Source of the DNA: Leucobacter chromiiresistens
GTDB lineage: Bacteria; Actinomycetota; Actinomycetes; Actinomycetales; Microbacteriaceae
Assembly: GCF_900102345.1 (NCBI RefSeq)
Contig: NZ_FNKB01000001.1
Span: 186,001 to 250,000, forward strand
DNA length: 64,000 nucleotides
Reading direction: 5' to 3'
Positions 1 to 64,000 of this stretch are shown one piece after another. A program made the translations under genes and the position numbers. The notes under the pieces were generated by a model, which ran no database searches, had not been told where the DNA came from, and worked only from the letters and a program-made list of their open reading frames with translations. Within the stretch, counting starts at the first letter, position 1. Each line of letters starts with the position of its first letter.

Positions 1-575
1 AATCGAGTGCCGTCGAGCGGAACGCCGATGATGCGCGGCGTCGTCTGCCCGCTCGGCAGCAGGCGCGAGCCGTTGATGCGCCCGTGATCCGTTTCGACGC
101 TGCCAATGCCGGCGAGCATGTTCCACCCGAGGCGGCACCCCGGCTGCTCGCTCGCGAGGGTCAGCGCGGCGCTCGCATAGGCGCTCAGCGCCCGCTTCGG
201 AATGCCCGTGTCGGCCGCGACGCGGGCGAGCCACTCCGGATCCGCGGCGAGGGGCGCATCGGCGGAATCGGCGCCGGCCGCATCACCCGCGGCGTCGTCC
301 GCGGCGGCGGGCGCATCGGCGGAGTCGGCTTCCGCATGCGGCTCCCCCGCGGCCTCGGGCTCCGCAGCGGGAGCAACGGGGGGCGCAACGGGCTGGGCGC
401 CCGTCAGGAGCACCGCGACGGCGGCCGCGATCAGCACCGCGGCGAGCGCGAACCCTCCGAGTGCGTATCGAAGCGCGCGGCGCGGCGATCCCGCACTCCC
501 CCGATCGTTCGCCCGATCGACCGCGCGCTGGCCCGTCACGGCGGGAGATCTCGGGTATCGGCGGGGTGCGGGCAT
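1..575 (-). CDS. Lytic transglycosylase-like secreted protein, 3' end cut by window edge
   Basis: Only the first 191 codons are inside the window; the reading frame stays open to base 1. The ATG at 573-575 begins a basic N-terminus, then one hydrophobic segment (about residues 37-58), then an Ala/Glu/Asp/Pro-rich linker (about 60-112). A folded domain starts near residue 113 and contains WNMLAGIGSVETDHGRI (151-167), which matches the catalytic-Glu region of SLT_2/MltB-like murein transglycosylases; Glu161 is the likely acid/base. It probably cleaves peptidoglycan glycan strands outside the membrane, anchored by the N-terminal segment. No partner gene is visible. The catalytic domain is incomplete, so family assignment rests on one motif. 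Confidence 0.72.
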   Translation of the reverse strand, partial: MPAPRRYPRSPAVTGQRAVDRANDRGSAGSPRRALRYALGGFALAAVLIAAAVAVLLTGAQPVAPPVAPAAEPEAAGEPHAEADSADAPAAADDAAGDAAGADSADAPLAADPEWLARVAADTGIPKRALSAYASAALTLASEQPGCRLGWNMLAGIGSVETDHGRINGSRLLPSGQTTPRIIGVPLDGTR

Positions 576-621
576 CGCGGTTCAGATTACCGGGAATGAA
601 TCGTGCGCCGCCGTGTTAGAT

Positions 622-641
622 TTGTATGCAAGCGCATATAA
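622..641. promoter_or_regulatory. Palindromic operator candidate, MarR type
   Basis: TTGTATGC and GCATATAA are inverted arms (7 of 8 positions) separated by AAGC. The site is AT-rich in a GC-rich setting and lies 57 bases before the ATG of the luciferase-like gene at 699. The operon's second gene encodes a MarR-family regulator, so autoregulation through this site is a reasonable inference. Confidence 0.5.
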
Positions 642-698
642 ATGGCGCACACCACGTGCGGAGCCCGACTCCGCGCACGCGAGACACAGGAGCACATC

Positions 699-1886
699 AT
701 GGAATTCGGGATCTTCTCGGTCAGCGACGTCACCCGCGACCCGGTCTCCGGCGAAACGCCGAGCGAGGCCGAGCGCATCCGCGGGCTCGCCGAGATCGCC
801 GTGCACGCGGAAGAGGTCGGCTTCGACGTCTTCGCGATCGGCGAGCACCACAACGCCCCCTTCTTCTCCTCGAGCCCCACCACCTTCCTCGCCTACATCG
901 CCGCGATGACGAAGACGCTCAAGCTCTCCACGAGCACGACGCTCATCACCACCAACGACCCGGTGCGCATCGCCGAGGAGTACGCGATGCTGCAGCACCT
1001 CGCGCAGGGCCGCATGGACCTCATGCTGGGCCGCGGCAACACCGCACCGGTCTACCCCTGGTTCGGCAAGGACATCCGCTCCGCACTGCCCCTCGCGCTC
1101 GACAACTACAACCTGCTGCACCGCCTCTGGCGAGAGGACGTCGTCGACTACGACGGCAACTTCCGCACCCCGCTGCAGGGCTTCACCAGCACGCCGCGGC
1201 CGCTCGACGACGTGCCCCCGTTCGTGTGGCACGGCTCGATCCGCACCCCCGAGATCGCCGAGCAGGCCGCCTACTACGGAGACGGGTTCTTCTCGAACCA
1301 CATCTTCGCCCCCTCCGAGCACTCCCTGCGCCTCGTGCGGTTCTACCGCGAGCGCTTCGAGCACTACGGCCACGGCACGCAGCAGGAGGCCGTCGTCGGC
1401 CTCGGCGGGCAGGCCTTCATGGCGAAGAACTCGCAGGACGCGGTGGCGCAGTTCCGCCCCTACTTCAACGAGGCGCCCGTCTACGGCCACGGGCCGCGGC
1501 TCGAGGACTTCGCGAGCCAGACCCCGCTGACCGTCGGCAGCCCGCAGGAGGTGATCGACAAGACGCTCGGATTCCGCGACATCTTCGGCGACTACCAGCG
1601 GCAGATGTTCCTCATCGACCACGCGGGCCTCCCCACCAAGACCGTGCTCGAGCAGCTCGACCTCTTCGGCTCCGAGGTGCTGCCCGTGCTGCGGGCCGAG
1701 ATGGCGAAGGATCGCGACCCGCGGGCCGCGGAGGCGCCCTCTCACGCGAGCCTCGTCACCGCGAAGTACGGAGACGCCGCGCCGCGCCAGCCCCGCCCGA
1801 ACGCCAACCGGGGAGACAATGTAACGGGTGGCTCGCCGTACCAGGACTCCCCGGCGAAGCAGGGCGCGGCCTTCGGGCTCGCCTGA
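699..1886 (+). CDS. LLM-class flavin-dependent oxidoreductase (CE1758-like)
   Basis: A 395-residue bacterial-luciferase-like monooxygenase. The ATG at 699 follows AGGAG (688-692) and gives the expected first beta strand MEFGIFSV; an upstream in-frame ATG at 642 would add 19 residues and falls just after the palindrome. The TIM-barrel landmarks GEHHNAPFFSSSP and GRGNTAPVYPWFGKD are present. It should use reduced FMN and oxygen on an unknown organic substrate in the cytoplasm. It is followed by a MarR regulator and an NAD(P)H:FMN reductase, the latter of the CE1759 type known to pair with CE1758-family monooxygenases. The length suits the family. The substrate cannot be read from the sequence. 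Confidence 0.88.
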   Translation: MEFGIFSVSDVTRDPVSGETPSEAERIRGLAEIAVHAEEVGFDVFAIGEHHNAPFFSSSPTTFLAYIAAMTKTLKLSTSTTLITTNDPVRIAEEYAMLQHLAQGRMDLMLGRGNTAPVYPWFGKDIRSALPLALDNYNLLHRLWREDVVDYDGNFRTPLQGFTSTPRPLDDVPPFVWHGSIRTPEIAEQAAYYGDGFFSNHIFAPSEHSLRLVRFYRERFEHYGHGTQQEAVVGLGGQAFMAKNSQDAVAQFRPYFNEAPVYGHGPRLEDFASQTPLTVGSPQEVIDKTLGFRDIFGDYQRQMFLIDHAGLPTKTVLEQLDLFGSEVLPVLRAEMAKDRDPRAAEAPSHASLVTAKYGDAAPRQPRPNANRGDNVTGGSPYQDSPAKQGAAFGLA

Positions 1887-1994
1887 ACCGAGAACCCGCG
1901 AGTGCGCCCGGCACCCGGCGCCGCCGACAGCCGCCGGGCGCACTCGCCCACCGCAGCACGCACCCACGTCAGAGCATGAGAAGGAGAACGCGAG

Positions 1995-2450
1995 ATGGAT
2001 CAGCCCGCTCGTATCGATGTGCGCCTCGCCAACGAGGCGTGGGAGTCGGTGATGTCGGCCCACTCGGCGCTCATGCACACCTTCGCCGCCGAGCACATGT
2101 GGTCCGAGATCAGCATGCGCGAGTACGACGTGCTCTACACCCTCGCCAAGCACGACGCCCCCATGCGCATGTGCGACGTGCAGAGCGGCGTGCTGCTCAG
2201 CCAGCCCGCGCTCTCGCGCATGGTGGAGCGGCTCGCGACCCGCGATCTGATCGCGCGCGAACCCGACCCGAACGACGGCCGCGCCGTGCTGCTGAGCCTC
2301 ACCCCTGCGGGCCGCGGCCTGCAGCAGCAGGTGGGGCGGGCGCACGCGAAGAGCGTCGCCCGTCAGCTCGGCGCCGCACTCACCCCCCAGGAGATGCAGG
2401 ATCTGCGCAGCCTCGCCGGCAAGCTGACCGGCGGGGGCGGCGCGGCCTGA
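1995..2450 (+). CDS. MarR-family transcriptional regulator
   Basis: A 151-residue protein with a standard MarR winged helix. The recognition-helix region LLSQPALSRMVERLATRDLIAR and wing DPNDGRAVLLSLTPAGR sit at roughly residues 73-105. The ATG follows AGGAG (1981-1985). It lies between the monooxygenase and its FMN reductase in one transcription unit (gaps 108 and 43 bases), so it probably represses the operon through the palindrome at 622-641 and is released by the enzyme's substrate or a related compound. That regulatory link is inference. Confidence 0.88.
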   Translation: MDQPARIDVRLANEAWESVMSAHSALMHTFAAEHMWSEISMREYDVLYTLAKHDAPMRMCDVQSGVLLSQPALSRMVERLATRDLIAREPDPNDGRAVLLSLTPAGRGLQQQVGRAHAKSVARQLGAALTPQEMQDLRSLAGKLTGGGGAA

Positions 2451-2493
2451 TCCCCAATCCCGTTCTCACCGCGACACGCTCGAGGAGCACCCC

Positions 2494-3195
2494 ATGACCA
2501 CCCCATTCGACGGTTCCGTCACCGAACCCGCAGCCGCCCCGACCCGCACCCTCGCCGTGGTGAGCGCCGGCACGAGCGACCCCTCCACCACGACGATGCT
2601 CGCGAACCGAGTCGCCGACGCGGCCGCGAAGATCGCCGCGCAGCGCGGCTTCGCACTGCAGATCAGGTTCGTCGACCTGCGCGCCCTCGCCGAGGATGTG
2701 ACCACGGCGCTCGTCGCCCAGCACGTCTCGCCCGCTCTGCAGGCGGCCAGCGACATCATGCGCGACGCCGACGCCATCGTCGCATCCACCCCCGTCTACA
2801 AGGCGGGCGCGAGCGGCCTGTTCACCGCCTTCTTCCAGGTGCTCGACAACGACCTGCTCATCGGCACGCCCGTGGTGCTCGGCGCGACGGCGGGCAGCGC
2901 GCGGCACGCGCTCGTGGTCGACGATCAGCTGCGCGGGCTCTTCTCGTACCTCCGCACCATCACGGTGCCGACCGGCCTCTTCGCCGCGCCCGACGACTGG
3001 ACGAGCCGGGAGTTCGGCAAGCGGATCGAACGCGCCGCGACGGAGCTGATCGCCCTCGTCGACGGCGGATTCCGCGAGTCGGTGCGCGGGGAATCGTGGG
3101 GCGCGTACCAGCACTCCTACGGCAGCGCGGGCGGCACGGAGCTCGGGATCGACTTCGACAGCGACCTCATGAAGCTCGCAACGGGCGGGCGCTGA
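2494..3195 (+). CDS. LLM-partnered NAD(P)H:FMN reductase (CE1759-like)
   Basis: A 233-residue flavodoxin-fold protein of the NADPH-dependent FMN reductase family. After a short variable N-terminus it shows the Rossmann-like first strand LAVVSAGTSDPSTTTMLANR, the phosphate-binding stretch ASTPVYKAGASGLFTAFFQ and the GATAGSARHA loop. The ATG follows GAGGAG. It should supply reduced FMN to the monooxygenase encoded two genes upstream. The adjacent pair fits the known CE1758/CE1759 duo of actinobacteria. Confidence 0.87.
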   Translation: MTTPFDGSVTEPAAAPTRTLAVVSAGTSDPSTTTMLANRVADAAAKIAAQRGFALQIRFVDLRALAEDVTTALVAQHVSPALQAASDIMRDADAIVASTPVYKAGASGLFTAFFQVLDNDLLIGTPVVLGATAGSARHALVVDDQLRGLFSYLRTITVPTGLFAAPDDWTSREFGKRIERAATELIALVDGGFRESVRGESWGAYQHSYGSAGGTELGIDFDSDLMKLATGGR

Positions 3196-3287
3196 GTTCG
3201 AACGCACCGCGTTCGGACTCCGCGCCCGGTGGCGCCACAGCGCCAGCCCACGGAGCGAAGCGCGGGGCGGGCGCTGAGTTCGAACGC
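3183..3287. repeat. 23-bp direct repeat duplicating the FMN reductase stop region
   Basis: A 23-base sequence beginning GGGCGGGCGCTGAGTTCG occurs identically at 3183-3205 and 3265-3287. The first copy contains the last codons and TGA stop of the FMN reductase gene; the second lies in the convergent intergenic space. It looks like a local duplication of the gene end. Confidence 0.7.
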
Positions 3288-3311
3288 TGAGTTCGGTCAG
3301 CCCGCCGCTTC

Positions 3312-3379
3312 GGTGAGAGATTCGGCTTCGGTGAGGCGTCCGGGCCGCATTCGGTCTCACCGAAGCCGGATCTCTCACC
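3312..3379. terminator. Long inverted repeat between convergent genes, likely bidirectional terminator
   Basis: Two 24-base arms (3312-3335 and 3356-3379) pair at 23 of 24 positions around a 20-base loop. The left arm begins GGTGAGAGAT and ends GGCTTCGGTGAG. The right arm overlaps the stop codon of the ATPase gene on the minus strand. There is no clear T-tract. It resembles the long intergenic hairpins at 32.3, 33.4 and 34.9 kb in architecture, though not in sequence. Confidence 0.65.
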
Positions 3380-4790
3380 CGAGGCGCAGGGTGCGGTGGG
3401 CGATGCGCCCGGCCCAGCGCAGGTCGTGCGTCGAGAGCACCACGGATACATCCGCCGCCGAGACCTCGGCGATCACGCGCTCCAGGCGGCGCATGCCCGC
3501 CAGATCGCGGCCCAGCGTCGGCTCGTCGAACAGCAGCACCCCCGCCCCGAGCAGCAGCGCCGAGGCGATCACCAGATCCTTCTGCTGAGCGGGATCGAGG
3601 TCGTACGGATGCTCATTCGCGTGCTCGGCGAGACCGGTCCGCGCCAAGACGCGCTCCACCTCCGCGGCGCGGGCGGCCCGCAGCCCCGCGCGCTCGCGGC
3701 GCCGGTGCGGCGGCAGCGGCAGCGCGCGATCGAGTTCGGCCCGCACGGTCGACGCCGAGAGCTGGGCGCCGGGATCCTGCCCCACCCAGGCGACCCGGTG
3801 CGCGCGCCGATGCACCGGCATGCCGGTCAGGTGCTCCCCGTCGACGAGCACCGCCCCGTTGACGCGCACGTCGGCCTCCGCGTCGAGCAGGCCCGCGACC
3901 GCGCGGAGCAGCGTCGACTTGCCGGCCCCGTTCGGCCCGACCACCGCGACCACCTCGCCGCGCGTCGCACGGCAGTCGACATCGGCGAAGATCGTCGACC
4001 GCCCCCGGCTCACGGTGAGCGCACGCACATCGAGGCGCGCGTCGCCCGCGCGGCCCGAGGTCTCCCGGACCGGAGCCTCCCGATGCGGATCCCCGCCGAC
4101 GGCGCTCCACACGCCGTGCTCGCCGAGCACCGCGTCGGAGAGCGCGCCGGGTCGCGGGCCGGCCGTGAGACGCCCGCCCCGCAGAAACGCGACGCGATCC
4201 GCCCCCGCCGTCAGCTCGTCGTGCTGGTGGCCGGCCAGCAGCACCGCCCCGCCGCGCGCGCAGAAGCGCCGCAACGCCACCGCGAGCAGGCCGCGCGCCC
4301 CGGGATCGAGCGAGAGGCCCGGCTGGTCGAGCACCAGTAGCGCCGGCCGCAGCGTCATGAGGCTCGTGAGCGCGACTAGCTGCCGCTCGCCGCCCGAGAG
4401 CGTGTCGAGGCGGCGCCCGAGAAGGCGGCGCATGCCGAACGCGTGCAGCGCCGCACCGACGTCGACCGGTCGGGTGCTGCCCGAGAGCCGTGTGGGGAGC
4501 CGCACCTCGTCGTCGACGAAGCTCGTCATCCCGGTCAGCTGCGCCTCGGGATCCTCCCCGAGCATCGCGACGCTCGCCGGGGCGTCGACCGCGCCCGAAC
4601 CGACCCCCCGCTCGTCGAGCAGCCCCGCCGCGAGACGGCAGAGCGTCGAGGTGCCCGACCCCTGGGGCCCGAGCACCGCGACCGCTTCGCCCGCGCGCAC
4701 GCGCAGATCGATCCCCGAGAGCGCGGCCTCCTCCGAGTCGTGGAACGCGAACCCGGCGCCCGCGAGCGAGAGCTCGAACGCCTCAGCCAC
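3375..4790 (-). CDS. ECF transporter ATPase with two fused ABC domains
   Basis: A 471-residue fusion of two ABC ATPase domains (about 1-215 and 250-471), serving as both ATPases of an energy-coupling-factor importer. Domain 2 has intact Walker A (GPNGAGKST, 285-293) and Walker B (LLFDEP, Glu423) but a degenerate signature (DPAQQKD, 399-405). Domain 1 has an intact signature (LSGGERQ, 131-137) but lacks the Walker A lysine (GPQGSGTST, Thr47) and the Walker B glutamate (LVLDQP, Gln156). When paired, this leaves one intact and one degenerate ATP site. The GTG start at 4790 overlaps the end of the T-component gene by 8 bases. It is the last gene of the nucleoside hydrolase-S-T-A operon. Confidence 0.88.
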   Translation of the reverse strand: MAEAFELSLAGAGFAFHDSEEAALSGIDLRVRAGEAVAVLGPQGSGTSTLCRLAAGLLDERGVGSGAVDAPASVAMLGEDPEAQLTGMTSFVDDEVRLPTRLSGSTRPVDVGAALHAFGMRRLLGRRLDTLSGGERQLVALTSLMTLRPALLVLDQPGLSLDPGARGLLAVALRRFCARGGAVLLAGHQHDELTAGADRVAFLRGGRLTAGPRPGALSDAVLGEHGVWSAVGGDPHREAPVRETSGRAGDARLDVRALTVSRGRSTIFADVDCRATRGEVVAVVGPNGAGKSTLLRAVAGLLDAEADVRVNGAVLVDGEHLTGMPVHRRAHRVAWVGQDPGAQLSASTVRAELDRALPLPPHRRRERAGLRAARAAEVERVLARTGLAEHANEHPYDLDPAQQKDLVIASALLLGAGVLLFDEPTLGRDLAGMRRLERVIAEVSAADVSVVLSTHDLRWAGRIAHRTLRLG

Positions 4791-5637
4791 GCAGCACCTT
4801 CAGCAGCTCGGAGGCCGTCGGCAGGTGCAGCGCACCGGTGAGCGCCGACGCCACGAGCAGCGCGGTCGCGAGCGGCGCCGCCCACCGGAGCGCGCGCTGC
4901 GCGGCGCCGTCGCGGTGATCCTGCAGCTCTGCGGGGCGCCGCGCACGACCGAACCCGCGCTGCTCCAGCGTGTCGTGCCGCTGGTCGAGCTGCACGAGCG
5001 ACGCCGTCAGCAGCCCCGCGATGATGCCCGGCATGAGGCGCACCCGCGTGCCGAGGCGCGCCGTGTCCCAGCCGCGCGCGGCGCGCGCGGCGAGCGCCCG
5101 CGACACCTGCTCGCGCAGCAGCGGGATGAGGCTCAGCGCGGTGGCGCAGACGTACGCGATGCCGAGGGGCATGCCGAGTCGGATCATGCCGTCGAACGTG
5201 CGCGCCGAATCGGAGCCGAACGCGAACAGCGCGCACACCGCGACCATCGCCGCGACGCGCAGCCAGAGCTGGAGGGCGACGGAGAGCCCCTCGACGGTCA
5301 CCGCTGCCGCCCCCCAGCGCCACAGCACCTCGACGTCATCTCCGGGGTAGAAGAGGCCCTGCACGATGCCGACCATGACGAGCATCGGCACCGCGAGCGC
5401 CGCGAGGGTCGCGATCCACCGTCCGAAGCGCACCCGCGGGGATCGCGCTGCAACCCCGGCCGCGGCGATGAGCAGCGCGACCGGCACGAGGGGCGAGGGG
5501 ATGCCGTACGTCAGCACGAGCGCGCACACCAGCAGCACGAGCTCGGTGGCGGGGTGCAGGGCTGCAGCCGCCGGCCGCGGACGCGGAGCCGAACGCGGCC
5601 CCGCACCCGCCGCCGAGCTGAGCTGACGCACCGGCAC
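4783..5637 (-). CDS. ECF transporter transmembrane T component (EcfT)
   Basis: A 284-residue integral membrane protein with about five or six hydrophobic segments. Two coupling helices near the C-terminus carry the characteristic Ala-Arg-Gly pattern: ARAARGWDTA and LEQRGFGRA. It joins the substrate-binding S subunit to the ATPase. The GTG at 5637 is chosen because it lies just after the stop of the S-component gene (5646); a second in-frame GTG at 5631 is equally possible. No good ribosome-binding site is visible, so translation may be coupled. The open frame continues far upstream, but that part is antisense-like shadow over the S gene. Confidence 0.86.
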   Translation of the reverse strand: MPVRQLSSAAGAGPRSAPRPRPAAAALHPATELVLLVCALVLTYGIPSPLVPVALLIAAAGVAARSPRVRFGRWIATLAALAVPMLVMVGIVQGLFYPGDDVEVLWRWGAAAVTVEGLSVALQLWLRVAAMVAVCALFAFGSDSARTFDGMIRLGMPLGIAYVCATALSLIPLLREQVSRALAARAARGWDTARLGTRVRLMPGIIAGLLTASLVQLDQRHDTLEQRGFGRARRPAELQDHRDGAAQRALRWAAPLATALLVASALTGALHLPTASELLKVLRG

Positions 5638-5645
5638 GCGGCGCC

Positions 5646-6506
5646 CTACGCGCCGCCGACGGGTCGCCCCGAGCGCGAGCGCGCGGGCGCGAGCGACCGC
5701 ATGGCCAACGGGTACCGGCGCACGATGCGCTTGGGCAGCGCGCGCAGCACGAGGAAGGCGAGCAGGAAGATGATCGCCTTGTCCGCGGTGTCGGATGCGA
5801 GGCTCTGCACCGTAGTGGCGTTCAGCATCTCGAGGCCCGCGGCCTGCAGCGTCGCGACGATGCCGCCGGTGCCCACGCCGAGGCCGCCGCCGAAGACGAA
5901 CGCGGCCACGGGCGCCCCGAGTGCGCCGCCGGGAATGCCGGCGATGGCTCCGGCGAGCACCGCCCACCACGGAGCGCGGAATGCGCCGAGTCGGGCCGCC
6001 CACCCTGCGGCGGCGCCCACGAACGCGGCTCCCGCGGTGAACGCGATGACGGTGGGGTTGATGGTGACACCCCAGATGACGTTGCCGAGGATGCCGGTGA
6101 GCGCACCGGCTGCGGGGCCCGCGAGCACGCCGATGATGACGGAGCCGAGCGAGTCGAGGTACAGCGGAATGGGAGTCAGTGTGCCGACGATCTGCCCGAC
6201 GGTGATGTTCAGGGCGATCGCGATCGGCATGAGGGCGAAGATGCTGCGCGGGATGAGCGGCAGCGTGCCGGCGGCGATGAGGGCTGCACCGGCGAGGTAG
6301 CCGACCATCACCCACAGGGTGGTGTTGCCGAGATCCTGCCCGAGGGTGGCCGGCTGGGTGAAAAGCACGGCGACGTACGTCGCGATGATCACGAGCGCGC
6401 CGGCTGCGGTGAGGAGGTACGCCCACTTCGGGGCGGTGGTGCGGGCTTCTCCGGGACTCGTCGTGGTGGCGAGCCCCTGCCCAGAGACGCTATCTTGCGC
6501 GGTCAT
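5646..6506 (-). CDS. ECF transporter substrate-binding S component
   Basis: A 286-residue membrane protein with a hydrophilic N-terminus and about seven hydrophobic stretches from residue 28 onward, including LNITVGQIVGTLTPIPLYLDS and a Gly-rich stretch near residues 200-215. This matches ECF S components, which bind the substrate inside the membrane. The ATG at 6506 follows AAGGA on the minus strand and overlaps the nucleoside hydrolase stop by 17 bases, so the two are translationally linked. The next genes encode T and A subunits, making a complete dedicated transporter. The hydrolase neighbour suggests a nucleoside-like ligand; queuosine or a modified nucleoside is an alternative. The ligand is not known. 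Confidence 0.82.
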   Translation of the reverse strand: MTAQDSVSGQGLATTTSPGEARTTAPKWAYLLTAAGALVIIATYVAVLFTQPATLGQDLGNTTLWVMVGYLAGAALIAAGTLPLIPRSIFALMPIAIALNITVGQIVGTLTPIPLYLDSLGSVIIGVLAGPAAGALTGILGNVIWGVTINPTVIAFTAGAAFVGAAAGWAARLGAFRAPWWAVLAGAIAGIPGGALGAPVAAFVFGGGLGVGTGGIVATLQAAGLEMLNATTVQSLASDTADKAIIFLLAFLVLRALPKRIVRRYPLAMRSLAPARSRSGRPVGGA

Positions 6507-7665
6507 ACTGCGGTCCTTCCCTGAGGGTGTCGGTGAGATGGTCGAGAAAACGCGTCGCGTCGACCCGGCGGATGATCTCGGCATTCGCCGGCCGATTCCA
6601 CCGGCCGAGCCAGTCGGCGATGGTCTCGCCGCGAGTGAGGGTGCCCGTGAGCTCGACGTCGATCGGGGCGAACGCGGTCTCCGCCCACGGAATTCTGCCA
6701 GCCGTCGCCGATCCGCGCGACTCGGCCTGCACCTCGGCCGCGTCGCGCGCGCCGTCGCCGCGGAGCCGCTCGGCCGCCGCCCCGCGAGCGCTGCGCGCCC
6801 ACTCGACCGCCGTCGCCGTCACGTACGGGTCGTGGATGTGGGCGAGGTACCCGTGCCCGTCGGCCTCGTGGAACTCGAAGTAGAAGCGCAGCGCCTCGCC
6901 GAGCTCGTGCAGCAGAGCGGGCCAGGGCGCCGGCGCGGGATCGGCGGCGCCGACGATGCGGTTCAGGCGCTCGGGCGTCATCTCGACCATCTCGGTCGCC
7001 TCGATCGGGCCGACGACCGGCGGGAACGGGGCGTCTCCCGCCACGTAGGCGTCGCCGAACGCGGCGAACACCCGCGCCGCCGCCTCCGGGTCGTAGCTGA
7101 CGTTCCACTCCGTGGTCGGCTGGGTGTTGCCGCGGTAGTTGAACGCCCCGCCCATCACGAAGAGCCGCTTCAGCAGCCGCGGCAGCTCGGGTGCGATGTC
7201 GAGGGCCAGCGCGAGATTCGTGGCCGGCCCGATCATGACGCCGATCAGCTCACCGGGGTGCGCCCGCGCCGCATCGACCCACGCCTGCGCAGCGCTCAGG
7301 TCGCGCACCGGGCTCGCGGGTTCGGGGAGCGCCGCGTAGCCCGCGCCGGTGTCGCCGTGCGTCACCTCCGCGTACTCGGGGTCAGGCCCGGGATCGCCCG
7401 CCGCCTCCGCCGCCTCCGCCCGCGCCTCATCGGCGGGCTGCGCGAGCGGGTGCACGGCGCCGGGGAAGACCGGCAGGTCGGGGCGCCCGGCGAGTGCGAG
7501 CCACCCGAGGGTGTTGCGCACGACCTGCTCGGTCGACACGTTGCCGCCGCTCGCCGCGATGCCGACGATGTCGACGTCGGGCTGGCAGAGCAGGTAGGCG
7601 ATCGCTATGGCGTCGTCGATGCCGGGGTCGCAGTCGAGGAAGAGCGGGATCGCGGTGTCTGCCAT
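6490..7665 (-). CDS. Nucleoside hydrolase (IUNH family)
   Basis: A 391-residue protein of the inosine-uridine preferring nucleoside hydrolase fold. The metal-binding signature DCDPGIDDA is at residues 11-19, followed by a GDTG motif in VTHGDTGAGY, the substrate loop TTEWNVSYDPEAA and the late active-site segment HIHDPYV. It should split the N-glycosidic bond of a ribonucleoside to give base and ribose in the cytoplasm. At 391 residues it is longer than the usual 310-340, with extra length around residues 80-100 and near the C-terminus. No Shine-Dalgarno is seen; CACAAT lies six bases before the ATG, so the mRNA may be leaderless. It heads the ECF transporter operon. Confidence 0.88.
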   Translation of the reverse strand: MADTAIPLFLDCDPGIDDAIAIAYLLCQPDVDIVGIAASGGNVSTEQVVRNTLGWLALAGRPDLPVFPGAVHPLAQPADEARAEAAEAAGDPGPDPEYAEVTHGDTGAGYAALPEPASPVRDLSAAQAWVDAARAHPGELIGVMIGPATNLALALDIAPELPRLLKRLFVMGGAFNYRGNTQPTTEWNVSYDPEAAARVFAAFGDAYVAGDAPFPPVVGPIEATEMVEMTPERLNRIVGAADPAPAPWPALLHELGEALRFYFEFHEADGHGYLAHIHDPYVTATAVEWARSARGAAAERLRGDGARDAAEVQAESRGSATAGRIPWAETAFAPIDVELTGTLTRGETIADWLGRWNRPANAEIIRRVDATRFLDHLTDTLREGPQYDRAR

Positions 7666-7734
7666 GGTTCTATTGTGGCGGACCGCGGCGGGCGGCGGGC
7701 ACCGGGGCGACCACCCCGGCCCGACCGACCGGCC

Positions 7735-9165
7735 CTACGCGTCGCCCGCCGTGATGCTCTGCGCCTCCTCGGTCGCGCTCTCGTGCGGACGCCCGATGTG
7801 CGCGAGGTGGCGCCCCGCGATCCCGAGCATCACCATGGCGACGACGATCGCGCCCGCGCCGAACCAGTAGGGCGCGCCCGCGCCGAGCGCCTCGGAGATG
7901 GGGCCCGCGACGGCCGGGGCCACGGCGCCGCCCATGAATCGCACGCCCGAGTAGGTGGACGAGGCGACGTTGCGCGGGAGATCGGTCGCCTCCATCACCG
8001 CCTCCGTGAGCGCCGTGTTCATGACGCCGAGCAGCAGTCCGCTGACGATCACGATCACGACGAGGCCGACGAGCGAGCCGGTGAGGCAGCCGAGCAGCGC
8101 CAGGCAGGCGGTGAGCCCGCCGAGCATCGTGAAGAGCACGGGGCGCAGCCCGAAGCGGCGGGTGAGGGCGGGCGCCACGAGCACCGAGGTGATGGCGAGG
8201 GCGAGCCCCCACCCGAAGAAGACGAGGCCGAGTTCGTGGGCGCCGAATGCGCTGCCGACGGCTGACGCCGCGGCTTCGAGCGGGTACGGGCTGTAGGCGA
8301 GCAGCACGAAGAAGCCGAAGTTGTAGAAGAGCGCGACGAGCGAGAGGGAGCGGAGGGCGGGATTGCGGAGGGCGCGGAATCCGGCGAGGATCGAGAGCTT
8401 CTCGGGAGCCGGGGCGGTCGCTCCGGCGGCGCTATCGGCGCCGCGCATCGGCTGACGCAGCAGCACGAGGATCGCGATCAGCGCGATCGCCATCAGGCCC
8501 GCGGTGCCGAAGAAGGGGCCGCGCCATGACAGCGAGCCGAGCACGCCGCCGACCAGCGGGCCGACGGCGAGCCCGACGCCGAGCGCCGCCTCGTAGAGCA
8601 CGATCGCCTGACGGGAGCCGCCCGAGGCCGCGCCGACGATCGCGGCGAGCGCCGTCGAGATGAAGAGCGCGTTGCCGAGCCCCCACCCGGCGCGGAATCC
8701 GATGATCGCGTCGACCGATCCCGAGGCGCCGGCGAGCGCCGCGAAGACGACGACGAGCACGAGGCCGGCGAGCAGGGTGCGCTTCACGCCGAGCCGGCTC
8801 GACACCCAGCTCGTGAAGAACATGGCCGCGCCCGTGATGAAGAGGTAGCTGGTGAACAGCAGCATGGTCTGGCTCGGGCTCGCGCCGAGCTCGTGGCTGA
8901 TCGCGGGGAGGATCGGGTCGACCAGGCCGATGCCCATGAAGGAGACCGCGCACGCGAAGGCGATCGCCCACACGGCGGTCGGCTGGCGCAGGATCGACGC
9001 CTTCGGCGTACTGGAGGTCGCCGGGGTGGAACCGGTGTCTGGTCGGGATTCGGCTGTCGTGGACGTGATCTGCTCCTGGGTCGTGCGCGCAGGTGCGCGC
9101 GGTTCTGCGTGGTGAGGGGGAGGGCTGCTCGGCGGTGGGGCCGGTGCGCCGGGCCGATGCGGCAC
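7735..9165 (-). CDS. MFS drug/metabolite exporter
   Basis: A major facilitator superfamily transporter with about twelve hydrophobic segments, the first at AVWAIAFACAVSFMGIG. The loop between segments 2 and 3 has a motif-A-like SSRLGVKRTLLAG. Likely a proton-coupled exporter (DHA1-like). The frame is open from a GTG at 9165, but that codon has no ribosome-binding site. A perfect AGGAG (9073-9077) lies six bases before an in-frame ACG (9066-9064) that would begin xSTTAESRPDTG, so translation may really start there. It is preceded by a MarR-family gene (163 bases to the ACG), a common regulator-exporter pair. Substrate unknown. Confidence 0.85.
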   Translation of the reverse strand: MPHRPGAPAPPPSSPPPHHAEPRAPARTTQEQITSTTAESRPDTGSTPATSSTPKASILRQPTAVWAIAFACAVSFMGIGLVDPILPAISHELGASPSQTMLLFTSYLFITGAAMFFTSWVSSRLGVKRTLLAGLVLVVVFAALAGASGSVDAIIGFRAGWGLGNALFISTALAAIVGAASGGSRQAIVLYEAALGVGLAVGPLVGGVLGSLSWRGPFFGTAGLMAIALIAILVLLRQPMRGADSAAGATAPAPEKLSILAGFRALRNPALRSLSLVALFYNFGFFVLLAYSPYPLEAAASAVGSAFGAHELGLVFFGWGLALAITSVLVAPALTRRFGLRPVLFTMLGGLTACLALLGCLTGSLVGLVVIVIVSGLLLGVMNTALTEAVMEATDLPRNVASSTYSGVRFMGGAVAPAVAGPISEALGAGAPYWFGAGAIVVAMVMLGIAGRHLAHIGRPHESATEEAQSITAGDA

Positions 9166-9228
9166 TGCGAGGCGGCCCGGTGCCGCCGCGCGGGCGCTGC
9201 GGCACCGCGGGCCTCCGGCGATCCGGCT

Positions 9229-9762
9229 CTACGGCGATCCGGCGGCGGGGCGCTCCCGGCGCTCCCCCGATGGATCGTCGATGCGGTCGCCGAGCTGGTG
9301 CAGCAGCTCGGCGGCGCGGGCGAGGGTGGCTCGGTCGAACTCGGAGAGGGCCTCGAGGTGGGGGCGCAGCCGCTCGGCGGCGGCGCCGAGGTAGTCGACG
9401 AGCGCCGCGCTGCCGGCGGGGGTGATGGAGACCAGTGTGGCGCGGCCGTCGGCGGGATCGGGTGCGCGCGCCACCCACCCCTCCCCCTCGAGCCGCTGCA
9501 CGAGCCCGGTCATCGAGGGCTGCGCGACGCGCTGCTCGTGGGCGAGCGTGCTGATGCGCGCGGGGCCCGACTGCTCGAGCCCGAGGAGCACGCGCCAGGC
9601 GATGAGGGAGTATCCGCGACCGGCGACGCGCCCGGCGATGCGCGCGAAGCGCCCCGAGACGCGAGTGAGGTCGCGGGCGAGTGCATCGGAGTCCGAAGCA
9701 TCGGCACCCGAAGCATCGGTGCCCTGGGCATTCGAGAAGCGCTGGGCGGTCATGGCGACCAT
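9229..9762 (-). CDS. MarR-family transcriptional regulator
   Basis: A 177-residue MarR protein. The winged helix is clear: RISTLAHEQRVAQPSMTGLVQRLEGEGWVAR then DPADGRATLVSITPAG (about residues 68-118). ATG codons at 9762 and 9753 are both possible; neither has a strong ribosome-binding site. It lies directly upstream of the MFS exporter gene on the same strand and probably represses both through the inverted repeat at 9774-9794. The N-terminus is rich in Asp/Ala/Ser and probably disordered. Confidence 0.86.
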   Translation of the reverse strand: MVAMTAQRFSNAQGTDASGADASDSDALARDLTRVSGRFARIAGRVAGRGYSLIAWRVLLGLEQSGPARISTLAHEQRVAQPSMTGLVQRLEGEGWVARAPDPADGRATLVSITPAGSAALVDYLGAAAERLRPHLEALSEFDRATLARAAELLHQLGDRIDDPSGERRERPAAGSP

Positions 9763-9773
9763 GCTACCAGCGA

Positions 9774-9794
9774 TTACATCGTATTGCTATGCAA
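9774..9794. promoter_or_regulatory. MarR operator candidate with overlapping -10
   Basis: On the minus strand TTGCAT and ATGTAA form inverted half sites (5 of 6) across nine bases; inside is ATTGC-ATA-GCAAT. A TACGAT element that could act as -10 for the MarR gene lies within. The site sits 12 bases before the MarR start and overlaps the last codons of the aldehyde dehydrogenase gene. Confidence 0.42.
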
Positions 9795-11220
9795 TTCGCG
9801 CACCGTCCGCCGAACGCCCCTCGTCGATCACCACCAACTGCTGGTTCGCGAACTCGCGCACCCCCTGCACGCCGAGCTCCCGGCCGAAGCCCGATCGCTT
9901 CACCCCGCCGAACGGCAGCGCCGGGCTCCCGCCCCTGACGCGGTTGACCGAGACCATGCCCGCATCGATCTCGGCGGCGAAGCGCTGCGCCGCCTCCTCG
10001 GTATCCGCGAACGCCGTGGCACCCAGACCGTACGGCGAATCGTTCGCGAGCGCGATCGCCTCGTCCACCGAGTCCGCACCCACGATCATCGCCACCGGCC
10101 CGAAGAGCTCTCGGCGCCACACCGGCTGATCGCGCAGCGGCTCGAGCAGCACGACGGGAGCGAAGCGACGCGGATCCGCGTCGTCTCGGGTCAGGTCGCC
10201 CCGCACCTCGGCGCCGCCCCGCTGCGCCGACCGCACCGCGCCGCGCAGCTCGTCGGCCGCCGCCGCGCTCGACAGCGGCCCGAGCACGGTCTCGGCGAGC
10301 AGCGGATCGCCCGCGCGCGCCGAGAGGAACTCCGCCGAGAAGGTGTTCACGAACCCGGGCAGCAGGTCGCGCCGCACGATGATGCGCTTCGGCGACACGC
10401 ACGTCTGCCCGGCGTTCGAGAGCCGCATCGCCGCCGCGAGCCGCGCGAGCTCGTCGCAGCGCTCGGAGTCGAACACGATGAACGGGTCGCTGCCCCCGAG
10501 CTCGAGCACCACCTTCGTGAGCGACGCCCCGGCGGCGCGGGCGATCTCGGCGCCGACCGCCTCGCCGCCGGTGAACGACACCCCGGCGACGAGCGGGTGC
10601 GCGATGGCCGCGAACACTTCGTCGTGCGAGAACCCCGAGTGGGCCACCAGCCCCTCGGGGGCGCCCGCCTCCGCGAAGATGCGCTCCGCGATCGCGGCGC
10701 TCCCCGCGCAGACGGCGGCGTGCTTGAACACGACCGCATTGCCGAGCAGCAGATTCGGCGCAATGCAGCGGACGAGCTGGTAGTGCGGGTAGTTCCAGGG
10801 CATGATGCCGAGCACGACGCCGGTCGGCTGCAGGCGCACCTCGGCGCGGCCTCCGTCATCGAGCGCGACGGCTTCGGGCTGCAGCACGCGAGCCGCCTCG
10901 CTTGCGTAGTGGGCGAGGATCGCCGCGCACGAGCGCACCTCGGCCAGCCCCTGCGAGACCGGCTTGCCCATGTCTCGCGCCATCTGCCGCGCAATCTCGT
11001 CGGCGCGCCGCTCGTAGACCTCCGCCGCGCGCGCGAGCATCTCCGCCCGCGCGGCGACCGGCTCCCCCCTCCAGGCGGCGAAGGCCCGCGACGCGCGCTC
11101 GAGCACCTCGTCGACGCGCGACGAGCCCGCGCTCGCACTCGCGCTCACACCCGCGCTCGCACTCGCGCTCACACCCGCGCTCGCACCCGCGCTCGTGCGC
11201 ACGCTCTTCTGCTCGCTCAT
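9787..11220 (-). CDS. NAD(P)-dependent aldehyde dehydrogenase (succinate-semialdehyde dehydrogenase-like)
   Basis: A 477-residue aldehyde dehydrogenase. The general base Glu is in VLELGGSDPFIVF and the nucleophile Cys in NAGQTCVSPKRI; GNAVVFKHAA contributes to the cofactor pocket. It oxidises an aldehyde to the acid in the cytoplasm. The ATG at 11220 overlaps the stop of the ThDP-enzyme gene (ATGA), so the two are co-translated and may act in sequence: decarboxylation of a 2-oxo acid to an aldehyde, then oxidation. The N-terminus holds an unusual GVSASASA tandem repeat (residues about 12-32) that is not part of the fold. Closest family by motif is the short succinate-semialdehyde dehydrogenase group; true substrate unknown. 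Confidence 0.87.
   Translation of the reverse strand: MSEQKSVRTSAGASAGVSASASAGVSASASAGSSRVDEVLERASRAFAAWRGEPVAARAEMLARAAEVYERRADEIARQMARDMGKPVSQGLAEVRSCAAILAHYASEAARVLQPEAVALDDGGRAEVRLQPTGVVLGIMPWNYPHYQLVRCIAPNLLLGNAVVFKHAAVCAGSAAIAERIFAEAGAPEGLVAHSGFSHDEVFAAIAHPLVAGVSFTGGEAVGAEIARAAGASLTKVVLELGGSDPFIVFDSERCDELARLAAAMRLSNAGQTCVSPKRIIVRRDLLPGFVNTFSAEFLSARAGDPLLAETVLGPLSSAAAADELRGAVRSAQRGGAEVRGDLTRDDADPRRFAPVVLLEPLRDQPVWRRELFGPVAMIVGADSVDEAIALANDSPYGLGATAFADTEEAAQRFAAEIDAGMVSVNRVRGGSPALPFGGVKRSGFGRELGVQGVREFANQQLVVIDEGRSADGARIA
11126..11186. repeat. 24-bp tandem repeat inside the aldehyde dehydrogenase N-terminus
   Basis: A 24-base unit beginning CCCGCGCTCGCACTCG occurs at 11126-11149 and 11150-11173, with a partial third copy to 11186. 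It keeps the reading frame and encodes GVSASASA blocks at the start of the aldehyde dehydrogenase. Copy number may vary between strains. Confidence 0.8.
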
Positions 11221-12836
11221 GCCGCGCGGCCCGGCACGATCGGGTCGAGGCGCAGCCAGATCAACGCGGAGGCGCCCGAGTCGAGCGCTCGGGCGAAGAC
11301 GGGGGCGAATTCGGCGGCGTCGTCCACGCGATGCCCGGCGATGCCGTGCGCTCGGGCGAGCATCGCGTAGTCGGGGTTGGTCAGCTCCGTGCCCGAGGGG
11401 CGGCCGGGGAAGTGGCGCTCCTGGTGCGAGCGGATCGTGCCGTATCCGCTGTTGTCGATCACGACGACGATGGCGCGGCCCCCGGTCGCCTGCAGCGTGG
11501 CGAGCTCCTGCCCGTTCATCCCGAAGCAGCCGTCGCCGGCGAGCGCGACGACGGTGCGGTCGGGGTGCACGAGGCACGCGGCGACCGCGGCGGGCACCCC
11601 CATGCCCATCGCGCCGTTGCGCGGGCCCGCGAAGGTGCGCGGCCGTTCGTGGTGCAGGTAGCGCAGCGCGCCGATGACGTAGTTGCCGGCTCCCGCGGTG
11701 ATGATGGCGTCGTCGGGCAGCAGCCGCTGCATCGCACCGAACACCTCCCCCCGCCACACGTCTTCGCCCGCGCGCGATGCAGCGGGGGTGCTCCAGGCGA
11801 CGTAGGCCTTCCGCTCGCGCTGCAGGCGCGCGCGGCGCTCGGGCGAGCCCGCGCCCAGCTGCGTCAGCCCGTCGAGCCATGCCGCGGGCGGGGCGACGTA
11901 GTGGAGGGTGGTCTGCCCCTCGTGCGCGAGCAGGTCGGCGTCGTCGCCGACGACGATCGTCGTGGCCTCGCCGCCGCCGAGGGTGTACTCGTCTGAGAGC
12001 ACGTCTCGTCGCGTCGTGCCGAGGTAGCAGACGAGGTCGGCCTCACCGTAGGCCTCCGCCGCGCCGTCGTTGCGACCGAACCCCAGGCTGCCGACCCAGG
12101 CTGGCGAGCTGTGCGGGAACGCGTCATGGCTGCGGAAGTCGGAGACGACCGGGATCGCGGCGTGCTCGGCGATACGGCGCAGCCGCGCGGCGCTCGCCTC
12201 GTCCCAGCCGTCGCCGCCGACGACGAACACGGGCCGCTCGGCGGCGTCGAGCGCGCGGGCCGCTGCGGCGAGCGCATCGTCGCCGTACCGCGCGGGCGGC
12301 CGCTCGGCCGGCGCGAGGTCGCGCGTGCGCGCCACCGGGGCGACGAGCACCTCCTCGGGCAGCCCGATCACCACCGGGCCGGGCCTGCCCGACTCCGCGA
12401 TCTCGAACGCGCGGGCGACGCGCTCGGCCGCCGTCTCGGGGTGGTCGAGTGTGAACACCGCTTTCGCCGTGCTCCCGAACCACGAGGCGAGATCGAACTC
12501 CTGGAACGCCTGCAGGTCGCGCACGTGGGTCGCGATGAGCCCGACGAACACCACCAGCGGGGTGCAGTCCTGGTAGGCCGTGTGGATCGCGATCGAGGCG
12601 TTCGCCGCCCCCGGCCCCCGCGTCACGGCGACGACGCCGGCGCGGCCGGTGAGCCGGGCCTCCGCGAGCGCCATGAACCCGGCGCCGCCCTCCTGCCGGG
12701 CGGTCACCAGCCGGATCGGGGAGTCGTGCAGGGCGTCGAGGAGCCCGAGGAAGCTCTCGCCCGGAACGTGGTAGACCCGCGCGATGCCGCGCCTCTCGAG
12801 GTGGGTGACGATGGTGCTGGCGACGGTGTCGGTCAT
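11217..12836 (-). CDS. Thiamine diphosphate-dependent enzyme (acetolactate synthase/benzoylformate decarboxylase fold)
   Basis: A 539-residue ThDP enzyme with the usual three domains. Glu49 in ARQEGGAGF is the cofactor-activating glutamate. The C-terminal domain has the GDG...N ThDP/Mg signature: GDGCFGMNGQELATLQ through VVVIDNSGYGTI. The family covers 2-oxo acid decarboxylases, carboligases and acetolactate-synthase-like proteins. With an ATGA overlap to an aldehyde dehydrogenase, a 2-oxo acid decarboxylase making an aldehyde is the simplest reading, but this is inference. The upstream IclR gene (67-base gap) probably controls it. GAAGGA lies about ten bases before the ATG. Confidence 0.84.
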   Translation of the reverse strand: MTDTVASTIVTHLERRGIARVYHVPGESFLGLLDALHDSPIRLVTARQEGGAGFMALAEARLTGRAGVVAVTRGPGAANASIAIHTAYQDCTPLVVFVGLIATHVRDLQAFQEFDLASWFGSTAKAVFTLDHPETAAERVARAFEIAESGRPGPVVIGLPEEVLVAPVARTRDLAPAERPPARYGDDALAAAARALDAAERPVFVVGGDGWDEASAARLRRIAEHAAIPVVSDFRSHDAFPHSSPAWVGSLGFGRNDGAAEAYGEADLVCYLGTTRRDVLSDEYTLGGGEATTIVVGDDADLLAHEGQTTLHYVAPPAAWLDGLTQLGAGSPERRARLQRERKAYVAWSTPAASRAGEDVWRGEVFGAMQRLLPDDAIITAGAGNYVIGALRYLHHERPRTFAGPRNGAMGMGVPAAVAACLVHPDRTVVALAGDGCFGMNGQELATLQATGGRAIVVVIDNSGYGTIRSHQERHFPGRPSGTELTNPDYAMLARAHGIAGHRVDDAAEFAPVFARALDSGASALIWLRLDPIVPGRAA

Positions 12837-12903
12837 GCGGGTTCATCCTTCGTTCGCGGTCGGGCGGCGTGCTGCGGGGGTTCTGGTGAGGGGCGCCGTG
12901 CGG

Positions 12904-13686
12904 TTACGGCTGCCGCGACGCGAAGGCGTCGTGGAGCCGCCCGGCCGCGCGGAGCATCGCGTCGATGAGGCGGTCGTCGGGCAGGGCTCCCTGCTCCGTG
13001 ATGACGCTGAGCGCCCCGATGCCGGCGCCTTCGTGGGCGATGGGCACGGCCACGGCGGTGATGCGGTCGCCCAGCCACTCGGAGTGGACGAGCGCGTAGC
13101 CCTGGAGCCTGATGCGCGCGTAGACGGCGTCGTCGAGCACACCGGAGTCGCGGGCCGCGGCGCGGTGCGCCTCATCGGAGAAGGCGAGCAGCACCTGGCC
13201 GGATGCGGAAGATCTCGGAGACACCCGGGCCTCGTAGCCCCGCCTGATGAACTTCGCCCGTGCGGGCTCCACCCGCTCGACGATCACGGGGGTGCTCTGC
13301 TCCATGACGGCGAATGACACTGGGGCGCCGAGCTCGGCCACGGCCTCCTGCATGACGGGGAGCAGGATCGGGCGCAGTTCCTTCGCGGGGTTCACGCGCG
13401 AGGCGAGGTCGGCGACGCGCAGGCTGACCCGGTACACCGCGTTCTCGTCTTGGAACGCCCAGCCCGCGGCCACCGCGGTCTGCAGGTACTGGTGCGCGGC
13501 TGCCCGCGCCCAGTCGAGTCGCTCGGCGAGCGCGGAGACCGAGAGCCCGGCTTCGGCTCGTGCGAGCGCGTCGATGACGGTGAGCATCTTGATGCCGGTC
13601 TGCAGCACGGGGGTGCCCGTCGCGCGGCGGGCGCCCCTTCCGCGCTGCGGTTCGCCCGAACGGGGGCCGGGGGTCGCTTCGGTCAT
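12904..13686 (-). CDS. IclR-family transcriptional regulator
   Basis: A 260-residue IclR protein: N-terminal winged helix (about residues 30-90, LSVSALAERLDWARAAAHQY) followed by the effector-binding GAF-like domain, which includes SFAVMEQSTPVIVERVEPA and SPRSSASGQVLLAF. The ATG at 13686 is preceded by GAGGAAG; an upstream in-frame start at 13761 would add 25 poor residues across the promoter. It lies just upstream of the ThDP-enzyme/aldehyde dehydrogenase pair on the same strand and is probably its local regulator, sensing a pathway intermediate. Confidence 0.88.
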   Translation of the reverse strand: MTEATPGPRSGEPQRGRGARRATGTPVLQTGIKMLTVIDALARAEAGLSVSALAERLDWARAAAHQYLQTAVAAGWAFQDENAVYRVSLRVADLASRVNPAKELRPILLPVMQEAVAELGAPVSFAVMEQSTPVIVERVEPARAKFIRRGYEARVSPRSSASGQVLLAFSDEAHRAAARDSGVLDDAVYARIRLQGYALVHSEWLGDRITAVAVPIAHEGAGIGALSVITEQGALPDDRLIDAMLRAAGRLHDAFASRQP

Positions 13687-13714
13687 CGCACTTCCTCGTG
13701 ATCGCTTGCCGTCT

Positions 13715-13735
13715 TGCATATGCAGACAGTGTCTG
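13715..13735. promoter_or_regulatory. Two overlapping palindromes upstream of the IclR gene
   Basis: TGCATATGCA (13715-13724) is a perfect 10-base palindrome, and CAGACAGTGTCTG (13723-13735) is a perfect 6+6 palindrome with one central base; they overlap by two bases. They lie about 29-49 bases before the IclR ATG, a usual place for an autoregulatory IclR operator. Confidence 0.5.
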
Positions 13736-13774
13736 ACCCTGCAATACGGCGATGCTAGCACGGCCCCGAATGCA

Positions 13775-13815
13775 GCAGCAGACCCGCCCCACCGACGGTG
13801 GAGCGGGTCTGCTGC
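13775..13815 (-). terminator. Terminator hairpin after the aminotransferase gene
   Basis: GCAGCAGACCCGCCCCACCG (13775-13794) pairs with 13796-13815 at 19 of 20 positions around a single base. It begins 18 bases past the aminotransferase stop on the minus strand, and separates that operon from the IclR gene. Confidence 0.8.
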
Positions 13816-13833
13816 GGTGCGCTGACGGAGGGG

Positions 13834-15222
13834 CTACGCGCCGACGTACCCGTCGGCGACGTTCAGGGCCTCGTCGATGATGTCGAGACCACGCACGAGA
13901 TCCTCCTCGGAGATGATCAGCGGCGGCGCCACCTGCAGGCGGTTGCCCGCGGCGAACGGCCAGAGGCCCGCCTGCTTGCAGGCCGCGACGACCGCGTTGA
14001 ACGGCGCGGCGGCCTCCCGCGACGCGTTGAACGGGATGAGGGGCTCGCGGGTCTCGGGGTTCTTCACGAGCTCGATCGCCCAGAACAGCCCGGTGCCGCG
14101 CACCTCGCCGACCGACGGGTGCCGCTCCGCGATCTCGCGCAGACGCGGCCCGACGACGCGCTCGCCGAGGTCGCGCACCCGCTCGAGGATGCCCTCCTCG
14201 GCGAAGATGTCGAACGTCGCGACGCCCGCCGCAGCGCCGAGCGGGTGCCCGCTGTAGGTCAGCCCTCCGGGGAACGGCTTCTGATCGAACGTCTGGTGCA
14301 CGGCCTCGGAGATGACGACGCCGCCGAGCGGCACGTAGCCCGAGTTGACCCCCTTGGCGAACGTCACCAGATCGGGCTTCACGTCGAACGCCTGGTAGGC
14401 GAACCAATGGCCGGTGCGCCCGAACCCCGCCATCACCTCGTCGGCGATGAGCAGGATGCCGAACTCGTCGCACAGCTCGCGCACGCCGGCGAGGTAGCCG
14501 GGCGTCGGGATGAGGATGCCGTTCGTGCCGGTCACGCTCTCGAGGATGACGGCCGCGATGGTCGCCGGCCCCTCGAGCTCGATCGTCGCCCGCAGGTGGG
14601 CGAGCGCGCGCTCCGTCTCCTGCTCCGGGGTCTCGGCGTAGAACGCCGAGCGGTAGGGGTAGGGCCCGTGGAAGTGCACGACGCCCGCATCGAGCGTGCC
14701 GTTGGCCCAGCGCCGCGGTTCGCCCGTCAGCGTGATCGCGGTCGACGTGGAGCCGTGGTACGACCGGTACCGGGCCAGCACCTTCTGACGGCCGGTGTGG
14801 TGGCGCGCCATGCGCACCGCGTACTCCACGGCGTCGGCGCCGCCGTTGGTGAAGAACACCGAGCGCGCCCCCTCGAAGGAGTGCTCGACGATGCGCTTGG
14901 CGAGTTCGCCGCGCACGTCGTTCGCCATGGCGGGCTGGATCGTCGCGAGACGGCCCGCCTGATCCTGGATCGCCTTGACGAGGCCGGGGTGCTGGTGGCC
15001 GAGGTTCAGGTTGACGAGCTGCGACGAGAAGTCGAGGTACTCGGTGCCGTCGTAATCCCAGAACCGCACCCCCTCGCCCTTCGCGATGGGCAGCGGGTTG
15101 ATCGCGCCCTGCGCCGACCACGAGTGGAAGACGTACTGGCGGTCGTTCTCGCGCACCTCGCGCTGGGCGTCGGTGTCGCCGAAGCTCTGCTCGGCGCCGG
15201 TGAGATCGATGTAGTCGCTCAT
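13834..15222 (-). CDS. Class III (omega-amino acid) aminotransferase
   Basis: A 462-residue PLP-dependent class III transaminase. Visible landmarks are the substrate-side LDFSSQLVNLNLGHQHP, the phosphate-binding FFTNGGADAVEYAVRMAR, the PLP aspartate in LLIADEVMAGFGRTG and the Schiff-base lysine in TFAKGVNSGYVPLGG. The ATG follows GAGGAG. Its partner 11 bases upstream is an MmsA-type CoA-acylating semialdehyde dehydrogenase. Together they would convert a beta- or omega-amino acid such as beta-alanine or 3-aminoisobutyrate to a semialdehyde and then to acetyl- or propionyl-CoA. A divergent PucR regulator fits such a catabolic role. The exact amino donor is not determined. Confidence 0.88.
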   Translation of the reverse strand: MSDYIDLTGAEQSFGDTDAQREVRENDRQYVFHSWSAQGAINPLPIAKGEGVRFWDYDGTEYLDFSSQLVNLNLGHQHPGLVKAIQDQAGRLATIQPAMANDVRGELAKRIVEHSFEGARSVFFTNGGADAVEYAVRMARHHTGRQKVLARYRSYHGSTSTAITLTGEPRRWANGTLDAGVVHFHGPYPYRSAFYAETPEQETERALAHLRATIELEGPATIAAVILESVTGTNGILIPTPGYLAGVRELCDEFGILLIADEVMAGFGRTGHWFAYQAFDVKPDLVTFAKGVNSGYVPLGGVVISEAVHQTFDQKPFPGGLTYSGHPLGAAAGVATFDIFAEEGILERVRDLGERVVGPRLREIAERHPSVGEVRGTGLFWAIELVKNPETREPLIPFNASREAAAPFNAVVAACKQAGLWPFAAGNRLQVAPPLIISEEDLVRGLDIIDEALNVADGYVGA

Positions 15223-15233
15223 GCGGTCGCTCC

Positions 15234-16718
<1,485 letters not shown>

Positions 16719-16886
16719 GCTTCGCCTGCTTTCTCGTGAGTGCGCGTGCCTGCGCGTACGCGTTCGTGACGGGGATCGCCGCTCTTCGGGCAATCTGTTC
16801 GGAATCGTCGATTCCGCCACGACCCAGTGTGACAGGCGAGTGTCGGCTGATCGACCGCATTCCATCCACGATTGGCCCCGCTCCCG

Positions 16887-16901
16887 TACACTCTGTTCGA
16901 T
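16887..16901 (+). promoter_or_regulatory. Leaderless promoter -10 for the PucR gene
   Basis: TACACT at 16887-16892 is nine bases before the ATG at 16902, and no Shine-Dalgarno sequence is present between them. This spacing places the transcript start at or next to the ATG. No convincing -35 is seen. The Maf gene has the same CGTACACT element in the same position. Confidence 0.45.
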
Positions 16902-18569
16902 ATGACTGACATGCATGCCGACGCACCGCCCGTGACCGTCGCCGACGCCCTCGCCCTCCCCGAGCTGCGCGCGGGGTCGCCCGAGCTCGTCGCCGGCCGC
17001 GCCGGGCTCGACCGCGCCGTGCGATGGGCGCACGTCGTCGCGGGGGCCGGCGCCCTCCCGCTGCTCGAGGGCGGCGAGCTGATCCTCACGACGGGGGCCG
17101 GCTGGCCGACGGACGCGCCCGCCCTCTCGGCCCTCGCCGCCTCCGTGGTCGCCGCCGGCCCCGCCGCGGCCGTGCTCGAGCTCGGGCCGCACTTCGACGC
17201 CGCTCCGGCCGAGCTCGCCGACGCGTGCGAGCGGCACGGCATTCCGCTCATCGTGCTGCATCGCGAGGTGCGGTTCGTGCAGATCACCCAGCGGGTGCAC
17301 CAGCGCGTGCTCGCGGCGCAGACGGAGGCGCTCGCGGCGCGGGCCGAGGTGCACACGATGCTCACGGAGCTGGGCCTCAACCGCAGCCCCGTCGATTACG
17401 TCGTCGAACGCCTCGCCGAGACCCTCGACGCCCCGGTGGTGCTCGAGGACTCCGCCGGCCGGGTCGTCGCCTGGACCGGCGCGGAGCTCCTCCCGCAGAC
17501 GGCGCTCGCCCCGTGGTCGGCGCCGCAGCCCGGTGCGCTGCCCCACGGATCGGATTCGGTCGCCGTCGAAGCGCAGGGCAGGCGCTGGGGGCGGCTCTCC
17601 GCGCTCCCCGGGCCGCCGCACCCGGCCGGCCGGTGCACTGTGCTCGAGCTCGGAGCATTCGCGCTCGCGCTCGGCAAGCTGGCCGACCCCGACGGCGAGC
17701 AGTGGCTGCGGCTGAGCGCGAAGCGCCTCTTCGACGCCCTCCTCAACGGGCGGTACCGCAGCGACGGCGAGCTCGCCACACAGCTCGCCGCCGCCGGCCT
17801 GACGATCGAGGGGCGCACGCTGCTCGGCGCGACGCTGCGCGGCACCGACGGCTTCGGCGCGCACACGTCGCTCGAGCGGGCGGTGCTCGAGACGGCGCTG
17901 CGTCGGGCGGTCGCGCCCGAGGGCCGCGTGATCATCGCCCCCGAGCCGGCCGACGACGGCGTCGCCCATCACGATCGCCCTCTGCTGCTCGCGCTGCTCT
18001 CATTCCCCGCCGACGACCCGCGCGTAGCGGCCGCGGCGGATTCCGGATCGCCGCCGCCGCTCGCGGTGCGCCTGGCGCGCGAGCTCGACATGCTCATCCC
18101 CTCGACGACTCCTCCGGCATGGCGGGCCCACCTCGGTCTCGGCGCCCCGGGCCGCGGCGTGCGCTCGCTCATCACCTCGCTGGAGCGGGTGCGCGCCGCC
18201 GGGCGCCTGCGTCCGACGGCGTCGACCGGCCGGGTGACGGTGCAGCAGGCGGAGCGGCAGGCGCTCGCGTATCTGGTGCGCGGCCTGGCGGCGACCCCCG
18301 AGGTGCAGGAGTTCGCATCGGATGCGCTGGGCCCCCTCATCGCGCACGACGCCGAGTCGGGGCCCGGGCACAGCGGAGACCTGCTGCTCGTGCTGCGGGC
18401 GTACCTCGAGCACCCCGCGAACCGATCGCTGGCGGCGCAGCGGGCGCGGCTCTCGCGATCCGTCTTCTACCAGCGCCTCGCGCTCATCGAGGAGCTGCTC
18501 GACGTCGATCTCTCTGCGGGAACGACGATCGCGGCGCTCACCGTCGCTCTGCTCGCGCGCACCGACTGA
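16902..18569 (+). CDS. PucR-family transcriptional regulator
   Basis: A 555-residue regulator. The N-terminal purine-catabolism PucR domain (about residues 8-125) contains VRWAHVVAGAGALPLLEGGELILTTG in pieces; a GGDEF-related middle region follows. The C-terminal PucR helix-turn-helix is near the end (LRAYLEHPANRSLAAQ, ARLSRSVFYQRLALIEELL). PucR proteins of actinobacteria often activate nitrogen or amino acid catabolic operons; Corynebacterium GabR-type control of GABA use is one precedent. The divergent aminotransferase/mmsA operon is the obvious target. The ATG has no ribosome-binding site and is probably translated leaderless. Confidence 0.88.
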   Translation: MTDMHADAPPVTVADALALPELRAGSPELVAGRAGLDRAVRWAHVVAGAGALPLLEGGELILTTGAGWPTDAPALSALAASVVAAGPAAAVLELGPHFDAAPAELADACERHGIPLIVLHREVRFVQITQRVHQRVLAAQTEALAARAEVHTMLTELGLNRSPVDYVVERLAETLDAPVVLEDSAGRVVAWTGAELLPQTALAPWSAPQPGALPHGSDSVAVEAQGRRWGRLSALPGPPHPAGRCTVLELGAFALALGKLADPDGEQWLRLSAKRLFDALLNGRYRSDGELATQLAAAGLTIEGRTLLGATLRGTDGFGAHTSLERAVLETALRRAVAPEGRVIIAPEPADDGVAHHDRPLLLALLSFPADDPRVAAAADSGSPPPLAVRLARELDMLIPSTTPPAWRAHLGLGAPGRGVRSLITSLERVRAAGRLRPTASTGRVTVQQAERQALAYLVRGLAATPEVQEFASDALGPLIAHDAESGPGHSGDLLLVLRAYLEHPANRSLAAQRARLSRSVFYQRLALIEELLDVDLSAGTTIAALTVALLARTD

Positions 18570-18580
18570 GGCGCGTCGGC

Positions 18581-19228
18581 TCAATCGCTCCAGAGATCGG
18601 GGTAGTGGTGACCGAGTGCGATCACGAGTCGTCGCAGAGCCGGCAGCGAGAGCCCGATCACGCAGCTCGGCGCTCCCTCGATGCGTTCGATGAACGCCCC
18701 GGCGAGGCCGTCGATGGCGAAGCCGCCCGCGAGTTCGAGCGGCTCGCCCGTGGCGACGTAGGCTTCGAGCTCGGCGTCCGCGAGGTCGCTCGCGAGCGTC
18801 ACGGTCGCCGTGTCGACCGCCCCCGCGGCGCCGCGCGTCGCGCCGCCCGTGCAGTCGATGAGCCAGTGCCCCGAGTGCAGCACGCCCGTGCGGCCGCGGT
18901 GCTGCCGCGAGCGTGCGAGCGCGACCTCCGGCAGGTGCGGCTTGCCGAGAATCTCGCCGTCGAGCAGGAACATGGAGTCGCCGCCGAGCACGAGCCCGTC
19001 GATCTCGCCCGTGCCGTCGGGGCCGTGGCGCCGCACCACGTCCTCCGCCTTGAGCCGCCCGAGATACTCGGTGAGCTCCGGAGCGGTCAGCGCGCGCCCG
19101 AGCTCCGTCTCGCGCGCGGCGACCTCCGCCTCCTCGTCGACGTCGGGTGCGAAGCACACCGGCTCGATGCCCGCTCCGCGCAGTACGGAGAGCCGGGCGG
19201 GCGACGTGGACGCGAGGTGAAGACGCAT
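18581..19228 (-). CDS. maf: Maf-family nucleotide pyrophosphatase
   Basis: A 215-residue Maf protein that hydrolyses non-canonical or modified nucleoside triphosphates to monophosphates. It begins with the substrate motif LASTSPARLSVL (compare S-x-S-P-R-R), has LVLGGDSMFLLDGEILGKP with the catalytic Asp, and ends with YVATGEPLELAGGFAIDG. It lies tail to tail with the PucR gene (11 bases). TACACT seven bases before the ATG and no ribosome-binding site suggest a leaderless mRNA. Confidence 0.9.
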   Translation of the reverse strand: MRLHLASTSPARLSVLRGAGIEPVCFAPDVDEEAEVAARETELGRALTAPELTEYLGRLKAEDVVRRHGPDGTGEIDGLVLGGDSMFLLDGEILGKPHLPEVALARSRQHRGRTGVLHSGHWLIDCTGGATRGAAGAVDTATVTLASDLADAELEAYVATGEPLELAGGFAIDGLAGAFIERIEGAPSCVIGLSLPALRRLVIALGHHYPDLWSD

Positions 19229-19534
19229 GCTCAGCAGTGTACGGCCCGGGCGCGAGCGGGTTCGCCATTGCGTTCACGGCGGATTCCCGAGTCAGCCTCT
19301 GTACACACTCAGTTCGCGTGCATACACTCCGAGGGGAGGAAGGGATCGACTGCCGATCAGCCCGAGGCGCCGCCGCCGGCGCCGTGCGTCAGTGGAGCGA
19401 CGAGGGCTGATATTCGTGCGCGCGCTACACCAGCACCTTCGACGGCGACAACCCCCTATTCCGTCTCGAGCGATCCGACGTACCTTGTGGTCATGGGGAT
19501 GCACCGTGCCTCCCCGTGAACGGAAGGAGTTCTC
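19229..19534. other. Intergenic region between maf and the GlsB-like gene
   Basis: These 306 bases hold the minus-strand maf promoter (TACACT at 19236-19241 on the minus strand) and, further right, the promoter of the GlsB-like gene. TACCTT at 19481-19486 is the best -10 guess for the latter; no convincing -35 or stress-sigma motif was found. Two related stretches, TACACACTC and TACACTCC, occur near 19302-19330. No coding sequence is supported. Confidence 0.5.
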
Positions 19535-19807
19535 ATGGGTTTCCTCGGATTTTTGCTGCTCGGGCTGATCGCAGGGGCGATCGCGAAGGCCATCCTGCCG
19601 GGCCGTCAGGGCGGCGGTTGGATCGCTACGCTCATCCTCGGCGTCATCGGCGCCCTCGTGGGCGGCTGGCTCGGAGGCCTGCTCTTCGGCGCTGACCTCG
19701 GTGAGTTCTTCTCGATCGAGACCTGGCTGGTCGCGATCGGCGGCGCGATCGTCGTGCTGCTGGTCTGGGGCCTGATCACGGGTCGCAAGGGCAACCGCGC
19801 CGCGTAA
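19535..19807 (+). CDS. GlsB/YeaQ/YmgE-family stress-response membrane protein
   Basis: A 90-residue protein with three hydrophobic segments: residues 2-20, about 28-51 and 64-82. The Gly-rich pattern (GLIAGAIAKAILPGRQGGGW, GALVGGWLGGLLFG) is typical of transglycosylase-associated/GlsB proteins, which are small inner-membrane proteins raised during general stress; their molecular role is poorly known. GAAGGAG lies six bases before the ATG. Confidence 0.9.
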   Translation: MGFLGFLLLGLIAGAIAKAILPGRQGGGWIATLILGVIGALVGGWLGGLLFGADLGEFFSIETWLVAIGGAIVVLLVWGLITGRKGNRAA

Positions 19808-19878
19808 TCCCGGCGCAGTACCGCGGCGCGCACGCGCCGCCTCCCGAGGTCGACCTCGCGCAGTGGGAGAATGAGGGC

Positions 19879-21231
19879 ATGACTGCATTGCACAGCTCAG
19901 CCCCGCTCGAACCCGGCGTCGAGGTCGACCTCGTCGTCACCGGCATCGCCCACGGCGGTGTCGGTGTCGCGCGTCACGAGGGCCGCGTGGTCTTCGTGGC
20001 CGACGCGATCCCCGGCGAACGGGTGCGGGCCCGCGTCACCGATGCGAAGAAGAAGTCGTTCGCCCGGGCGACGGCCGTCGAGGTGCTCGACGCCTCCCCC
20101 GATCGCCGCGAGCACGTCTGGGCGGAGGCCGCCATCGCGCGGGATCCCGAGCACCGGGCCGGGGGCGCCGAATTCGGGCACATCTCGCTCGAGCGCCAGC
20201 GGGCGCTGAAGGCCGAGGTGCTCGCTGACGCGATGCAGCGCTTCGGCGGCGTGCAGCTGACCGCCGAGGGCGCGGACGACGCGGCTGACGCCCTCGCCGA
20301 CATCGTCGAGCCGCCTCCCGTCTTCGTCGACGACGAGGACGCCGATCCCGACCCCGCCGCCGACTCGGGCCTGGGCTACCGCACGCGCGTGCGCCTCCAC
20401 GTCGATCCCGAGACCGGCGCCGTCGGCCCGTACGCCGCCCGCAGCCGCCGCGTGATCCCCGTCGAGTCGCTGCCGCTCGCGACCGAGGGCATCAACCAGA
20501 TCGCGCCCCTCGCCGAGGCCATGCCCGGCGTCGACACCGTCGACCTCGTCGATCCGTCGGGCGACGACCCGCGCATGCTGCTCACCCTCGCCGGGGAGAA
20601 GCAGCGGTCGGGCGCGAGCGATCCGATCCACGAGTGGGTCGAGGATCGCGGGTTCCTCGTGCGCGCCGGCGGGTTCTGGCAGGTGCACCGCGCCGCTCCC
20701 GCCGTGCTCTTCACGGCCGTGCGCGACGCGATCGGCGAGCTCATCGACGACGGCAGGTTCGACCCGGTCGCCGGCAACCTCGACCTCTACGGCGGGGCGG
20801 GGCTGCTCGCCGCCGCCGTGGCCGAGGCAGCCGGGCCGGGCGTGAAGATCGCCACAGTCGAGGCGGAGGCGGCCGCCACGGAGGACGCGGCCGAGAACCT
20901 CTCCGCGATCGTCGGGGCGCTCGCGCACACCGCGCGGGTCGACCGGCACCTCGCGGATCTGCTGCGCGCCTCGGGGCCCGTGCGGGAGCGCCTGCGCCGC
21001 GGCACCGTCGTGCTCGACCCGCCGCGGGCGGGCGCCGGCAACGGCGTCACCGCGCAGCTCGCCGAGCTCGCGCCGATGAACATCGTCTACGTCGCCTGCG
21101 ACCCGGTGTCGCTCGCCCGCGACACGAAGTCGCTGCGCGACTCGGGGTACGAGCTCACCGGGCTCCGCGCGTTCGACATCTTCCCGCACACGCACCACTT
21201 CGAATCGCTCGCCGTCTTCCAGCGCGCGTGA
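19879..21231 (+). CDS. Class I SAM-dependent RNA uracil-5 methyltransferase (TrmA/RlmD family)
   Basis: A 450-residue methyltransferase. An N-terminal TRAM RNA-binding domain (about residues 12-75, DLVVTGIAHGGVGVARHEGRVVFV) precedes a linker and the SAM-binding fold (GNLDLYGGAGLLA). The nucleophile Cys is in VYVACDPVSLARD and the base-flipping region is FDIFPHTHHFESLAVF. It probably makes 5-methyluridine in rRNA or tRNA. The four cysteines of an RlmD-type iron-sulfur cluster are absent, as in many actinobacterial members; a GGAEFGHI stretch lies where the cluster loop would be. The ATG follows GAGGG. Confidence 0.87.
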   Translation: MTALHSSAPLEPGVEVDLVVTGIAHGGVGVARHEGRVVFVADAIPGERVRARVTDAKKKSFARATAVEVLDASPDRREHVWAEAAIARDPEHRAGGAEFGHISLERQRALKAEVLADAMQRFGGVQLTAEGADDAADALADIVEPPPVFVDDEDADPDPAADSGLGYRTRVRLHVDPETGAVGPYAARSRRVIPVESLPLATEGINQIAPLAEAMPGVDTVDLVDPSGDDPRMLLTLAGEKQRSGASDPIHEWVEDRGFLVRAGGFWQVHRAAPAVLFTAVRDAIGELIDDGRFDPVAGNLDLYGGAGLLAAAVAEAAGPGVKIATVEAEAAATEDAAENLSAIVGALAHTARVDRHLADLLRASGPVRERLRRGTVVLDPPRAGAGNGVTAQLAELAPMNIVYVACDPVSLARDTKSLRDSGYELTGLRAFDIFPHTHHFESLAVFQRA

Positions 21232-21233
21232 GG

Positions 21234-21288
21234 GAGGGCGGGCGCGCCGTGCGCCCGAGGGCGGGCGTCGCGCCCGTGAGGGCGGGCG
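21234..21288. repeat. Short tandem-like GAGGGCGGGCG repeats after the methyltransferase gene
   Basis: GAGGGCGGGCG occurs at 21234-21244, 21257-21267 and 21278-21288, separated by GC-rich bases that include GGCGC and GCGCC able to pair. This may act as a weak terminator for the upstream gene; there is no T-tract. Confidence 0.5.
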
Positions 21289-21327
21289 CGCAACCTCGCT
21301 GAAATCGTGCACTGCGATCATGGATGC

Positions 21328-22284
21328 ATGACAACGGCGTTCACCCTGGTGCAGCTCTCGTACTTCAGCGCGGTGGCGCGCCTCGAGAATATGACGGCCG
21401 CGGCCGCGGAGCTGAGCGTCACCCAGTCGACGCTCTCGAGCGCCATCTCGCAGCTGGAGCGCGAACTCGCCGTCGAGCTCTTCACGCGGGATCGCGGGCG
21501 CGGCCTCCAGCTCACCCCGGCCGGCCGGGCGCTGCTCGCCCGCGGCCCTGCCCTGCTCGAAGAGGCGGAGCTGCTCGCGTCGTCGGTGCGCTCGGCGAGC
21601 GAGGCCCTCTCGGGCGAGCTGTCGGTCGGCATCTACGCGCCGCTCGCGCCGTTCCGGGCCCCCGAGATCCTCGACCGGTTCGAGGCCGCGTTCCCCGAGG
21701 TGCAGCTCACCTTCTTCGAGGGCGACCAGGGCAGCCTGCAGGAGGCGCTGCACGACGGGCGCTGCGAGGTCGCGCTCATGTACGACCTCGGCGTCGACCA
21801 CCGCTTCGCCCGCACCGTCATCGACCGCGTGCCGCCCCACGTCATCGTGCCCGAAGCGCGGGCCCAGGCGCTCGCCGGGCGATCCGTCGTCAGTCTCCGA
21901 GAGTTCGCCGACGACCCCTTCATCCTGCTCAACCTCCCCCACACCGGCGACTACTACCTCCGGCTCTTCCGCCAGCTCGGGCTGGAGCCGCGCATCCGGC
22001 ACGTCTCCCTCGGCTACGAGACGGTGCGCTCGTACGTGGCGCGCGGCCACGGCTACTCGATCCTGAACCAGTGGCTCGATCAGAGCCTCACCTACTCGGG
22101 CAAACGGGTCGTGCCGCTGCGCCTCTCCGACGAGTTCCCGCCCACGGAGGTGTCGCTCGTGCAGCGGCGCGACATCTCGCCCACCCGCAAGGCGCAGGCC
22201 TTCGTCGAGGTCTGCCGCGACATCTACCAGGGTTCCGCGGGGGCATCGACTGCGTCGATCGGCCGCAACGAACCTTCCCATTAG
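21328..22284 (+). CDS. LysR-family transcriptional regulator
   Basis: A 318-residue LysR regulator. The N-terminal helix-turn-helix is clear (YFSAVARLENMTAAAAELSV, TQSTLSSAISQLERELAVELF), followed by a periplasmic-binding-protein-like effector domain starting near ELSVGIYAPLAPF. The ATG at 21328 gives the normal LysR N-terminus MTTAFTLVQLSYF; a GTG at 21307 is less likely. It lies 94 bases upstream of the MHS transporter/carbamoylase/amidase operon on the same strand and probably controls it, with the operon substrate or product as effector. Confidence 0.88.
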   Translation: MTTAFTLVQLSYFSAVARLENMTAAAAELSVTQSTLSSAISQLERELAVELFTRDRGRGLQLTPAGRALLARGPALLEEAELLASSVRSASEALSGELSVGIYAPLAPFRAPEILDRFEAAFPEVQLTFFEGDQGSLQEALHDGRCEVALMYDLGVDHRFARTVIDRVPPHVIVPEARAQALAGRSVVSLREFADDPFILLNLPHTGDYYLRLFRQLGLEPRIRHVSLGYETVRSYVARGHGYSILNQWLDQSLTYSGKRVVPLRLSDEFPPTEVSLVQRRDISPTRKAQAFVEVCRDIYQGSAGASTASIGRNEPSH

Positions 22285-22378
22285 ACGCCGCGCTCCCCGT
22301 CTTCGAGGATTGGGGAACCCGGTCACCGGCCCTGCGGCACATCGACCTGACCCGACCGGGACATCCATGGAGGACGCA

Positions 22379-23821
22379 ATGACGCTGAATTCCGACCGAG
22401 CCCATCCCGTCGCCCCCGAGCGCGCGTCGTCGCGCGCCGCGGAACCGACCGCCACCGCCCAGCCGCCCACCGACCCCGTCAACCTCCCGACCGGGCCGCT
22501 GCCCGTCGCGGAGCGGAAGCGGCTCGACAAGAAGCGTCTGCGCGTGCTGCTCGCCGGCAGCGTGGGCCAGTTCATCGAGTTCTACGACTTCAGCCTCTAC
22601 GGCCTCTCGGCGCTCACCCTCGCCACCCTGTTCTTCCCAAGCGACAACCCCGCGGTCGGGCTCCTCTCGACGTTCGCCGCCTTCGGCGTCGCATTCTTCA
22701 TCCGCCCGCTCGGCGGGCTGTTCTTCGGCGCGATCGGCGACCGCTACGGCCGCCGCCCCGTGCTGTACATCACGCTGCTCACGATCGGCATCGCGACGGC
22801 CGGCATCGGGCTCCTCCCCACGTACGCGCAGATCGGGATCGCCGCGCCCATCCTGCTGGTGCTCTGCCGCCTGCTGCAGGGCTTCTCGGCCGGCGGCGAG
22901 TCGGTCGGCGCGCCCGCCTTCGTGTTCGAGCACGCCCCCAAGCATCGGCGCGGGCTCTGGCTGAACATCACACTCGCCGCCACCGCCCTGCCCTCCGTCA
23001 TCGGCGGCGCGCTGATCCTCGCGCTCTCGCAGAGTCTCCCCGCCGACGCGTTCGAGGGCTGGGGCTGGCGCGTCCCGTTCCTCCTCGCCCTGCCGCTCGC
23101 CGCATTCGGGCTGTGGATCCGCTCCCGCACCGACGAGTCGGAGGCGTTCAAGGAGGTGCAGGCCGAGCAGCAGCAGACCGAGCGGCAGACGCCGATCCGC
23201 GACGCCTTCCGCGAGAACTGGCTGAAGATGCTCCAGGTCATCATGGTGATGGGGCTCACGGCGATGGGCTTCTACTTCTTGTCGGGCTACTTCGTCTCCT
23301 ACGTGCAGACCGCCGGCGATCTCTCGCGCGAGAGCTCGCTGCTCGCCAACGCCGCAGCCATGCTGCTGTACGCGCTGCTGCTGCCGGTCGGCGGCATGAT
23401 CGGCGACCGCGTGGGGCGCAAGCCCATGCTGATCGCGGGCGCGGCCGTCATCGCGCTGCTCGCCGTGCCCGCCTTCATGCTCGTCACGTCAGGGTCGCTG
23501 CCGCTCGCGATCCTCGGCCAGTTCCTCTTCGTCGGCGCCGTCTGCGTGTACGGCGGCGGCTGCTACACCTTCTTCGTCGAGATCTTCACGACCCGCACGA
23601 GGTTCACCTCCGCCGCCGTCAGCTACAACGTCGGCTACGCCATCTTCGGCGGCACCGCGCCGTTCATCGGCACGTGGCTCGTCGAGACCACCGGGTTCGG
23701 TGCGAGCCCCGGCGTCTACATGGCGGCAGCGGCCGCGATCGTGTTCCTCGTGCTCGTGCTCACCCGCATCCCCGAAACCCATCCGCTGAAGCGGAAGCCC
23801 CTGACAGGAGTTGTCCGATGA
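22379..23821 (+). CDS. MFS metabolite:H+ symporter (MHS family)
   Basis: A 480-residue transporter with twelve hydrophobic segments after a long hydrophilic N-terminus. MHS-family signatures are present: GQFIEFYDFSLYG at segment 1 and GAIGDRYGRRPVLYITLL between segments 2 and 3. Members import organic acids, betaines and similar solutes with protons. The ATG at 22379 follows GGAGG. The stop overlaps the hydrolase start (ATGA), so the transporter and the two hydrolytic enzymes downstream form one operon; it likely imports the N-carbamoyl, ureido or amide compound that they degrade. Confidence 0.88.
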   Translation: MTLNSDRAHPVAPERASSRAAEPTATAQPPTDPVNLPTGPLPVAERKRLDKKRLRVLLAGSVGQFIEFYDFSLYGLSALTLATLFFPSDNPAVGLLSTFAAFGVAFFIRPLGGLFFGAIGDRYGRRPVLYITLLTIGIATAGIGLLPTYAQIGIAAPILLVLCRLLQGFSAGGESVGAPAFVFEHAPKHRRGLWLNITLAATALPSVIGGALILALSQSLPADAFEGWGWRVPFLLALPLAAFGLWIRSRTDESEAFKEVQAEQQQTERQTPIRDAFRENWLKMLQVIMVMGLTAMGFYFLSGYFVSYVQTAGDLSRESSLLANAAAMLLYALLLPVGGMIGDRVGRKPMLIAGAAVIALLAVPAFMLVTSGSLPLAILGQFLFVGAVCVYGGGCYTFFVEIFTTRTRFTSAAVSYNVGYAIFGGTAPFIGTWLVETTGFGASPGVYMAAAAAIVFLVLVLTRIPETHPLKRKPLTGVVR

Positions 23822-25092
23822 CCCCCGATGCCTTTCTCGCTGACTTCCACGCCGTCGCCCGCATCGGCGCGACGCCCGCCGGCGGCGTCGACCGCCAGGC
23901 CGCGACCCCCGCCGATCGCGAGACGCGCGAGTGGTTCGGCGCGTTCGCCGCCCGGCGCGGTTGGAAGACCCGCGTCGACGGCATCGGCAACCAGTTCGCG
24001 CTCGTCGAGCTCGTGCCCGGAGCCCCCTACGTGCTGCTGGGCTCGCACCTCGACTCGCAGCCGCTCGGCGGCCGCTTCGACGGCGCCTACGGCGTGATCG
24101 CCGCCCTGCACGCGGCGGAGCGGATCGCGGCTCGCGTCTCGGGTGCGGGCGCCGCCGCCGACGGGCCGCCGTTCAACCTCGCCGTCGTCAACTGGTTCAA
24201 CGAGGAGGGCGGCCGCTTCGCCCCCTCCATCATGGGCAGCTCCGTGTTCGCCGGCATCAAGGACGAGGCGGAGATGCTCGACGTGCGCGATCTCGAGGGC
24301 ACGAGCGTGCGCGAGGCGCTCTCCGCCATCGGGTACCTCGGCGCCGACGAGCGCCCCGCCATCGCCTCGTACGCCGAGATCCACATCGAGCAGGGGCGCC
24401 TGCTCGAACGCGACGGCCTGCCGATCGGCGCCGTCGATCGCAGCTGGTACACGCAGAAGCTCGACATCGAGGTGCTCGGGGAGCAGTCGCACACCGGTGC
24501 GACCGCGATGGCCGATCGGCACGACGCGCTGCTGGGCGCCGCGCAGGTGATCACCCGCGTGCACGAGGTGACCGAGCTCTTCCCGCCCGAGACGCTCGTG
24601 TCGTCGGTGGGTCAGCTCACCCTCGAGCCGAACTCGCCCATCGTGGTGGCCCGCCGCGTGCGCCTCGTCGCCGACCTCCGCGCCGACGACGCCGCCGTCG
24701 TGCTCGCGGCCCGCGACCGGCTGCGCACCGACATCGCGGAGATCGCCGACGCCTACGGGCTGACCATCACGGCCCGCGACTTCGACGTGCGCGACAACCA
24801 GCACTACCCCGAGGCCGGGCTCGCCCTCGCGGAGGAGGCCGCGGCGCATCTCGGGCTGGGCGCCCGTCGCATCCGCACGATGGCCGGGCACGACTCGGTC
24901 GCGATGAACCGGATCGCGCCCACCGTGATGCTCTTCATCCCCTCGGTCGACGGCGTGAGCCACTGCGAGCGGGAGTACACGAGCGACGCCGACATGGTGG
25001 CCGGCGTCGAGATGCTGGCCGAGGTCGGCTGGCGGCTCGTGCACGGCGCCCTGCAGCCCGAGACCGCATCCGCACTCGCGGCGAGCGCGTGA
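23818..25092 (+). CDS. M20-family Zn-dependent amidohydrolase (N-carbamoyl amino acid hydrolase/ureidopropionase type)
   Basis: A 424-residue hydantoinase/carbamoylase-family M20 enzyme. The binuclear metal ligands are visible: His in LLGSHLDSQ, Asp in GGRFDGAYGV, Glu in WFNEEGGRF, His in YAEIHIEQG and His in GVSHCEREYT. The dimerisation insert lies about residues 210-330. It should hydrolyse a carbamoyl or amide bond in an L-amino acid, ureido acid or related compound, releasing ammonia and CO2 or an acid. AGGAG precedes the ATG, which overlaps the transporter stop by four bases. The next gene is an amidase, 13 bases away. Substrate not fixed by sequence. Confidence 0.9.
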   Translation: MTPDAFLADFHAVARIGATPAGGVDRQAATPADRETREWFGAFAARRGWKTRVDGIGNQFALVELVPGAPYVLLGSHLDSQPLGGRFDGAYGVIAALHAAERIAARVSGAGAAADGPPFNLAVVNWFNEEGGRFAPSIMGSSVFAGIKDEAEMLDVRDLEGTSVREALSAIGYLGADERPAIASYAEIHIEQGRLLERDGLPIGAVDRSWYTQKLDIEVLGEQSHTGATAMADRHDALLGAAQVITRVHEVTELFPPETLVSSVGQLTLEPNSPIVVARRVRLVADLRADDAAVVLAARDRLRTDIAEIADAYGLTITARDFDVRDNQHYPEAGLALAEEAAAHLGLGARRIRTMAGHDSVAMNRIAPTVMLFIPSVDGVSHCEREYTSDADMVAGVEMLAEVGWRLVHGALQPETASALAASA

Positions 25093-25105
25093 CCGAGAAG
25101 GCATC

Positions 25106-26713
25106 ATGAGCACGGCATCCGCATCGACGGCCGCACCCGCGGCCGAGCGCACCGGCGGCACCGGCGCCATCAGCGCGCCCGAGACCCCCGATACCCGCCG
25201 CGCCGTCATCAGCGGCGACGCAGAGCTCGCGTTGCTCGACGCGCACACCGCCCGTGACCGCTTCCGCAGCGGAGACCTCGCCCCGTCCGCGCTGCTCGAG
25301 GCGGTGCTCACCCGCATCGAGGCGGTGAACGGCGACGGCGAGCACCCCGGCGTGAACGCCTTCACCGAGATCCTCGCCGACTCCGCGCGGGCGGCGGCGC
25401 GGGCCGCAGACGCCGCGTACGCGGCAGCCCGCCCGGGCGACGCGCCGCTCCCGCCGCTCCTCGGCATCCCCGTGGCGACGAAGGAGAAGCACGGGATCGC
25501 GGGGCTCACCCTCGAACAGGGGCTCGCGGCCTGCCGCGGCGACATCGCGGCCGCGCACCACCCCGTCGTCGAGCGCGTGCTCGCCGCGGGCGGTGTGATC
25601 CACGGCCGCACGACCTCGCCCGAGTTCTCGTGCGCCACGACGACGCACTCCCCCATGTGGGGCGTGACGCGCAACCCGTGGAACCTCGACGCGACGCCGG
25701 GAGGATCATCGGGCGGGGCCGGTGCGGCCCTCGCCGCGGGCATGGCGGTGCTCGCGACCGCCTCCGACATCGCGGGCAGCACCCGCATTCCGGCCGGGTT
25801 CACCGGCACCGTCGGGTACAAGGCGCCCTACGGCCGCATTCCGGGAGCGCCCCCGCTCTCCGCCGACTGGTACCGCGGCGACGGCCCGATGGGGCGCACC
25901 GTGGCCGACACGGCGCTGCTCGCCGAGGTGATGAGCGGGCGCCACCCCGGCGACCACGCGTCGTGGGGACCGCAGGCGATCGGCTCGCTCACCTCCGCGC
26001 TGCAGGGCGCTGCGGGAGCGCAGGGTTTGCGGGTCGGGCTCTCGCTCACGCTCGGCGACTACCCCGTCGCGGCCTCGATCCGGGAGCGCACCCTGCACGT
26101 GGCCCGCGCGCTCGAAGCCGCGGGCGCCGAGATCGTCGAGGTCGATCTCCCCTGGACCACCGACCGGCTGCGCCGCACCGCCTTCGCCCACTTCGGCCAC
26201 ATCCTCGGCCCCGCGATGTCGCGGCTCACCGCGGGCACCGAGGCGGAGCTCGCCGACTACACGCGGCGCTTCATCGCCGACGCCGCCCGCGCCGCGTCGC
26301 AGGTGAGCCTCCCCGATTCGCTCGCGCTCGACGCCGCGGTGCAGTCGGAGCTCGCCGCCGCCATGGCGGGCGTCGACGTGCTCCTGACGCCCACGCAGGC
26401 CGTCGAGATGCTCGATGCCGACGGCGCGTACCTCGACGGCATCGACGTGCGCGACGCCGACGGCACGACGCGGCACCTGGAGCACTACTGGGAGGCCCAC
26501 CTCACCAGCCCGTTCAACATCGCGAACCGCGTCCCCGTGCTCTCGGTACCGAGCGGCCTCTCACCGGTCGGCGTGCCCATCGGCGTGCAGGTGGTCGGGC
26601 ACCCCTTCGACGAGGCGATGGTGTTCCGCGCGGGCTCCGCGATCACCGAGCTCGTCGCCGCACCGCCGTTCCCCATCGAGATCGGGGCGCGACGCGACGC
26701 GACGCTCGGGTGA
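25106..26713 (+). CDS. Amidase-signature-family amidase
   Basis: A 535-residue amidase-signature hydrolase. The Ser-Ser-Lys catalytic triad is present: Lys in PVATKEKHGIAG, the cis-Ser in DATPGGSSGGAGAA and the nucleophile Ser in SDIAGSTRIPAGF. It hydrolyses an amide to acid and ammonia. Residues 1-45 are low-complexity Ala/Thr/Pro. It is the last gene of the MHS transporter/carbamoylase operon, so it may open the imported compound before or after the carbamoylase step. There is no GatB or GatC nearby, which argues against a tRNA amidotransferase role. Confidence 0.9.
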   Translation: MSTASASTAAPAAERTGGTGAISAPETPDTRRAVISGDAELALLDAHTARDRFRSGDLAPSALLEAVLTRIEAVNGDGEHPGVNAFTEILADSARAAARAADAAYAAARPGDAPLPPLLGIPVATKEKHGIAGLTLEQGLAACRGDIAAAHHPVVERVLAAGGVIHGRTTSPEFSCATTTHSPMWGVTRNPWNLDATPGGSSGGAGAALAAGMAVLATASDIAGSTRIPAGFTGTVGYKAPYGRIPGAPPLSADWYRGDGPMGRTVADTALLAEVMSGRHPGDHASWGPQAIGSLTSALQGAAGAQGLRVGLSLTLGDYPVAASIRERTLHVARALEAAGAEIVEVDLPWTTDRLRRTAFAHFGHILGPAMSRLTAGTEAELADYTRRFIADAARAASQVSLPDSLALDAAVQSELAAAMAGVDVLLTPTQAVEMLDADGAYLDGIDVRDADGTTRHLEHYWEAHLTSPFNIANRVPVLSVPSGLSPVGVPIGVQVVGHPFDEAMVFRAGSAITELVAAPPFPIEIGARRDATLG

Positions 26714-26715
26714 GG

Positions 26716-26734
26716 CGACGCGCACCGGTGCGTC
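26716..26734. terminator. Small hairpin between convergent amidase and cupredoxin genes
   Basis: GCACC and GGTGC pair directly, with a further CGACG/CGTCG-like extension through a bulge. It occupies the 27-base gap between the amidase stop and the cupredoxin stop. Weak but well placed. Confidence 0.45.
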
Positions 26735-26740
26735 GGCGCG

Positions 26741-27199
26741 CTACGGTGCGACGACGCGCACCACGCCGCGCATCTCGGGGTGGATCGAGCAGAGATAGGG
26801 GTACTCCCCCTCCTCGGTGAACTGGTGCGTGTAGCTGCCCTCGACGAGCAGCTCGCTCACGAAGCCGCGGTCGTCGGCGACGACGTCGTGCTCGCCCGGC
26901 CCGACGAACACCCACCGCACCGCCTGCTGCGGCGCGATCTCGACCTCGGCGGGCTCGAAGCGGTTGTCGACCACGGTGACGGTCGCGTACGCCTTGACGT
27001 CGTCATCCGACGGCACGGGATCGGGCTTGCCCGCGGGCGCGCAGCCCGCCAGCACGGCGGCGGCGCCGGCGCCGAAGACGCCGGCCGCCCCGCTGAGCAG
27101 ACGTCGCCGCGAGATGCCGCGATCCACGGTGCTGCGATCCACGGTGCTGCGATCCACGATGCCGTCCCGCTCAGTGCTGATGCAGCGCACGCGCCGCAT
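26741..27199 (-). CDS. Cupredoxin-domain lipoprotein, Tat-type signal
   Basis: A 152-residue exported copper protein. A twin-arginine motif (RRRLLSG, 31-37) and hydrophobic stretch lead to a lipobox (LAGC, Cys53). The cupredoxin domain (about 70-152) has the type 1 copper ligands His104 (GEHDVV), Cys137 (YPYLC), His140 and Met143 (CSIHPEM). It probably carries electrons or buffers copper at the outer face of the membrane. The ATG at 27199 overlaps the LpdA-like gene by 29 bases; a GTG at 27157 is an alternative start. Between them lie three copies of a 15-base repeat encoding VDRST, which suggests that the N-terminus is not functionally constrained. Confidence 0.85.
   Translation of the reverse strand: MRRVRCISTERDGIVDRSTVDRSTVDRGISRRRLLSGAAGVFGAGAAAVLAGCAPAGKPDPVPSDDDVKAYATVTVVDNRFEPAEVEIAPQQAVRWVFVGPGEHDVVADDRGFVSELLVEGSYTHQFTEEGEYPYLCSIHPEMRGVVRVVAP
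27121..27165. repeat. 15-bp tandem repeat, three copies
   Basis: GATCCACGGTGCTGC is repeated exactly at 27121-27135 and 27136-27150, with a diverged third copy at 27151-27165. In the cupredoxin frame it encodes VDRST. It lies between the end of the LpdA-like gene and the Tat motif of the cupredoxin. Confidence 0.85.
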
Positions 27200-28610
27200 C
27201 CGTGATCGCGCCGGTCATCGACGGGTAGACCGCGAACGCCGAGGCCACCTGGTCGACCGTGAGCCGGTGCTCGACGGCGAGCGCGAGCGGGAAGATCAGC
27301 TCGCTGGCGCGGTGCGCCACGACGACGCCACCGATCACCGTGCCCGACGCCTGCCACGCGAACAGCTTCACGAAGCCATCGGTGAAGCCGATCATCTTCG
27401 CGCGCGGGTTCACGCTCAACGGGATCGTGTGCGATACGGCCTTCGCCACGTCGGAGGCCTCGGCGAGCGAGTTCTCGTTCCAGCCGACCGTCGCGATCTC
27501 GGGGTAGGTGAAGACGTTCGCCGCGACGTTGCGCAGATCGATCGGGCGCACGAAGTCTCCCAGCGCGTGCATGATGGCCGTGCGGCCCTGCATCGACGCG
27601 ACCGAGGCGAGCGGGAAGAAGTCGGTGCAGTCGCCCGCCGCGTAGATCGAGGGCACGTTCGTGCGGGCGACCTTGTTCACCCGGATGTGCCCGCTGTCGG
27701 TCAGCGAGACCCCGGCCTCCGCGAGGCCCAGGCCGGCGGTGTTCGGGATCGACCCGACCGCCATCAGGCAGTGCGTCGCCTCGATCGTGCGCCCGTCCTC
27801 GAGCTCGACGAGCACGCCGGTCTCCGTGCGCGACACCGACGTGGCGCGAGACTTCGACATGACCTGCATGCCGAGGCGGGTGAACTCCCGCTCGATCACG
27901 CCCGCAGCGTCGCGATCCTCGCCCGGGAGCACCTGGTCGCGGCTCGACACGAGCGTCACCTCGGAGCCGAGGGTGCGGTACGCGTTCGCGAACTCGGCGC
28001 CCGTCACCCCGGAGCCGACGACCACGAGGTGCTCGGGCACGCTCGGCAGGTCGTAGAGCTGCTTCCAGGTGAGGATGCGCTCGCCGTCGGGCTTCGCCGA
28101 GTCGAGCTCTCGCGGGCTCGACCCGACGGAGACGACGATCGTGTCGGCCTCGATACGGTCGAAGTCGGTGCCGCCGCCGCCCGCCGCCGTGGAGATGACG
28201 ACCGCGTTCGGCCCGTCGAGCCGGCCCTCGCCCTGCACCACGCGCACGCCGGCGTCTTCGAGCGAGCGGAGCATGTCGACCGACTGCGCGCCCGCCATCG
28301 CGAGCAGGCGCTTGTTCACCGCCGCCAGGTTCACGGCGATCTCGGGGCGCACCGGCTTGCCGTCGCCGCCGGGCACGAAGGCCTGCACACCCAGCCGCCC
28401 CGAATCGCGCACGCTCTGCGCCGCGCTCGCCGTGGCGATGAGGCTCTTCGACGGAACGACATCCGTGAGCACGGCCGCGCCGCCGACTCCGGCGCGCTCG
28501 ATGAGAATGACTTCGGCGCCGAGCTGGGCTCCGGCGAGCGCCGCCTCGTAGCCGCCGGGGCCGCCGCCGACTATCGCGATCCGATGCTTCCGTTCATTCG
28601 CTTTCGCCAT
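27171..28610 (-). CDS. lpdA: NAD(P)H-quinone dehydrogenase, LpdA type
   Basis: A 479-residue flavoprotein disulfide reductase homologue. FAD-binding IAIVGGGPGGYEAAL is at residues 11-25; the second dinucleotide motif is VVVGSGVTGAEFANAYRTLG. The redox-active cysteine pair is missing: the stretch GGAAVLTDVVPSK (43-55) has Ala46 and Val51 where lipoamide dehydrogenases have Cys. This is the pattern of M. tuberculosis LpdA (Rv3303c), which reduces quinones with NAD(P)H instead of disulfides. The C-terminal dimerisation domain is complete. The downstream cupredoxin gene overlaps its end by 29 bases. Confidence 0.9.
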   Translation of the reverse strand: MAKANERKHRIAIVGGGPGGYEAALAGAQLGAEVILIERAGVGGAAVLTDVVPSKSLIATASAAQSVRDSGRLGVQAFVPGGDGKPVRPEIAVNLAAVNKRLLAMAGAQSVDMLRSLEDAGVRVVQGEGRLDGPNAVVISTAAGGGGTDFDRIEADTIVVSVGSSPRELDSAKPDGERILTWKQLYDLPSVPEHLVVVGSGVTGAEFANAYRTLGSEVTLVSSRDQVLPGEDRDAAGVIEREFTRLGMQVMSKSRATSVSRTETGVLVELEDGRTIEATHCLMAVGSIPNTAGLGLAEAGVSLTDSGHIRVNKVARTNVPSIYAAGDCTDFFPLASVASMQGRTAIMHALGDFVRPIDLRNVAANVFTYPEIATVGWNENSLAEASDVAKAVSHTIPLSVNPRAKMIGFTDGFVKLFAWQASGTVIGGVVVAHRASELIFPLALAVEHRLTVDQVASAFAVYPSMTGAITDAARALHQH

Positions 28611-28684
28611 GCTGCAAGTCTACGCGGGGCCCTCGCGCCCGCGCTCCGCCCCAGCCCGCCGCGTCTGCGCTGCGCTCAGCGGCG

Positions 28685-29170
28685 TCACTCGCCCCGCTGG
28701 CACTCCGTGCGGCAGTCGCGATCGCAGTACCCGGGCCACCGCTTCTCGAGGCGCCGGTCGAGCCCCATCCAGTAGGTCTGCATGACCGAGCTCGTGCGCG
28801 CGCCCATCCAGAGCTGAATGTTGCGCACGGCCTCGCCGTCGGCCCACAGCCACTCGTCGAACCAGGCGTCCACGGCGCCGGCGAGCGCTTCGCCGCGCCG
28901 CCGCCCGAGGCCCGGCCGCGGGCTCTGCTCGCGCTGCTCGCGGCACAGCCACGTGATGCCCACGTTCGGGGGTGCCGGCAGCGTCTCGATCTGAATCTCG
29001 GAGAACACCTCGATGAAGACGCGGCCGTACGCCGTGTCGGGCAGCTCGCGGAGCCATTCCCCGAGCTGGGGCAGGTCCGAAGCGTCGCCGGCAGCCACCA
29101 CGCAGTCGATGCCGTCGGGGTCGACGACCGAGACAGCCTCGGGGAAATCGGATGGTTCAGAGAAGTTCAC
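28685..29170 (-). CDS. Stand-alone SIP-domain protein (siderophore-interacting type)
   Basis: A 161-residue protein resembling only the C-terminal NAD(P)H-binding half of siderophore-interacting proteins: CVVAAGDASDLPQLGEWL, then VFIEVFSEIQIETLP, then WADGEAVRNIQLWM and MQTYWMGLD. There is no FAD-binding N-terminal half. The C-terminus adds three cysteines (CDRDCRTEC), which could bind a metal or cluster. The start is GTG at 29170. A DtxR/IdeR box covers its promoter, so it should be induced by iron limitation, consistent with a role in iron release or siderophore handling. Whether it is enzymatic alone is unknown. Confidence 0.8.
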   Translation of the reverse strand: MNFSEPSDFPEAVSVVDPDGIDCVVAAGDASDLPQLGEWLRELPDTAYGRVFIEVFSEIQIETLPAPPNVGITWLCREQREQSPRPGLGRRRGEALAGAVDAWFDEWLWADGEAVRNIQLWMGARTSSVMQTYWMGLDRRLEKRWPGYCDRDCRTECQRGE

Positions 29171-29176
29171 ACCCTC

Positions 29177-29210
29177 ATCTTAGGTCAACCTAACCTTGGT
29201 CGGAAGATCT
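29177..29210 (-). promoter_or_regulatory. DtxR/IdeR iron box over the SIP gene promoter
   Basis: TTAGGTCAACCTAACCTTG at 29180-29198 (plus strand) matches the DtxR/IdeR consensus TWAGGTTAGSCTAACCTWA at about 16 of 19 positions. On the minus strand TTCCGA, a 17-base spacer and TAAGAT form a promoter; the -10 and spacer lie inside the box, so the iron-loaded repressor would block it. TAAGAT is about seven bases before the GTG start, so the transcript may be leaderless. Confidence 0.8.
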
Positions 29211-29385
29211 CACAGCGAATTCGTCGCCCGTCCGCGCGGGCTGCCCCGCCCAGCGGGCCGCGTGCCCGGAGCCGCATCTGCGGTCGCCTAAGATCGACAG
29301 TTACGAGCCTGCGCAGCCGGGGGATCCGGGCCGGTCGGCGCGCCCGCGCCGACACCACACGATGAAGTTGGAAGGACCGCCACAC

Positions 29386-32184
29386 ATGACGAGGATCGAA
29401 TCCTCCGCCGCGACCTCGATCGACGCCCACGCCGGCAGAGACGCCATCAGCGGCGGCCTGCCCCCGCGCACCCTGCGGCGCCGCAACGCCTACGCGCCCG
29501 CCGCCCTCGAACGCGACCCCGGCATGCCCGCCTCCTCTTGGCGGCTGCGCAGCGATGCATGGGAGTACCTCCGCTTCGCCGTGAAGCGGCTCGCCACCGA
29601 CTCCGAGACCGCCGACGCGCTCGCCACCGACGGTGAAGTGCACCGCAACCTGCGCGCGCTCGAGACCATCGAGCTGTACTGGGCCGGCTTCGGCCAGCGC
29701 TACGTCGCCGCGATCAGCGAACTGCTCGAAGCGGGCGACTACCGCACCGCCCTCGACCGCATCGGCCGCGTCGTGCACCGGCTGCGCCACGACACCGTGC
29801 CCGACGAACCGCGCGACGAATACCTCGACGAGGCGGAGCGCGCCGAGTTCACCATCGACGCCGACCCGCGCCCCCGCTTCGAAGTGCTCGTCGTCGACGA
29901 GACGACGGCGCAGGATCGCGACGGCCTCCGCACCGAGCTCCTCCGCCTGCGCGGCCCCGCCGACGACTTCGTCTACGACTACGTCGTCGTGCCCTCGGCC
30001 GACGACGCGGTGGCGGCCGTGCTCACGAACCCCAACATCCTCGCCTGCTTGGTGCGCCCCGGCTTCAGCGAGCGCACCCGGCAGAAGCTCAGCCGCGACC
30101 TGCAGGAGTCGATCCGGCTCGCCCGCGCCGAGGTCGTCCGAGGCTCGGCCCCGGCGCGCAGCTCGCTCGCCTCGGTGCAGCGCGTGCTGGGCCTCGCCGA
30201 CACGCTCGCCGCGATCCGGCCCGAACTCGACCTCTACCTCGTCGCCGGCGCCCACATCGAAGATCTCGCGGGGGCGCTCACCCGCCGCTTCCGCCGCGTC
30301 TTCAGGCGCGAGGACCAGCTCGAACTGCACCTCACGCTGCTGCGACGCGTCTCACACCTCTACGACACCCCCTTCTTCAGCGCCATCCAGGATCACGCGC
30401 GGCGGCCCGTGGGCGTCTTCCACGCCCTGCCCGTCGCGCGAGGCGGCTCCGTCGTCGCCTCGAAGTGGATCCGCGACCTCGCCGACTTCTACGGCCTGAA
30501 CCTGCTGCTCGCCGAGACCTCCGCCACCTCGGGCGGCCTGGACTCGCTGCTCGCCCCCACCGGCGCCATCAAGAAGGCGCAGGATCTCGCCGCCCGCGCA
30601 TACGGCGCGAAGCACACGTTCTTCGTCACCAACGGCACCTCGACCGCGAACAAGATCGTGCACCAGGCGCTCATGGCGCCGAACGACGTCGTGCTCGTCG
30701 ACCGCAACTGCCACAAGTCGCACCATCACGCCGTCATGCTGACCGGGGCGCGCCCCGCCTACCTCGAGGCGTACCCGCTGAACGACTTCGCCTTCTACGG
30801 CGCCGTGCCCATCGACCGCATCAAGCAGCTGCTGCTCGACTACCGCGCCCAGGGCCGCCTCGACGAGGTGCGCATGATCACGCTCACGAACTGCACCTTC
30901 GACGGCATCGTGTACGACCCGGAGCGCGTCATGGCCGAGTGCCTCGCCATCAAACCCGATCTCGTCTTCCTGTGGGACGAGGCCTGGTTCGCGTTCGCCG
31001 CGTTCCACCCCGTCACCCGGCGGCGCACCGCGATGGCCGCCGCGAAGCGCCTCGAGCAGCAGCTCGGCACCACCGCCCACGCCGCCGCCCACCGCGCGCA
31101 GCGGGAGCGCCTCTACGAGGCCGACGGATCGCCGGCGAGCGACGAGGTGTGGCTCTCCGAGCGCCTCATCCCGGCACCCGACGCGCGCATCCGCGTGTAC
31201 GCCACGCAGTCCACCCACAAGACGCTCACCGCCCTGCGGCAGGGGTCCATGATCCACGTCTACGACCAGGACTGGGTGCGCGACGCCGAGGAGCCCTTCC
31301 ACGAGGCGTACATGACGCACACCTCCACCTCGCCGAACTACCAGATCCTCGCCTCCCTCGACATCGGCCGCCGGCAGGTCGAGCTCGAGGGCTTCGAGCT
31401 CGTGCAGCGCCAGCTCGACCTCGCGACCAGCCTCTCGCAGGCGATCGCCCGGCACCCGCTGCTGCGCCGCACCTTCCGCGTGCTCACCGCTCACGACCTC
31501 GTGCCGGCCGCCAACCGCGAAGCCGGCCGGCCGATGCCGCTGCGCGACGGGCTCGCGTCGATGTGGGAGGCGTGGGCGACCGACGAGTTCGTCGTCGACC
31601 CCTCGCGCATCACCATCGAGATCAGCCGCACCGGCGTCGACGGCGACACCTTCAAGCACGAGCACCTCATGGACCGCTACGGCATCCAGGTCAACAAGAC
31701 CAGCCGCAACACGGTGCTGTTCATGACCAACATCGGCACGTCGCGCAGCGCCATCGCGTACCTCATCGAGGTGCTCGTCAAACTCGCCGAACGGTTCGAG
31801 GAGGCGCGGGCGCAGCAGGATCCCGACCTGCTCGCAGGGGCCGAGACCGACATGCCGCCGCTGCCCGACTTCAGCGCGTTCTCCCCCCGCTACGCCACCG
31901 ACGGCGTACTGCCCGACGGCGACATGCGCGCCGCGTTCTTCCGCGGGCAGCAGCGGGGAGCGGTGGAGCACGTCTCGCACGCCGAGCTGCTCCGGCGCGT
32001 CTCGCGCGGCGACGTGCCCGTCTCGGCGGGATTCGTCACGCCGTACCCGCCGGGGTTCCCGGTGCTCGTGCCCGGCCAGGTCATCTCGGCCGAGGTGCTC
32101 GACTTCATGGCGGTGCTCGACACCCGCGAGATCCACGGCTACGACGTGCGCCGCGGATACCGCATCCTCCGCCCGGAGGAGTGA
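29386..32184 (+). CDS. Large PLP-dependent Orn/Lys/Arg decarboxylase-family protein
   Basis: A 932-residue fold-type I PLP enzyme of the Orn/Lys/Arg decarboxylase family. The core contains HTFFVTNGTSTANKIVHQAL, the conserved HKSHHHAVML, the PLP aspartate in LVFLWDEAWFAFAAFHP and the Schiff-base lysine (Lys612) in TQSTHKTLTALRQGS; a C-terminal domain follows. Typical enzymes have 710-760 residues; here about 280 residues precede the core, partly a wing-like domain (VLTNPNILACLVRPGF). The first 130 residues match nothing I recognise. The ATG at 29386 is chosen because AAGGA lies nine bases upstream; an ATG at 29362 is possible. It probably decarboxylates a basic amino acid to a diamine, which fits the amine-oxidation genes to the right. 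Confidence 0.82.
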   Translation: MTRIESSAATSIDAHAGRDAISGGLPPRTLRRRNAYAPAALERDPGMPASSWRLRSDAWEYLRFAVKRLATDSETADALATDGEVHRNLRALETIELYWAGFGQRYVAAISELLEAGDYRTALDRIGRVVHRLRHDTVPDEPRDEYLDEAERAEFTIDADPRPRFEVLVVDETTAQDRDGLRTELLRLRGPADDFVYDYVVVPSADDAVAAVLTNPNILACLVRPGFSERTRQKLSRDLQESIRLARAEVVRGSAPARSSLASVQRVLGLADTLAAIRPELDLYLVAGAHIEDLAGALTRRFRRVFRREDQLELHLTLLRRVSHLYDTPFFSAIQDHARRPVGVFHALPVARGGSVVASKWIRDLADFYGLNLLLAETSATSGGLDSLLAPTGAIKKAQDLAARAYGAKHTFFVTNGTSTANKIVHQALMAPNDVVLVDRNCHKSHHHAVMLTGARPAYLEAYPLNDFAFYGAVPIDRIKQLLLDYRAQGRLDEVRMITLTNCTFDGIVYDPERVMAECLAIKPDLVFLWDEAWFAFAAFHPVTRRRTAMAAAKRLEQQLGTTAHAAAHRAQRERLYEADGSPASDEVWLSERLIPAPDARIRVYATQSTHKTLTALRQGSMIHVYDQDWVRDAEEPFHEAYMTHTSTSPNYQILASLDIGRRQVELEGFELVQRQLDLATSLSQAIARHPLLRRTFRVLTAHDLVPAANREAGRPMPLRDGLASMWEAWATDEFVVDPSRITIEISRTGVDGDTFKHEHLMDRYGIQVNKTSRNTVLFMTNIGTSRSAIAYLIEVLVKLAERFEEARAQQDPDLLAGAETDMPPLPDFSAFSPRYATDGVLPDGDMRAAFFRGQQRGAVEHVSHAELLRRVSRGDVPVSAGFVTPYPPGFPVLVPGQVISAEVLDFMAVLDTREIHGYDVRRGYRILRPEE

Positions 32185-32237
32185 GCGGGGCGGGGCCGTG
32201 CGCGGCGGGCTGGGCTCGGCCGTGCGCGGCGGCCTGG

Positions 32238-32248
32238 CCCCCCCCCCC
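32238..32248. repeat. Run of eleven C residues
   Basis: An uninterrupted C11 tract lies 54 bases past the decarboxylase stop, inside GC-rich sequence with two copies of GCCGTGCGCGGCGG. Such runs slip in replication and are error-prone in assemblies. Confidence 0.85.
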
Positions 32249-32262
32249 GGGCCGAGCCGGAT

Positions 32263-32321
32263 GGTTTGCGCCGAGACCGAGGCTTTCTGCACGGTGGAAA
32301 CGCTCGGTCTCGGCGCGAACC
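32263..32321 (+). terminator. Long hairpin after the decarboxylase gene
   Basis: GGTTTGCGCCGAGACCGAG (32263-32281) pairs with 32303-32321 at 18 of 19 positions, the odd one allowing a G-U pair. The loop contains a further TTTC/GAAA pairing. It lies between the decarboxylase and the purine nucleoside phosphorylase gene, both on the plus strand. Confidence 0.7.
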
Positions 32322-32375
32322 CTCGTGCTCGCGCTGGGCGGCGCGCCGGCGACCCGGCGCTCTAAGCTGGTGCGC

Positions 32376-33251
32376 ATGAGTTCCGCCGCACCCGACGCCC
32401 GCGCATCCGACGCCGCACCCGCCGCCCACGCATCCGACTCCGCCGCACCGGGCGCGCCGACCTCACCCGGCGCCCTCGCCGCCGACGCCGCCTCCGCGAT
32501 CGCCCGGCTCACCGGGGTCGAGCGTCACGACATCGCGCTGACCCTCGGGAGCGGATGGGGCAAGGCGGCCGACGTGCTCGGCGAGACCGTCGCGGTCGTC
32601 TCCGCAGACGAGGTGCCCGGCTTCCACGCCTCCGGGGTGCCCGGCCATTCGGGCACGCTGCGCTCGATCCGGCTCGCGAACGGCAAGCACGCCCTCATCA
32701 TCGGGGCGCGCACCCACTACTACGAGGGTCGGGGCGTGCGAGCCGTGGTGCACGGAGTGCGCACCGCCGCCGCCGCGGGCGCTGAGATCATGATCCTCAC
32801 GAACGGCGCGGGCGGGGTCGATCCGGCGTTCCGGGCCGGCGAGCCGGTGCTCATCAGCGACCACCTGAACCTCACCGCCGTCTCCCCCATCGAGGGCGCC
32901 AACTTCGTCGACCTCACCGACCTGTACGCGTCGCGCCTGCGCGACGTCGCGCGCTCGGTGGAGCCGAGTCTGCAGCAGGGCGTGTACGTGCAGCTGCCGG
33001 GCCCGCACTACGAGACCCCCGCGGAGATCCACTACCTGCGCACGATCGGCGGGCAGATCGTCGGCATGTCGACGGCGCTCGAAGCGATCGCCGCCCGCGA
33101 GGCGGGCATGGAGGTGCTCGGGCTCTCGCTGATCACGAACCCGGCCGCCGGCATGGGGGATCCGCTGAGCCACGCCGAGGTGCTCGCCGAGGGCAGGGCC
33201 GCCGAGCCGCGCCTCGCCGATCTCCTCTCCCGCGTGGTCGCCCAGCTCTGA
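32376..33251 (+). CDS. punA: Purine nucleoside phosphorylase
   Basis: A 291-residue trimeric-type (PNP/MTAP family) purine nucleoside phosphorylase. Phosphate and ribose contacts are in LGSGWG, GHSGTLRS and GARTHYYEGRG; the purine and ribose pocket is in MSTALEAIAAREAGMEVLG and LITNPAAGM. It converts inosine or guanosine plus phosphate to base and ribose 1-phosphate. The first 35 residues are an Ala/Ser/Pro/Asp-rich extension. No ribosome-binding site is seen; TAAGCT seven bases before the ATG suggests a leaderless mRNA. It works with the phosphosugar mutase and thymidine phosphorylase genes found later in the window. Confidence 0.9.
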   Translation: MSSAAPDARASDAAPAAHASDSAAPGAPTSPGALAADAASAIARLTGVERHDIALTLGSGWGKAADVLGETVAVVSADEVPGFHASGVPGHSGTLRSIRLANGKHALIIGARTHYYEGRGVRAVVHGVRTAAAAGAEIMILTNGAGGVDPAFRAGEPVLISDHLNLTAVSPIEGANFVDLTDLYASRLRDVARSVEPSLQQGVYVQLPGPHYETPAEIHYLRTIGGQIVGMSTALEAIAAREAGMEVLGLSLITNPAAGMGDPLSHAEVLAEGRAAEPRLADLLSRVVAQL

Positions 33252-33577
33252 CCGGCGCCCGCCCCGCCGCTCCGCCGCTGCCGCCCCGCCGCCGCACCGC
33301 TCCGCCGCTGCCGCCCCGCCGCCGCTGCCGCTGCGCCGCCGCACCGCCGCTGCCGCTCCGCCGCCCCGCCACTCTGCAGCGGGGTCACTTTCGGAGGGTG
33401 TCGAAGCGGTGCAGCCCCGCGACACTCTCCGAAAGTGACCCCGCTCGCACAAAGGGGGGGGGACGGCGGCGCAGCGGCGGCGGAGCGGCAGCAGCGGCGG
33501 AGCGGTGGGCGGGGCGCGCGCAGCGCCCCCGATGCGCGCCGATAGGATCGGGGCAACGAGCACTCGAGGAGGAGCGC
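33252..33577. other. GCC-rich low-complexity intergenic region with nested hairpin
   Basis: The first 120 bases are runs of CCGCCGCTGCCGC-like units with few purines. After the central hairpin and a G9 tract (33454-33462), about 50 bases of GGCGGAGCGGCAGC-like units form the reverse complement. The whole block could fold as one large inverted repeat around the central hairpin. No coding sequence is supported; shadow frames here are artefacts of the repeats. The right end carries GAGGAGGAG, the ribosome-binding site of the amine oxidase. Confidence 0.7.
33378..33445. repeat. Long palindromic element, copy A
   Basis: Arms of 26 bases (33378-33403 and 33420-33445) pair at 25 of 26 positions around a 16-base loop. 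The left arm starts AGCGGGGTCACTTTCGG. It shares 23 of 26 bases with the left arm of the element at 34936-34993, on the other side of the amine oxidase gene. Could act as a terminator for the phosphorylase gene. Confidence 0.82.
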
Positions 33578-34891
33578 ATGGAGTCGGTCGACGTCGTCGT
33601 CATCGGAGCGGGGTTCGCGGGGCTGATCGCCGCGAGGGAGTTGAGCGCGGCGGGCCTGAGCGTCGTCGTGCTCGAGGCGCGCGATCGCGTGGGCGGGCGC
33701 ACCTGGACCGACCGCCGCTTCGGGCACGACCTCGAGCTCGGCGGCACCTGGGTGCACTGGGTGCAGCCGCACACGTGGGCCGAGATGACCCGGTACGGCC
33801 GCGACATCGAGCGCAGCCCGAGCGCCGAGGAGGCGTACTGGCGCGACGCCGACGGAACCCCGAGAACCGGCACGATCGCCGAGTTCATGGCGGTGATCGC
33901 CGACGGGCAGCAGGGCATCATCGATGACGTGCGCACCGCGATCCCCCGCGGCGTCGACCCCACGAGCGGGGGCATCGCCGAGCTCGACGCGCTCACGGTG
34001 CAGGATCGCATCGACGCCCTCGGGCTCGCCCCCGAGGCGCGCGCCGCGAACGAGTCGGTGTGGGTGGGGCACGTGAACGCCCCGCTCGATCAGGTCGGCC
34101 TGTCGAGCGCCCTCCGCTGGGTGGCCGCGACGGGTGGCCATTGGCAGCTGATGCACGAGGCGTCGGCGACGTACCGGGTGGTGGGCGGCATGAGCGCGTT
34201 TACGGCCGAGATCGCGCGCGACGTGCGGGGCGACGTGCGCCTGGGGGCGACGGTGGCGGCTGTGACGCAGGTCGCCGCCGGCGCGGAGCCCGGCGCGGAG
34301 GTCGAGCTGGTCGACGGGTCGCGGATCCGCGCCCGCCGCGTCGTCTCCACGCTCCCGGCGAACGCCCTATCGACGATCGCCTTCGACCCGCCGCTGCCGG
34401 AGGCGTGGCGGCGGCTCGGCGAGGAGCGGGTCGCGTCGCAGGGCACGAAGGCGTGGATTCGCGCGCGCGGCCATGTGCGGCGGTTCTTCGCCTACGCGAG
34501 TCAGCACGACCCGCTGTCGGTGCTCAAGGCCGAGTACTACGGCGTCGACGAGGACGGCGAGTTCACGCTGCTGGTCGCGTTCGGCCCCGATCACACGCGC
34601 CTCGACCTCGACGACGTCGCGGCGGTGCAGGCGGCGGTCGACGCCTTCCGTCCGGGCATCGAGGTGACCGCCGCCACCGGTCACGACTGGATGGCCGACC
34701 CCCTGTCGCAGAACACGTGGATGACGCACCGGCCCGGCCAGCTCACCCGGTACCTCGCCGATCTGCAGCGCCCGCACGGTGCGGTGCACTTCGCGACGAC
34801 CGACAACGCCGACCTGTGGGGCGGCTTCGTCGACGGCGCGATCGAGAGCGGTTTGCGGGAGGCACGCAGGATCGCGGCCGCGCTCGCCTGA
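33578..34891 (+). CDS. Flavin monoamine oxidase-family protein
   Basis: A 437-residue flavin amine oxidase. The N-terminal FAD motif VVVIGAGFAGLIAARELSAA is followed by the GG motif and the conserved LEARDRVGGRTWT, then LELGGTWVHWVQPHTWAEM. The C-terminal FAD contact is in NADLWGGFVDGAIESG. It should oxidise a primary or secondary amine to an aldehyde, with hydrogen peroxide produced. The ATG follows GAGGAGGAG. It is a single gene with long palindromic elements on both sides and a position near the amine uptake and oxidation block. A second relative lies at 46217. Substrate may be putrescine or another amine. Confidence 0.86.
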   Translation: MESVDVVVIGAGFAGLIAARELSAAGLSVVVLEARDRVGGRTWTDRRFGHDLELGGTWVHWVQPHTWAEMTRYGRDIERSPSAEEAYWRDADGTPRTGTIAEFMAVIADGQQGIIDDVRTAIPRGVDPTSGGIAELDALTVQDRIDALGLAPEARAANESVWVGHVNAPLDQVGLSSALRWVAATGGHWQLMHEASATYRVVGGMSAFTAEIARDVRGDVRLGATVAAVTQVAAGAEPGAEVELVDGSRIRARRVVSTLPANALSTIAFDPPLPEAWRRLGEERVASQGTKAWIRARGHVRRFFAYASQHDPLSVLKAEYYGVDEDGEFTLLVAFGPDHTRLDLDDVAAVQAAVDAFRPGIEVTAATGHDWMADPLSQNTWMTHRPGQLTRYLADLQRPHGAVHFATTDNADLWGGFVDGAIESGLREARRIAAALA

Positions 34892-34935
34892 CCGGCGAGC
34901 CCGCCCCGCCCCAACCCTCCCCCTCCTCCTTACGG

Positions 34936-34993
34936 AGCGGGGTCACTTTTGGTGCGTGTCGCGCGCGCAACACGCACGGAAAGCGACCCCGCT
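34936..34993. repeat. Long palindromic element, copy B
   Basis: Arms at 34936-34961 and 34968-34993 pair at about 22 of 26 positions around six bases. The left arm begins AGCGGGGTCACTTTTGG, nearly identical to copy A. It sits between the convergent ends of the amine oxidase and amidohydrolase genes, so it may terminate both. Confidence 0.82.
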
Positions 34994-35014
34994 CGCAAGC
35001 GGGAGTGGCGCCCC

Positions 35015-36628
35015 CTACGCCTCGTGCACCACGCGGCCGTCGACGACGGTCAGCGTGATGGGCACGGCGGGCAGCGCGTCGGCGTCGGTCGCGACGGGGT
35101 CGGCGCCCCACACCGTCAGATCCCCCACCGCGCCGATCGCGATGACGCCCCGATCGGCGTGACCGCGCGCCCGCGCGGGCCACAGCGTGTAGGCGAGCAG
35201 CGCCTCCTCGGCGGTGAGCCGCTGCGCCGGTTCGAACACGTTCGCTGACGGGTCGCCCGGGGTGTGCCGCCCGCGCGCCCACGCCATGCCGATCCGCGGA
35301 TCGTACTGCGCCACCGGCCAGTCCGATCCGAGCACGAGCGTCGCACCGGCGTCGAGCACGTCGCGCACCCGGTAGCCGGTGCTGCTGCGGCCCTCGCCGA
35401 GCCGCTTCGCCCACGTATCGCTGCCGTCGGAGGATCGCCACTGCATGTGCAGGGGCTGCATCGAGGCGGTTGTGCGGCTGCCGCGCAGCTGCTCGACGTC
35501 GGCGTCGGAGAGCACTTCGAGGTGCTCGATGGAGTGGAACGGCAGGCCGTCGCGCTCGGGGAGCGACGCGTAGACGTCGAGCACCCGGCTGACGGCGTAG
35601 TCGCCGACCGCGTGCGTGGCGATGAGCATGCCCGCGTCGTGGTAGGCGCGCACCACCTCGCCGTATCGCTCCCACGACGGCCAGAAGGCGGCGCGCCCGT
35701 CGCCGCAGGCGTCGGGCTCGTGCAGCCACGCGGTGCCGGTGTCGATGACGCCGTCGCTGAAGAGTTTGATGGCGCCGGTCTGCCAGAGGCGGCCGGCGCG
35801 ATCCTTCGCGGCGATGACGCGCTCCACGTCGGCGTCGGTGTCGCCCACGGCGTGCCAGTGGTGCACGGTGAAGCGGTGATCCAGCTCGCCCCGCTCCTCC
35901 AGTTCGGCGAGCAGCTCGACGGTGGCGTCCTTCCCGTCCATGATCGCCCCGCCGGTGAGTCCGACCGACGCGAGGCGGCGGAACATGTCGCGCAGCGCGT
36001 CGCGCTCCTCGTCGTGCGCGGGCCGAGGCGCGGCGTCGAACACGAGGTTGTAGGCGGTGGGTTCGCGCAGCTCTCCGGTCGGGTTGCCGGCCGCGTCGAC
36101 GACGATCTCGCTCGCATCGTCGAAGTCGCGGGCGCCGGTGATGCCGGCTGCGGCGAGCGCGGGTGCGGTGGCGAGCCCGGTGTGCAGGTCGTAGCAGATG
36201 AGGGCGACGGGCCGGCCCGGGGCGGCGTCGGCGATCAGGTCGCCGCGCAGGCCGGTGTGCTCGAAGGCCTCGTATTCGAGGTTCCAGCCCCGCAGCCAGG
36301 CGCCCTCGGGCAGGCGCGCGTGCTCCGCCGCCAGCGCGGCGCGCAGCTCCTCGATCGTCTCGAGGCCGCCGAGGTCGAGGCCGGCGGTCACCGACGCCGC
36401 CCAGTGCGGGTGGGTGTGCGAGTCGAAGAGGCCGGGCGTCACCGTCGCCCCGCCGACGTCGCGCGTGTCGATGCCGAACTGCGCGGCGGCTTCGGCCACC
36501 TCCTCGTCGGTGCCGACGAGCTCGATGCGCCCGGCGCGGATGAGGATCGCGGTCGCGTCGGCATCCTCCTCGGTATTGCTGCGCAGCGACGCGCCGATCA
36601 GTGCGAGGTCGCCTCCGGTGTGCTCCAT
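35015..36628 (-). CDS. YtcJ-like metal-dependent amidohydrolase
   Basis: A 537-residue amidohydrolase of the YtcJ/amidohydrolase_3 type. After a small beta-sandwich N-terminal part it shows the metal motif in TPGLFDSHTHPHWAAS, a likely metal-bridging Lys in GAIKLFSDGVIDTGTAWL, a ligand His in LIATHAVGDYAVSRVLD, one in SIEHLEVLS and the late Asp in LVLGSDWPVAQYDP. Members hydrolyse N-substituted formamides or other amides. It is the last gene of the minus-strand amine block, so it might deformylate or open an amide of the imported amine. CGGAG is upstream of the ATG. Substrate unknown. Confidence 0.86.
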   Translation of the reverse strand: MEHTGGDLALIGASLRSNTEEDADATAILIRAGRIELVGTDEEVAEAAAQFGIDTRDVGGATVTPGLFDSHTHPHWAASVTAGLDLGGLETIEELRAALAAEHARLPEGAWLRGWNLEYEAFEHTGLRGDLIADAAPGRPVALICYDLHTGLATAPALAAAGITGARDFDDASEIVVDAAGNPTGELREPTAYNLVFDAAPRPAHDEERDALRDMFRRLASVGLTGGAIMDGKDATVELLAELEERGELDHRFTVHHWHAVGDTDADVERVIAAKDRAGRLWQTGAIKLFSDGVIDTGTAWLHEPDACGDGRAAFWPSWERYGEVVRAYHDAGMLIATHAVGDYAVSRVLDVYASLPERDGLPFHSIEHLEVLSDADVEQLRGSRTTASMQPLHMQWRSSDGSDTWAKRLGEGRSSTGYRVRDVLDAGATLVLGSDWPVAQYDPRIGMAWARGRHTPGDPSANVFEPAQRLTAEEALLAYTLWPARARGHADRGVIAIGAVGDLTVWGADPVATDADALPAVPITLTVVDGRVVHEA

Positions 36629-36717
36629 GGTGCTCCGTTCTGGTGGTGATCGGTGGGCGGTTCGGGCCGTGCGGGGGGCGGGCTCAGTGCCCACCGCCGG
36701 GGGTGCGGGCGGCGGGC

Positions 36718-37923
36718 TCAGTGCCGGCCGATTGGGCTGTAGTGGCGGCGCGGGGCCGTCTCCGCTCCGAATCGGGTCGGATCCCAGTGCCGGTCGAACT
36801 CCGCGTCGGAGGGGTCGCCCGCCACGAGCGCGGGGAGGTACTCCCCCATGAACGCAGCGTACTTGAATCCCTCGCCGGAGTCGCCGCAGGCGAGCACGAC
36901 CGAGGGGTGGGTGCGCCCGATGATGAAGTCGCCGTCGCCGGAGTCGGTCCAGGTGCAGACCTGGGCGCCGAGCACGCGGGGTGCGATGGCGGTGAGGTCG
37001 CGCTCGACCCTGGCGCGGATCGTCTCGGTGCGCGCGGGATCGGGGGCGCGGTCGAGGTCGTCGCCGAGCGTGCCGCCGGTGAGGGCGCGCAGCGGGCGGT
37101 CGAGCCCGATCTTGTACCCGGCCGTTCCGTTGGGCATCGCGTACACGCCCGCGGAGTCGGGGCCGTCGGCGGCGGGCACCGCCTGCGGGCAGTCCACGAG
37201 CCCGGGGAGATCGGGTGCGGGGGGCGCGGCCGCTGGGTCGCCCACGTAGACGACCTGCTCGATGTAGGGGGTGAGCGGCAGCGCGATGCCGAGGCCGGAC
37301 AGCAGCTCCGCCGTGCCCGGCCCGGCCGCGACGAGCACCTGGTCGGCGGTGCGGCTCGCGCCGTCCGCGAACCGCACGGTCGCGGAGCCGTCGCCCGGCT
37401 CGATCGCGGTGACGCGCGTCTGGGGCAGGTAGGCTCCCCCGGCGTCGACGAAGGCTGCGAGCGCTCGGTCGAGGAGGCGGTGGATGTGCACCACGCCCGC
37501 CTGCTCGACGTAGAGCGCGTCGCGGCCGTCGGGGCGCAGCCCGGCGAAGGCGTCCCCCACCCGGTCGGCGGCGATGCGCTCGACGGGTTCGCCGATCGCG
37601 GTGAGCGACGCGGCGACGGCGGGCAGGGAGGCGTCGTCGCGCCAGAGCAGCCCGGTGCGGCGGTGCACGGCCTCGCCGAGCCGCTCGCCGAGGCGCTCCA
37701 TCGCGTCGAGCGTGCCGCGCAGCGAGCGCGCCCGCCACGGCTGCGTGTCGGCCAGGCGCCACAGCCGCGTGCTGCCGCCGTTCGACGCCTCGGGGCCGCC
37801 CGGCGCGAAGCGCTCGATCAGGGTGACGTTCCACCCGCGATCCTGCAGCCCGAGTGCGGCGGGGAGCCCCCAGGCGCCCGCCCCCACCACGATCGCCGTC
37901 GGGCGACCCGCTCTCGTCGTCAT
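36718..37923 (-). CDS. Monomeric sarcosine oxidase/N-methyltryptophan oxidase-like flavoenzyme
   Basis: A 401-residue FAD oxidase of the DAO superfamily. FAD-binding AIVVGAGAWGLPAALGL is at residues 10-26. Cys323 in QVCTWTDSGDGDFIIG matches the cysteine that binds FAD covalently in monomeric sarcosine oxidase, and Lys271 in AGYKIGLD matches its oxygen-activating lysine. The SGEGFKYAAFMGE motif near the C-terminus also fits. It should oxidise a secondary N-methyl or cyclic amine to an imine and hydrogen peroxide. It lies four bases after a cupin gene and 89 bases before the amidohydrolase on the same strand. Confidence 0.87.
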   Translation of the reverse strand: MTTRAGRPTAIVVGAGAWGLPAALGLQDRGWNVTLIERFAPGGPEASNGGSTRLWRLADTQPWRARSLRGTLDAMERLGERLGEAVHRRTGLLWRDDASLPAVAASLTAIGEPVERIAADRVGDAFAGLRPDGRDALYVEQAGVVHIHRLLDRALAAFVDAGGAYLPQTRVTAIEPGDGSATVRFADGASRTADQVLVAAGPGTAELLSGLGIALPLTPYIEQVVYVGDPAAAPPAPDLPGLVDCPQAVPAADGPDSAGVYAMPNGTAGYKIGLDRPLRALTGGTLGDDLDRAPDPARTETIRARVERDLTAIAPRVLGAQVCTWTDSGDGDFIIGRTHPSVVLACGDSGEGFKYAAFMGEYLPALVAGDPSDAEFDRHWDPTRFGAETAPRRHYSPIGRH

Positions 37924-37927
37924 GCGG

Positions 37928-38287
37928 TCAGTCCGCGATGGTGGTGAAGTGCTTGCGCAGCGGCTCGTGCACGCGCCAGACGCCGACCCAGCCGGAGGGC
38001 ATGACCATGACGTCGCCGGGCCCGAACTCCTCGGGCTCCTCGCCGGCGACCTCGACGGTCACGCGGCCCGAGAGGATCGTGCAGATCTCGGTGTAGCCGA
38101 GGCGCTCGGCGGTGAAGTCGCCCGCGGTGCACTCCCACAGCCCGGTCGTGATGCGGGCGTCGTCCCAGACGGTGGCGGAGGCCTCGGTCTGGCCCGGGGT
38201 CAGCGCCGTCGGTTTCGGCGCGTGGCCGCCGAGGTCGAGGGTGTCGGTGCCGTGCGCGGCGTGCGTGCGGACGGTGGTGGTGGTCAT
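37928..38287 (-). CDS. Small cupin-domain protein (EutQ/DUF861 type)
   Basis: A 119-residue single-domain cupin. The barrel motifs are TEICTILSGRVTVEV and FGPGDVMVMPSGWVGVWRVHE; the usual metal-binding His positions are mostly replaced, which is common in the DUF861/EutQ-like group. These small cupins often accompany amine and polyamine oxidase genes in actinobacteria and proteobacteria, with an unproven function in binding or protecting an intermediate. It is placed between the PuuB-like and sarcosine-oxidase-like genes with gaps of 28 and 4 bases. Confidence 0.85.
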   Translation of the reverse strand: MTTTTVRTHAAHGTDTLDLGGHAPKPTALTPGQTEASATVWDDARITTGLWECTAGDFTAERLGYTEICTILSGRVTVEVAGEEPEEFGPGDVMVMPSGWVGVWRVHEPLRKHFTTIAD

Positions 38288-38315
38288 GCGTGCTGCTCCT
38301 CTGAGGGTGATGGGG

Positions 38316-39686
38316 TCAGTGCCGTCCGGTGACGACGTCGGCGATGTGCGCGATGGGCGAGGTCTGCGGTCGGCCCGCGAGCTCCGAGCGGTCGGCGAGC
38401 CCGTACGCCGCGTACAGGCCCTTCGTGGCGAGCCAGCGCAACGGCTCCGGCTCCCACTTGCGCACCCGGTGGTTGACCCAGGGCAGCCCGGTGATCTCGG
38501 TGTCGTTGCCGATGATGAGGTCGGCGATGGTGCGGCCGGCGAGGTTCGTCGACGTGACGCCCGTGCCGACGTACCCGCCGCCCCAGGCGATGCCCGTCGC
38601 CCGGTCGAGCCCCACGGTCGCCGCCCAGTCGCGCGGCACGCCGAGCACGCCCGACCACACGTGGTCGATGGCGGCGTTGCGGGTCACTGGGAAGAAGCGG
38701 TGCAGGATCTCGCTGAGCGTCTCGACCGTCACCTCGGGCGTGCGGCCGTCGGTGTCGGTTTTCGACCCGAACTGGTAGGGGACGCCGCGGCCGCCGATCG
38801 CGATGCGGTCGTCGGCGGTGCGCTGCGCGTACATGTAGACGTGCGCGAAGTCGCCGAGCACTTCGCCCTGGTTCCAGCGCAGCTCGTCCCACACGTCGGC
38901 GCCGAGCGGCTCGGTGGCGATGAGCGAGGAGTTCATCGGCAGCCAGAGGCGGTGCAGCCCCTTGAGGTTGGCGGTGAACCCCTCGGTGGCGCGCACCACG
39001 TACTCGGCGGAGACGGTGCCGTGCGTGGTGTGCACGCGGTGGGGGGCGATCTCGACGACGCGGGTGCGCTCGTAGATCTCGACGCCGAGGCGCTCCGCGG
39101 CGGCGGCGAGGCCCGCGACGAGCTTCGCCGGCTGGATGCGCGCGGCGTGCGGGTGCCAGACGGCTGCCCGGGTGTGGGCGACGTTGATCTTGGCCTGCGC
39201 CTCGGGCTGCTCGAGGAGTTCGAGGTCGGTGTGCTTCCACCGCTGCTCCGACGCGGCGAAGGCTCGCAGCCGCGACTCCTGCGCCGGCGTGTACGCGACG
39301 CCGAACTCGCCGCCGCGCTTGATATCGGCGTCGATCCCCTCGGCCTCGGCGACGCGGATCACCTCGTCGACCGTCTCGTTCATGGCGCGCTGGAACCGCT
39401 CGACGGCGTCGCGCCCGTGGGTCTTCTCGTACTGCTCGCGGCCGCCCGTGACCGAGTTCGTCAGCCAGCCGCCGTTGCGGCCCGACGCGCCGTAGCCGGC
39501 GTGCCGCTGCTCGATGACGACGACCCGCAGTTCGGGGCGCTGCTGCTTCAGGTAGTACGCGGTCCAGAGGCCCGTGTACCCCGCGCCGACGATGGCCACG
39601 TCGGCGGTGAGGTTGCCGGGGAGCGCGGGGCGCGGGGTCGGTGCCCCGATCTGCTGCCACCAGTGGGAGACGTTGCCGTTGATCAT
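38316..39686 (-). CDS. PuuB-like FAD-dependent amine oxidase
   Basis: A 456-residue FAD oxidase of the gamma-glutamylputrescine oxidase/OrdL group. FAD-binding VAIVGAGYTGLWTAYYL is at residues 30-46, with the family marker GYGASGRNGGWLTNSV after it and a C-terminal WGGGYVGTGVTSTNLAGRT. PuuB oxidises gamma-glutamylputrescine to the aldehyde, releasing ammonia and hydrogen peroxide. No glutamylputrescine synthetase or hydrolase is present in the window, so the substrate may be a different amine. It follows the potA-like gene after 103 bases and probably shares its transcript. Confidence 0.86.
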   Translation of the reverse strand: MINGNVSHWWQQIGAPTPRPALPGNLTADVAIVGAGYTGLWTAYYLKQQRPELRVVVIEQRHAGYGASGRNGGWLTNSVTGGREQYEKTHGRDAVERFQRAMNETVDEVIRVAEAEGIDADIKRGGEFGVAYTPAQESRLRAFAASEQRWKHTDLELLEQPEAQAKINVAHTRAAVWHPHAARIQPAKLVAGLAAAAERLGVEIYERTRVVEIAPHRVHTTHGTVSAEYVVRATEGFTANLKGLHRLWLPMNSSLIATEPLGADVWDELRWNQGEVLGDFAHVYMYAQRTADDRIAIGGRGVPYQFGSKTDTDGRTPEVTVETLSEILHRFFPVTRNAAIDHVWSGVLGVPRDWAATVGLDRATGIAWGGGYVGTGVTSTNLAGRTIADLIIGNDTEITGLPWVNHRVRKWEPEPLRWLATKGLYAAYGLADRSELAGRPQTSPIAHIADVVTGRH

Positions 39687-39789
39687 GAGTATCGGTCTTT
39701 CTGCCGCATCGGGCGTCGTGGGAGAAGAGCGGGCGGGTGGAGTGGGGTGGATCGGCGCGCGCCGCGCCGGGTGCGCGTCGACCCGGGTG

Positions 39790-40806
39790 TCAGAGCGGGA
39801 AGACGGAGGCCGAGCCGGGGTTCCAGCTGAGCCAGGCCGACTCGTTCTCGCCGTGCAGCCAGTCGAGCCCGCGGTCGCCGCGCACGACGCCGGTCGAGCC
39901 GTCGGGCAGCACGATCTCGTACTTCCATCCCGAGCCCAGGTAGATCGCCTGCCGCACGGTCACCGGCACCGCGGGGCGGCCGGGCGCCGCGCCATCGGCC
40001 GTCGCGTGGAGCTCGCCGTGCTCGGGGCGCACCACCGTGATCGTCGATCCGTCATCGCTCGTGATCTTCGTGGATTCGCCGATGAAGCCGGCGACGAAGA
40101 GGGAGGCGGGGCGCTCGTACAGGTCCTCCGACGTGCCGACCTGCTCGATGCGGCCCTCGTTGAAGACGGCGATGCGATCGGACAGGGTGAGCGCCTCCTC
40201 CTGGTCGTGGGTGACGAAGACGAAGGTGCGGCCCACCTCGCGGTGCACGCGCCGCAGCTCGAGCTGCAGGCGCTCCCGCAGCTGCTTGTCGAGCGCGCCC
40301 AGCGGCTCGTCGAGCAGCAGCACCTTCGGCTCGAAGACGAGCGCGCGGGCGAGCGCCACGCGCTGCTGCTGCCCGCCCGACAGCTCCTTGGGGTGACGCT
40401 CCTCGTACCCCTCGAGGCCGGCGGTGACGAGGGCCGCCCGGGCGCGGACGGCGGCATCGGCCTTCGCCACTCTGCGCTGCTTCAGTGGGAACAGCACGTT
40501 GTCGAGCACCGAGAGGTGCGGGAACAGGGCGTAGTGCTGGAACACGATGCCGAGGCCGCGCTTGTGCACGGGCACGTCGTCCATGCGCCGGCCGTCGATC
40601 TCGACGTACCCCTCGGTGAGATCGGTGAATCCCGCGATCAGGTTGAGCGTGGTCGTCTTCCCGGATCCCGATGGCCCGAGGAAGGTCATGAACTCGCCGG
40701 CCTCGACGCGCAGGGAGACGTCGTCGAGGGCGATGGACTTCGGGTAGTGCTTCGAGACTCCTGCGAGCAGGATCTCCGCACCGCGCTGGTTACGCTCGTC
40801 GGGCAC
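39790..40806 (-). CDS. Polyamine-type ABC importer ATPase (PotA-like)
   Basis: A 338-residue ATPase with Walker A GPSGSGKTTT, Q-loop region VFQHYALFPHLSVLDNV, signature LSGGQQQRVALARAL, Walker B VLLLDEPLGALD and a C-terminal TOBE regulatory domain (about residues 240-338). This is the PotA/FbpC type that powers import of polyamines and related solutes. It starts with GTG at 40806 and overlaps the PotC-like gene by 17 bases. With PotD, PotB and PotC homologues encoded just upstream, the importer is complete. Confidence 0.9.
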   Translation of the reverse strand: MPDERNQRGAEILLAGVSKHYPKSIALDDVSLRVEAGEFMTFLGPSGSGKTTTLNLIAGFTDLTEGYVEIDGRRMDDVPVHKRGLGIVFQHYALFPHLSVLDNVLFPLKQRRVAKADAAVRARAALVTAGLEGYEERHPKELSGGQQQRVALARALVFEPKVLLLDEPLGALDKQLRERLQLELRRVHREVGRTFVFVTHDQEEALTLSDRIAVFNEGRIEQVGTSEDLYERPASLFVAGFIGESTKITSDDGSTITVVRPEHGELHATADGAAPGRPAVPVTVRQAIYLGSGWKYEIVLPDGSTGVVRGDRGLDWLHGENESAWLSWNPGSASVFPL

Positions 40807-41596
40807 GGTTTTTCCTTCCGGTCAGCACCAGCGCGCCGATCACGAGCACGGTGGTGAACACGAGAATGACGGTCGCGGCTGCGGCGAGCGTCGGGTCGGT
40901 ATCGCGAGTGACACTCGCGTACATGAGCACTGGGAGGGTGTTCAGGTAGGGGCTCTTGATGAAGAGGGAGAGCACGACCTCGTCGAACGAGGTGACGAAC
41001 GCGAAGAGCGCCCCCGACACGATGCCGGGCACGATGTTCGGCAGCGTCACCGTGAGGAACGTCTTCAGTCGGCTCGCCCCGAGGCTGAGCGCGGCGAGCT
41101 CGAGCCGGTCGTCGAAGCCCGCGAACCCCGCGGTGATCGCGATCACCGTGAACGGCAGCGCGAGCACGGTGTGCGCGAGCACGAAGCCGATCACCGTGCC
41201 GACGAGGCCGAGCTTCAAGAAGACCGCGTAGATGCCGATCGCCACCACGATGCCCGGCACCACCATCGGGGCGAGCAGGCCGATGCGCAGCGTGGTCGAC
41301 ATCCGCTTGCTCGTGAGCGCCCGCAGCCCGAGGGCCGCGAGGAGCCCGAGCACCGTCGCGAGCAGGGCGACGAGCAGGCCGACGAGCAGCGAGTTGGTGA
41401 GCGCCGACGTCCACGCCCGGTTCGAGAAGAACGACTCGTACCACTGCAGCGACCACGTCTCGGGCGGAAACGCGAACGACGCCTTGCCGGTGAAGCTCAG
41501 CGGGATCACCACGAGGGTGGGCGCGATGAGCCAGAACGCCACCAGCACACTGAAGGCCCACAGCACCACACGCGTGACGGGATGGATCTTGATCAT
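40790..41596 (-). CDS. Polyamine-type ABC importer permease (PotC-like)
   Basis: A 268-residue permease with six hydrophobic segments. The EAA coupling loop reads ELAALSLGASRLKTFLTVTLPNIVPGI, the PotC/PotI type. The ATG at 41596 overlaps the stop of the PotB-like gene by one base (TGATG), which implies translational coupling. It forms the membrane channel with PotB and is driven by the PotA-like ATPase downstream. Confidence 0.9.
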   Translation of the reverse strand: MIKIHPVTRVVLWAFSVLVAFWLIAPTLVVIPLSFTGKASFAFPPETWSLQWYESFFSNRAWTSALTNSLLVGLLVALLATVLGLLAALGLRALTSKRMSTTLRIGLLAPMVVPGIVVAIGIYAVFLKLGLVGTVIGFVLAHTVLALPFTVIAITAGFAGFDDRLELAALSLGASRLKTFLTVTLPNIVPGIVSGALFAFVTSFDEVVLSLFIKSPYLNTLPVLMYASVTRDTDPTLAAAATVILVFTTVLVIGALVLTGRKNRARRA

Positions 41597-42477
41597 CAGA
41601 ACACCTCCACGGCGAGGCCCTTGCGGCGCGCCGATCTCACGATGAGACCGACGACGGCGAGCAGCAAAAACGTCGCGACGAGCAGGATCACGCCGAGCGC
41701 TCCGCCGCGGCCCCATTCGAGCAGACTGCTCACCTGCGCGTAGATCGCCTGCGCGAGCATGCTGTCCGACGGCGACCCGAGCAGCGCCGGGGTGACGTAG
41801 AAGCCGAGCGACTGGATGAACACCATCAGCGAGCCCGCCGCGATGCCCGGGATCGAGAGGGGCAGGAAGACCCGCAGGAACGCGACCGACGGGCGCGCGC
41901 CGAGCGAGCGGGCCGCGGTGACGAGCCGGCCGTCGATGCCGCTCATCACGGCGTAGAGCGGCAGCACCATGAACGGCATGAGCACCTGGCTCAGGCCGAT
42001 GAGCACGCCCGTGTTGCTGCGCAGCAGCTGGAAGGGCCCGATGCCGAGGAACTCGAAGAACGTGTTCACGACGCCGGAATCCTGCAGCAGCACGATCCAG
42101 GCGAAGGTGCGGATCATCAGCGAGGTCCAGAACGGGATCAGCGAGATCACCACGAGCGCGGCGCGCGCCCGGGGCCCGACCACGGTCATGAGGAACGCGT
42201 ACGGGTAGGCGAGCAGCAGGCAGATGACGGTCGCGAGGAACGCGTTGCCGAAGGTGCGGCCGAGGATCTCGAGATTCTGCGGGTTCTGCAGCGCCCAGGT
42301 GTAGTTGCCGAAGCCGAGCTCGGGTTCGCTGACGCTGCGCCACATGCTCTCGAACACCGGGTACGCGAACACGCCGAGGAGCAGCGCGTAGGCGGGGAGC
42401 AGGAGCAGCAGCGCCCGGGCGGGTGCGCGCCGCGAGGTGTTCGCGGCGCGCACCACGGGGAGGTTCGTGGTGGTCAC
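41596..42477 (-). CDS. Polyamine-type ABC importer permease (PotB-like)
   Basis: A 293-residue permease with six hydrophobic segments and an EAA loop, VTAARSLGARPSVAFLRVFLPLSIPGI. A large periplasmic-side loop after segment 1 (about residues 45-65) is usual for PotB/PotH. The start is GTG at 42477, 11 bases after the PotD-like stop. It pairs with the PotC-like permease. Confidence 0.9.
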   Translation of the reverse strand: MTTTNLPVVRAANTSRRAPARALLLLLPAYALLLGVFAYPVFESMWRSVSEPELGFGNYTWALQNPQNLEILGRTFGNAFLATVICLLLAYPYAFLMTVVGPRARAALVVISLIPFWTSLMIRTFAWIVLLQDSGVVNTFFEFLGIGPFQLLRSNTGVLIGLSQVLMPFMVLPLYAVMSGIDGRLVTAARSLGARPSVAFLRVFLPLSIPGIAAGSLMVFIQSLGFYVTPALLGSPSDSMLAQAIYAQVSSLLEWGRGGALGVILLVATFLLLAVVGLIVRSARRKGLAVEVF

Positions 42478-42488
42478 GGGTTACCAGC

Positions 42489-43607
42489 TCATCCCTGCAG
42501 CCACGCCGTCCAGCGCTCGAGCTCGGAGTCGTAGTTCTCGGCCCACCACTGCGCGTCGGTCGCGACCATCTGGTCGGCGATCGCCGGGTCGGTCACCAGG
42601 AACTCCTTGCCGAGTTCGTCGAGCTCGGGCGCGGCCTCGTCGTGCACCGGCGAGTAGGAGGTGAGCTCGGTGAGCTTCTCCTGCTGCTCCTTGCCCAGGT
42701 AGTAGTTGATGAACGCCATCGCGGCGTCGGGGTTCGCCGCGCCCTTCGGCACGCCGAGCGCCTCCACGATCTGCAGCGACTCGTTCCAGATGGGCTGGTA
42801 GTTGGCGCCGTTGGCGACGGCGGCGTACCCGCGGCCCGACCAGACGAGGGCCATGTCGGCCTCGCCCGACTCGATCATCTGCTGCGACTCGGCGCCCGTC
42901 TTCCAGTAGATGAGGTCGTCGCGGATGGTGTCGATGCGCTCGTAGGCGCGATCCATGTCGAGGGGATACAGCTCGTCGGCGGCCACGCCGTCTGCGAGCA
43001 GGGCGCCCTCGTAGACGCCGGGGCCGACGTCTTCGAAGCCCGCGATCGCGCGCTTGCCGGGGAACTTCTCGGTGTCGAAGAAGTCCTTCCAGCCGGTCGG
43101 CGGGGTCGCGTAGGTGTCGGCGTTGTACAGGATCACGTAGCCGTACTGCATGGCGGGCACGTAGCAGTCGCCGACGAGGCCCTCGGGCACGTGCGACGTG
43201 TCGACGATCGACGTGTCGATGTCCATGAGCAGACCCTCTTCGCCGCACTGCTTCTGCGCCCAGATGATGTCGGTGTCGACGACGTCCCAGGTGACGGCGT
43301 TGTTGTCGACCTGGGCCTTCACCTTCGCGTACTCCGTGGGGCCGTCCTCGAGCACGTTGGCGCCCGACTCCTCGGCGAACGGGCGACCGACGGCCTCCAT
43401 CTGCCCCTCCTGGAACACGCCGCCCCAGGAGACGAAGGTGAGGTTCATCCCGTCGAGGGCGCCCTCCTTCACGGTGCCGACCTCGGCGGGGCCGCTGCCG
43501 AGGTCGATGTCGGCGGCCGGCCCGGGAGCCGAGCAGCCGGCGAGCAGCGCCGCCGCTCCCAGAAGCGCCAGGCCCGACGTCAGTGTGCGGGCGGTTCGTG
43601 TGTTCAT
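42489..43607 (-). CDS. Polyamine-type ABC importer substrate-binding lipoprotein (PotD-like)
   Basis: A 372-residue extracellular solute-binding lipoprotein. The signal peptide ends in a lipobox, LLAGC, with Cys25 to be lipidated. The mature domain starts LTFVSWGGVFQEGQM and has the family pattern VWSGRGYAA and AMAFINYYLGKE. It should bind a polyamine or amine-like cation outside the cell and deliver it to PotBC. The ATG at 43607 follows GAGAGGA; a longer frame adds nine residues without a better site. First transport gene after the HTH-cupin regulator (119-base gap). Confidence 0.9.
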   Translation of the reverse strand: MNTRTARTLTSGLALLGAAALLAGCSAPGPAADIDLGSGPAEVGTVKEGALDGMNLTFVSWGGVFQEGQMEAVGRPFAEESGANVLEDGPTEYAKVKAQVDNNAVTWDVVDTDIIWAQKQCGEEGLLMDIDTSIVDTSHVPEGLVGDCYVPAMQYGYVILYNADTYATPPTGWKDFFDTEKFPGKRAIAGFEDVGPGVYEGALLADGVAADELYPLDMDRAYERIDTIRDDLIYWKTGAESQQMIESGEADMALVWSGRGYAAVANGANYQPIWNESLQIVEALGVPKGAANPDAAMAFINYYLGKEQQEKLTELTSYSPVHDEAAPELDELGKEFLVTDPAIADQMVATDAQWWAENYDSELERWTAWLQG

Positions 43608-43726
43608 GATGCGTCCTCTCCGTTGATGGGTCATGCATGCGGTTCGCGCCTCGGCGCAGGGGTGGCACGGCCCGGCGGGCCCTGAGGCCGTGGGCCGGCG
43701 CGTCCTGTCGCCGGGGCGGTGGTCGT

Positions 43727-44305
43727 TCAGGTCGTGTGCGCGTCCTCCACCGGCGTGGGCGGGCTGTTGATCCAGATCACGCTCGCCGGGGCGCTCGATT
43801 CGTTGACGACGCGGTGGGGCACCGAGCTCAGGAACTCGATCGAGTCGTCGGCGCGCAGCGTGTACCGGTCGTCGCCGAGTTCGAGCACGATCTCGCCGGC
43901 CGTCACGACGAGCATCTCCTGCGACTGACCGTGCGTGTAGAAGTCGGCCCCGGTCGAGCCGCCGGGCGCGAAGTGGCCGGCGTAGACCTCGAGGTTGCGC
44001 AGCGGCGGCAGCGAGAGCACGTACTTGTCGGCGCCTTCGAGGGGCAGCGTCGGCCGGTCGGCGGCGCGCAGCACGCCGCGGGTGTGGGCGAGCTTGTCGT
44101 CGAGCAGCTGCGCCGGCGACACTCCGAGCGCGATGGCGATCTTGCGCAGCGAGGCGACGCTCGCGTTCGTGCGGGCGTTCTCGAGCTGGCTCAGGAAGCT
44201 GGAGCTGACTCCGGCGCCTGCGGCGAGCGCGCGCAGGCTCATGCCGCGCACCTCGCGCAGCGCCGCCACTCGTCGCCCGAGCTCGAGCGCGTCATCTGCC
44301 GACAT
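43727..44305 (-). CDS. HTH-cupin transcriptional regulator (PuuR-like)
   Basis: A 192-residue protein with an N-terminal XRE helix-turn-helix (about 10-62, RALAAGAGVSSSFLSQLENARTNASVASLRKI in parts) and a C-terminal cupin sensor (about 110-175, YAGHFAPGGSTGADFYTHGQSQEMLVV). This is the layout of PuuR and similar repressors of amine catabolism. The ATG at 44305 follows CGAGGAGGA; a longer frame would run across its own operator. The 19-base palindrome at 44345-44363 lies in its leader, and the same sequence precedes the amine oxidase gene at 46217, so autoregulation and control of that gene are likely. It heads the amine uptake and oxidation block. Confidence 0.88.
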   Translation of the reverse strand: MSADDALELGRRVAALREVRGMSLRALAAGAGVSSSFLSQLENARTNASVASLRKIAIALGVSPAQLLDDKLAHTRGVLRAADRPTLPLEGADKYVLSLPPLRNLEVYAGHFAPGGSTGADFYTHGQSQEMLVVTAGEIVLELGDDRYTLRADDSIEFLSSVPHRVVNESSAPASVIWINSPPTPVEDAHTT

Positions 44306-44695
44306 GGGTTCCTCCTCGAACCGCTGTACCGCACCAGTGCGGATACTGAACAGTGCGTTCAGTCGATTTCGTCCCACCGTACAGTCTCGCTTCGCGCCGC
44401 GCAACGGGCGATACGCGTTCGTGACCTCTGCCGAAGGGCCGCGCCCGTGGAAGGTCAGTAGCGTGCGCTATCCGCCCCGATACTGCACGTCACCGACCGC
44501 TCGTGTCTGACGTTCGCGGCGCGGCTCCTCCCACGCGACCTCAAGCCCGCTGCGCGGAGACCCGGTGTGAATCGTGCGCGAAACGCGCGTATCATTACGG
44601 GGTCCGCCACAAGCAGACACGCCCGACGTCGCGCACTGAGCCCGATCCGGGTCTGAGTTGCTCGCACACACGCACTCCTTCTCGAAAGCCGCACT
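44306..44695. other. Divergent intergenic region between the HTH-cupin regulator and MHS transporter
   Basis: These 390 bases hold the regulator's ribosome-binding site and palindromic operator at the left. Toward the right, TGTGAA and TATCAT (18-base spacer, about 44567-44596) form the best promoter guess for the MHS gene, with GCGCG-AAA-CGCGC between them as a possible operator. The leader before the GTG at 44696 is about 90 bases and has no strong Shine-Dalgarno. No coding sequence is supported. Confidence 0.5.
44345..44363. promoter_or_regulatory. HTH-cupin operator, copy 1
   Basis: ACTGAAC and GTTCAGT are perfect 7-base inverted arms across five bases. On the minus strand the site reads ACTGAACGCACTGTTCAGT and lies 40 bases before the regulator ATG. 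It matches the site at 46160-46178 at 16 of 19 positions. Both leaders then share the identical 15-mer GGTTCGAGGAGGAAC, which includes the ribosome-binding site. Confidence 0.75.
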
Positions 44696-46048
44696 GTGTC
44701 AGCCACCACCTCCCCTCCGTCGACCCAGCCCCGCAATTCGCGCTCGCGCGTGATTCTCGCGAGCCTCGTGGGCACGACCATCGAGTTCTACGACTTCTAC
44801 GTCTACGCCACCGCGGCGGTGCTCGTCTTCCCGCACCTCTTCTTCCCGTCCGACAACGAGACGACGGCGCTGCTCGCCTCGTTCGCGACCTTCGGCGCGG
44901 CGATGCTCGCCCGCCCGGTCGGCGCGATCTTCTTCGGCCACCTCGGCGACCGTCTCGGCCGGAAGACCACGCTCGTCGCCTCGCTGCTCACGATGGGCAT
45001 CGCGACGTTCGCGATCGGGCTCCTGCCGACGCACTCGCAGATCGGCGTCTGGGCTGCGGTGCTGCTGCTCATCATGCGCCTCGCTCAGGGCTTCGCGCTC
45101 GGCGGCGAGTGGTCGGGTGCGGCGCTCGTCGCGACCGAGAACGCGCCGGCGGGCAAGCGCGCCTGGTACGGCACGTTCCCGCAGCTCGGCGCCCCCATCG
45201 GCTTCATCATCGCCAACATGCTCTTCTACCTGATCAACCATCTGCTCGCCGACCCGGCGACCCCCGGGCAGCCCTCGGCGGCGTTCCTCGAGTGGGGCTG
45301 GCGCATCCCGTTCCTCTTCTCGGCCGTGATGGTCATCGTCGGCCTCTGGGTGCGCCTCAAGCTCGTCGAGTCGCACGCGTTCGAGCAGGCGAAGCAGTCG
45401 GGCGGCGTGAAGCGCATGCCGATCGCGGAGGCCTTCAAGTTCCACTGGAAGGGCCTCATCCTCGGCACGTTCGCGATGCTCGCCACCTACGTGCTGTTCT
45501 ACCTGATGACGTCGTACACGCTGACGTACGGCACGCGGCCGACCGACGCCGACGTTTCGGGCGCGGGCTACACCTACAACGCGTTCATCCTGATGCTGGT
45601 GTTCGGCGTCGTGTTCTTCGGCATCTTCACGCTCGTCTCGGGGCCGCTGGCCGACCGCTTCGGCCGCCGCAAGACGCTGCTCGTGGTGACCGGCGCGATC
45701 GTGCTGTTCGGCCTGCTGTTCGTACCGCTGCTCGGCGGCGGCAGCACGCCGATGGTCATGTTCTTCCTCGCGCTCGGCTTCACCCTGATGGGGCTGACGT
45801 TCGGCCCGATGGGCGCGTTCCTCCCCGAGATGTTCCCCACGAACGTGCGCTACACCGGTTCGGCGGTCGCGTACAACGTGTCGTCGATCCTCGGTGCGGC
45901 GCTCGCCCCGATCGTGGCCGTCTGGCTGTGGGGTCTCGCCGACGGCAGCCCGCTGCTCGTCGGCCTGTACCTCTCGGGCGCGGGTCTCATCACGTTCGTG
46001 GCGCTGCTGCTCACGAAGGAGACGAAGCACGTCGACATCGACGCCTGA
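44696..46048 (+). CDS. MFS metabolite:H+ symporter (MHS family)
   Basis: A 450-residue MHS-family transporter with twelve hydrophobic segments. Markers are GTTIEFYDFYVYATAAVLVFP in parts at segment 1 and GHLGDRLGRKTTLVASLL between segments 2 and 3. It should import an organic acid, betaine or amine-related solute with protons. The start is GTG at 44696; no good ribosome-binding site is present. It is divergent from the HTH-cupin regulator and upstream of the amine oxidase at 46217, though a strong terminator at 46071-46115 separates those two. Its neighbours suggest a substrate linked to amine breakdown. Confidence 0.88.
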   Translation: MSATTSPPSTQPRNSRSRVILASLVGTTIEFYDFYVYATAAVLVFPHLFFPSDNETTALLASFATFGAAMLARPVGAIFFGHLGDRLGRKTTLVASLLTMGIATFAIGLLPTHSQIGVWAAVLLLIMRLAQGFALGGEWSGAALVATENAPAGKRAWYGTFPQLGAPIGFIIANMLFYLINHLLADPATPGQPSAAFLEWGWRIPFLFSAVMVIVGLWVRLKLVESHAFEQAKQSGGVKRMPIAEAFKFHWKGLILGTFAMLATYVLFYLMTSYTLTYGTRPTDADVSGAGYTYNAFILMLVFGVVFFGIFTLVSGPLADRFGRRKTLLVVTGAIVLFGLLFVPLLGGGSTPMVMFFLALGFTLMGLTFGPMGAFLPEMFPTNVRYTGSAVAYNVSSILGAALAPIVAVWLWGLADGSPLLVGLYLSGAGLITFVALLLTKETKHVDIDA

Positions 46049-46070
46049 CCCGTCAGCCCGCCGAGTCCTC

Positions 46071-46115
46071 CGACGGCCCGCGCGCATCGCTCACCCCGAT
46101 GCGCGCGGGCCGTCG
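46071..46115 (+). terminator. Strong intrinsic terminator hairpin after the MHS gene
   Basis: CGACGGCCCGCGCGCATCG (46071-46089) and its exact reverse complement (46097-46115) form a perfect 19-base stem with a 7-base loop, starting 22 bases after the stop. Only a short weak T-rich tail follows (CGTT). Confidence 0.88.
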
Positions 46116-46159
46116 CCGTTGCGCGACGCATGCGGCGACTGTACAGTGAGCGGCAGATC

Positions 46160-46178
46160 ACTGAACGCAGCGTTCAGC
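46160..46178. promoter_or_regulatory. HTH-cupin operator, copy 2
   Basis: ACTGAACGCAGCGTTCAGC contains the perfect palindrome CTGAACGC-A-GCGTTCAG. It lies 38 bases before the ATG of the amine oxidase at 46217 and matches copy 1 closely. The shared 15-mer GGTTCGAGGAGGAAC (46197-46211) follows, so the whole leader seems duplicated from the regulator gene or vice versa. Confidence 0.75.
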
Positions 46179-46216
46179 GGGGTCAGGCGCGAGCCGGGTT
46201 CGAGGAGGAACAGGGA

Positions 46217-47446
46217 ATGAACGTCGTCGTCATCGGAGCCGGTCTCGCGGGCCTCACGGCCGCATGGGAGCTCGAGAAGGCCGGTCATCGGTGCACGGTG
46301 CTCGAGGCGAAGGATCGCGTCGGCGGTCGCACGTGGTCCGCGCGTCTCGGCAACGGGGAGATCACGGAGCGCGGCGGCGAGTACATCTTCCCCACGGAGT
46401 TCGCCATCAGGCGCCTGGCCGCAGAGGTGGGCGTGCCGATCCTCTCGCACAACGTGCGCTACGGGCGCCGCACCGTGAACGGCCGCGTGATCACGTTCGC
46501 CGAGCTCGGCGCGACGGTCGCCCTGGTGGCGAACACGCTGCGCGACATGATCGCCGACGGGGAGACGCGGGTGCCGCTGGAGCGCGCCTTCGCCGAGGCC
46601 CTCGGCCCCGACTACCGCCTCGACCCGGTCTACCGGCGCACGACCACGTCGGCGGCGGCCGACCCGAACCTCATCAGCGCCGAGGCCGTGCTGCTGCGCG
46701 ACGAGTCGACGTTCAGCGGCTACGTCGAAGACGGCGGCCGCCTCGTCGGCGGCAACCAGAGCCTGTCGATCGAGATCGCGCGCCGCATGGGCGACCGGGT
46801 GCGCCTCGAGCATCCCATCACCGGGGTCGACCAGACCGCCGAGGGCGTGCAGGTGACGCTCGCCGACGGCGCACGCATCGACGCGGATGCGGCGGTGCTC
46901 GCGGTGCCGCTGCCGGTGCTGCGCGATCTCGAGCTCGGGTTTTCGCTGCCCGACGATCAGCAGCGCGCCCTCGACCACCGCTTCATGGCCGTCGCCGCGA
47001 AGCTCGGCGTGCCGTTCTCGCGCGTCGACGACGACATCGCGCTGCAGAACGCCGAGCACACGTGGTGGTCGTGGCGATCGCTGTCGGTCGACGGGGAGCA
47101 CCGCATCAAGGCCCTGTCATCGTTCGCGGGCGGTCCGTTCGCGCTCGACGCGCTCGATGTGGCCTCGGGCCCGGCGAGCTGGGTGCGGGAGCTGCGGCGC
47201 ATGCGCCCCGAACTCGAGATCGAGGGCGACGTGCTGCTCACCACCTGGGCCGACGACCCCTTCACCCGCGGGTCGTACACGGCGGCCGGCCTCGACTGGG
47301 ATCCGGCCGACGTGCCGGCGTTCGACCGCTCGGCGGGGCGCGTCGCCATCGCGGGCGAGCACACCGGCCTGGCGCAGTCGCTCTCGGGCGCGGTGGCCTC
47401 CGGGTACCGAGCCGCCGCCGCGCTGCGTCGGCAGTTCGAGGCGTGA
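46217..47446 (+). CDS. Flavin amine oxidase-family protein
   Basis: A 409-residue flavin amine oxidase. It begins with the FAD motif VVVIGAGLAGLTAAWELEKA (4-23) and LEAKDRVGGRTWS, has RGGEYIFPTEFAIRRLA, and ends with the C-terminal FAD contact GRVAIAGEHTGLAQSLSGAVA. It should oxidise an amine to an aldehyde or imine with hydrogen peroxide as by-product. GAGGAG precedes the ATG. Its leader carries an HTH-cupin operator, which ties it to the amine block. At 409 residues it is shorter than eukaryotic monoamine oxidases but normal for bacterial relatives. Confidence 0.87.
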   Translation: MNVVVIGAGLAGLTAAWELEKAGHRCTVLEAKDRVGGRTWSARLGNGEITERGGEYIFPTEFAIRRLAAEVGVPILSHNVRYGRRTVNGRVITFAELGATVALVANTLRDMIADGETRVPLERAFAEALGPDYRLDPVYRRTTTSAAADPNLISAEAVLLRDESTFSGYVEDGGRLVGGNQSLSIEIARRMGDRVRLEHPITGVDQTAEGVQVTLADGARIDADAAVLAVPLPVLRDLELGFSLPDDQQRALDHRFMAVAAKLGVPFSRVDDDIALQNAEHTWWSWRSLSVDGEHRIKALSSFAGGPFALDALDVASGPASWVRELRRMRPELEIEGDVLLTTWADDPFTRGSYTAAGLDWDPADVPAFDRSAGRVAIAGEHTGLAQSLSGAVASGYRAAAALRRQFEA

Positions 47447-47477
47447 GCGCTCAGCGCTCAGTGCTCAGCGTGAGCGG

Positions 47478-47597
47478 CTAGCGCTCGCAGGTGCAGCGCT
47501 CATCCTTCGCGAAGCCGGCGAGGGCCTCCTCGATGTGCAGCCCGCACCCCGACCAGGTCGCCTTGTTGCAGGTGGAACAGCGAACCGGTGAGCACAT
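47478..47597 (-). CDS. Conserved small cysteine-rich protein, 39 residues
   Basis: A 39-residue protein starting MCSPVRCSTCNKATWSGCGL and ending ERCTCER. It has six Cys (positions 2, 7, 10, 18, 35, 37) and His21, a likely zinc-binding ribbon. Tiny proteins of this pattern (PVRC..C.K..W.GCG.H....) are widespread and usually uncharacterised in actinobacteria. GAGAGGA lies nine bases before the ATG. It is divergent from the phosphosugar mutase gene. Its function is unknown; a zinc-ribbon role in binding nucleic acid or protein is only a guess. Confidence 0.8.
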   Translation of the reverse strand: MCSPVRCSTCNKATWSGCGLHIEEALAGFAKDERCTCER

Positions 47598-47723
47598 GCG
47601 GGCGTCCTCTCGTCGTGGAGCGCCCGGGTCTCGAGCGCGTGCACCATCATCGCACGGCAGCATGACCCGCACCCGGGAGTGGTAGCTTGAGACCTGCTGT
47701 ACCAGGGGAAGGGAGCTGCCGAG

Positions 47724-49586
47724 ATGGCTGAGACCGGGATGGGATCGCCGCGGAGAGCGCGGGCGTCGGATGCGTCGCAGCACGCGCAGGCCGAGGAGGC
47801 GCCGACGAGCGCGGAGCTGGAGGCGATCCTCGCCGAGGCGGCGGCGTGGGCGGATGCCGACATCGACGCGGGCACGCGTGCCGAGGCGCGAGCGCTGATC
47901 GAGCGCGCGTCCGCCGGCGACGCGGCCGCCGTCTCCGAGCTCCGCTCCGCGTTCGGCGGCCGCCTGGCGTTCGGCACGGCAGGGCTCCGCGGGCGCCTCG
48001 GCGCGGGCCCGAAGCGCATGAACCGGGTCGTCGTCTCCCAGACCTCCGCCGGGTTCGCGGCCTACCTGTGGGAGGAGGCGAAGCGGCGGGGCGCCGCCGA
48101 CGCCCCGTCCGTGGTGATCGGGTACGACGGCCGGGTCGGCTCCGCGGTGTTCGCCCGCGACACGGCCGAGGTGATGAGCGGCGCGGGCATCTCGACGTAC
48201 CTGCTGCCCGAGTCGGGCCCCACGCCGCTCACGGCGTTCGCGGTGCGCCACCTCGACGTGTCGGCCGGCGTGATGATCACGGCGAGCCACAATCCCCCGC
48301 GAGACAACGGCTACAAGGTCTATCTCGGCGACGCCGACGCCGGATCGCAGATCGCGCCGCCCACCGACACCGCGATCGCCGCCCACATCGAGCGCGCTGC
48401 AGCCGCCCCGGTGGGCGAGCTGCCGCGGGCGCACGGGTACTCGGTGCTGGGTTCCGGCGTCGCAGACGCCTACGTGGCCGAGACGTCGGCCGCCGTGCTC
48501 GCGGGCCTGCCCCAGCGCCCCGACGCACCGGGGGTGGCCCTCGGCTCCGACACCGATCTCCGCGTGGTCTACACCGCGATGCACGGCGTGGGCGCCGAGC
48601 TCGCGCAGCGCGTCTTCCTCTCCTGCGGCCTGCCGCGGGTGACGCCCGTGCGCGAGCAACTCCTGCCCGACGGCCGCTTCCCGACCGTCGACTTCCCGAA
48701 CCCCGAGGAGCCCGGCGCGCTCGACCTCGCCTACCGCACCGCGCGCGCGGCGAGCGCCGACCTCATCGTCGCCCACGACCCCGATGCGGATCGCCTCGCC
48801 CTCGCGGCCCCGCACCCGGCCGAGGCCTCCGGATACCGTCGCCTGACCGGCAACGAGCTGGGCCTGCTGCTCGGGTGGCGCGCCGCCGAGCGGGCGGTCG
48901 CGGAGGCGCGGCAGCGCGAGGTCGCGGTGCGCGGCGCACTCGCCTGCACCATCGTCTCGTCGCCCGCCCTGCGCGCGGTCGCGGACGCCTACGGGCTCGA
49001 CTACGCCGAGACGCTGTCGGGGTTCAAGTGGGTGTCGCGCGTGCCCGAGCTCGTCTTCGGGTTCGAGGAGGCGCTCGGCTACCTGATCCACCCCGCGGTC
49101 GTGCGCGACAAGGACGGAATCTCGGCGAGCGCCGATGCGATCGCGATGGTGCGCGAGCTCGCCGCGGAGGGGCGCACGATCTGGGACCGCCTGGACGCGG
49201 CGAGTGAGCGGTTCGGCCACTTCGCGAGCGGTCAGGTGACGCTGCGGCTCCCGTCGATGGCCGCCGCATCCGCGCTCGCGGCCCGGGTGCGCCGCGATCC
49301 GCCCCGCGAGCTCGGCGGCGCCCGGGTCGCCGACGCGCGCGATCTGCTCGTGCCCGGCGCCGCGGAGGTGCCCGCCGACGTGCTGCGCTACGACCTCGCG
49401 GACGGATCGCGCGTCATGATCCGCCCGAGCGGCACGGAGCCGAAGCTGAAGGTCTACCTCGACACGTTCAGCGATGCGGGCGCCGCGGCGGAGCGGCGAG
49501 CCGGCGCAGAGCGCGCACTGGGCGATCTGGAGCGCTCGGTGCGGGCGTACCTGGAGGGGCTGCAGGCGGAAGCGGCATCGGCGTGA
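47724..49586 (+). CDS. pmmB: Phosphosugar mutase (phosphomannomutase/phosphoglucomutase/phosphopentomutase type)
   Basis: A 620-residue alpha-D-phosphohexomutase-family enzyme with four domains. The phosphoserine loop is GVMITASHNPPRDNGYKVYL, the Mg site is IVAHDPDADRLAL and the phosphate-binding loop near the C-terminus is MIRPSGTEPKLKVY. It moves phosphate on a sugar, probably ribose or hexose 1-phosphate to the 5/6-phosphate. Its link to punA and deoA in this region supports use of the ribose 1-phosphate they release. The first 30 residues are a low-complexity extension. The next gene overlaps its stop by four bases. Confidence 0.9.
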   Translation: MAETGMGSPRRARASDASQHAQAEEAPTSAELEAILAEAAAWADADIDAGTRAEARALIERASAGDAAAVSELRSAFGGRLAFGTAGLRGRLGAGPKRMNRVVVSQTSAGFAAYLWEEAKRRGAADAPSVVIGYDGRVGSAVFARDTAEVMSGAGISTYLLPESGPTPLTAFAVRHLDVSAGVMITASHNPPRDNGYKVYLGDADAGSQIAPPTDTAIAAHIERAAAAPVGELPRAHGYSVLGSGVADAYVAETSAAVLAGLPQRPDAPGVALGSDTDLRVVYTAMHGVGAELAQRVFLSCGLPRVTPVREQLLPDGRFPTVDFPNPEEPGALDLAYRTARAASADLIVAHDPDADRLALAAPHPAEASGYRRLTGNELGLLLGWRAAERAVAEARQREVAVRGALACTIVSSPALRAVADAYGLDYAETLSGFKWVSRVPELVFGFEEALGYLIHPAVVRDKDGISASADAIAMVRELAAEGRTIWDRLDAASERFGHFASGQVTLRLPSMAAASALAARVRRDPPRELGGARVADARDLLVPGAAEVPADVLRYDLADGSRVMIRPSGTEPKLKVYLDTFSDAGAAAERRAGAERALGDLERSVRAYLEGLQAEAASA

Positions 49587-50506
49587 CCGAGCGCTGGGCG
49601 GAGCTCGACGCCGCGGCGACGCTGCGACGGCCCGGCCCGGGCGACGACAAGTACCGGCGGGGCGTGCTCGGGGTGCGCACCGGCGCGGCGCACTACCCCG
49701 GCGCGGCGGTGCTCGGGGTGAGCGCCGCCTGGCGCACCGGAGTCGGCATGCTGCGCTACGTGCCGCCCGTCGACGACGCCGCTCCCCCGTTCGGGCTCCC
49801 GACGCCCGCCGCCGCGGTGCTCGCCGTGCGGCCGGAGACGGTGCTCGGCCCGTCGACCGGGCGACCGTGCGATGCCTGGGTCGTCGGATCGGGCACCGAC
49901 GCGGCGACGCGCTCCGCGGCGGAGTTGCGCGACCTGCGCGCCCTGCTCGCGGGCGACGCCCCGATCGTGATCGATGCGGGTGCGCTCGACCTCGTGGCCG
50001 CAGGAGACGGCCGCACCGCCCCCGTGGTGCTCACCCCCCACGCGGGCGAGTTCGAGCGCCTCTGGCGATCCGCCCGGCTCGGCGACCTCCCCGACGACTG
50101 GGACGCGCACGGAACGGAGCCCGCCCCCCGCGCCCGCGCCGCCGCACGGCTCGCCGAAGCGCTCGACGCGACGGTGCTGCTGAAGGGCTCGGTCACGGTG
50201 TGCGCGTCGGCTGCGGGCTGGTCGCGGCTCGTCGGCCCGGCGACGCCGTGGCTCGCGACCGCGGGCACGGGCGACGTGCTGGCGGGCTTGCTCGGAGCGC
50301 TCGTCGCGGGGCGGGCCGCGGAGCTCCGCGACGAGCCCGAGCTGCTGGGCCGCCTCGGCGCGACCGCCGCGCTGCTGCACGACCACGCGGCCCGCTGCGC
50401 CTCGGGAGACGCGGAGGCCGACGGGTCGGGCCGGCCGATCGCGGCCGCCGACGTCGCCGCCGCGATCCCCCGCGCGTTCGCGGATCTCGCCGCGCAGCGC
50501 AGCTGA
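49583..50506 (+). CDS. nnrD: ADP-dependent NAD(P)H-hydrate dehydratase
   Basis: A 307-residue protein of the YjeF C-terminal (ribokinase-like) family, which repairs hydrated NAD(P)H using ADP or ATP. Landmarks are DDKYRRGVLGVRTGAAHYPGAAVL in parts, VLTPHAGEFERL, VLLKGSVTV and the catalytic ATAGTGDVLAGLLGAL. It lacks the N-terminal epimerase half found in fused enzymes. The GTG start overlaps the mutase stop (GTGA), so the two are coupled. The 3' end runs into a 15-base tandem repeat. Confidence 0.9.
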   Translation: MTERWAELDAAATLRRPGPGDDKYRRGVLGVRTGAAHYPGAAVLGVSAAWRTGVGMLRYVPPVDDAAPPFGLPTPAAAVLAVRPETVLGPSTGRPCDAWVVGSGTDAATRSAAELRDLRALLAGDAPIVIDAGALDLVAAGDGRTAPVVLTPHAGEFERLWRSARLGDLPDDWDAHGTEPAPRARAAARLAEALDATVLLKGSVTVCASAAGWSRLVGPATPWLATAGTGDVLAGLLGALVAGRAAELRDEPELLGRLGATAALLHDHAARCASGDAEADGSGRPIAAADVAAAIPRAFADLAAQRS

Positions 50507-50510
50507 CTGC

Positions 50511-50555
50511 CCTGCAGCTGAGCGCACTGCAGCTGACCGCACTGCAGCTGACCGA
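50511..50555. repeat. 15-bp tandem repeat between nnrD and deoA
   Basis: Three copies of (C/A)CTGCAGCTGA(G/C)CG(C/A) run from 50511 to 50555, and a partial fourth overlaps the nnrD stop. Each unit holds the palindromes CTGCAG and CAGCTG. It fills most of the 74-base gap between convergent genes and could act as a weak bidirectional terminator. Confidence 0.85.
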
Positions 50556-50580
50556 ACCGCCGCCGCGCGCGGCGCCGCAT

Positions 50581-51888
50581 TCACATGTCGGCGGTGATGC
50601 GGCCCGCCACGAGCGGCCGGGCGGCGGGCGCGCCGGCTCCCAGCTCCACGGCGCCGCGCAGCGCCTCGAGCCCCCGCGCCATGCGCCCCGCGTTGTCGCA
50701 GGCCGCCACGAAGAGGGCGTCGCCCGCGCGCACCCGGTCGCCCGGCCGCACGAGCACCTCGACGCCCGCGGCGTGATCGACGGGATCCCCCGGCCTGGCG
50801 CGGCCCGCGCCGAGCCGCCACGCTCCGACGCCGACGGATCGCGCGTCGACCCGCTGCACCGTGCCGTCGGCCTCGGCTCGTACGATCTCGCGCTCCCCCG
50901 CCTCGGGGAGCGCCGCGAGCGGATCGCCGCCCTGCGCCGCGATGAGCCGCCGCCACGCATCCATGGCTCGCCCGTCGCGCAGCGCCGGAGCCGGGTCGAC
51001 GTGCGGCATCCCGGCCAGCGCGAGCATCTCCCGCGCCAGCGCGAGGGTGAGCTCGACGACGTCGGCCGGGCCGCCGCCGGCGAGCACCTCCACCGCTTCG
51101 CGCACCTCGTTCGCGTTGCCGACGGCGCGCCCCAGGGGCGCATCCATGTCGGTGAGCAGCGCGACCGTGCGCAGACCCGAGTCCGCCCCGAGTCGCACCA
51201 TCGTCGTCGCGAGCTCGCGGGCGTCATCCACCTCGGGGAGGAAGGCGCCCGAGCCGAACTTCACGTCGAGCACCAGGCCGTTCGCGCCCTCTGCGATCTT
51301 CTTGCTCATGATCGAGGAGGCGATGAGCGGCACGGCGGCGACCGTGCCCGTCACGTCGCGGAGGGCGTACATCTTGCGATCCGCCGGAGCGAGGCCCGAG
51401 CCCGCCGCGCAGATCACCCCGCCGATGTCGGTGAGCATCGCGATCATCTCGTCATTCGTGAGCGACGCCCGCCACCCCGGAATCGATTCGAGCTTGTCGA
51501 GCGTGCCGCCCGTGTGCCCGAGGCCGCGCCCCGAGAGCTGCGGCACGGCGACGCCCAGCGACGCCAGCAGCGGCACCAGCGGAAGGGTGATCTTGTCGCC
51601 GACGCCGCCCGTCGAGTGCTTGTCGATCGCCGGGCGGCCGAGCTCGGTGAAGTCCATCCGCTCACCGCTCGCGATCATGGCCTCCGTCATCGCGCGGATC
51701 TCGTCGCGATCCATGCCGCGGATCACGATGGCCATGAGCAGCGCGCTCATCTGCTCCGGGGCGACGACTCCCCGCGTGAACGCGTCGATGAGCCACGCGA
51801 TCTCGTCAGGGGCGAGCGGCCTCCCGTGCCGTTTCGCGGTGATGAGGTCGACGACGTCGTGCGGCTCCACCGCGCGCTGCTGCTCCAT
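50581..51888 (-). CDS. deoA: Thymidine (pyrimidine nucleoside) phosphorylase
   Basis: A 435-residue nucleoside phosphorylase II enzyme. The signature KHSTGGVGDKITLPLVPLL and SGRGLGHTGGTLDKLESIPG identify the family; the glycosyltransferase alpha domain and C-terminal PYNP-like domain are complete. It splits thymidine or deoxyuridine with phosphate into base and deoxyribose 1-phosphate. Convergent with nnrD. GGAGG lies immediately before the ATG at 51888, with only one base between, while TACGCT six bases upstream allows leaderless translation instead. Confidence 0.93.
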   Translation of the reverse strand: MEQQRAVEPHDVVDLITAKRHGRPLAPDEIAWLIDAFTRGVVAPEQMSALLMAIVIRGMDRDEIRAMTEAMIASGERMDFTELGRPAIDKHSTGGVGDKITLPLVPLLASLGVAVPQLSGRGLGHTGGTLDKLESIPGWRASLTNDEMIAMLTDIGGVICAAGSGLAPADRKMYALRDVTGTVAAVPLIASSIMSKKIAEGANGLVLDVKFGSGAFLPEVDDARELATTMVRLGADSGLRTVALLTDMDAPLGRAVGNANEVREAVEVLAGGGPADVVELTLALAREMLALAGMPHVDPAPALRDGRAMDAWRRLIAAQGGDPLAALPEAGEREIVRAEADGTVQRVDARSVGVGAWRLGAGRARPGDPVDHAAGVEVLVRPGDRVRAGDALFVAACDNAGRMARGLEALRGAVELGAGAPAARPLVAGRITADM

Positions 51889-52120
51889 GCCTCCAGCGTA
51901 GACCGGCCCGGCTCGCGAGCGCGGTGCCGAGCGTCAGCATCGCGCCGAGGCAGATGAGCGCTCCACCCGTCTCCGCCGGCGCCGGTGTCTCCTCCGCGGC
52001 GGGCGCCGCGATCGCGAGCGCCGCGGAGCCGAGGAGCGCTGCGGCGATCGCGAGCGCGGCGACGACGCTGCGCACCCAGGTCGCGATGCGGCGCGTGCGA
52101 TGGTCGCGGCTGAGCGGCAT
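51806..52120 (-). CDS. Possible small exported or membrane protein overlapping deoA
   Basis: A 104-codon frame with ATG at 52120 preceded by GGAG. The first 55 residues look like a real signal or membrane segment (VRSVVAALAIAAALLGSAALA), then PAPAETGGALICLGAMLTLG. The last 27 residues are Arg/Ala-rich and overlap the deoA coding sequence by 83 bases in another frame, which is typical of a shadow. Either a small membrane protein with a poor tail or not a gene. No function can be assigned. Confidence 0.35.
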   Translation of the reverse strand: MPLSRDHRTRRIATWVRSVVAALAIAAALLGSAALAIAAPAAEETPAPAETGGALICLGAMLTLGTALASRAGLRWRHGAAARGGAARRRRPHHRETAREAARP

Positions 52121-52480
52121 GGGGGTGCTCCAGGGGACGTGCGGGTGCTTCGGGCGTGTGGGTTCCATGGCGGGGCGGGCAGGGCGAACGGGGTGGCGGG
52201 CAGTGCGGCGAGCGCTGCGGGATCGCCCGGCTCCCGCCTCGGGGTACTACTGGGTTGGGGGCGAGGCGAGAACCGGGCTTGCATATGAGACGCGAGAACC
52301 CCCGAATCGTGACGCGCGTTTGCCGAATCTTCTGCGCACCTGAGCCCTCGACTCGGTTTTTCGGCCGATTCGGCGCATACTATGTGTCGGGGGTTTCGTC
52401 GCGGCATGTCTGCGGCGTCACGGGAACGCGTGCGCGCGGGTCTCGATCATTGGGGTACGTGCACCACGAGGAGACCCCGA
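52121..52480. other. Upstream region of the sigma/anti-sigma fusion gene
   Basis: TACTAT (52378-52383) is a plausible housekeeping -10 about 100 bases before the start, without a clear -35. GGGAAC (52421-52426), then 16 bases and CGATC (52443-52447) resembles an ECF sigma promoter and would allow autoregulation, but the -10 half is weak. ACGAGGAG precedes the ATG. Leftward, on the minus strand, are the start signals of the small membrane ORF. No other gene is supported. Confidence 0.4.
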
Positions 52481-54286
52481 ATGCTCGACCCGGTACTCGC
52501 CGATCTCACCGACGCTGAACTGCTCGACACGACGCGCGGCGGAGACACCTCCGCCTTCGCCGTGCTCTGGAAGCGGCACAGCGGAGCGGGTCTGGTCGCC
52601 GCCCGGCACCTCGGCTCCGCATCCTCGGCCGACGACATCGTCTCCGAGGCGTACCTGCGCATCCTCGAGCTCGTACTGTCGGGCCGCGGCCCGCAGGGAG
52701 CGTTCCGCCCCTACCTCTACCGCACGATCCAGTCGATCGCGGCCGACACGTGGCGCCGACCCGAAGACGCGCGAGACGACTTCGATCACCTGCCCGACGA
52801 CGCGGAGGTCGCGCCGTGGCACGACGACGCCTTCGACCGGGCCGCGGCCGCTCGCGCGTTCGGCACGCTGAACGAGCGGTGGCAGGCGGTGCTCTGGTAC
52901 ACCGAGGTCGAGACCCTGCCGCGGCGCGACGTGGCCCGCATACTCGGGCTCACCCCGAACGGGGTCTCCGCGCTCGCGAAGCGAGCCCGCGAGGCGCTGC
53001 GCTCGGCCTGGGTGGAGGCGCACGTCGATCGGGACCTGCGCGACGCGGAGTGCCGCTCCACGCTCGGGCATCTGCAGCGCTACCAGCGCGGCAAGCTCAC
53101 GGCCGCGGTGAGCCGTCAGGTCGAGGCGCATCTCGACTCGTGCGAGACGTGCGCCCGGGTCGCCGCCGAGTACACGGTGCTCAACCGCCGGCTCGCGCTC
53201 GTGCTCATCGGCGTTCTGCTCGGCGGCGGCACGGCTTACGGGTTCCTCGGCGGCGCGGGTGCGGCGGCGCCGGCGATGGCGGTCGGACCCCCTCAGCACG
53301 GTGCCGGGTCGGGCGCCTCGGCCGGGCCCGCGGGCGCCGACGGCGCGAGCGGAGCCGCCGGGGCGGGCTCCTCGAGCGCGAGCGCGGGTTCGGCCGGGGC
53401 GCCGGCGGGCGCGGTCGCAGGTGGAGGCCTCTTCGGCGGCGCATCGGCGACGCTGCTCATCGCCACGGCGACGGCGGCAGCGCTCGTGATCGGCGGCGGC
53501 GCCGTCGTGCTCTCGCGGTCCGCCGACGCCGCGAGCACGCCTGCGGTCGCCGCCGAATCGGTCGACGCCGGATCGGCGGACGCGACCGATGCGGACGACG
53601 GGGCCGATGCGGGTCCCGATGACGGCGAGCAGCGCGAGCTCGGAGATGATGAGCCGAGCGGCGACGCGGGCGGCGCTGACGGGGGCGGTGTCGGCGGGGC
53701 CGATCCGGGCGCGGGCGCAGACCCGGTCTTCGTCGAGGTTCCGGTGACGGAGGTCGCCCCGCCCGCTGAGCCGGCCGCGCCCGCGGGCGAGGCTCCGCAG
53801 CCTCCGGCACCGCGGCCCGAGCCGGCTCCCGGGTCGGGTGCGCAGCCCGCGCCCGCTCCGCAGCCCGAACCCGCGCCGGGCCCCGGCCCGCACCCCGAGC
53901 CCGAACCGCAGCCCGAGCCCGAACCGCAACCCGAGCCCGAGCCCGAAGCCGACCCGTTCGCTCCGACCGATCTGCGCTGGGCGCAGTGCCTCGACGGGCG
54001 GGTCTACATCGAGGGCCGCTCCGAGCTGTACGGCTCGCTCGTCGTCGCCCGAGTGGTCTCGGGAGACCAGGCGGTCGAGCACTTCGAACGGATGCAAGTC
54101 ATCCCCGGCCCGAACGGCCTGGGCATCTGGTACACGAGCACGCCCATCTCGCTGCCCGATCCGAGTGACGGAGCGACGATCGAAGTGCAGCTCAGCACGA
54201 GCGCCGGTCAGGCTTCTCGCTGGACGCCCATCGACTTCAGCGCGACGAGCGGCGCTCCAGCGGGGCCCGGCTGTCGGGCTCGGTAG
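52481..54286 (+). CDS. ECF-type sigma factor fused to zinc anti-sigma domain, membrane segment and external tail
   Basis: A 601-residue protein combining a sigma factor and its inhibitor. Sigma region 2 spans about residues 25-95 (DDIVSEAYLRILELV, FRPYLYRTIQSIAADTWRR) and region 4 about 125-178 (RRDVARILGLTPNGVSALAKRAREAL). A ZAS-type zinc motif follows: Cys191, His217, Cys221, Cys224. Hydrophobic segments lie at about 237-257 and 321-345, with a Gly/Ala/Ser linker between. Then come an acidic region, a Pro/Glu repeat (430-490) and a C-terminal domain (495-601) with Cys503 and Cys598. The ATG follows GAGGAG. Actinobacterial ECF groups with fused zinc and membrane parts are known. No separate anti-sigma gene is adjacent. 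If both segments cross the membrane, the tail would be inside, so topology is open. Confidence 0.85.
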   Translation: MLDPVLADLTDAELLDTTRGGDTSAFAVLWKRHSGAGLVAARHLGSASSADDIVSEAYLRILELVLSGRGPQGAFRPYLYRTIQSIAADTWRRPEDARDDFDHLPDDAEVAPWHDDAFDRAAAARAFGTLNERWQAVLWYTEVETLPRRDVARILGLTPNGVSALAKRAREALRSAWVEAHVDRDLRDAECRSTLGHLQRYQRGKLTAAVSRQVEAHLDSCETCARVAAEYTVLNRRLALVLIGVLLGGGTAYGFLGGAGAAAPAMAVGPPQHGAGSGASAGPAGADGASGAAGAGSSSASAGSAGAPAGAVAGGGLFGGASATLLIATATAAALVIGGGAVVLSRSADAASTPAVAAESVDAGSADATDADDGADAGPDDGEQRELGDDEPSGDAGGADGGGVGGADPGAGADPVFVEVPVTEVAPPAEPAAPAGEAPQPPAPRPEPAPGSGAQPAPAPQPEPAPGPGPHPEPEPQPEPEPQPEPEPEADPFAPTDLRWAQCLDGRVYIEGRSELYGSLVVARVVSGDQAVEHFERMQVIPGPNGLGIWYTSTPISLPDPSDGATIEVQLSTSAGQASRWTPIDFSATSGAPAGPGCRAR

Positions 54287-55235
54287 TCCCTTCGGGCAGG
54301 CGTCCGAGCTCCGGGTCGAGGCCCGTCGCGATCCACGACGACGTGAGCAGCAGCGCGCGGCAGATGAGGTTGAACCAGAGCAGCAGCCCCGCGAAGACCG
54401 CGAACGTCGCGAGCAGCGGGTTGTTCGTCGCGCCCCCGATGAGCACGCCGCCCAGCGCCTTGAGGCCCAGCAGCACGAGCGCGCCGATGCCGCAGCCGAC
54501 GATCAGCCGCATGCGCGGCACCCGCACCTCGGCGAGGTACCGGTGCATGGCGACGAGCAGCACGATGTCGAACGCGTACACGGCCGCGTAGCGCACGATC
54601 ATGCCGAGCGTGCTCACGAACCAGCTGGTCTCGCTCGCCCCGATCCAGGAGAGGAAGTGGTCGGCGAGATTCGAGCTCAGCACGGTGAGCGCGGCGGAGA
54701 CGAGGATCGCGGCGAAGAAGATGATGGCGAGCACGAAGTCGCGCAGCTTCAGCAGCACCGGGTTGCGGTAGAGCCGCACCTCCAGTCCGAAGATGATCCG
54801 GATCGACCTACGTGTGCCCGTGAACCAGTTCAGCGCGACCCACACGAGCACCAGTCCGGCGATGGCGCTCGACCAGTCGAACGCGCGTGCGCTCATGAGC
54901 TCGTCGATCGACACCGCGCCGCCGGCGCCGACGAGGCCGGGGATGAAGAGGTTGATCTGCGCGATGATCGAGTCGAGCAGTTCGGGTCGGCCCCGCAGCA
55001 CGATGCCGAAGATGCCGAAGCCGAGCCACAGCGCCGCGAACACCGCGAACAGCGCCTGGTAGCTCATGCCGCCGGAGAGCACGACGCCGCCGACGTCGGA
55101 GAAGTGCAGGTAGGTGCGCACCGGCCGGAGCCGCTGCGCCCAGGCCCAGCGCCGCCGGCCGCGCTCGACGACCTCGGAGACGAGCGTCACCCCGGAATCC
55201 TCCGAGCGATCGGAAGGGTTCCGGGGCGACGTCAT
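54237..55235 (-). CDS. YihY/BrkB-family membrane protein
   Basis: A 332-residue integral membrane protein with about six hydrophobic segments, of the YihY/virulence factor BrkB family. Family positions include the early SYQALFAVFAALWLGFG, ALNWFTGTRRSIRIIFGLE and LLLWFNLICRALLLTSSW. Function is not established; RNase BN annotation of this family is historical and wrong. Its C-terminal end overlaps the end of the convergent sigma fusion gene by 50 bases. The ATG at 55235 lies 37 bases after the sdhB stop on the same strand. Confidence 0.87.
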   Translation of the reverse strand: MTSPRNPSDRSEDSGVTLVSEVVERGRRRWAWAQRLRPVRTYLHFSDVGGVVLSGGMSYQALFAVFAALWLGFGIFGIVLRGRPELLDSIIAQINLFIPGLVGAGGAVSIDELMSARAFDWSSAIAGLVLVWVALNWFTGTRRSIRIIFGLEVRLYRNPVLLKLRDFVLAIIFFAAILVSAALTVLSSNLADHFLSWIGASETSWFVSTLGMIVRYAAVYAFDIVLLVAMHRYLAEVRVPRMRLIVGCGIGALVLLGLKALGGVLIGGATNNPLLATFAVFAGLLLWFNLICRALLLTSSWIATGLDPELGRLPEGTTEPDSRAPLERRSSR

Positions 55236-55272
55236 TCGGTCACGGCGAGCGAGGGGAGAGCCTCGGTGCGCG

Positions 55273-56040
55273 CTACGCGACCTTGCCGGAGCGGATGGCG
55301 GCCTTGACCTCGGCGATCGCCTTGGTCACCTGGATGCCGCGCGGGCAGGCATCCGTGCAGTTGAAGGTGGTGCGGCAGCGCCACACGCCCTCGGTGTCGT
55401 TCAGGATGTCGAGGCGCACCTCGGCGTTGTCGTCGCGCGAGTCGAAGATGAAGCGGTGCGCGTTGACGATCGCGGCGGGCCCGAAGTACTGCCCGTCCGT
55501 CCAGAACACCGGGCAGCTGGTCGTGCACGCGGCGCAGAGGATGCACTTCGTGGTGTCGTCGAAGCGCTCGCGATCCTCGATGGTCTGCAGGCGCTCCTTG
55601 CCCCCCTCGGGAGCGGAGCTCGCGACGAGGAACGGCTGCACCTCGCGGTAGGCCGCGAAGAAGGGCTCCATGTCGACGATGAGGTCCTTCTCGAGCGGCA
55701 GACCCTTGATCGCCTCGACGTAGATCGGCTTCGAGATGTCGAGGTCCTTGATCAGTGTCTTGCAGGCGAGGCGGTTGCGGCCGTTGATGCGCATGGCATC
55801 CGACCCGCAGATGCCGTGCGCGCAGGAGCGGCGGAACGACAGGGTGCCGTCCTGGTCCCACTTGATGCGGTGGAGCGCGTCGAGGATGCGGTCCGTCGGG
55901 TACATCTCGACGTCGAAGTCCTCCCAGAACGCGTCCCGGCCCGACTCGGGGTCGAAGCGGCGGATCAGCAGGGTGACGGTGAACGGCTTCGGTGCTTCCG
56001 GAGCCTCAGCCGTGGGAGCTTCAGCGGTTGCAGTGCTCAT
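55273..56040 (-). CDS. sdhB: Succinate dehydrogenase iron-sulfur subunit
   Basis: A 255-residue SdhB. The 2Fe-2S site is RSCAHGICGSDAMRINGRN in parts with a distal Cys; the 4Fe-4S and 3Fe-4S sites are CILCAACTTSCPVFW and CRTTFNCTDACPRGI. It passes electrons from the flavoprotein to the membrane anchor. It starts three bases after the sdhA stop and is the last gene of sdhCDAB. The N-terminus has an Ala/Glu/Pro extension of about 18 residues. Confidence 0.96.
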   Translation of the reverse strand: MSTATAEAPTAEAPEAPKPFTVTLLIRRFDPESGRDAFWEDFDVEMYPTDRILDALHRIKWDQDGTLSFRRSCAHGICGSDAMRINGRNRLACKTLIKDLDISKPIYVEAIKGLPLEKDLIVDMEPFFAAYREVQPFLVASSAPEGGKERLQTIEDRERFDDTTKCILCAACTTSCPVFWTDGQYFGPAAIVNAHRFIFDSRDDNAEVRLDILNDTEGVWRCRTTFNCTDACPRGIQVTKAIAEVKAAIRSGKVA

Positions 56041-56043
56041 GAC

Positions 56044-57876
56044 CTAGTACTTCCTCTCCAGCGGCGGGTAGCGCAACTCGCCCTGTTCGTTCCTGGTGAC
56101 GACGACCGGCTTCCAGTCGAGGCGGATGTGATCTTCGGGGTCTGCCGAGTGGGGGTCGCCCGACAGGTACGCCATCGTGTGCTGCATGTAGTTCTCGTCA
56201 TCACGATTCGGGTAGTCGTCGCGCATGTGGCCGCCGCGGCTCTCCTTGCGGTTGCGCGCCGTGTAGGTGAGCACCTCCGCGAGATCGAGGAGGAAGCCGA
56301 GCTCGATCGCCTCGAGCAGGTCGGTGTTGTACCGCTTGCCGCGATCCTGCACCCCGACGTTGAGGTAGCGCTGCCGCAGGTTGTGGATCACACCGAGCAC
56401 CTCGGTGAGCGACTCCTCCGTGCGGAACACCTGTGCGCCGCGATCCATGGCCTCCTGCAGTTCGCGGCGCAGGTCGGCCACGCGCTCGGTGCCGGTGCCA
56501 TTGCGGAACGCCTCCACCATCTCGCGCACCATCTTCGCCGGATCCTCGGGGAGCGGAACGAAGTCGGCGCGATTGGCGTAGTCGGCGGCGTTGTTGCCGG
56601 AGCGCTTGCCGAACACGTTGATGTCGAGCAGCGAGTTGGTGCCGAGGCGGTTCGACCCGTGCACGGAGACGCAGGCGCACTCGCCCGCGGCGTACAGGCC
56701 GGGCACGACGGTCGTGTTGTCGGAGAGCACCTCGGCGTCGTTGTTCGTCGGGATGCCGCCCATCGCGTAGTGCGCGGTCGGGAAGACGGGCACCGGCTCG
56801 GTCACCGGGTCGACGCCCAGGTAGGTGCGCGCGAACTCGGTGATGTCGGGGAGCTTCGTCTCGAGAACCTCGGCCCCCAGGTGGGTGCAGTCGAGGTACA
56901 CGTAGTCCTTGTGCGGGCCGGCGCCGCGGCCGTCGAGTACCTCCTGCACCATCGAGCGGGCGACGATGTCGCGGGGCGCGAGATCCTTGATCGTCGGGGC
57001 GTACCGCTCCATGAAGCGCTCGCCCGACGCGTTGCGCAGAATCGCGCCCTCGCCGCGCGCTCCCTCGGTGAGGAGGATGCCGAGACCCGCGAGGCCCGTC
57101 GGATGGAACTGGTAGAACTCCATGTCCTCGAGCGGCAGGCCCTGGCGCCAGACGATGCCGACGCCGTCGCCGGTGAGGGTGTGCGCGTTCGAGGTGGTCT
57201 TGAAGATCTTGCCGAATCCGCCGGTGGCGAAGACGATCGACTTCGCCTGGAACACGTGGAGATCGCCGGTCGAGAGCTCGTAGGCGACGACGCCCGACGG
57301 CTTGCGCACGCCGTCGACCTCGGTCATGACCAGGTCGAGCACGTAGTACTCGTTGAAGAAGTTCACCCCGAGCTTCACGCAGTTCTGGAAGAGGGTCTGC
57401 AGGATCATGTGGCCGGTGCGGTCGGCCGCGTAGCAGGCGCGGCGCACCGCCGCTTTGCCGTGATCGCGCGTGTGACCGCCGAAGCGCCGCTGATCGATCT
57501 TGCCCTCGGCCGTGCGGTTGAACGGGAGGCCCATGTTCTCGAGGTCGATGACCGCGTCGATGGCCTCGCGCGCGAGAATCTCAGCCGCGTCCTGATCGAC
57601 GAGGTAGTCGCCGCCCTTGACGGTGTCGAAGGTGTGCCACTCCCAGTTGTCCTCCTCGACGTTGGCCAGCGCTGCGGCCATGCCGCCCTGCGCCGCGCCC
57701 GTGTGTGAGCGCGTCGGGTAGAGCTTCGTGATCACGGCGGTCTTGGCCTTGGGCCCCGCCTCGATCGCGGCTCGCATGCCCGCGCCACCGGCGCCGACGA
57801 TGACGACGTCGAACTGATGATAGGTGACGCCGTCCTTGACGGTGACGTCTTCGCCCTGGTGGGTGTCTGTGGTCAC
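56044..57876 (-). CDS. sdhA: Succinate dehydrogenase flavoprotein subunit
   Basis: A 610-residue SdhA. FAD-binding [17 protein letters not shown] is at residues 24-40; His58 in [11 protein letters not shown] is the covalent FAD attachment site. Substrate residues include [14 protein letters not shown] and [13 protein letters not shown]. It oxidises succinate to fumarate in the citric acid cycle. The start is GTG at 57876. The gene lies 45 bases after sdhD and three bases before sdhB. Confidence 0.97.
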
Positions 57877-57921
57877 GTGAATCCTATTCTTCGTTGCGAA
57901 AACCGGTGCTGCGCGCGGGGG

Positions 57922-58365
57922 TTACGGCGTCGGGCAGAACGAGGCGACGAGCGCCGGGTCTGCACCCGCGGGGCACGGGTCGAGCGTGTAGATCACGATG
58001 GTGCCGAGCAGGATGAGCAGGGCCGCCGACAGGAACAGCGCGAGCTTGAACCCCTTCGCGAGGCGCGGGCGGGCGACGTAGTCGTTCACGATCGTGCGCA
58101 TGCCGTTCGCGCCGTGGATGAGCGCCAGCCAGAGGAGCAGGGTGTCCCACACCTTCCAGAACGGCTGCGAGAGCTTGCCCCCGACGAAGCCGAAGTCGAT
58201 GGCGTGCACGCCGTCGCCGATCATCAGGTTCGAGAAGAGGTGGCCGAAGACCAGCACGACGAGCAGCACGCCCGAGACGCGCATGTACACCCAACCCCAC
58301 TTCTCCCAGTTGGTGCGCTTCTTCGCCGGCGTCGCAGCGCGCGGAGTGTCAATGGTCAATGACAT
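57922..58365 (-). CDS. sdhD: Succinate dehydrogenase membrane anchor subunit
   Basis: A 147-residue membrane anchor with three hydrophobic segments (about 30-50, 72-93 and 108-130). The heme-binding His is in VLVFGHLFSNLMIG and a quinone-site region is LIHGANGMRTIVNDY. The C-terminus has a short Cys-containing tail (LDPCPAGADP, SFCPTP). It starts 17 bases after sdhC. Confidence 0.93.
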   Translation of the reverse strand: MSLTIDTPRAATPAKKRTNWEKWGWVYMRVSGVLLVVLVFGHLFSNLMIGDGVHAIDFGFVGGKLSQPFWKVWDTLLLWLALIHGANGMRTIVNDYVARPRLAKGFKLALFLSAALLILLGTIVIYTLDPCPAGADPALVASFCPTP

Positions 58366-58382
58366 GTCTGTGCTCCTCGCGC

Positions 58383-58799
58383 TCAGTGTCCGAAAACGTT
58401 CATCAGGTGGCGCGGCAGGAAGCCGGCCATCGTCACCGCCCAGAGCCCCATGACGACCCAGAACATGGTGCGCTGGTACTTGGCGCCCTTGCTCCAGTAG
58501 TCGACGAGGATGATGCGGATGCCGTTGTAGGCGTGGAAGACGATCGCCGCGACGAGCACGGCCTCGCCGAGGCCCATGACGGGAGTCTTGTAGGTGCTCA
58601 TGACGGCGTTGTACGCCTCGGGGCTGACCCGCACGAGGGCGGTGTCGAGCACGTGCACGAGCAGGAAGAAGAAGATGGAGACACCCGTGATGCGGTGCAG
58701 CACCCACGACCACATTCCCTCGTTGCCGCGGTAGAGGGTGCCGCCGGGGCGAACCTTCTTCTTCGCCACGGGTGCGGCTGCTGCCGTTTGGGCTGACAC
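58383..58799 (-). CDS. sdhC: Succinate dehydrogenase cytochrome b556 subunit
   Basis: A 138-residue SdhC with three hydrophobic segments. The family signature RPGGTLYRG and SWVLHRITGVSIFFFLLVHVLD carry the quinone-site Ser/His and the heme His. The start is GTG at 58799. It is the first gene of the sdhCDAB operon, and its promoter region holds a perfect 18-base palindrome. Confidence 0.94.
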   Translation of the reverse strand: MSAQTAAAAPVAKKKVRPGGTLYRGNEGMWSWVLHRITGVSIFFFLLVHVLDTALVRVSPEAYNAVMSTYKTPVMGLGEAVLVAAIVFHAYNGIRIILVDYWSKGAKYQRTMFWVVMGLWAVTMAGFLPRHLMNVFGH

Positions 58800-58909
58800 A
58801 GGCTTCCTCCTTCGTGCTTCGCCGGGCGACGCCCGGCGGCTGACAGAGCCATCTCGCCACGCGCGGGTCGTTCCGACAGAGAGCGTGGCTGAGAATCCAC
58901 TGCGGAACC

Positions 58910-58939
58910 ATTATGACACCATTCGGGAGCGCTCCCGAA
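58910..58939 (-). promoter_or_regulatory. sdh promoter with perfect 18-bp palindrome
   Basis: TTCGGGAGCGCTCCCGAA (58922-58939) is a perfect palindrome. On the minus strand it covers the expected -35 position before a CATAAT -10 (58915-58910), about 110 bases upstream of the sdhC GTG. A repressor bound here would block the sdh promoter. I cannot match it to a known regulator motif. Confidence 0.6.
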
Positions 58940-59009
58940 CGCGGCGGATCGCTGCGGCGGAGCGCTTCTCGTCCGATGATTCATCGCCGAACGGGCGCGG
59001 AACGCGAAC

Positions 59010-59040
59010 GGAGCCGAGCGCCGGACAGGCGCTCGACTCC
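59010..59040 (-). terminator. Terminator hairpin after the KdgD-like gene
   Basis: GGAGCCGAGCGCC (59010-59022) pairs with GGCGCTCGACTCC (59028-59040) at 12 of 13 positions, with a 5-base loop. It is 32 bases past the dehydratase stop, on the minus strand. Confidence 0.75.
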
Positions 59041-59072
59041 GCAGTAGTCGCCGCGAATGGGCCGATACGGGC

Positions 59073-60002
59073 TCACACGAGCGCGGGCACCGCCGCGCGC
59101 TCGATGACCCGCGCGAGGTCGTCGCGATCCGCGGGCGTGAGCTCCTGCAGCGGCGGTCGCACCGGTCCGCCGGTGCGGCCGACGGCGTCGAGGCCCGCCT
59201 TGACGATCGACACCGCGTAGCCGGGCACCCGGTTGCGCACGTCGAGGTACGGGTGCACGAAGTCGCGGAGCGCCGCGAACACGGCGGCGTGGTCGCGGCG
59301 CCGCACGGCGTTGTAGAAGTCGATGGCGAACTCGGGCACGAAGTTGAACATCGCCGACGAGTAGGTGGTGACGCCGAGCTCGAGGTAGGGCAGGGCGAAC
59401 GTCTCCGCGGTGGGCAGGCCGCCCACGTAGGTGAGCCGGTCGCCGAGCGTCGAGTAGATGTGGGTCATCTGCTCGATCGAGCCCACGCCGTCCTTCAGGC
59501 CGATGAAGTTGGGGAGACGATCCGCGAGGCGCTGCAGCGTCTCGGCGGAGTACTGCGCATTGGCGCGGTGGTAGACGATGACGCCGAGCCGGGTGGCCCG
59601 GCAGACGGCCTCCACGTACGCCTCGAGGCCTGCCTGGCCGGCCTCGGTGAGGTACGGCGGGAAGAGGAGGATGCCGTCGCCTCCGGCCGCCTCGACGGCG
59701 CGCGCCTGGGCGATCGCGCTGCGAACGGAGCCGCCGGCGGGGCCCAGCACGGCGGTGCGTCCGTTCACCTGCTGCACGGCGGCGGCCACCACCTGCGAGA
59801 CCTCGTCGAGGGTGAGCGAGAAGTACTCCCCCGTTCCGCCGGCCGCGAAGAGGCCGGCGACCGGGTAGTCGCTCAGCCACTCGATGTGCTCGCGGTACGG
59901 GTCCTCCGCGAACTCCTGCTGGGCGTCGAAGTGGGTGACGGGGAATGAGAGCAGGCCTGAGCCGACCTGACTCGCGAGTGCTGATGGTTCCAAGTTGGGC
60001 AC
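59073..60002 (-). CDS. kdgD: DapA-superfamily dehydratase, 5-dehydro-4-deoxyglucarate dehydratase-like
   Basis: A 309-residue class I aldolase-fold enzyme. It opens with [16 protein letters not shown] and [18 protein letters not shown], typical of KdgD. The Schiff-base lysine is in [14 protein letters not shown] and the catalytic tyrosine in [13 protein letters not shown]. KdgD converts 5-dehydro-4-deoxyglucarate to 2-oxoglutarate semialdehyde in glucarate/galactarate breakdown. No other sugar-acid gene is in view, so a related substrate is possible. The start is GTG at 60002 with GGAGG nine bases upstream. It is divergent from a LysR gene. Confidence 0.85.
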
Positions 60003-60201
60003 GATGTGCGACCTCCAGTGACTATGGGAAACGCGCCGTTGCGATGGGGCGATCGGGATGCCGGTGATCCGATGGCTTCACGCTAAGTTCCGCGTGCGAT
60101 ACCTGTCCAACATTCCTTCTGGATCGTTTTATGCCGCAAAGGTATGGTGGAGGAGACGCGCGCGCGACCGCGAACGCAGACCGTCGAACCCGGGAGCGAC
60201 C

Positions 60202-61095
60202 ATGACCTACACCCTGGACCAGGTGCGCGCGCTCGTCGCCGTCGCCGAGGAGCTGCACTTCGGCCGCGCCGCCGAGCGCCTCCAGATGACGCAGCCGCCG
60301 CTCAGCCGCCAGATCCAGCGCCTCGAGGCCATCGTGGGCGTGCAGCTCGTGCACCGCAGCAACCGCCGCGTCGAACTCACCGACGCGGGGCGCGCGTTCC
60401 TCGACGAGGCCCGCCGCATCCTCGCGATCGCGGACGGGGCGCCCCACATCGCCCGCACCGTTGCGGCCGGCCTGTCGGGCGTCGTGCGCATCGGGTTCAC
60501 GGCCTCCAGCGCGTTCACCCTGCTCGGCCCGATGCTCGCCCGCATCTCGCAGGCGCTCCCCGACGTGACGATCGAGCTGCAGGAGATGGTGACGAAGCAC
60601 CAGCTCGACGCGCTCACGAAGAGCGAGATCGACGTCGCCATCGGCCGACCGCCCTTCGACCCGGCACACTTCGGCTCGCAGCGCATCCACCGGGAGCGGC
60701 TGCTCGTCGCCCTCCCCGAGGGGCACCTGCTCTCGCGCCGCACCAGCCCCATCGGGGTCGAGGATCTGGCGAACGAGGACATCATCATGCACTCGCCGGT
60801 CGAGGCGCGCTACTTCTACGACATCGCGACCCGGATGATGCCGATCTCCCGCTGGAAGCACCGGTTCACGGTCAGCCAGGTGTCGACCATGGTCGCCCTG
60901 GTCGCCGCGGGCACCGGGGTCGCCCTGGTGCCCGAATCGGCGGCGACGCTCGGCATCGCCGGGGTCACCTACGCCCCCATCGTCACCGGCGAGCCCGAGC
61001 CCGTCGAGTTGCACGCGGTGTGGCGCGCCGACGACGCCCGGCCGCTGACGCGGCGCATCGTGCACGAGCTCCGCAGGGCCGCGGAAGCGCGCTGA
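60202..61095 (+). CDS. LysR-family transcriptional regulator
   Basis: A 297-residue LysR protein. The helix-turn-helix is in the first 60 residues (ELHFGRAAERLQMTQPPLSR, QIQRLEAIVGVQLVHRS) and the effector domain starts near VVRIGFTASSAFTLL, resembling the BenM/CatR subgroup. The ATG follows CGGGAG; an earlier frame from 60058 lies in the divergent promoter region. It probably controls the divergent KdgD-like gene. It is convergent with the M24-like gene. Confidence 0.89.
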   Translation: MTYTLDQVRALVAVAEELHFGRAAERLQMTQPPLSRQIQRLEAIVGVQLVHRSNRRVELTDAGRAFLDEARRILAIADGAPHIARTVAAGLSGVVRIGFTASSAFTLLGPMLARISQALPDVTIELQEMVTKHQLDALTKSEIDVAIGRPPFDPAHFGSQRIHRERLLVALPEGHLLSRRTSPIGVEDLANEDIIMHSPVEARYFYDIATRMMPISRWKHRFTVSQVSTMVALVAAGTGVALVPESAATLGIAGVTYAPIVTGEPEPVELHAVWRADDARPLTRRIVHELRRAAEAR

Positions 61096-61124
61096 GCGCG
61101 ACGCGGAGGTCGGGCTCAGCGCGC
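61087..61124. terminator. Hairpin between convergent LysR and M24 genes
   Basis: GCGCGCTGAGC (61087-61097) and GCTCAGCGCGC (61114-61124) are perfect 11-base inverted arms with a 16-base loop. The left arm contains the LysR stop codon. Confidence 0.72.
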
Positions 61125-61153
61125 CGTGGGCGTCGGGCGTCGATCCGCGCCCC

Positions 61154-62806
61154 TCAGTGCTCGCGCAGCGTCAGGTTGTAGGTGCGCTCCGCGCCGATGT
61201 ACCAGAGATCCTCGACTCCGATCGCGTGGCGGTCGTACCGCCACGGAATCTCGGCCGCACCGTACGAGCCCTCGCGGAGGACGAAGCGGTACCCGGGCCT
61301 GAGCTCGTTCGCGAACGACTCCTGCTTGCCCATGAGGTGCCCGACGTTGCGCTTGCGGTACTCGGCGTCGAAGTCGACCTCGTCGCCGAGCAGGCCGATC
61401 TCCCGCATCCGCGGGCGGATCGTGGCGAGGTGCTCGAGCGTCTGCGCATGCACGTCCTCGCAGACCACGCCGGGGCGCAGCTGGGGGATGATGGCCTCGC
61501 GCACCGCGCGCGTCAGCAGCTCGTACGCCTCCCGCCCCTCCGGGGTGCGCAGCACCGAGCGCGCCATGTCGCTCGTGGCGACGACGACGCCGTCGATCAC
61601 GACCTTCACTCCGGCGTCGAGCTGCACGCACGTGGTGGTCTCGTCGATCCTGAAGTCGGTGGGGGGCCCGGGGAAGAGCATCCGCTGCGACGAGTGCAGG
61701 TTCGTGAAGTATGGCTCGACGTCGAACGGGATCTCGTGCTCCGTGCGGAAACGCGCGAGGAACTCGAGGTACCGCGCGTACAGCTCGTTCTCGGTGAACG
61801 CCTCGCCGGCGTCGAGGTGCTCGTGTGCCCACGCGACGGTCTGCTCGATCGCCGTCGTCGACGCGCGCGCCGCGATGAGCTGGAACGGGAGATCCTCGGC
61901 GTCGCGCTCGTCGCGCCACGATCCGAGTGCTCGCGATGCGGAGACCAGCACGACGCCCGCGTCGGTGAGCCGGATGCCGAGGGAGCTGTGCTCCCACTGC
62001 TCCTCGAACGCGAGTCGCGGCCCGGTCGCCAGAGCGGTGACGGCCTCTGCTGCGGAGCCATAGGCGCCGTGCAGCGCTCCCTCGACGCCCTCCACCCGCT
62101 GCTCCGCGATCGCGAACACGCGTCCGTCCGCCCAGAGGGCGACGGCTCCCGGCTGCCAGACCGTGCCGGTGACCTCCGAGTAGTTGGGTGCGGAGGAGAG
62201 CAGGATCGCGTCGACGCCCAGCTGCTCGGCGACATCGGCCAGTGCCGAGAACCGCGTGTCGGCGTCGGCGGAGAGCTCGCGCTCGAGCCCGGCGAGGTGG
62301 TCGACCTCCGCAATGAGCCGCTGCGCGACCGGGATGCCGGATGAGCGCCACCCCGAGAAGCGCGCCAGCACGGCGGCCTGATCGATCTCGTACACCCGCA
62401 CGGGCGCGGCCTCGGGGAGCTCGACGCGCACGTCCACCTCGCCGCTCAGCTTGAGGTAGTGCGTGTAGGGCGCACGCGGATCGAGGTCGACCGGCCCCTC
62501 CCCCACGAGCTCCTTGACCAGCGCCGGAAGGTTGGGCGCGGCCGGGAAGTCGGCCACCGGGCGCGGATCGATCGTGACCCACGGCTCGTAGAAGCGGATG
62601 CGTTCGGGATCGACGCCGCCTCCCGTCACGATGTTGCCCTGCTCCTGCTGGCGCGCGAGCATCACCTCGGTGCCCGAATCCTCGAAGATGAGGGGCGTGA
62701 CGAACGGGAACGAGTCGAGGCGGATCGCCGAGAACAGGAGTCGCTCGTTCGGCACGAAGCCGTAGCGCTCGGCGACTGCCTGCGGGTCGCAGATGATTCT
62801 TGCCAT
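61154..62806 (-). CDS. M24 (creatinase/aminopeptidase-fold) family protein
   Basis: A 550-residue protein whose C-terminal half has the pita-bread M24 fold. Likely metal ligands are Asp in TCVQLDAG, Asp in VVATSDMARS, His in RNVGHLMGK, Glu in LREGSYG and Glu in IGVEDL. The N-terminal half (about residues 1-290) is creatinase-like but long. Members are Xaa-Pro peptidases or small-molecule amidinohydrolases; this one is not a standard PepP or PepQ. It lies 34 bases after a NitT/TauT-type ABC ATPase gene on the same strand, so it may act on the imported compound. The ATG at 62806 gives MARIICDPQ; an alternative six residues upstream is possible. Confidence 0.75.
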   Translation of the reverse strand: MARIICDPQAVAERYGFVPNERLLFSAIRLDSFPFVTPLIFEDSGTEVMLARQQEQGNIVTGGGVDPERIRFYEPWVTIDPRPVADFPAAPNLPALVKELVGEGPVDLDPRAPYTHYLKLSGEVDVRVELPEAAPVRVYEIDQAAVLARFSGWRSSGIPVAQRLIAEVDHLAGLERELSADADTRFSALADVAEQLGVDAILLSSAPNYSEVTGTVWQPGAVALWADGRVFAIAEQRVEGVEGALHGAYGSAAEAVTALATGPRLAFEEQWEHSSLGIRLTDAGVVLVSASRALGSWRDERDAEDLPFQLIAARASTTAIEQTVAWAHEHLDAGEAFTENELYARYLEFLARFRTEHEIPFDVEPYFTNLHSSQRMLFPGPPTDFRIDETTTCVQLDAGVKVVIDGVVVATSDMARSVLRTPEGREAYELLTRAVREAIIPQLRPGVVCEDVHAQTLEHLATIRPRMREIGLLGDEVDFDAEYRKRNVGHLMGKQESFANELRPGYRFVLREGSYGAAEIPWRYDRHAIGVEDLWYIGAERTYNLTLREH

Positions 62807-62840
62807 GGTGCGTTGCTTCCTCACTTCTTCGTGTACTGGT

Positions 62841-63623
<783 letters not shown>

Positions 63624-63648
63624 GATGCGTATCCTTTCCGCCCTCCGC

Positions 63649-64000
63649 TCACGCGGACGGCGCCTCGATCTGCTCGTCCGGGCCGAGCGGCTCGAGGTAG
63701 TCGTTCGTGTAGATGTCCGAGGGGTCGACGTCGTCGGGGTTCTCGAGGCCGAGGAACTCGGCGGCGAGGTCGATCTGCCGCTGCACGCCGGCGTCGCTCA
63801 TCGTGCCGAAGCCCGACTCGACGTTCTCGTCGTCCCACATGAGGTCGCACTGGCCGGAGATGCCGTCGGCGACCGCTGCCGCGTCGAAGCCGGGCACCGC
63901 CGCGTCGAACGAGGCCGCAGCCTCCTCCTGGTTCTGGCACGCCCACGCGAATCCGCGCTGCGTGGCGCGGTTGAAGCGCTCGACGAGCTCGGGATCCTCG
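63649..64000 (-). CDS. NitT/TauT-type ABC substrate-binding protein, 5' end outside window
   Basis: The last 116 codons of a binding protein; the frame is open through base 64000. The stretch PELVERFNRATQRGFAWACQ is typical of NMT1/ThiY-like binding proteins near their C-terminal half, followed by LMWDDENVESGFGTMSD and an acidic tail. It should bind the solute for the neighbouring ATPase. The start codon and signal sequence are beyond the edge. Confidence 0.8.
   Translation of the reverse strand, partial: EDPELVERFNRATQRGFAWACQNQEEAAASFDAAVPGFDAAAVADGISGQCDLMWDDENVESGFGTMSDAGVQRQIDLAAEFLGLENPDDVDPSDIYTNDYLEPLGPDEQIEAPSA

Follow-up and report, generated by a model that had tools for sequence, protein, structure and literature searches.

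We propose, with a probability of roughly 0.55, that the single-chain ECF sigma factor encoded at 52481-54286 of the window (the whole stretch of 64,000 nucleotides of Leucobacter chromiiresistens DNA analysed here) is held at the membrane and controls a giant surface protein in trans, by way of a shared promoter-like element. According to this proposal the fused zinc anti-sigma domain would keep the ECF sigma part inactive at the membrane, and one span, most likely the second of two hydrophobic segments, would carry a Pro/Glu linker and a disulfide-capable FnIII/Ig-like domain on the outside. A surface event on this outer domain would set the sigma part free, probably by regulated proteolysis, and the freed sigma would act at elements of the form TAACACG-N11-GAATCGTGACGCG, at its own gene and at genes for giant, sortase-type anchored surface proteins; the sigma gene may be autoregulated. 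In the window lineage the local giant would be gone, with the one remaining sigma factor serving a giant encoded 314 kb away.

Domain structure and membrane topology

The features of the gene and of its product are the following:

52468-52473, plus strand: GAGGAG ribosome-binding site, from direct reading of the sequence
52481-54286, plus strand: single-chain ECF sigma factor gene, 601 aa plus stop, with no internal stop
52595-52759, plus strand: sigma-70 region 2, residues 39-93 (Pfam Sigma70_r2 PF04542, 30.3 bits, cut-off 24)
52847-52999, plus strand: sigma-70 region 4, residues 123-173 (Sigma70_r4_2 PF08281, 24.1 bits, slightly below the cut-off of 25.7)
53051-53155, plus strand: zinc anti-sigma (ZAS) motif, residues 191-225 (zf-HC2 PF13490, 26.8 bits, cut-off 22.2)
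53192-53248, plus strand: hydrophobic segment 1, residues 238-256, directly C-terminal to the ZAS helix
53453-53509, plus strand: hydrophobic segment 2, residues 325-343, the most likely membrane span from its flank charges
53768-53941, plus strand: Pro/Glu-rich linker, about residues 430-487, from direct reading of the translation
53966-54274, plus strand: putative C-terminal FnIII/Ig-like beta-sandwich domain with Cys503 and Cys598, from alignment and a weak fold match

The position of the ribosome-binding site favours the ATG at 52481 over an in-frame ATG at 52382. Besides the Pfam matches, the protein scores 46.1 bits against TIGR02937 (sigma70-ECF, NCBIfam), above the cut-off of 42.9, and no substitution of the ZAS ligands Cys191, His217, Cys221 and Cys224 occurs in any of the 32 aligned proteins (alignment A1) or in a wider alignment of 18 rows. 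A preliminary description, made from the sequence alone, had read sigma regions 2 and 4, a ZAS motif, two hydrophobic segments, a Pro/Glu repeat and a two-cysteine C-terminal domain in one frame, and the profile matches and invariant ligands bear this reading out. It had also reported that a separate anti-sigma gene was absent, with which our results agree: none was found adjoining the sigma gene, and the only further zf-HC2 match in the window genome is a short ORF elsewhere, beside another sigma gene, which we take to be RsrA-like. That a frameshift or an assembly error might have joined two genes is ruled out because many relatives have an uninterrupted frame; the sigma fusion gene is confirmed as real and intact, and not an artefact. 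Its neighbours are presumably thymidine-phosphorylase-like (deoA-like), YihY-like and sdhBA-like genes. The YihY-like frame, on the minus strand, is convergent with the sigma gene, and its stop end overlaps the 3' end of the latter by 50 bp (54237-54286).

The C-terminal domain follows the Pro/Glu linker and is about 105 residues long. Cys503 and Cys598 are invariant in all 23 domains of alignment A2, from which four proteins (L077, L078, L083 and L087) were omitted as being without an alignable domain; L083 and L087 have Pro-rich repeats at their end, the frame of L078 appears broken, and an HMM of the domain later matched L077, as well as L091. In the orthologues L083 and L087 long PPE[VI]-type repeats stand in place of the sensor domain, yet a giant gene adjoins. 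The fold is suggested to be a beta sandwich of FnIII/Ig-like arrangement, by a weak match at the background level of the tool. The top PDB rows in Foldseek were TEAD chains (E 0.002-0.01, TM below 0.5), which we read as a shared beta sandwich, setting kinship with TEAD aside. Among ORFs of at least 120 aa in loci L066-L225 the HMM matched only sigma C-termini, and the giants are therefore without this domain. A region search with residues 488-601 returned no homologues, but it failed to recover even the known relatives P0002 and P0003, which makes its empty result uninformative. The NPCBM domain (PF08305) that Streptomyces relatives carry gave no Pfam match in the window protein at E up to 1; other relatives carry Big-type and NPCBM domains at their C-terminal end. 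The preliminary description had called the domain unfamiliar, and this stands insofar as it was found, in the searched loci, only at sigma C-termini, and insofar as we found in the open-access literature no description of such an FnIII/Ig-like C-terminal domain with an invariant cysteine pair on these sigma factors; as for its fold, the weak match gives it a tentative class.

The location of this domain was approached through charge statistics on 134 non-redundant relatives (of 139; 201 before thinning), counting 12 residues on each side of segment 2. Summed over these proteins, the flank before the segment holds 91 K+R and 16 D+E, and the flank after it 48 K+R and 129 D+E; per protein, 49 of the 134 have more K+R before the segment than after it, 23 have fewer and 62 have the same number. 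Since positive charges flank a membrane span on its inner side (the positive-inside rule), the likelier course of segment 2 is outward from the cytoplasm, which would leave the C-terminal domain outside the cell. This location is also favoured by the invariant cysteines, which would fit an oxidising outside, by the suggested FnIII/Ig-like arrangement and by the domains of relatives. Alternatively, both segments might span the membrane, and a cytoplasmic C-terminal domain would sense an internal ligand or fold back on the sigma part. Hydropathy agrees with such a topology, as both segments exceed 1.5 on the scale in 125 of the 134 relatives, while the summed charge asymmetry at segment 2, the cysteine pair, the Pro-rich linker and the Ig-type and NPCBM domains of relatives all argue against it; moreover, in a structure model ignorant of membranes, a predicted helix (222-246) stops about nine residues into segment 1. 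We regard two spans as quite improbable, and segment 1 is, on this evidence, probably not a full membrane span. The loop between the two segments is nearly without charge in the 134 relatives. The earlier doubt about where the C-terminal domain lies was justified; the summed charges favour the outside, and the per-protein counts are softer.

Giant surface-protein genes and the window locus

A scan of named genomes gave at least 538 relatives of the protein, of which the best 80 are all from actinomycetes, and the nearest named relatives belong to Leucobacter. In this genus 44 of 54 genomes have a match at E 1e-20, with 121 matches in all and up to 13 per genome; the window genome has one sigma gene of this fused family.

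Pairing with giant genes was counted at 53 of the 121 genus matches, outside the window genome and with long flanks, a sample that is not random and comprises the best matches of many genomes, all 13 of genome G051 and others. A sigma locus was scored as paired when a complete ORF of at least 600 aa, with TG, a hydrophobic stretch and Arg/Lys at its C-terminal end, lay within 800 bp of the sigma frame. By this strict rule 32 of the 53 loci adjoin a giant sortase-type anchored ORF (12 of the 23 loci with a core identity of at least 50%, and 20 of the other 30), and in G051 all 13 do so. Under a near-equal rule, only 8 of 324 probe positions (about 2.5%) were adjacent to such an ORF in 20 systematic 20-kb control stretches, which contain 4 anchored giant ORFs per 400 kb; Fisher's test gives p = 5e-25, a value that is only indicative because the probes overlap and the loci are related. 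The strict count, which 21 loci fail, misses giants that are cut by the locus end, split or overlapping the sigma frame, and gene calls show that L068, L074, L076 and L081 also have a giant. The scanned giants carry SdrD_B, DUF7507, DUF11, DUF5979 or Big-type domains. Outside Leucobacter the pairing is rare, being found at 3 of 76 loci among the best 80 of the at least 538 relatives (4 loci pass, one of which, L149, is from Leucobacter, and some flanks are short). No earlier description of this sigma/giant pairing in Leucobacter was found in the open-access literature.

At the sigma locus of the window, and anywhere else in its 64 kb, no giant was found. At many orthologous loci, recognised by the sdhBA-like and YihY-like genes, a divergent giant adjoins the sigma gene, and the window, L066, L067 and L069 have a deoA-like gene where the others have the giant. 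Because these four giant-less loci form one clade (100/99) among the giant-bearing orthologues, the simplest account is that the window lineage lost its neighbouring giant once; the deeper branches are uncertain, and the giants are of more than one type. A further locus without a giant, L072, was left out of the tree, and the strict rule detects no giant at L070, L077 or L090. At the place of the relatives' giant the window has a small ORF:

51806-52168, minus strand: small ORF with a signal peptide, a short stub, and ETGG plus a hydrophobic anchor

A similar ORF was seen only in L066, the nearest relative (85% identical), and not in L069 or L072. It is possibly the relic of a collapsed surface-protein gene.

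The loss of its partner might have left the window sigma gene a decaying orphan, as the empty locus and a changed half-site in its upstream element could suggest. We consider this very improbable, since in the comparison with L066 dN/dS is about 0.14 in the core (dN 0.035, dS 0.25), about 0.37 in the C-terminal domain (dN 0.25, dS 0.68) and under 0.5 in each of the four segments compared, the zinc ligands and cysteines are intact, and a giant bearing the element is present in trans. The sigma gene is under purifying selection.

A 31-bp element shared by sigma and surface-protein genes

Upstream of the sigma gene two conserved stretches were recognised:

52286-52316, no strand assigned: conserved promoter-like dyad TGAGACG-N11-GAATCGTGACGCG (consensus TAACACG-N11-GAATCGTGACGCG, 31 bp)
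52376-52385, plus strand: second conserved block GCATACTATG, from the upstream alignment, a possible housekeeping -10

In 17 of 23 orthologues a conserved block of about 45 bp lies 179-204 bp upstream of the aligned start; the window copy of the dyad has TGAGACG in place of TAACACG in one half. With up to 2 mismatches, the 54 genomes contain 27 matches to the consensus and 2 to the reversed pattern. By their coordinates, 20 of the 27 lie at sigma genes of the fused family, but the pattern was built from many of these 20 copies, which are thus no independent test. A looser pattern with the correct gap had matches in 34 genomes but also many control matches, and the stricter one was therefore used. 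For the more distant paralogues, a dyad search upstream of sigma and giant genes in L085-L118 gave nothing above control. We found no earlier description of the TAACACG-N11-GAATCGTGACGCG element in the open-access literature.

Seven copies are unlinked to sigma genes. Five stand directly upstream of genes for anchored surface proteins of 538-1452 aa (L139, L141, L142, L226 and L228), and, as L141 and L142 represent the same gene in two species, these amount to 4 independent surface-protein gene families. The other two lie before a gene that we take to be of AraC type (L140) and 267 bp from one that is presumably aminopeptidase-like (L227). The start codons of the genes behind the unlinked copies were chosen by hand. 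Genome G023, which is also without a local giant, carries at another locus an element copy that lies 60 bp upstream of the gene for an anchored giant of 1445 aa. In the same genome the copy before the AraC-type gene (L140 8980-9010) is a perfect one, and this gene is possibly a second regulon layer. At L074 an apparent insertion sequence lies between sigma and giant, and the element remains with the giant.

In the window genome, searched with up to 3 mismatches, the element has two matches, at 52286-52316 of the window and at G000:C1:552154-552184, and the reversed pattern has none. The second match stands before a giant gene (G000:C1:547725-552080) 314 kb from the sigma gene, with a likely start at L226:7949 that gives 1408 aa (1452 from the longest frame), an LAVTG anchor and DUF5979 repeats. 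No sigma gene lies beside this giant in the window genome; its orthologue in G002, to which it is 82% identical, adjoins a sigma paralogue that is 57% identical to the window sigma in the core. The nearest relative, G009, has one sigma gene and the same unlinked giant (96%), with a more diverged element (4 mismatches). The simplest reading would be that reciprocal loss left one sigma and one giant, unlinked and with a common promoter type.

The element is nearly an inverted repeat (CACG/CGTG), and for this reason another regulator could own it; this near-palindrome and the altered half-site of the window copy weigh most heavily against the proposal. The protein might then be an ordinary ECF52-type sigma factor whose regulon is unrelated, and the element the operator of that other regulator, for example a dimeric repressor, over both sigma and surface-protein genes; the unlinked copy before the AraC-type gene would agree with this, and the adjacency of sigma and giant is by itself no proof of control. 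Against such an operator, the element occurs at sigma genes of the fused family in 19 genomes besides the window genome, and ECF promoters have an AAC...CGT spacing that its half-sites fit. We therefore consider the operator unlikely and prefer use of the element by the sigma factor. The direction of the element is ambiguous: the spacing fits the sigma direction, while all 7 unlinked copies, which share one orientation relative to their genes, read the opposite way. A reading of the element in the sigma direction alone was set aside because the genes that these copies face lie on its opposite side.

Known fused sigma factors and the mode of activation

Fused ECF groups were already linked to this protein in the preliminary description, and the class is indeed described, as ECF48, ECF52 and ECF53 of actinobacteria, which combine a fused zinc finger with one or two membrane helices (PMC8999054, PMC5826349); the single-chain design is therefore not new. 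Activation of these groups is expected to proceed through proteolysis (PMC8999054), ECF52 is described as exclusive to actinobacteria (PMC5826349, PMC8999054), and some ECF52/53 proteins have predicted glycosyl-hydrolase and carbohydrate-binding domains (PMC10766802). The first characterised ECF52 member, SCO4117 of Streptomyces coelicolor, combines a zinc finger, a membrane region, a proline-rich stretch and a carbohydrate-binding domain, and the 2018 paper on it left promoter and signal open (PMC5826349). The Leucobacter protein resembles it in several respects: both ECF sigma regions (2 and 4) are present, the fused zinc finger (pfam13490) retains its ligands, one or more hydrophobic segments come next, and a proline-rich extension precedes another C-terminal domain. 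It differs in that this last domain is tentatively FnIII/Ig-like instead of NPCBM and in that the Leucobacter genes frequently stand beside a gene for a giant anchored surface protein; the motif proposed for SCO4117, CSGYN-17-SRHA (PMC5826349), also differs from the Leucobacter element. In our tree a clade separate from Leucobacter (100/99) unites the five NPCBM proteins of Streptomyces. ECF53 and ECF48 are alike in having a zinc finger with one or two membrane helices, a likeness by description only (PMC8999054). No link of such fused sigma factors with sortase-anchored proteins, with Leucobacter or with Microbacteriaceae was found in the open-access literature beyond the ECF52/53 papers. The architecture is known, and what is new is the putative FnIII/Ig-like sensor domain and the candidate regulatory partner.

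The same membrane-bound sigma factor could instead be activated by a reversible change of shape, without cleavage, since conformational activation is known in other fused ECF groups such as the ECF41 type (PMC8999054). The tethered sigma would in that case need to transcribe at the membrane, and the data on SCO4117 truncation and on IutY, whose release by proteolysis has been shown, are taken in a review as favouring release (PMC8999054, PMC5826349). A change of shape is thus, in our opinion, rather unlikely, and release by proteolysis is preferred. IutY of Pseudomonas putida (ECF243) likewise has sigma and membrane anti-sigma in one chain with proteolytic activation (PMC8999054). It differs in its role in aerobactin cell-surface signalling, its Gram-negative host and its other domains. 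Clostridial SigI/RsgI also exert membrane-held control of a sigma factor that governs surface proteins, but they are two proteins, with another sigma class and carbohydrate sensors.

A wider model, which we offer tentatively and hold to be somewhat less probable than the proposal for the window sigma factor, is that membrane sigma switches made of a single protein form, in Leucobacter, a family open to expansion, every member of which would control a giant sortase-type anchored protein of its own. The outer FnIII/Ig-like domain would read the state of the surface (perhaps the partner itself) and set the expression of the adhesin. The window species would keep one switch and one adhesin at separate loci, with a shared promoter, after reciprocal loss. 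If this is true, many surface proteins of an actinobacterial genus may each be under a private switch, with as many as 13 switches in a single genome. The family supplies anchored surface proteins as candidate targets, a promoter candidate, a small sensor domain and lineages in which genes were naturally lost, so that what such fusions sense and control becomes testable.

Two further observations concern the paralogues. Six distant ones (L037, L038, L043, L045, L051 and L052) have a short acidic-aromatic tail exactly at the C-terminus, in forms such as DD.[ST]PNW..[IV]E or DGETDGWVV.ED, which could be a recognition tag. Fused sigma paralogues also occur as tandem pairs, at L044 817-3821 (also L114) and at L052 2603-5558, and the pair of L114 adjoins a giant gene of 2110 aa.
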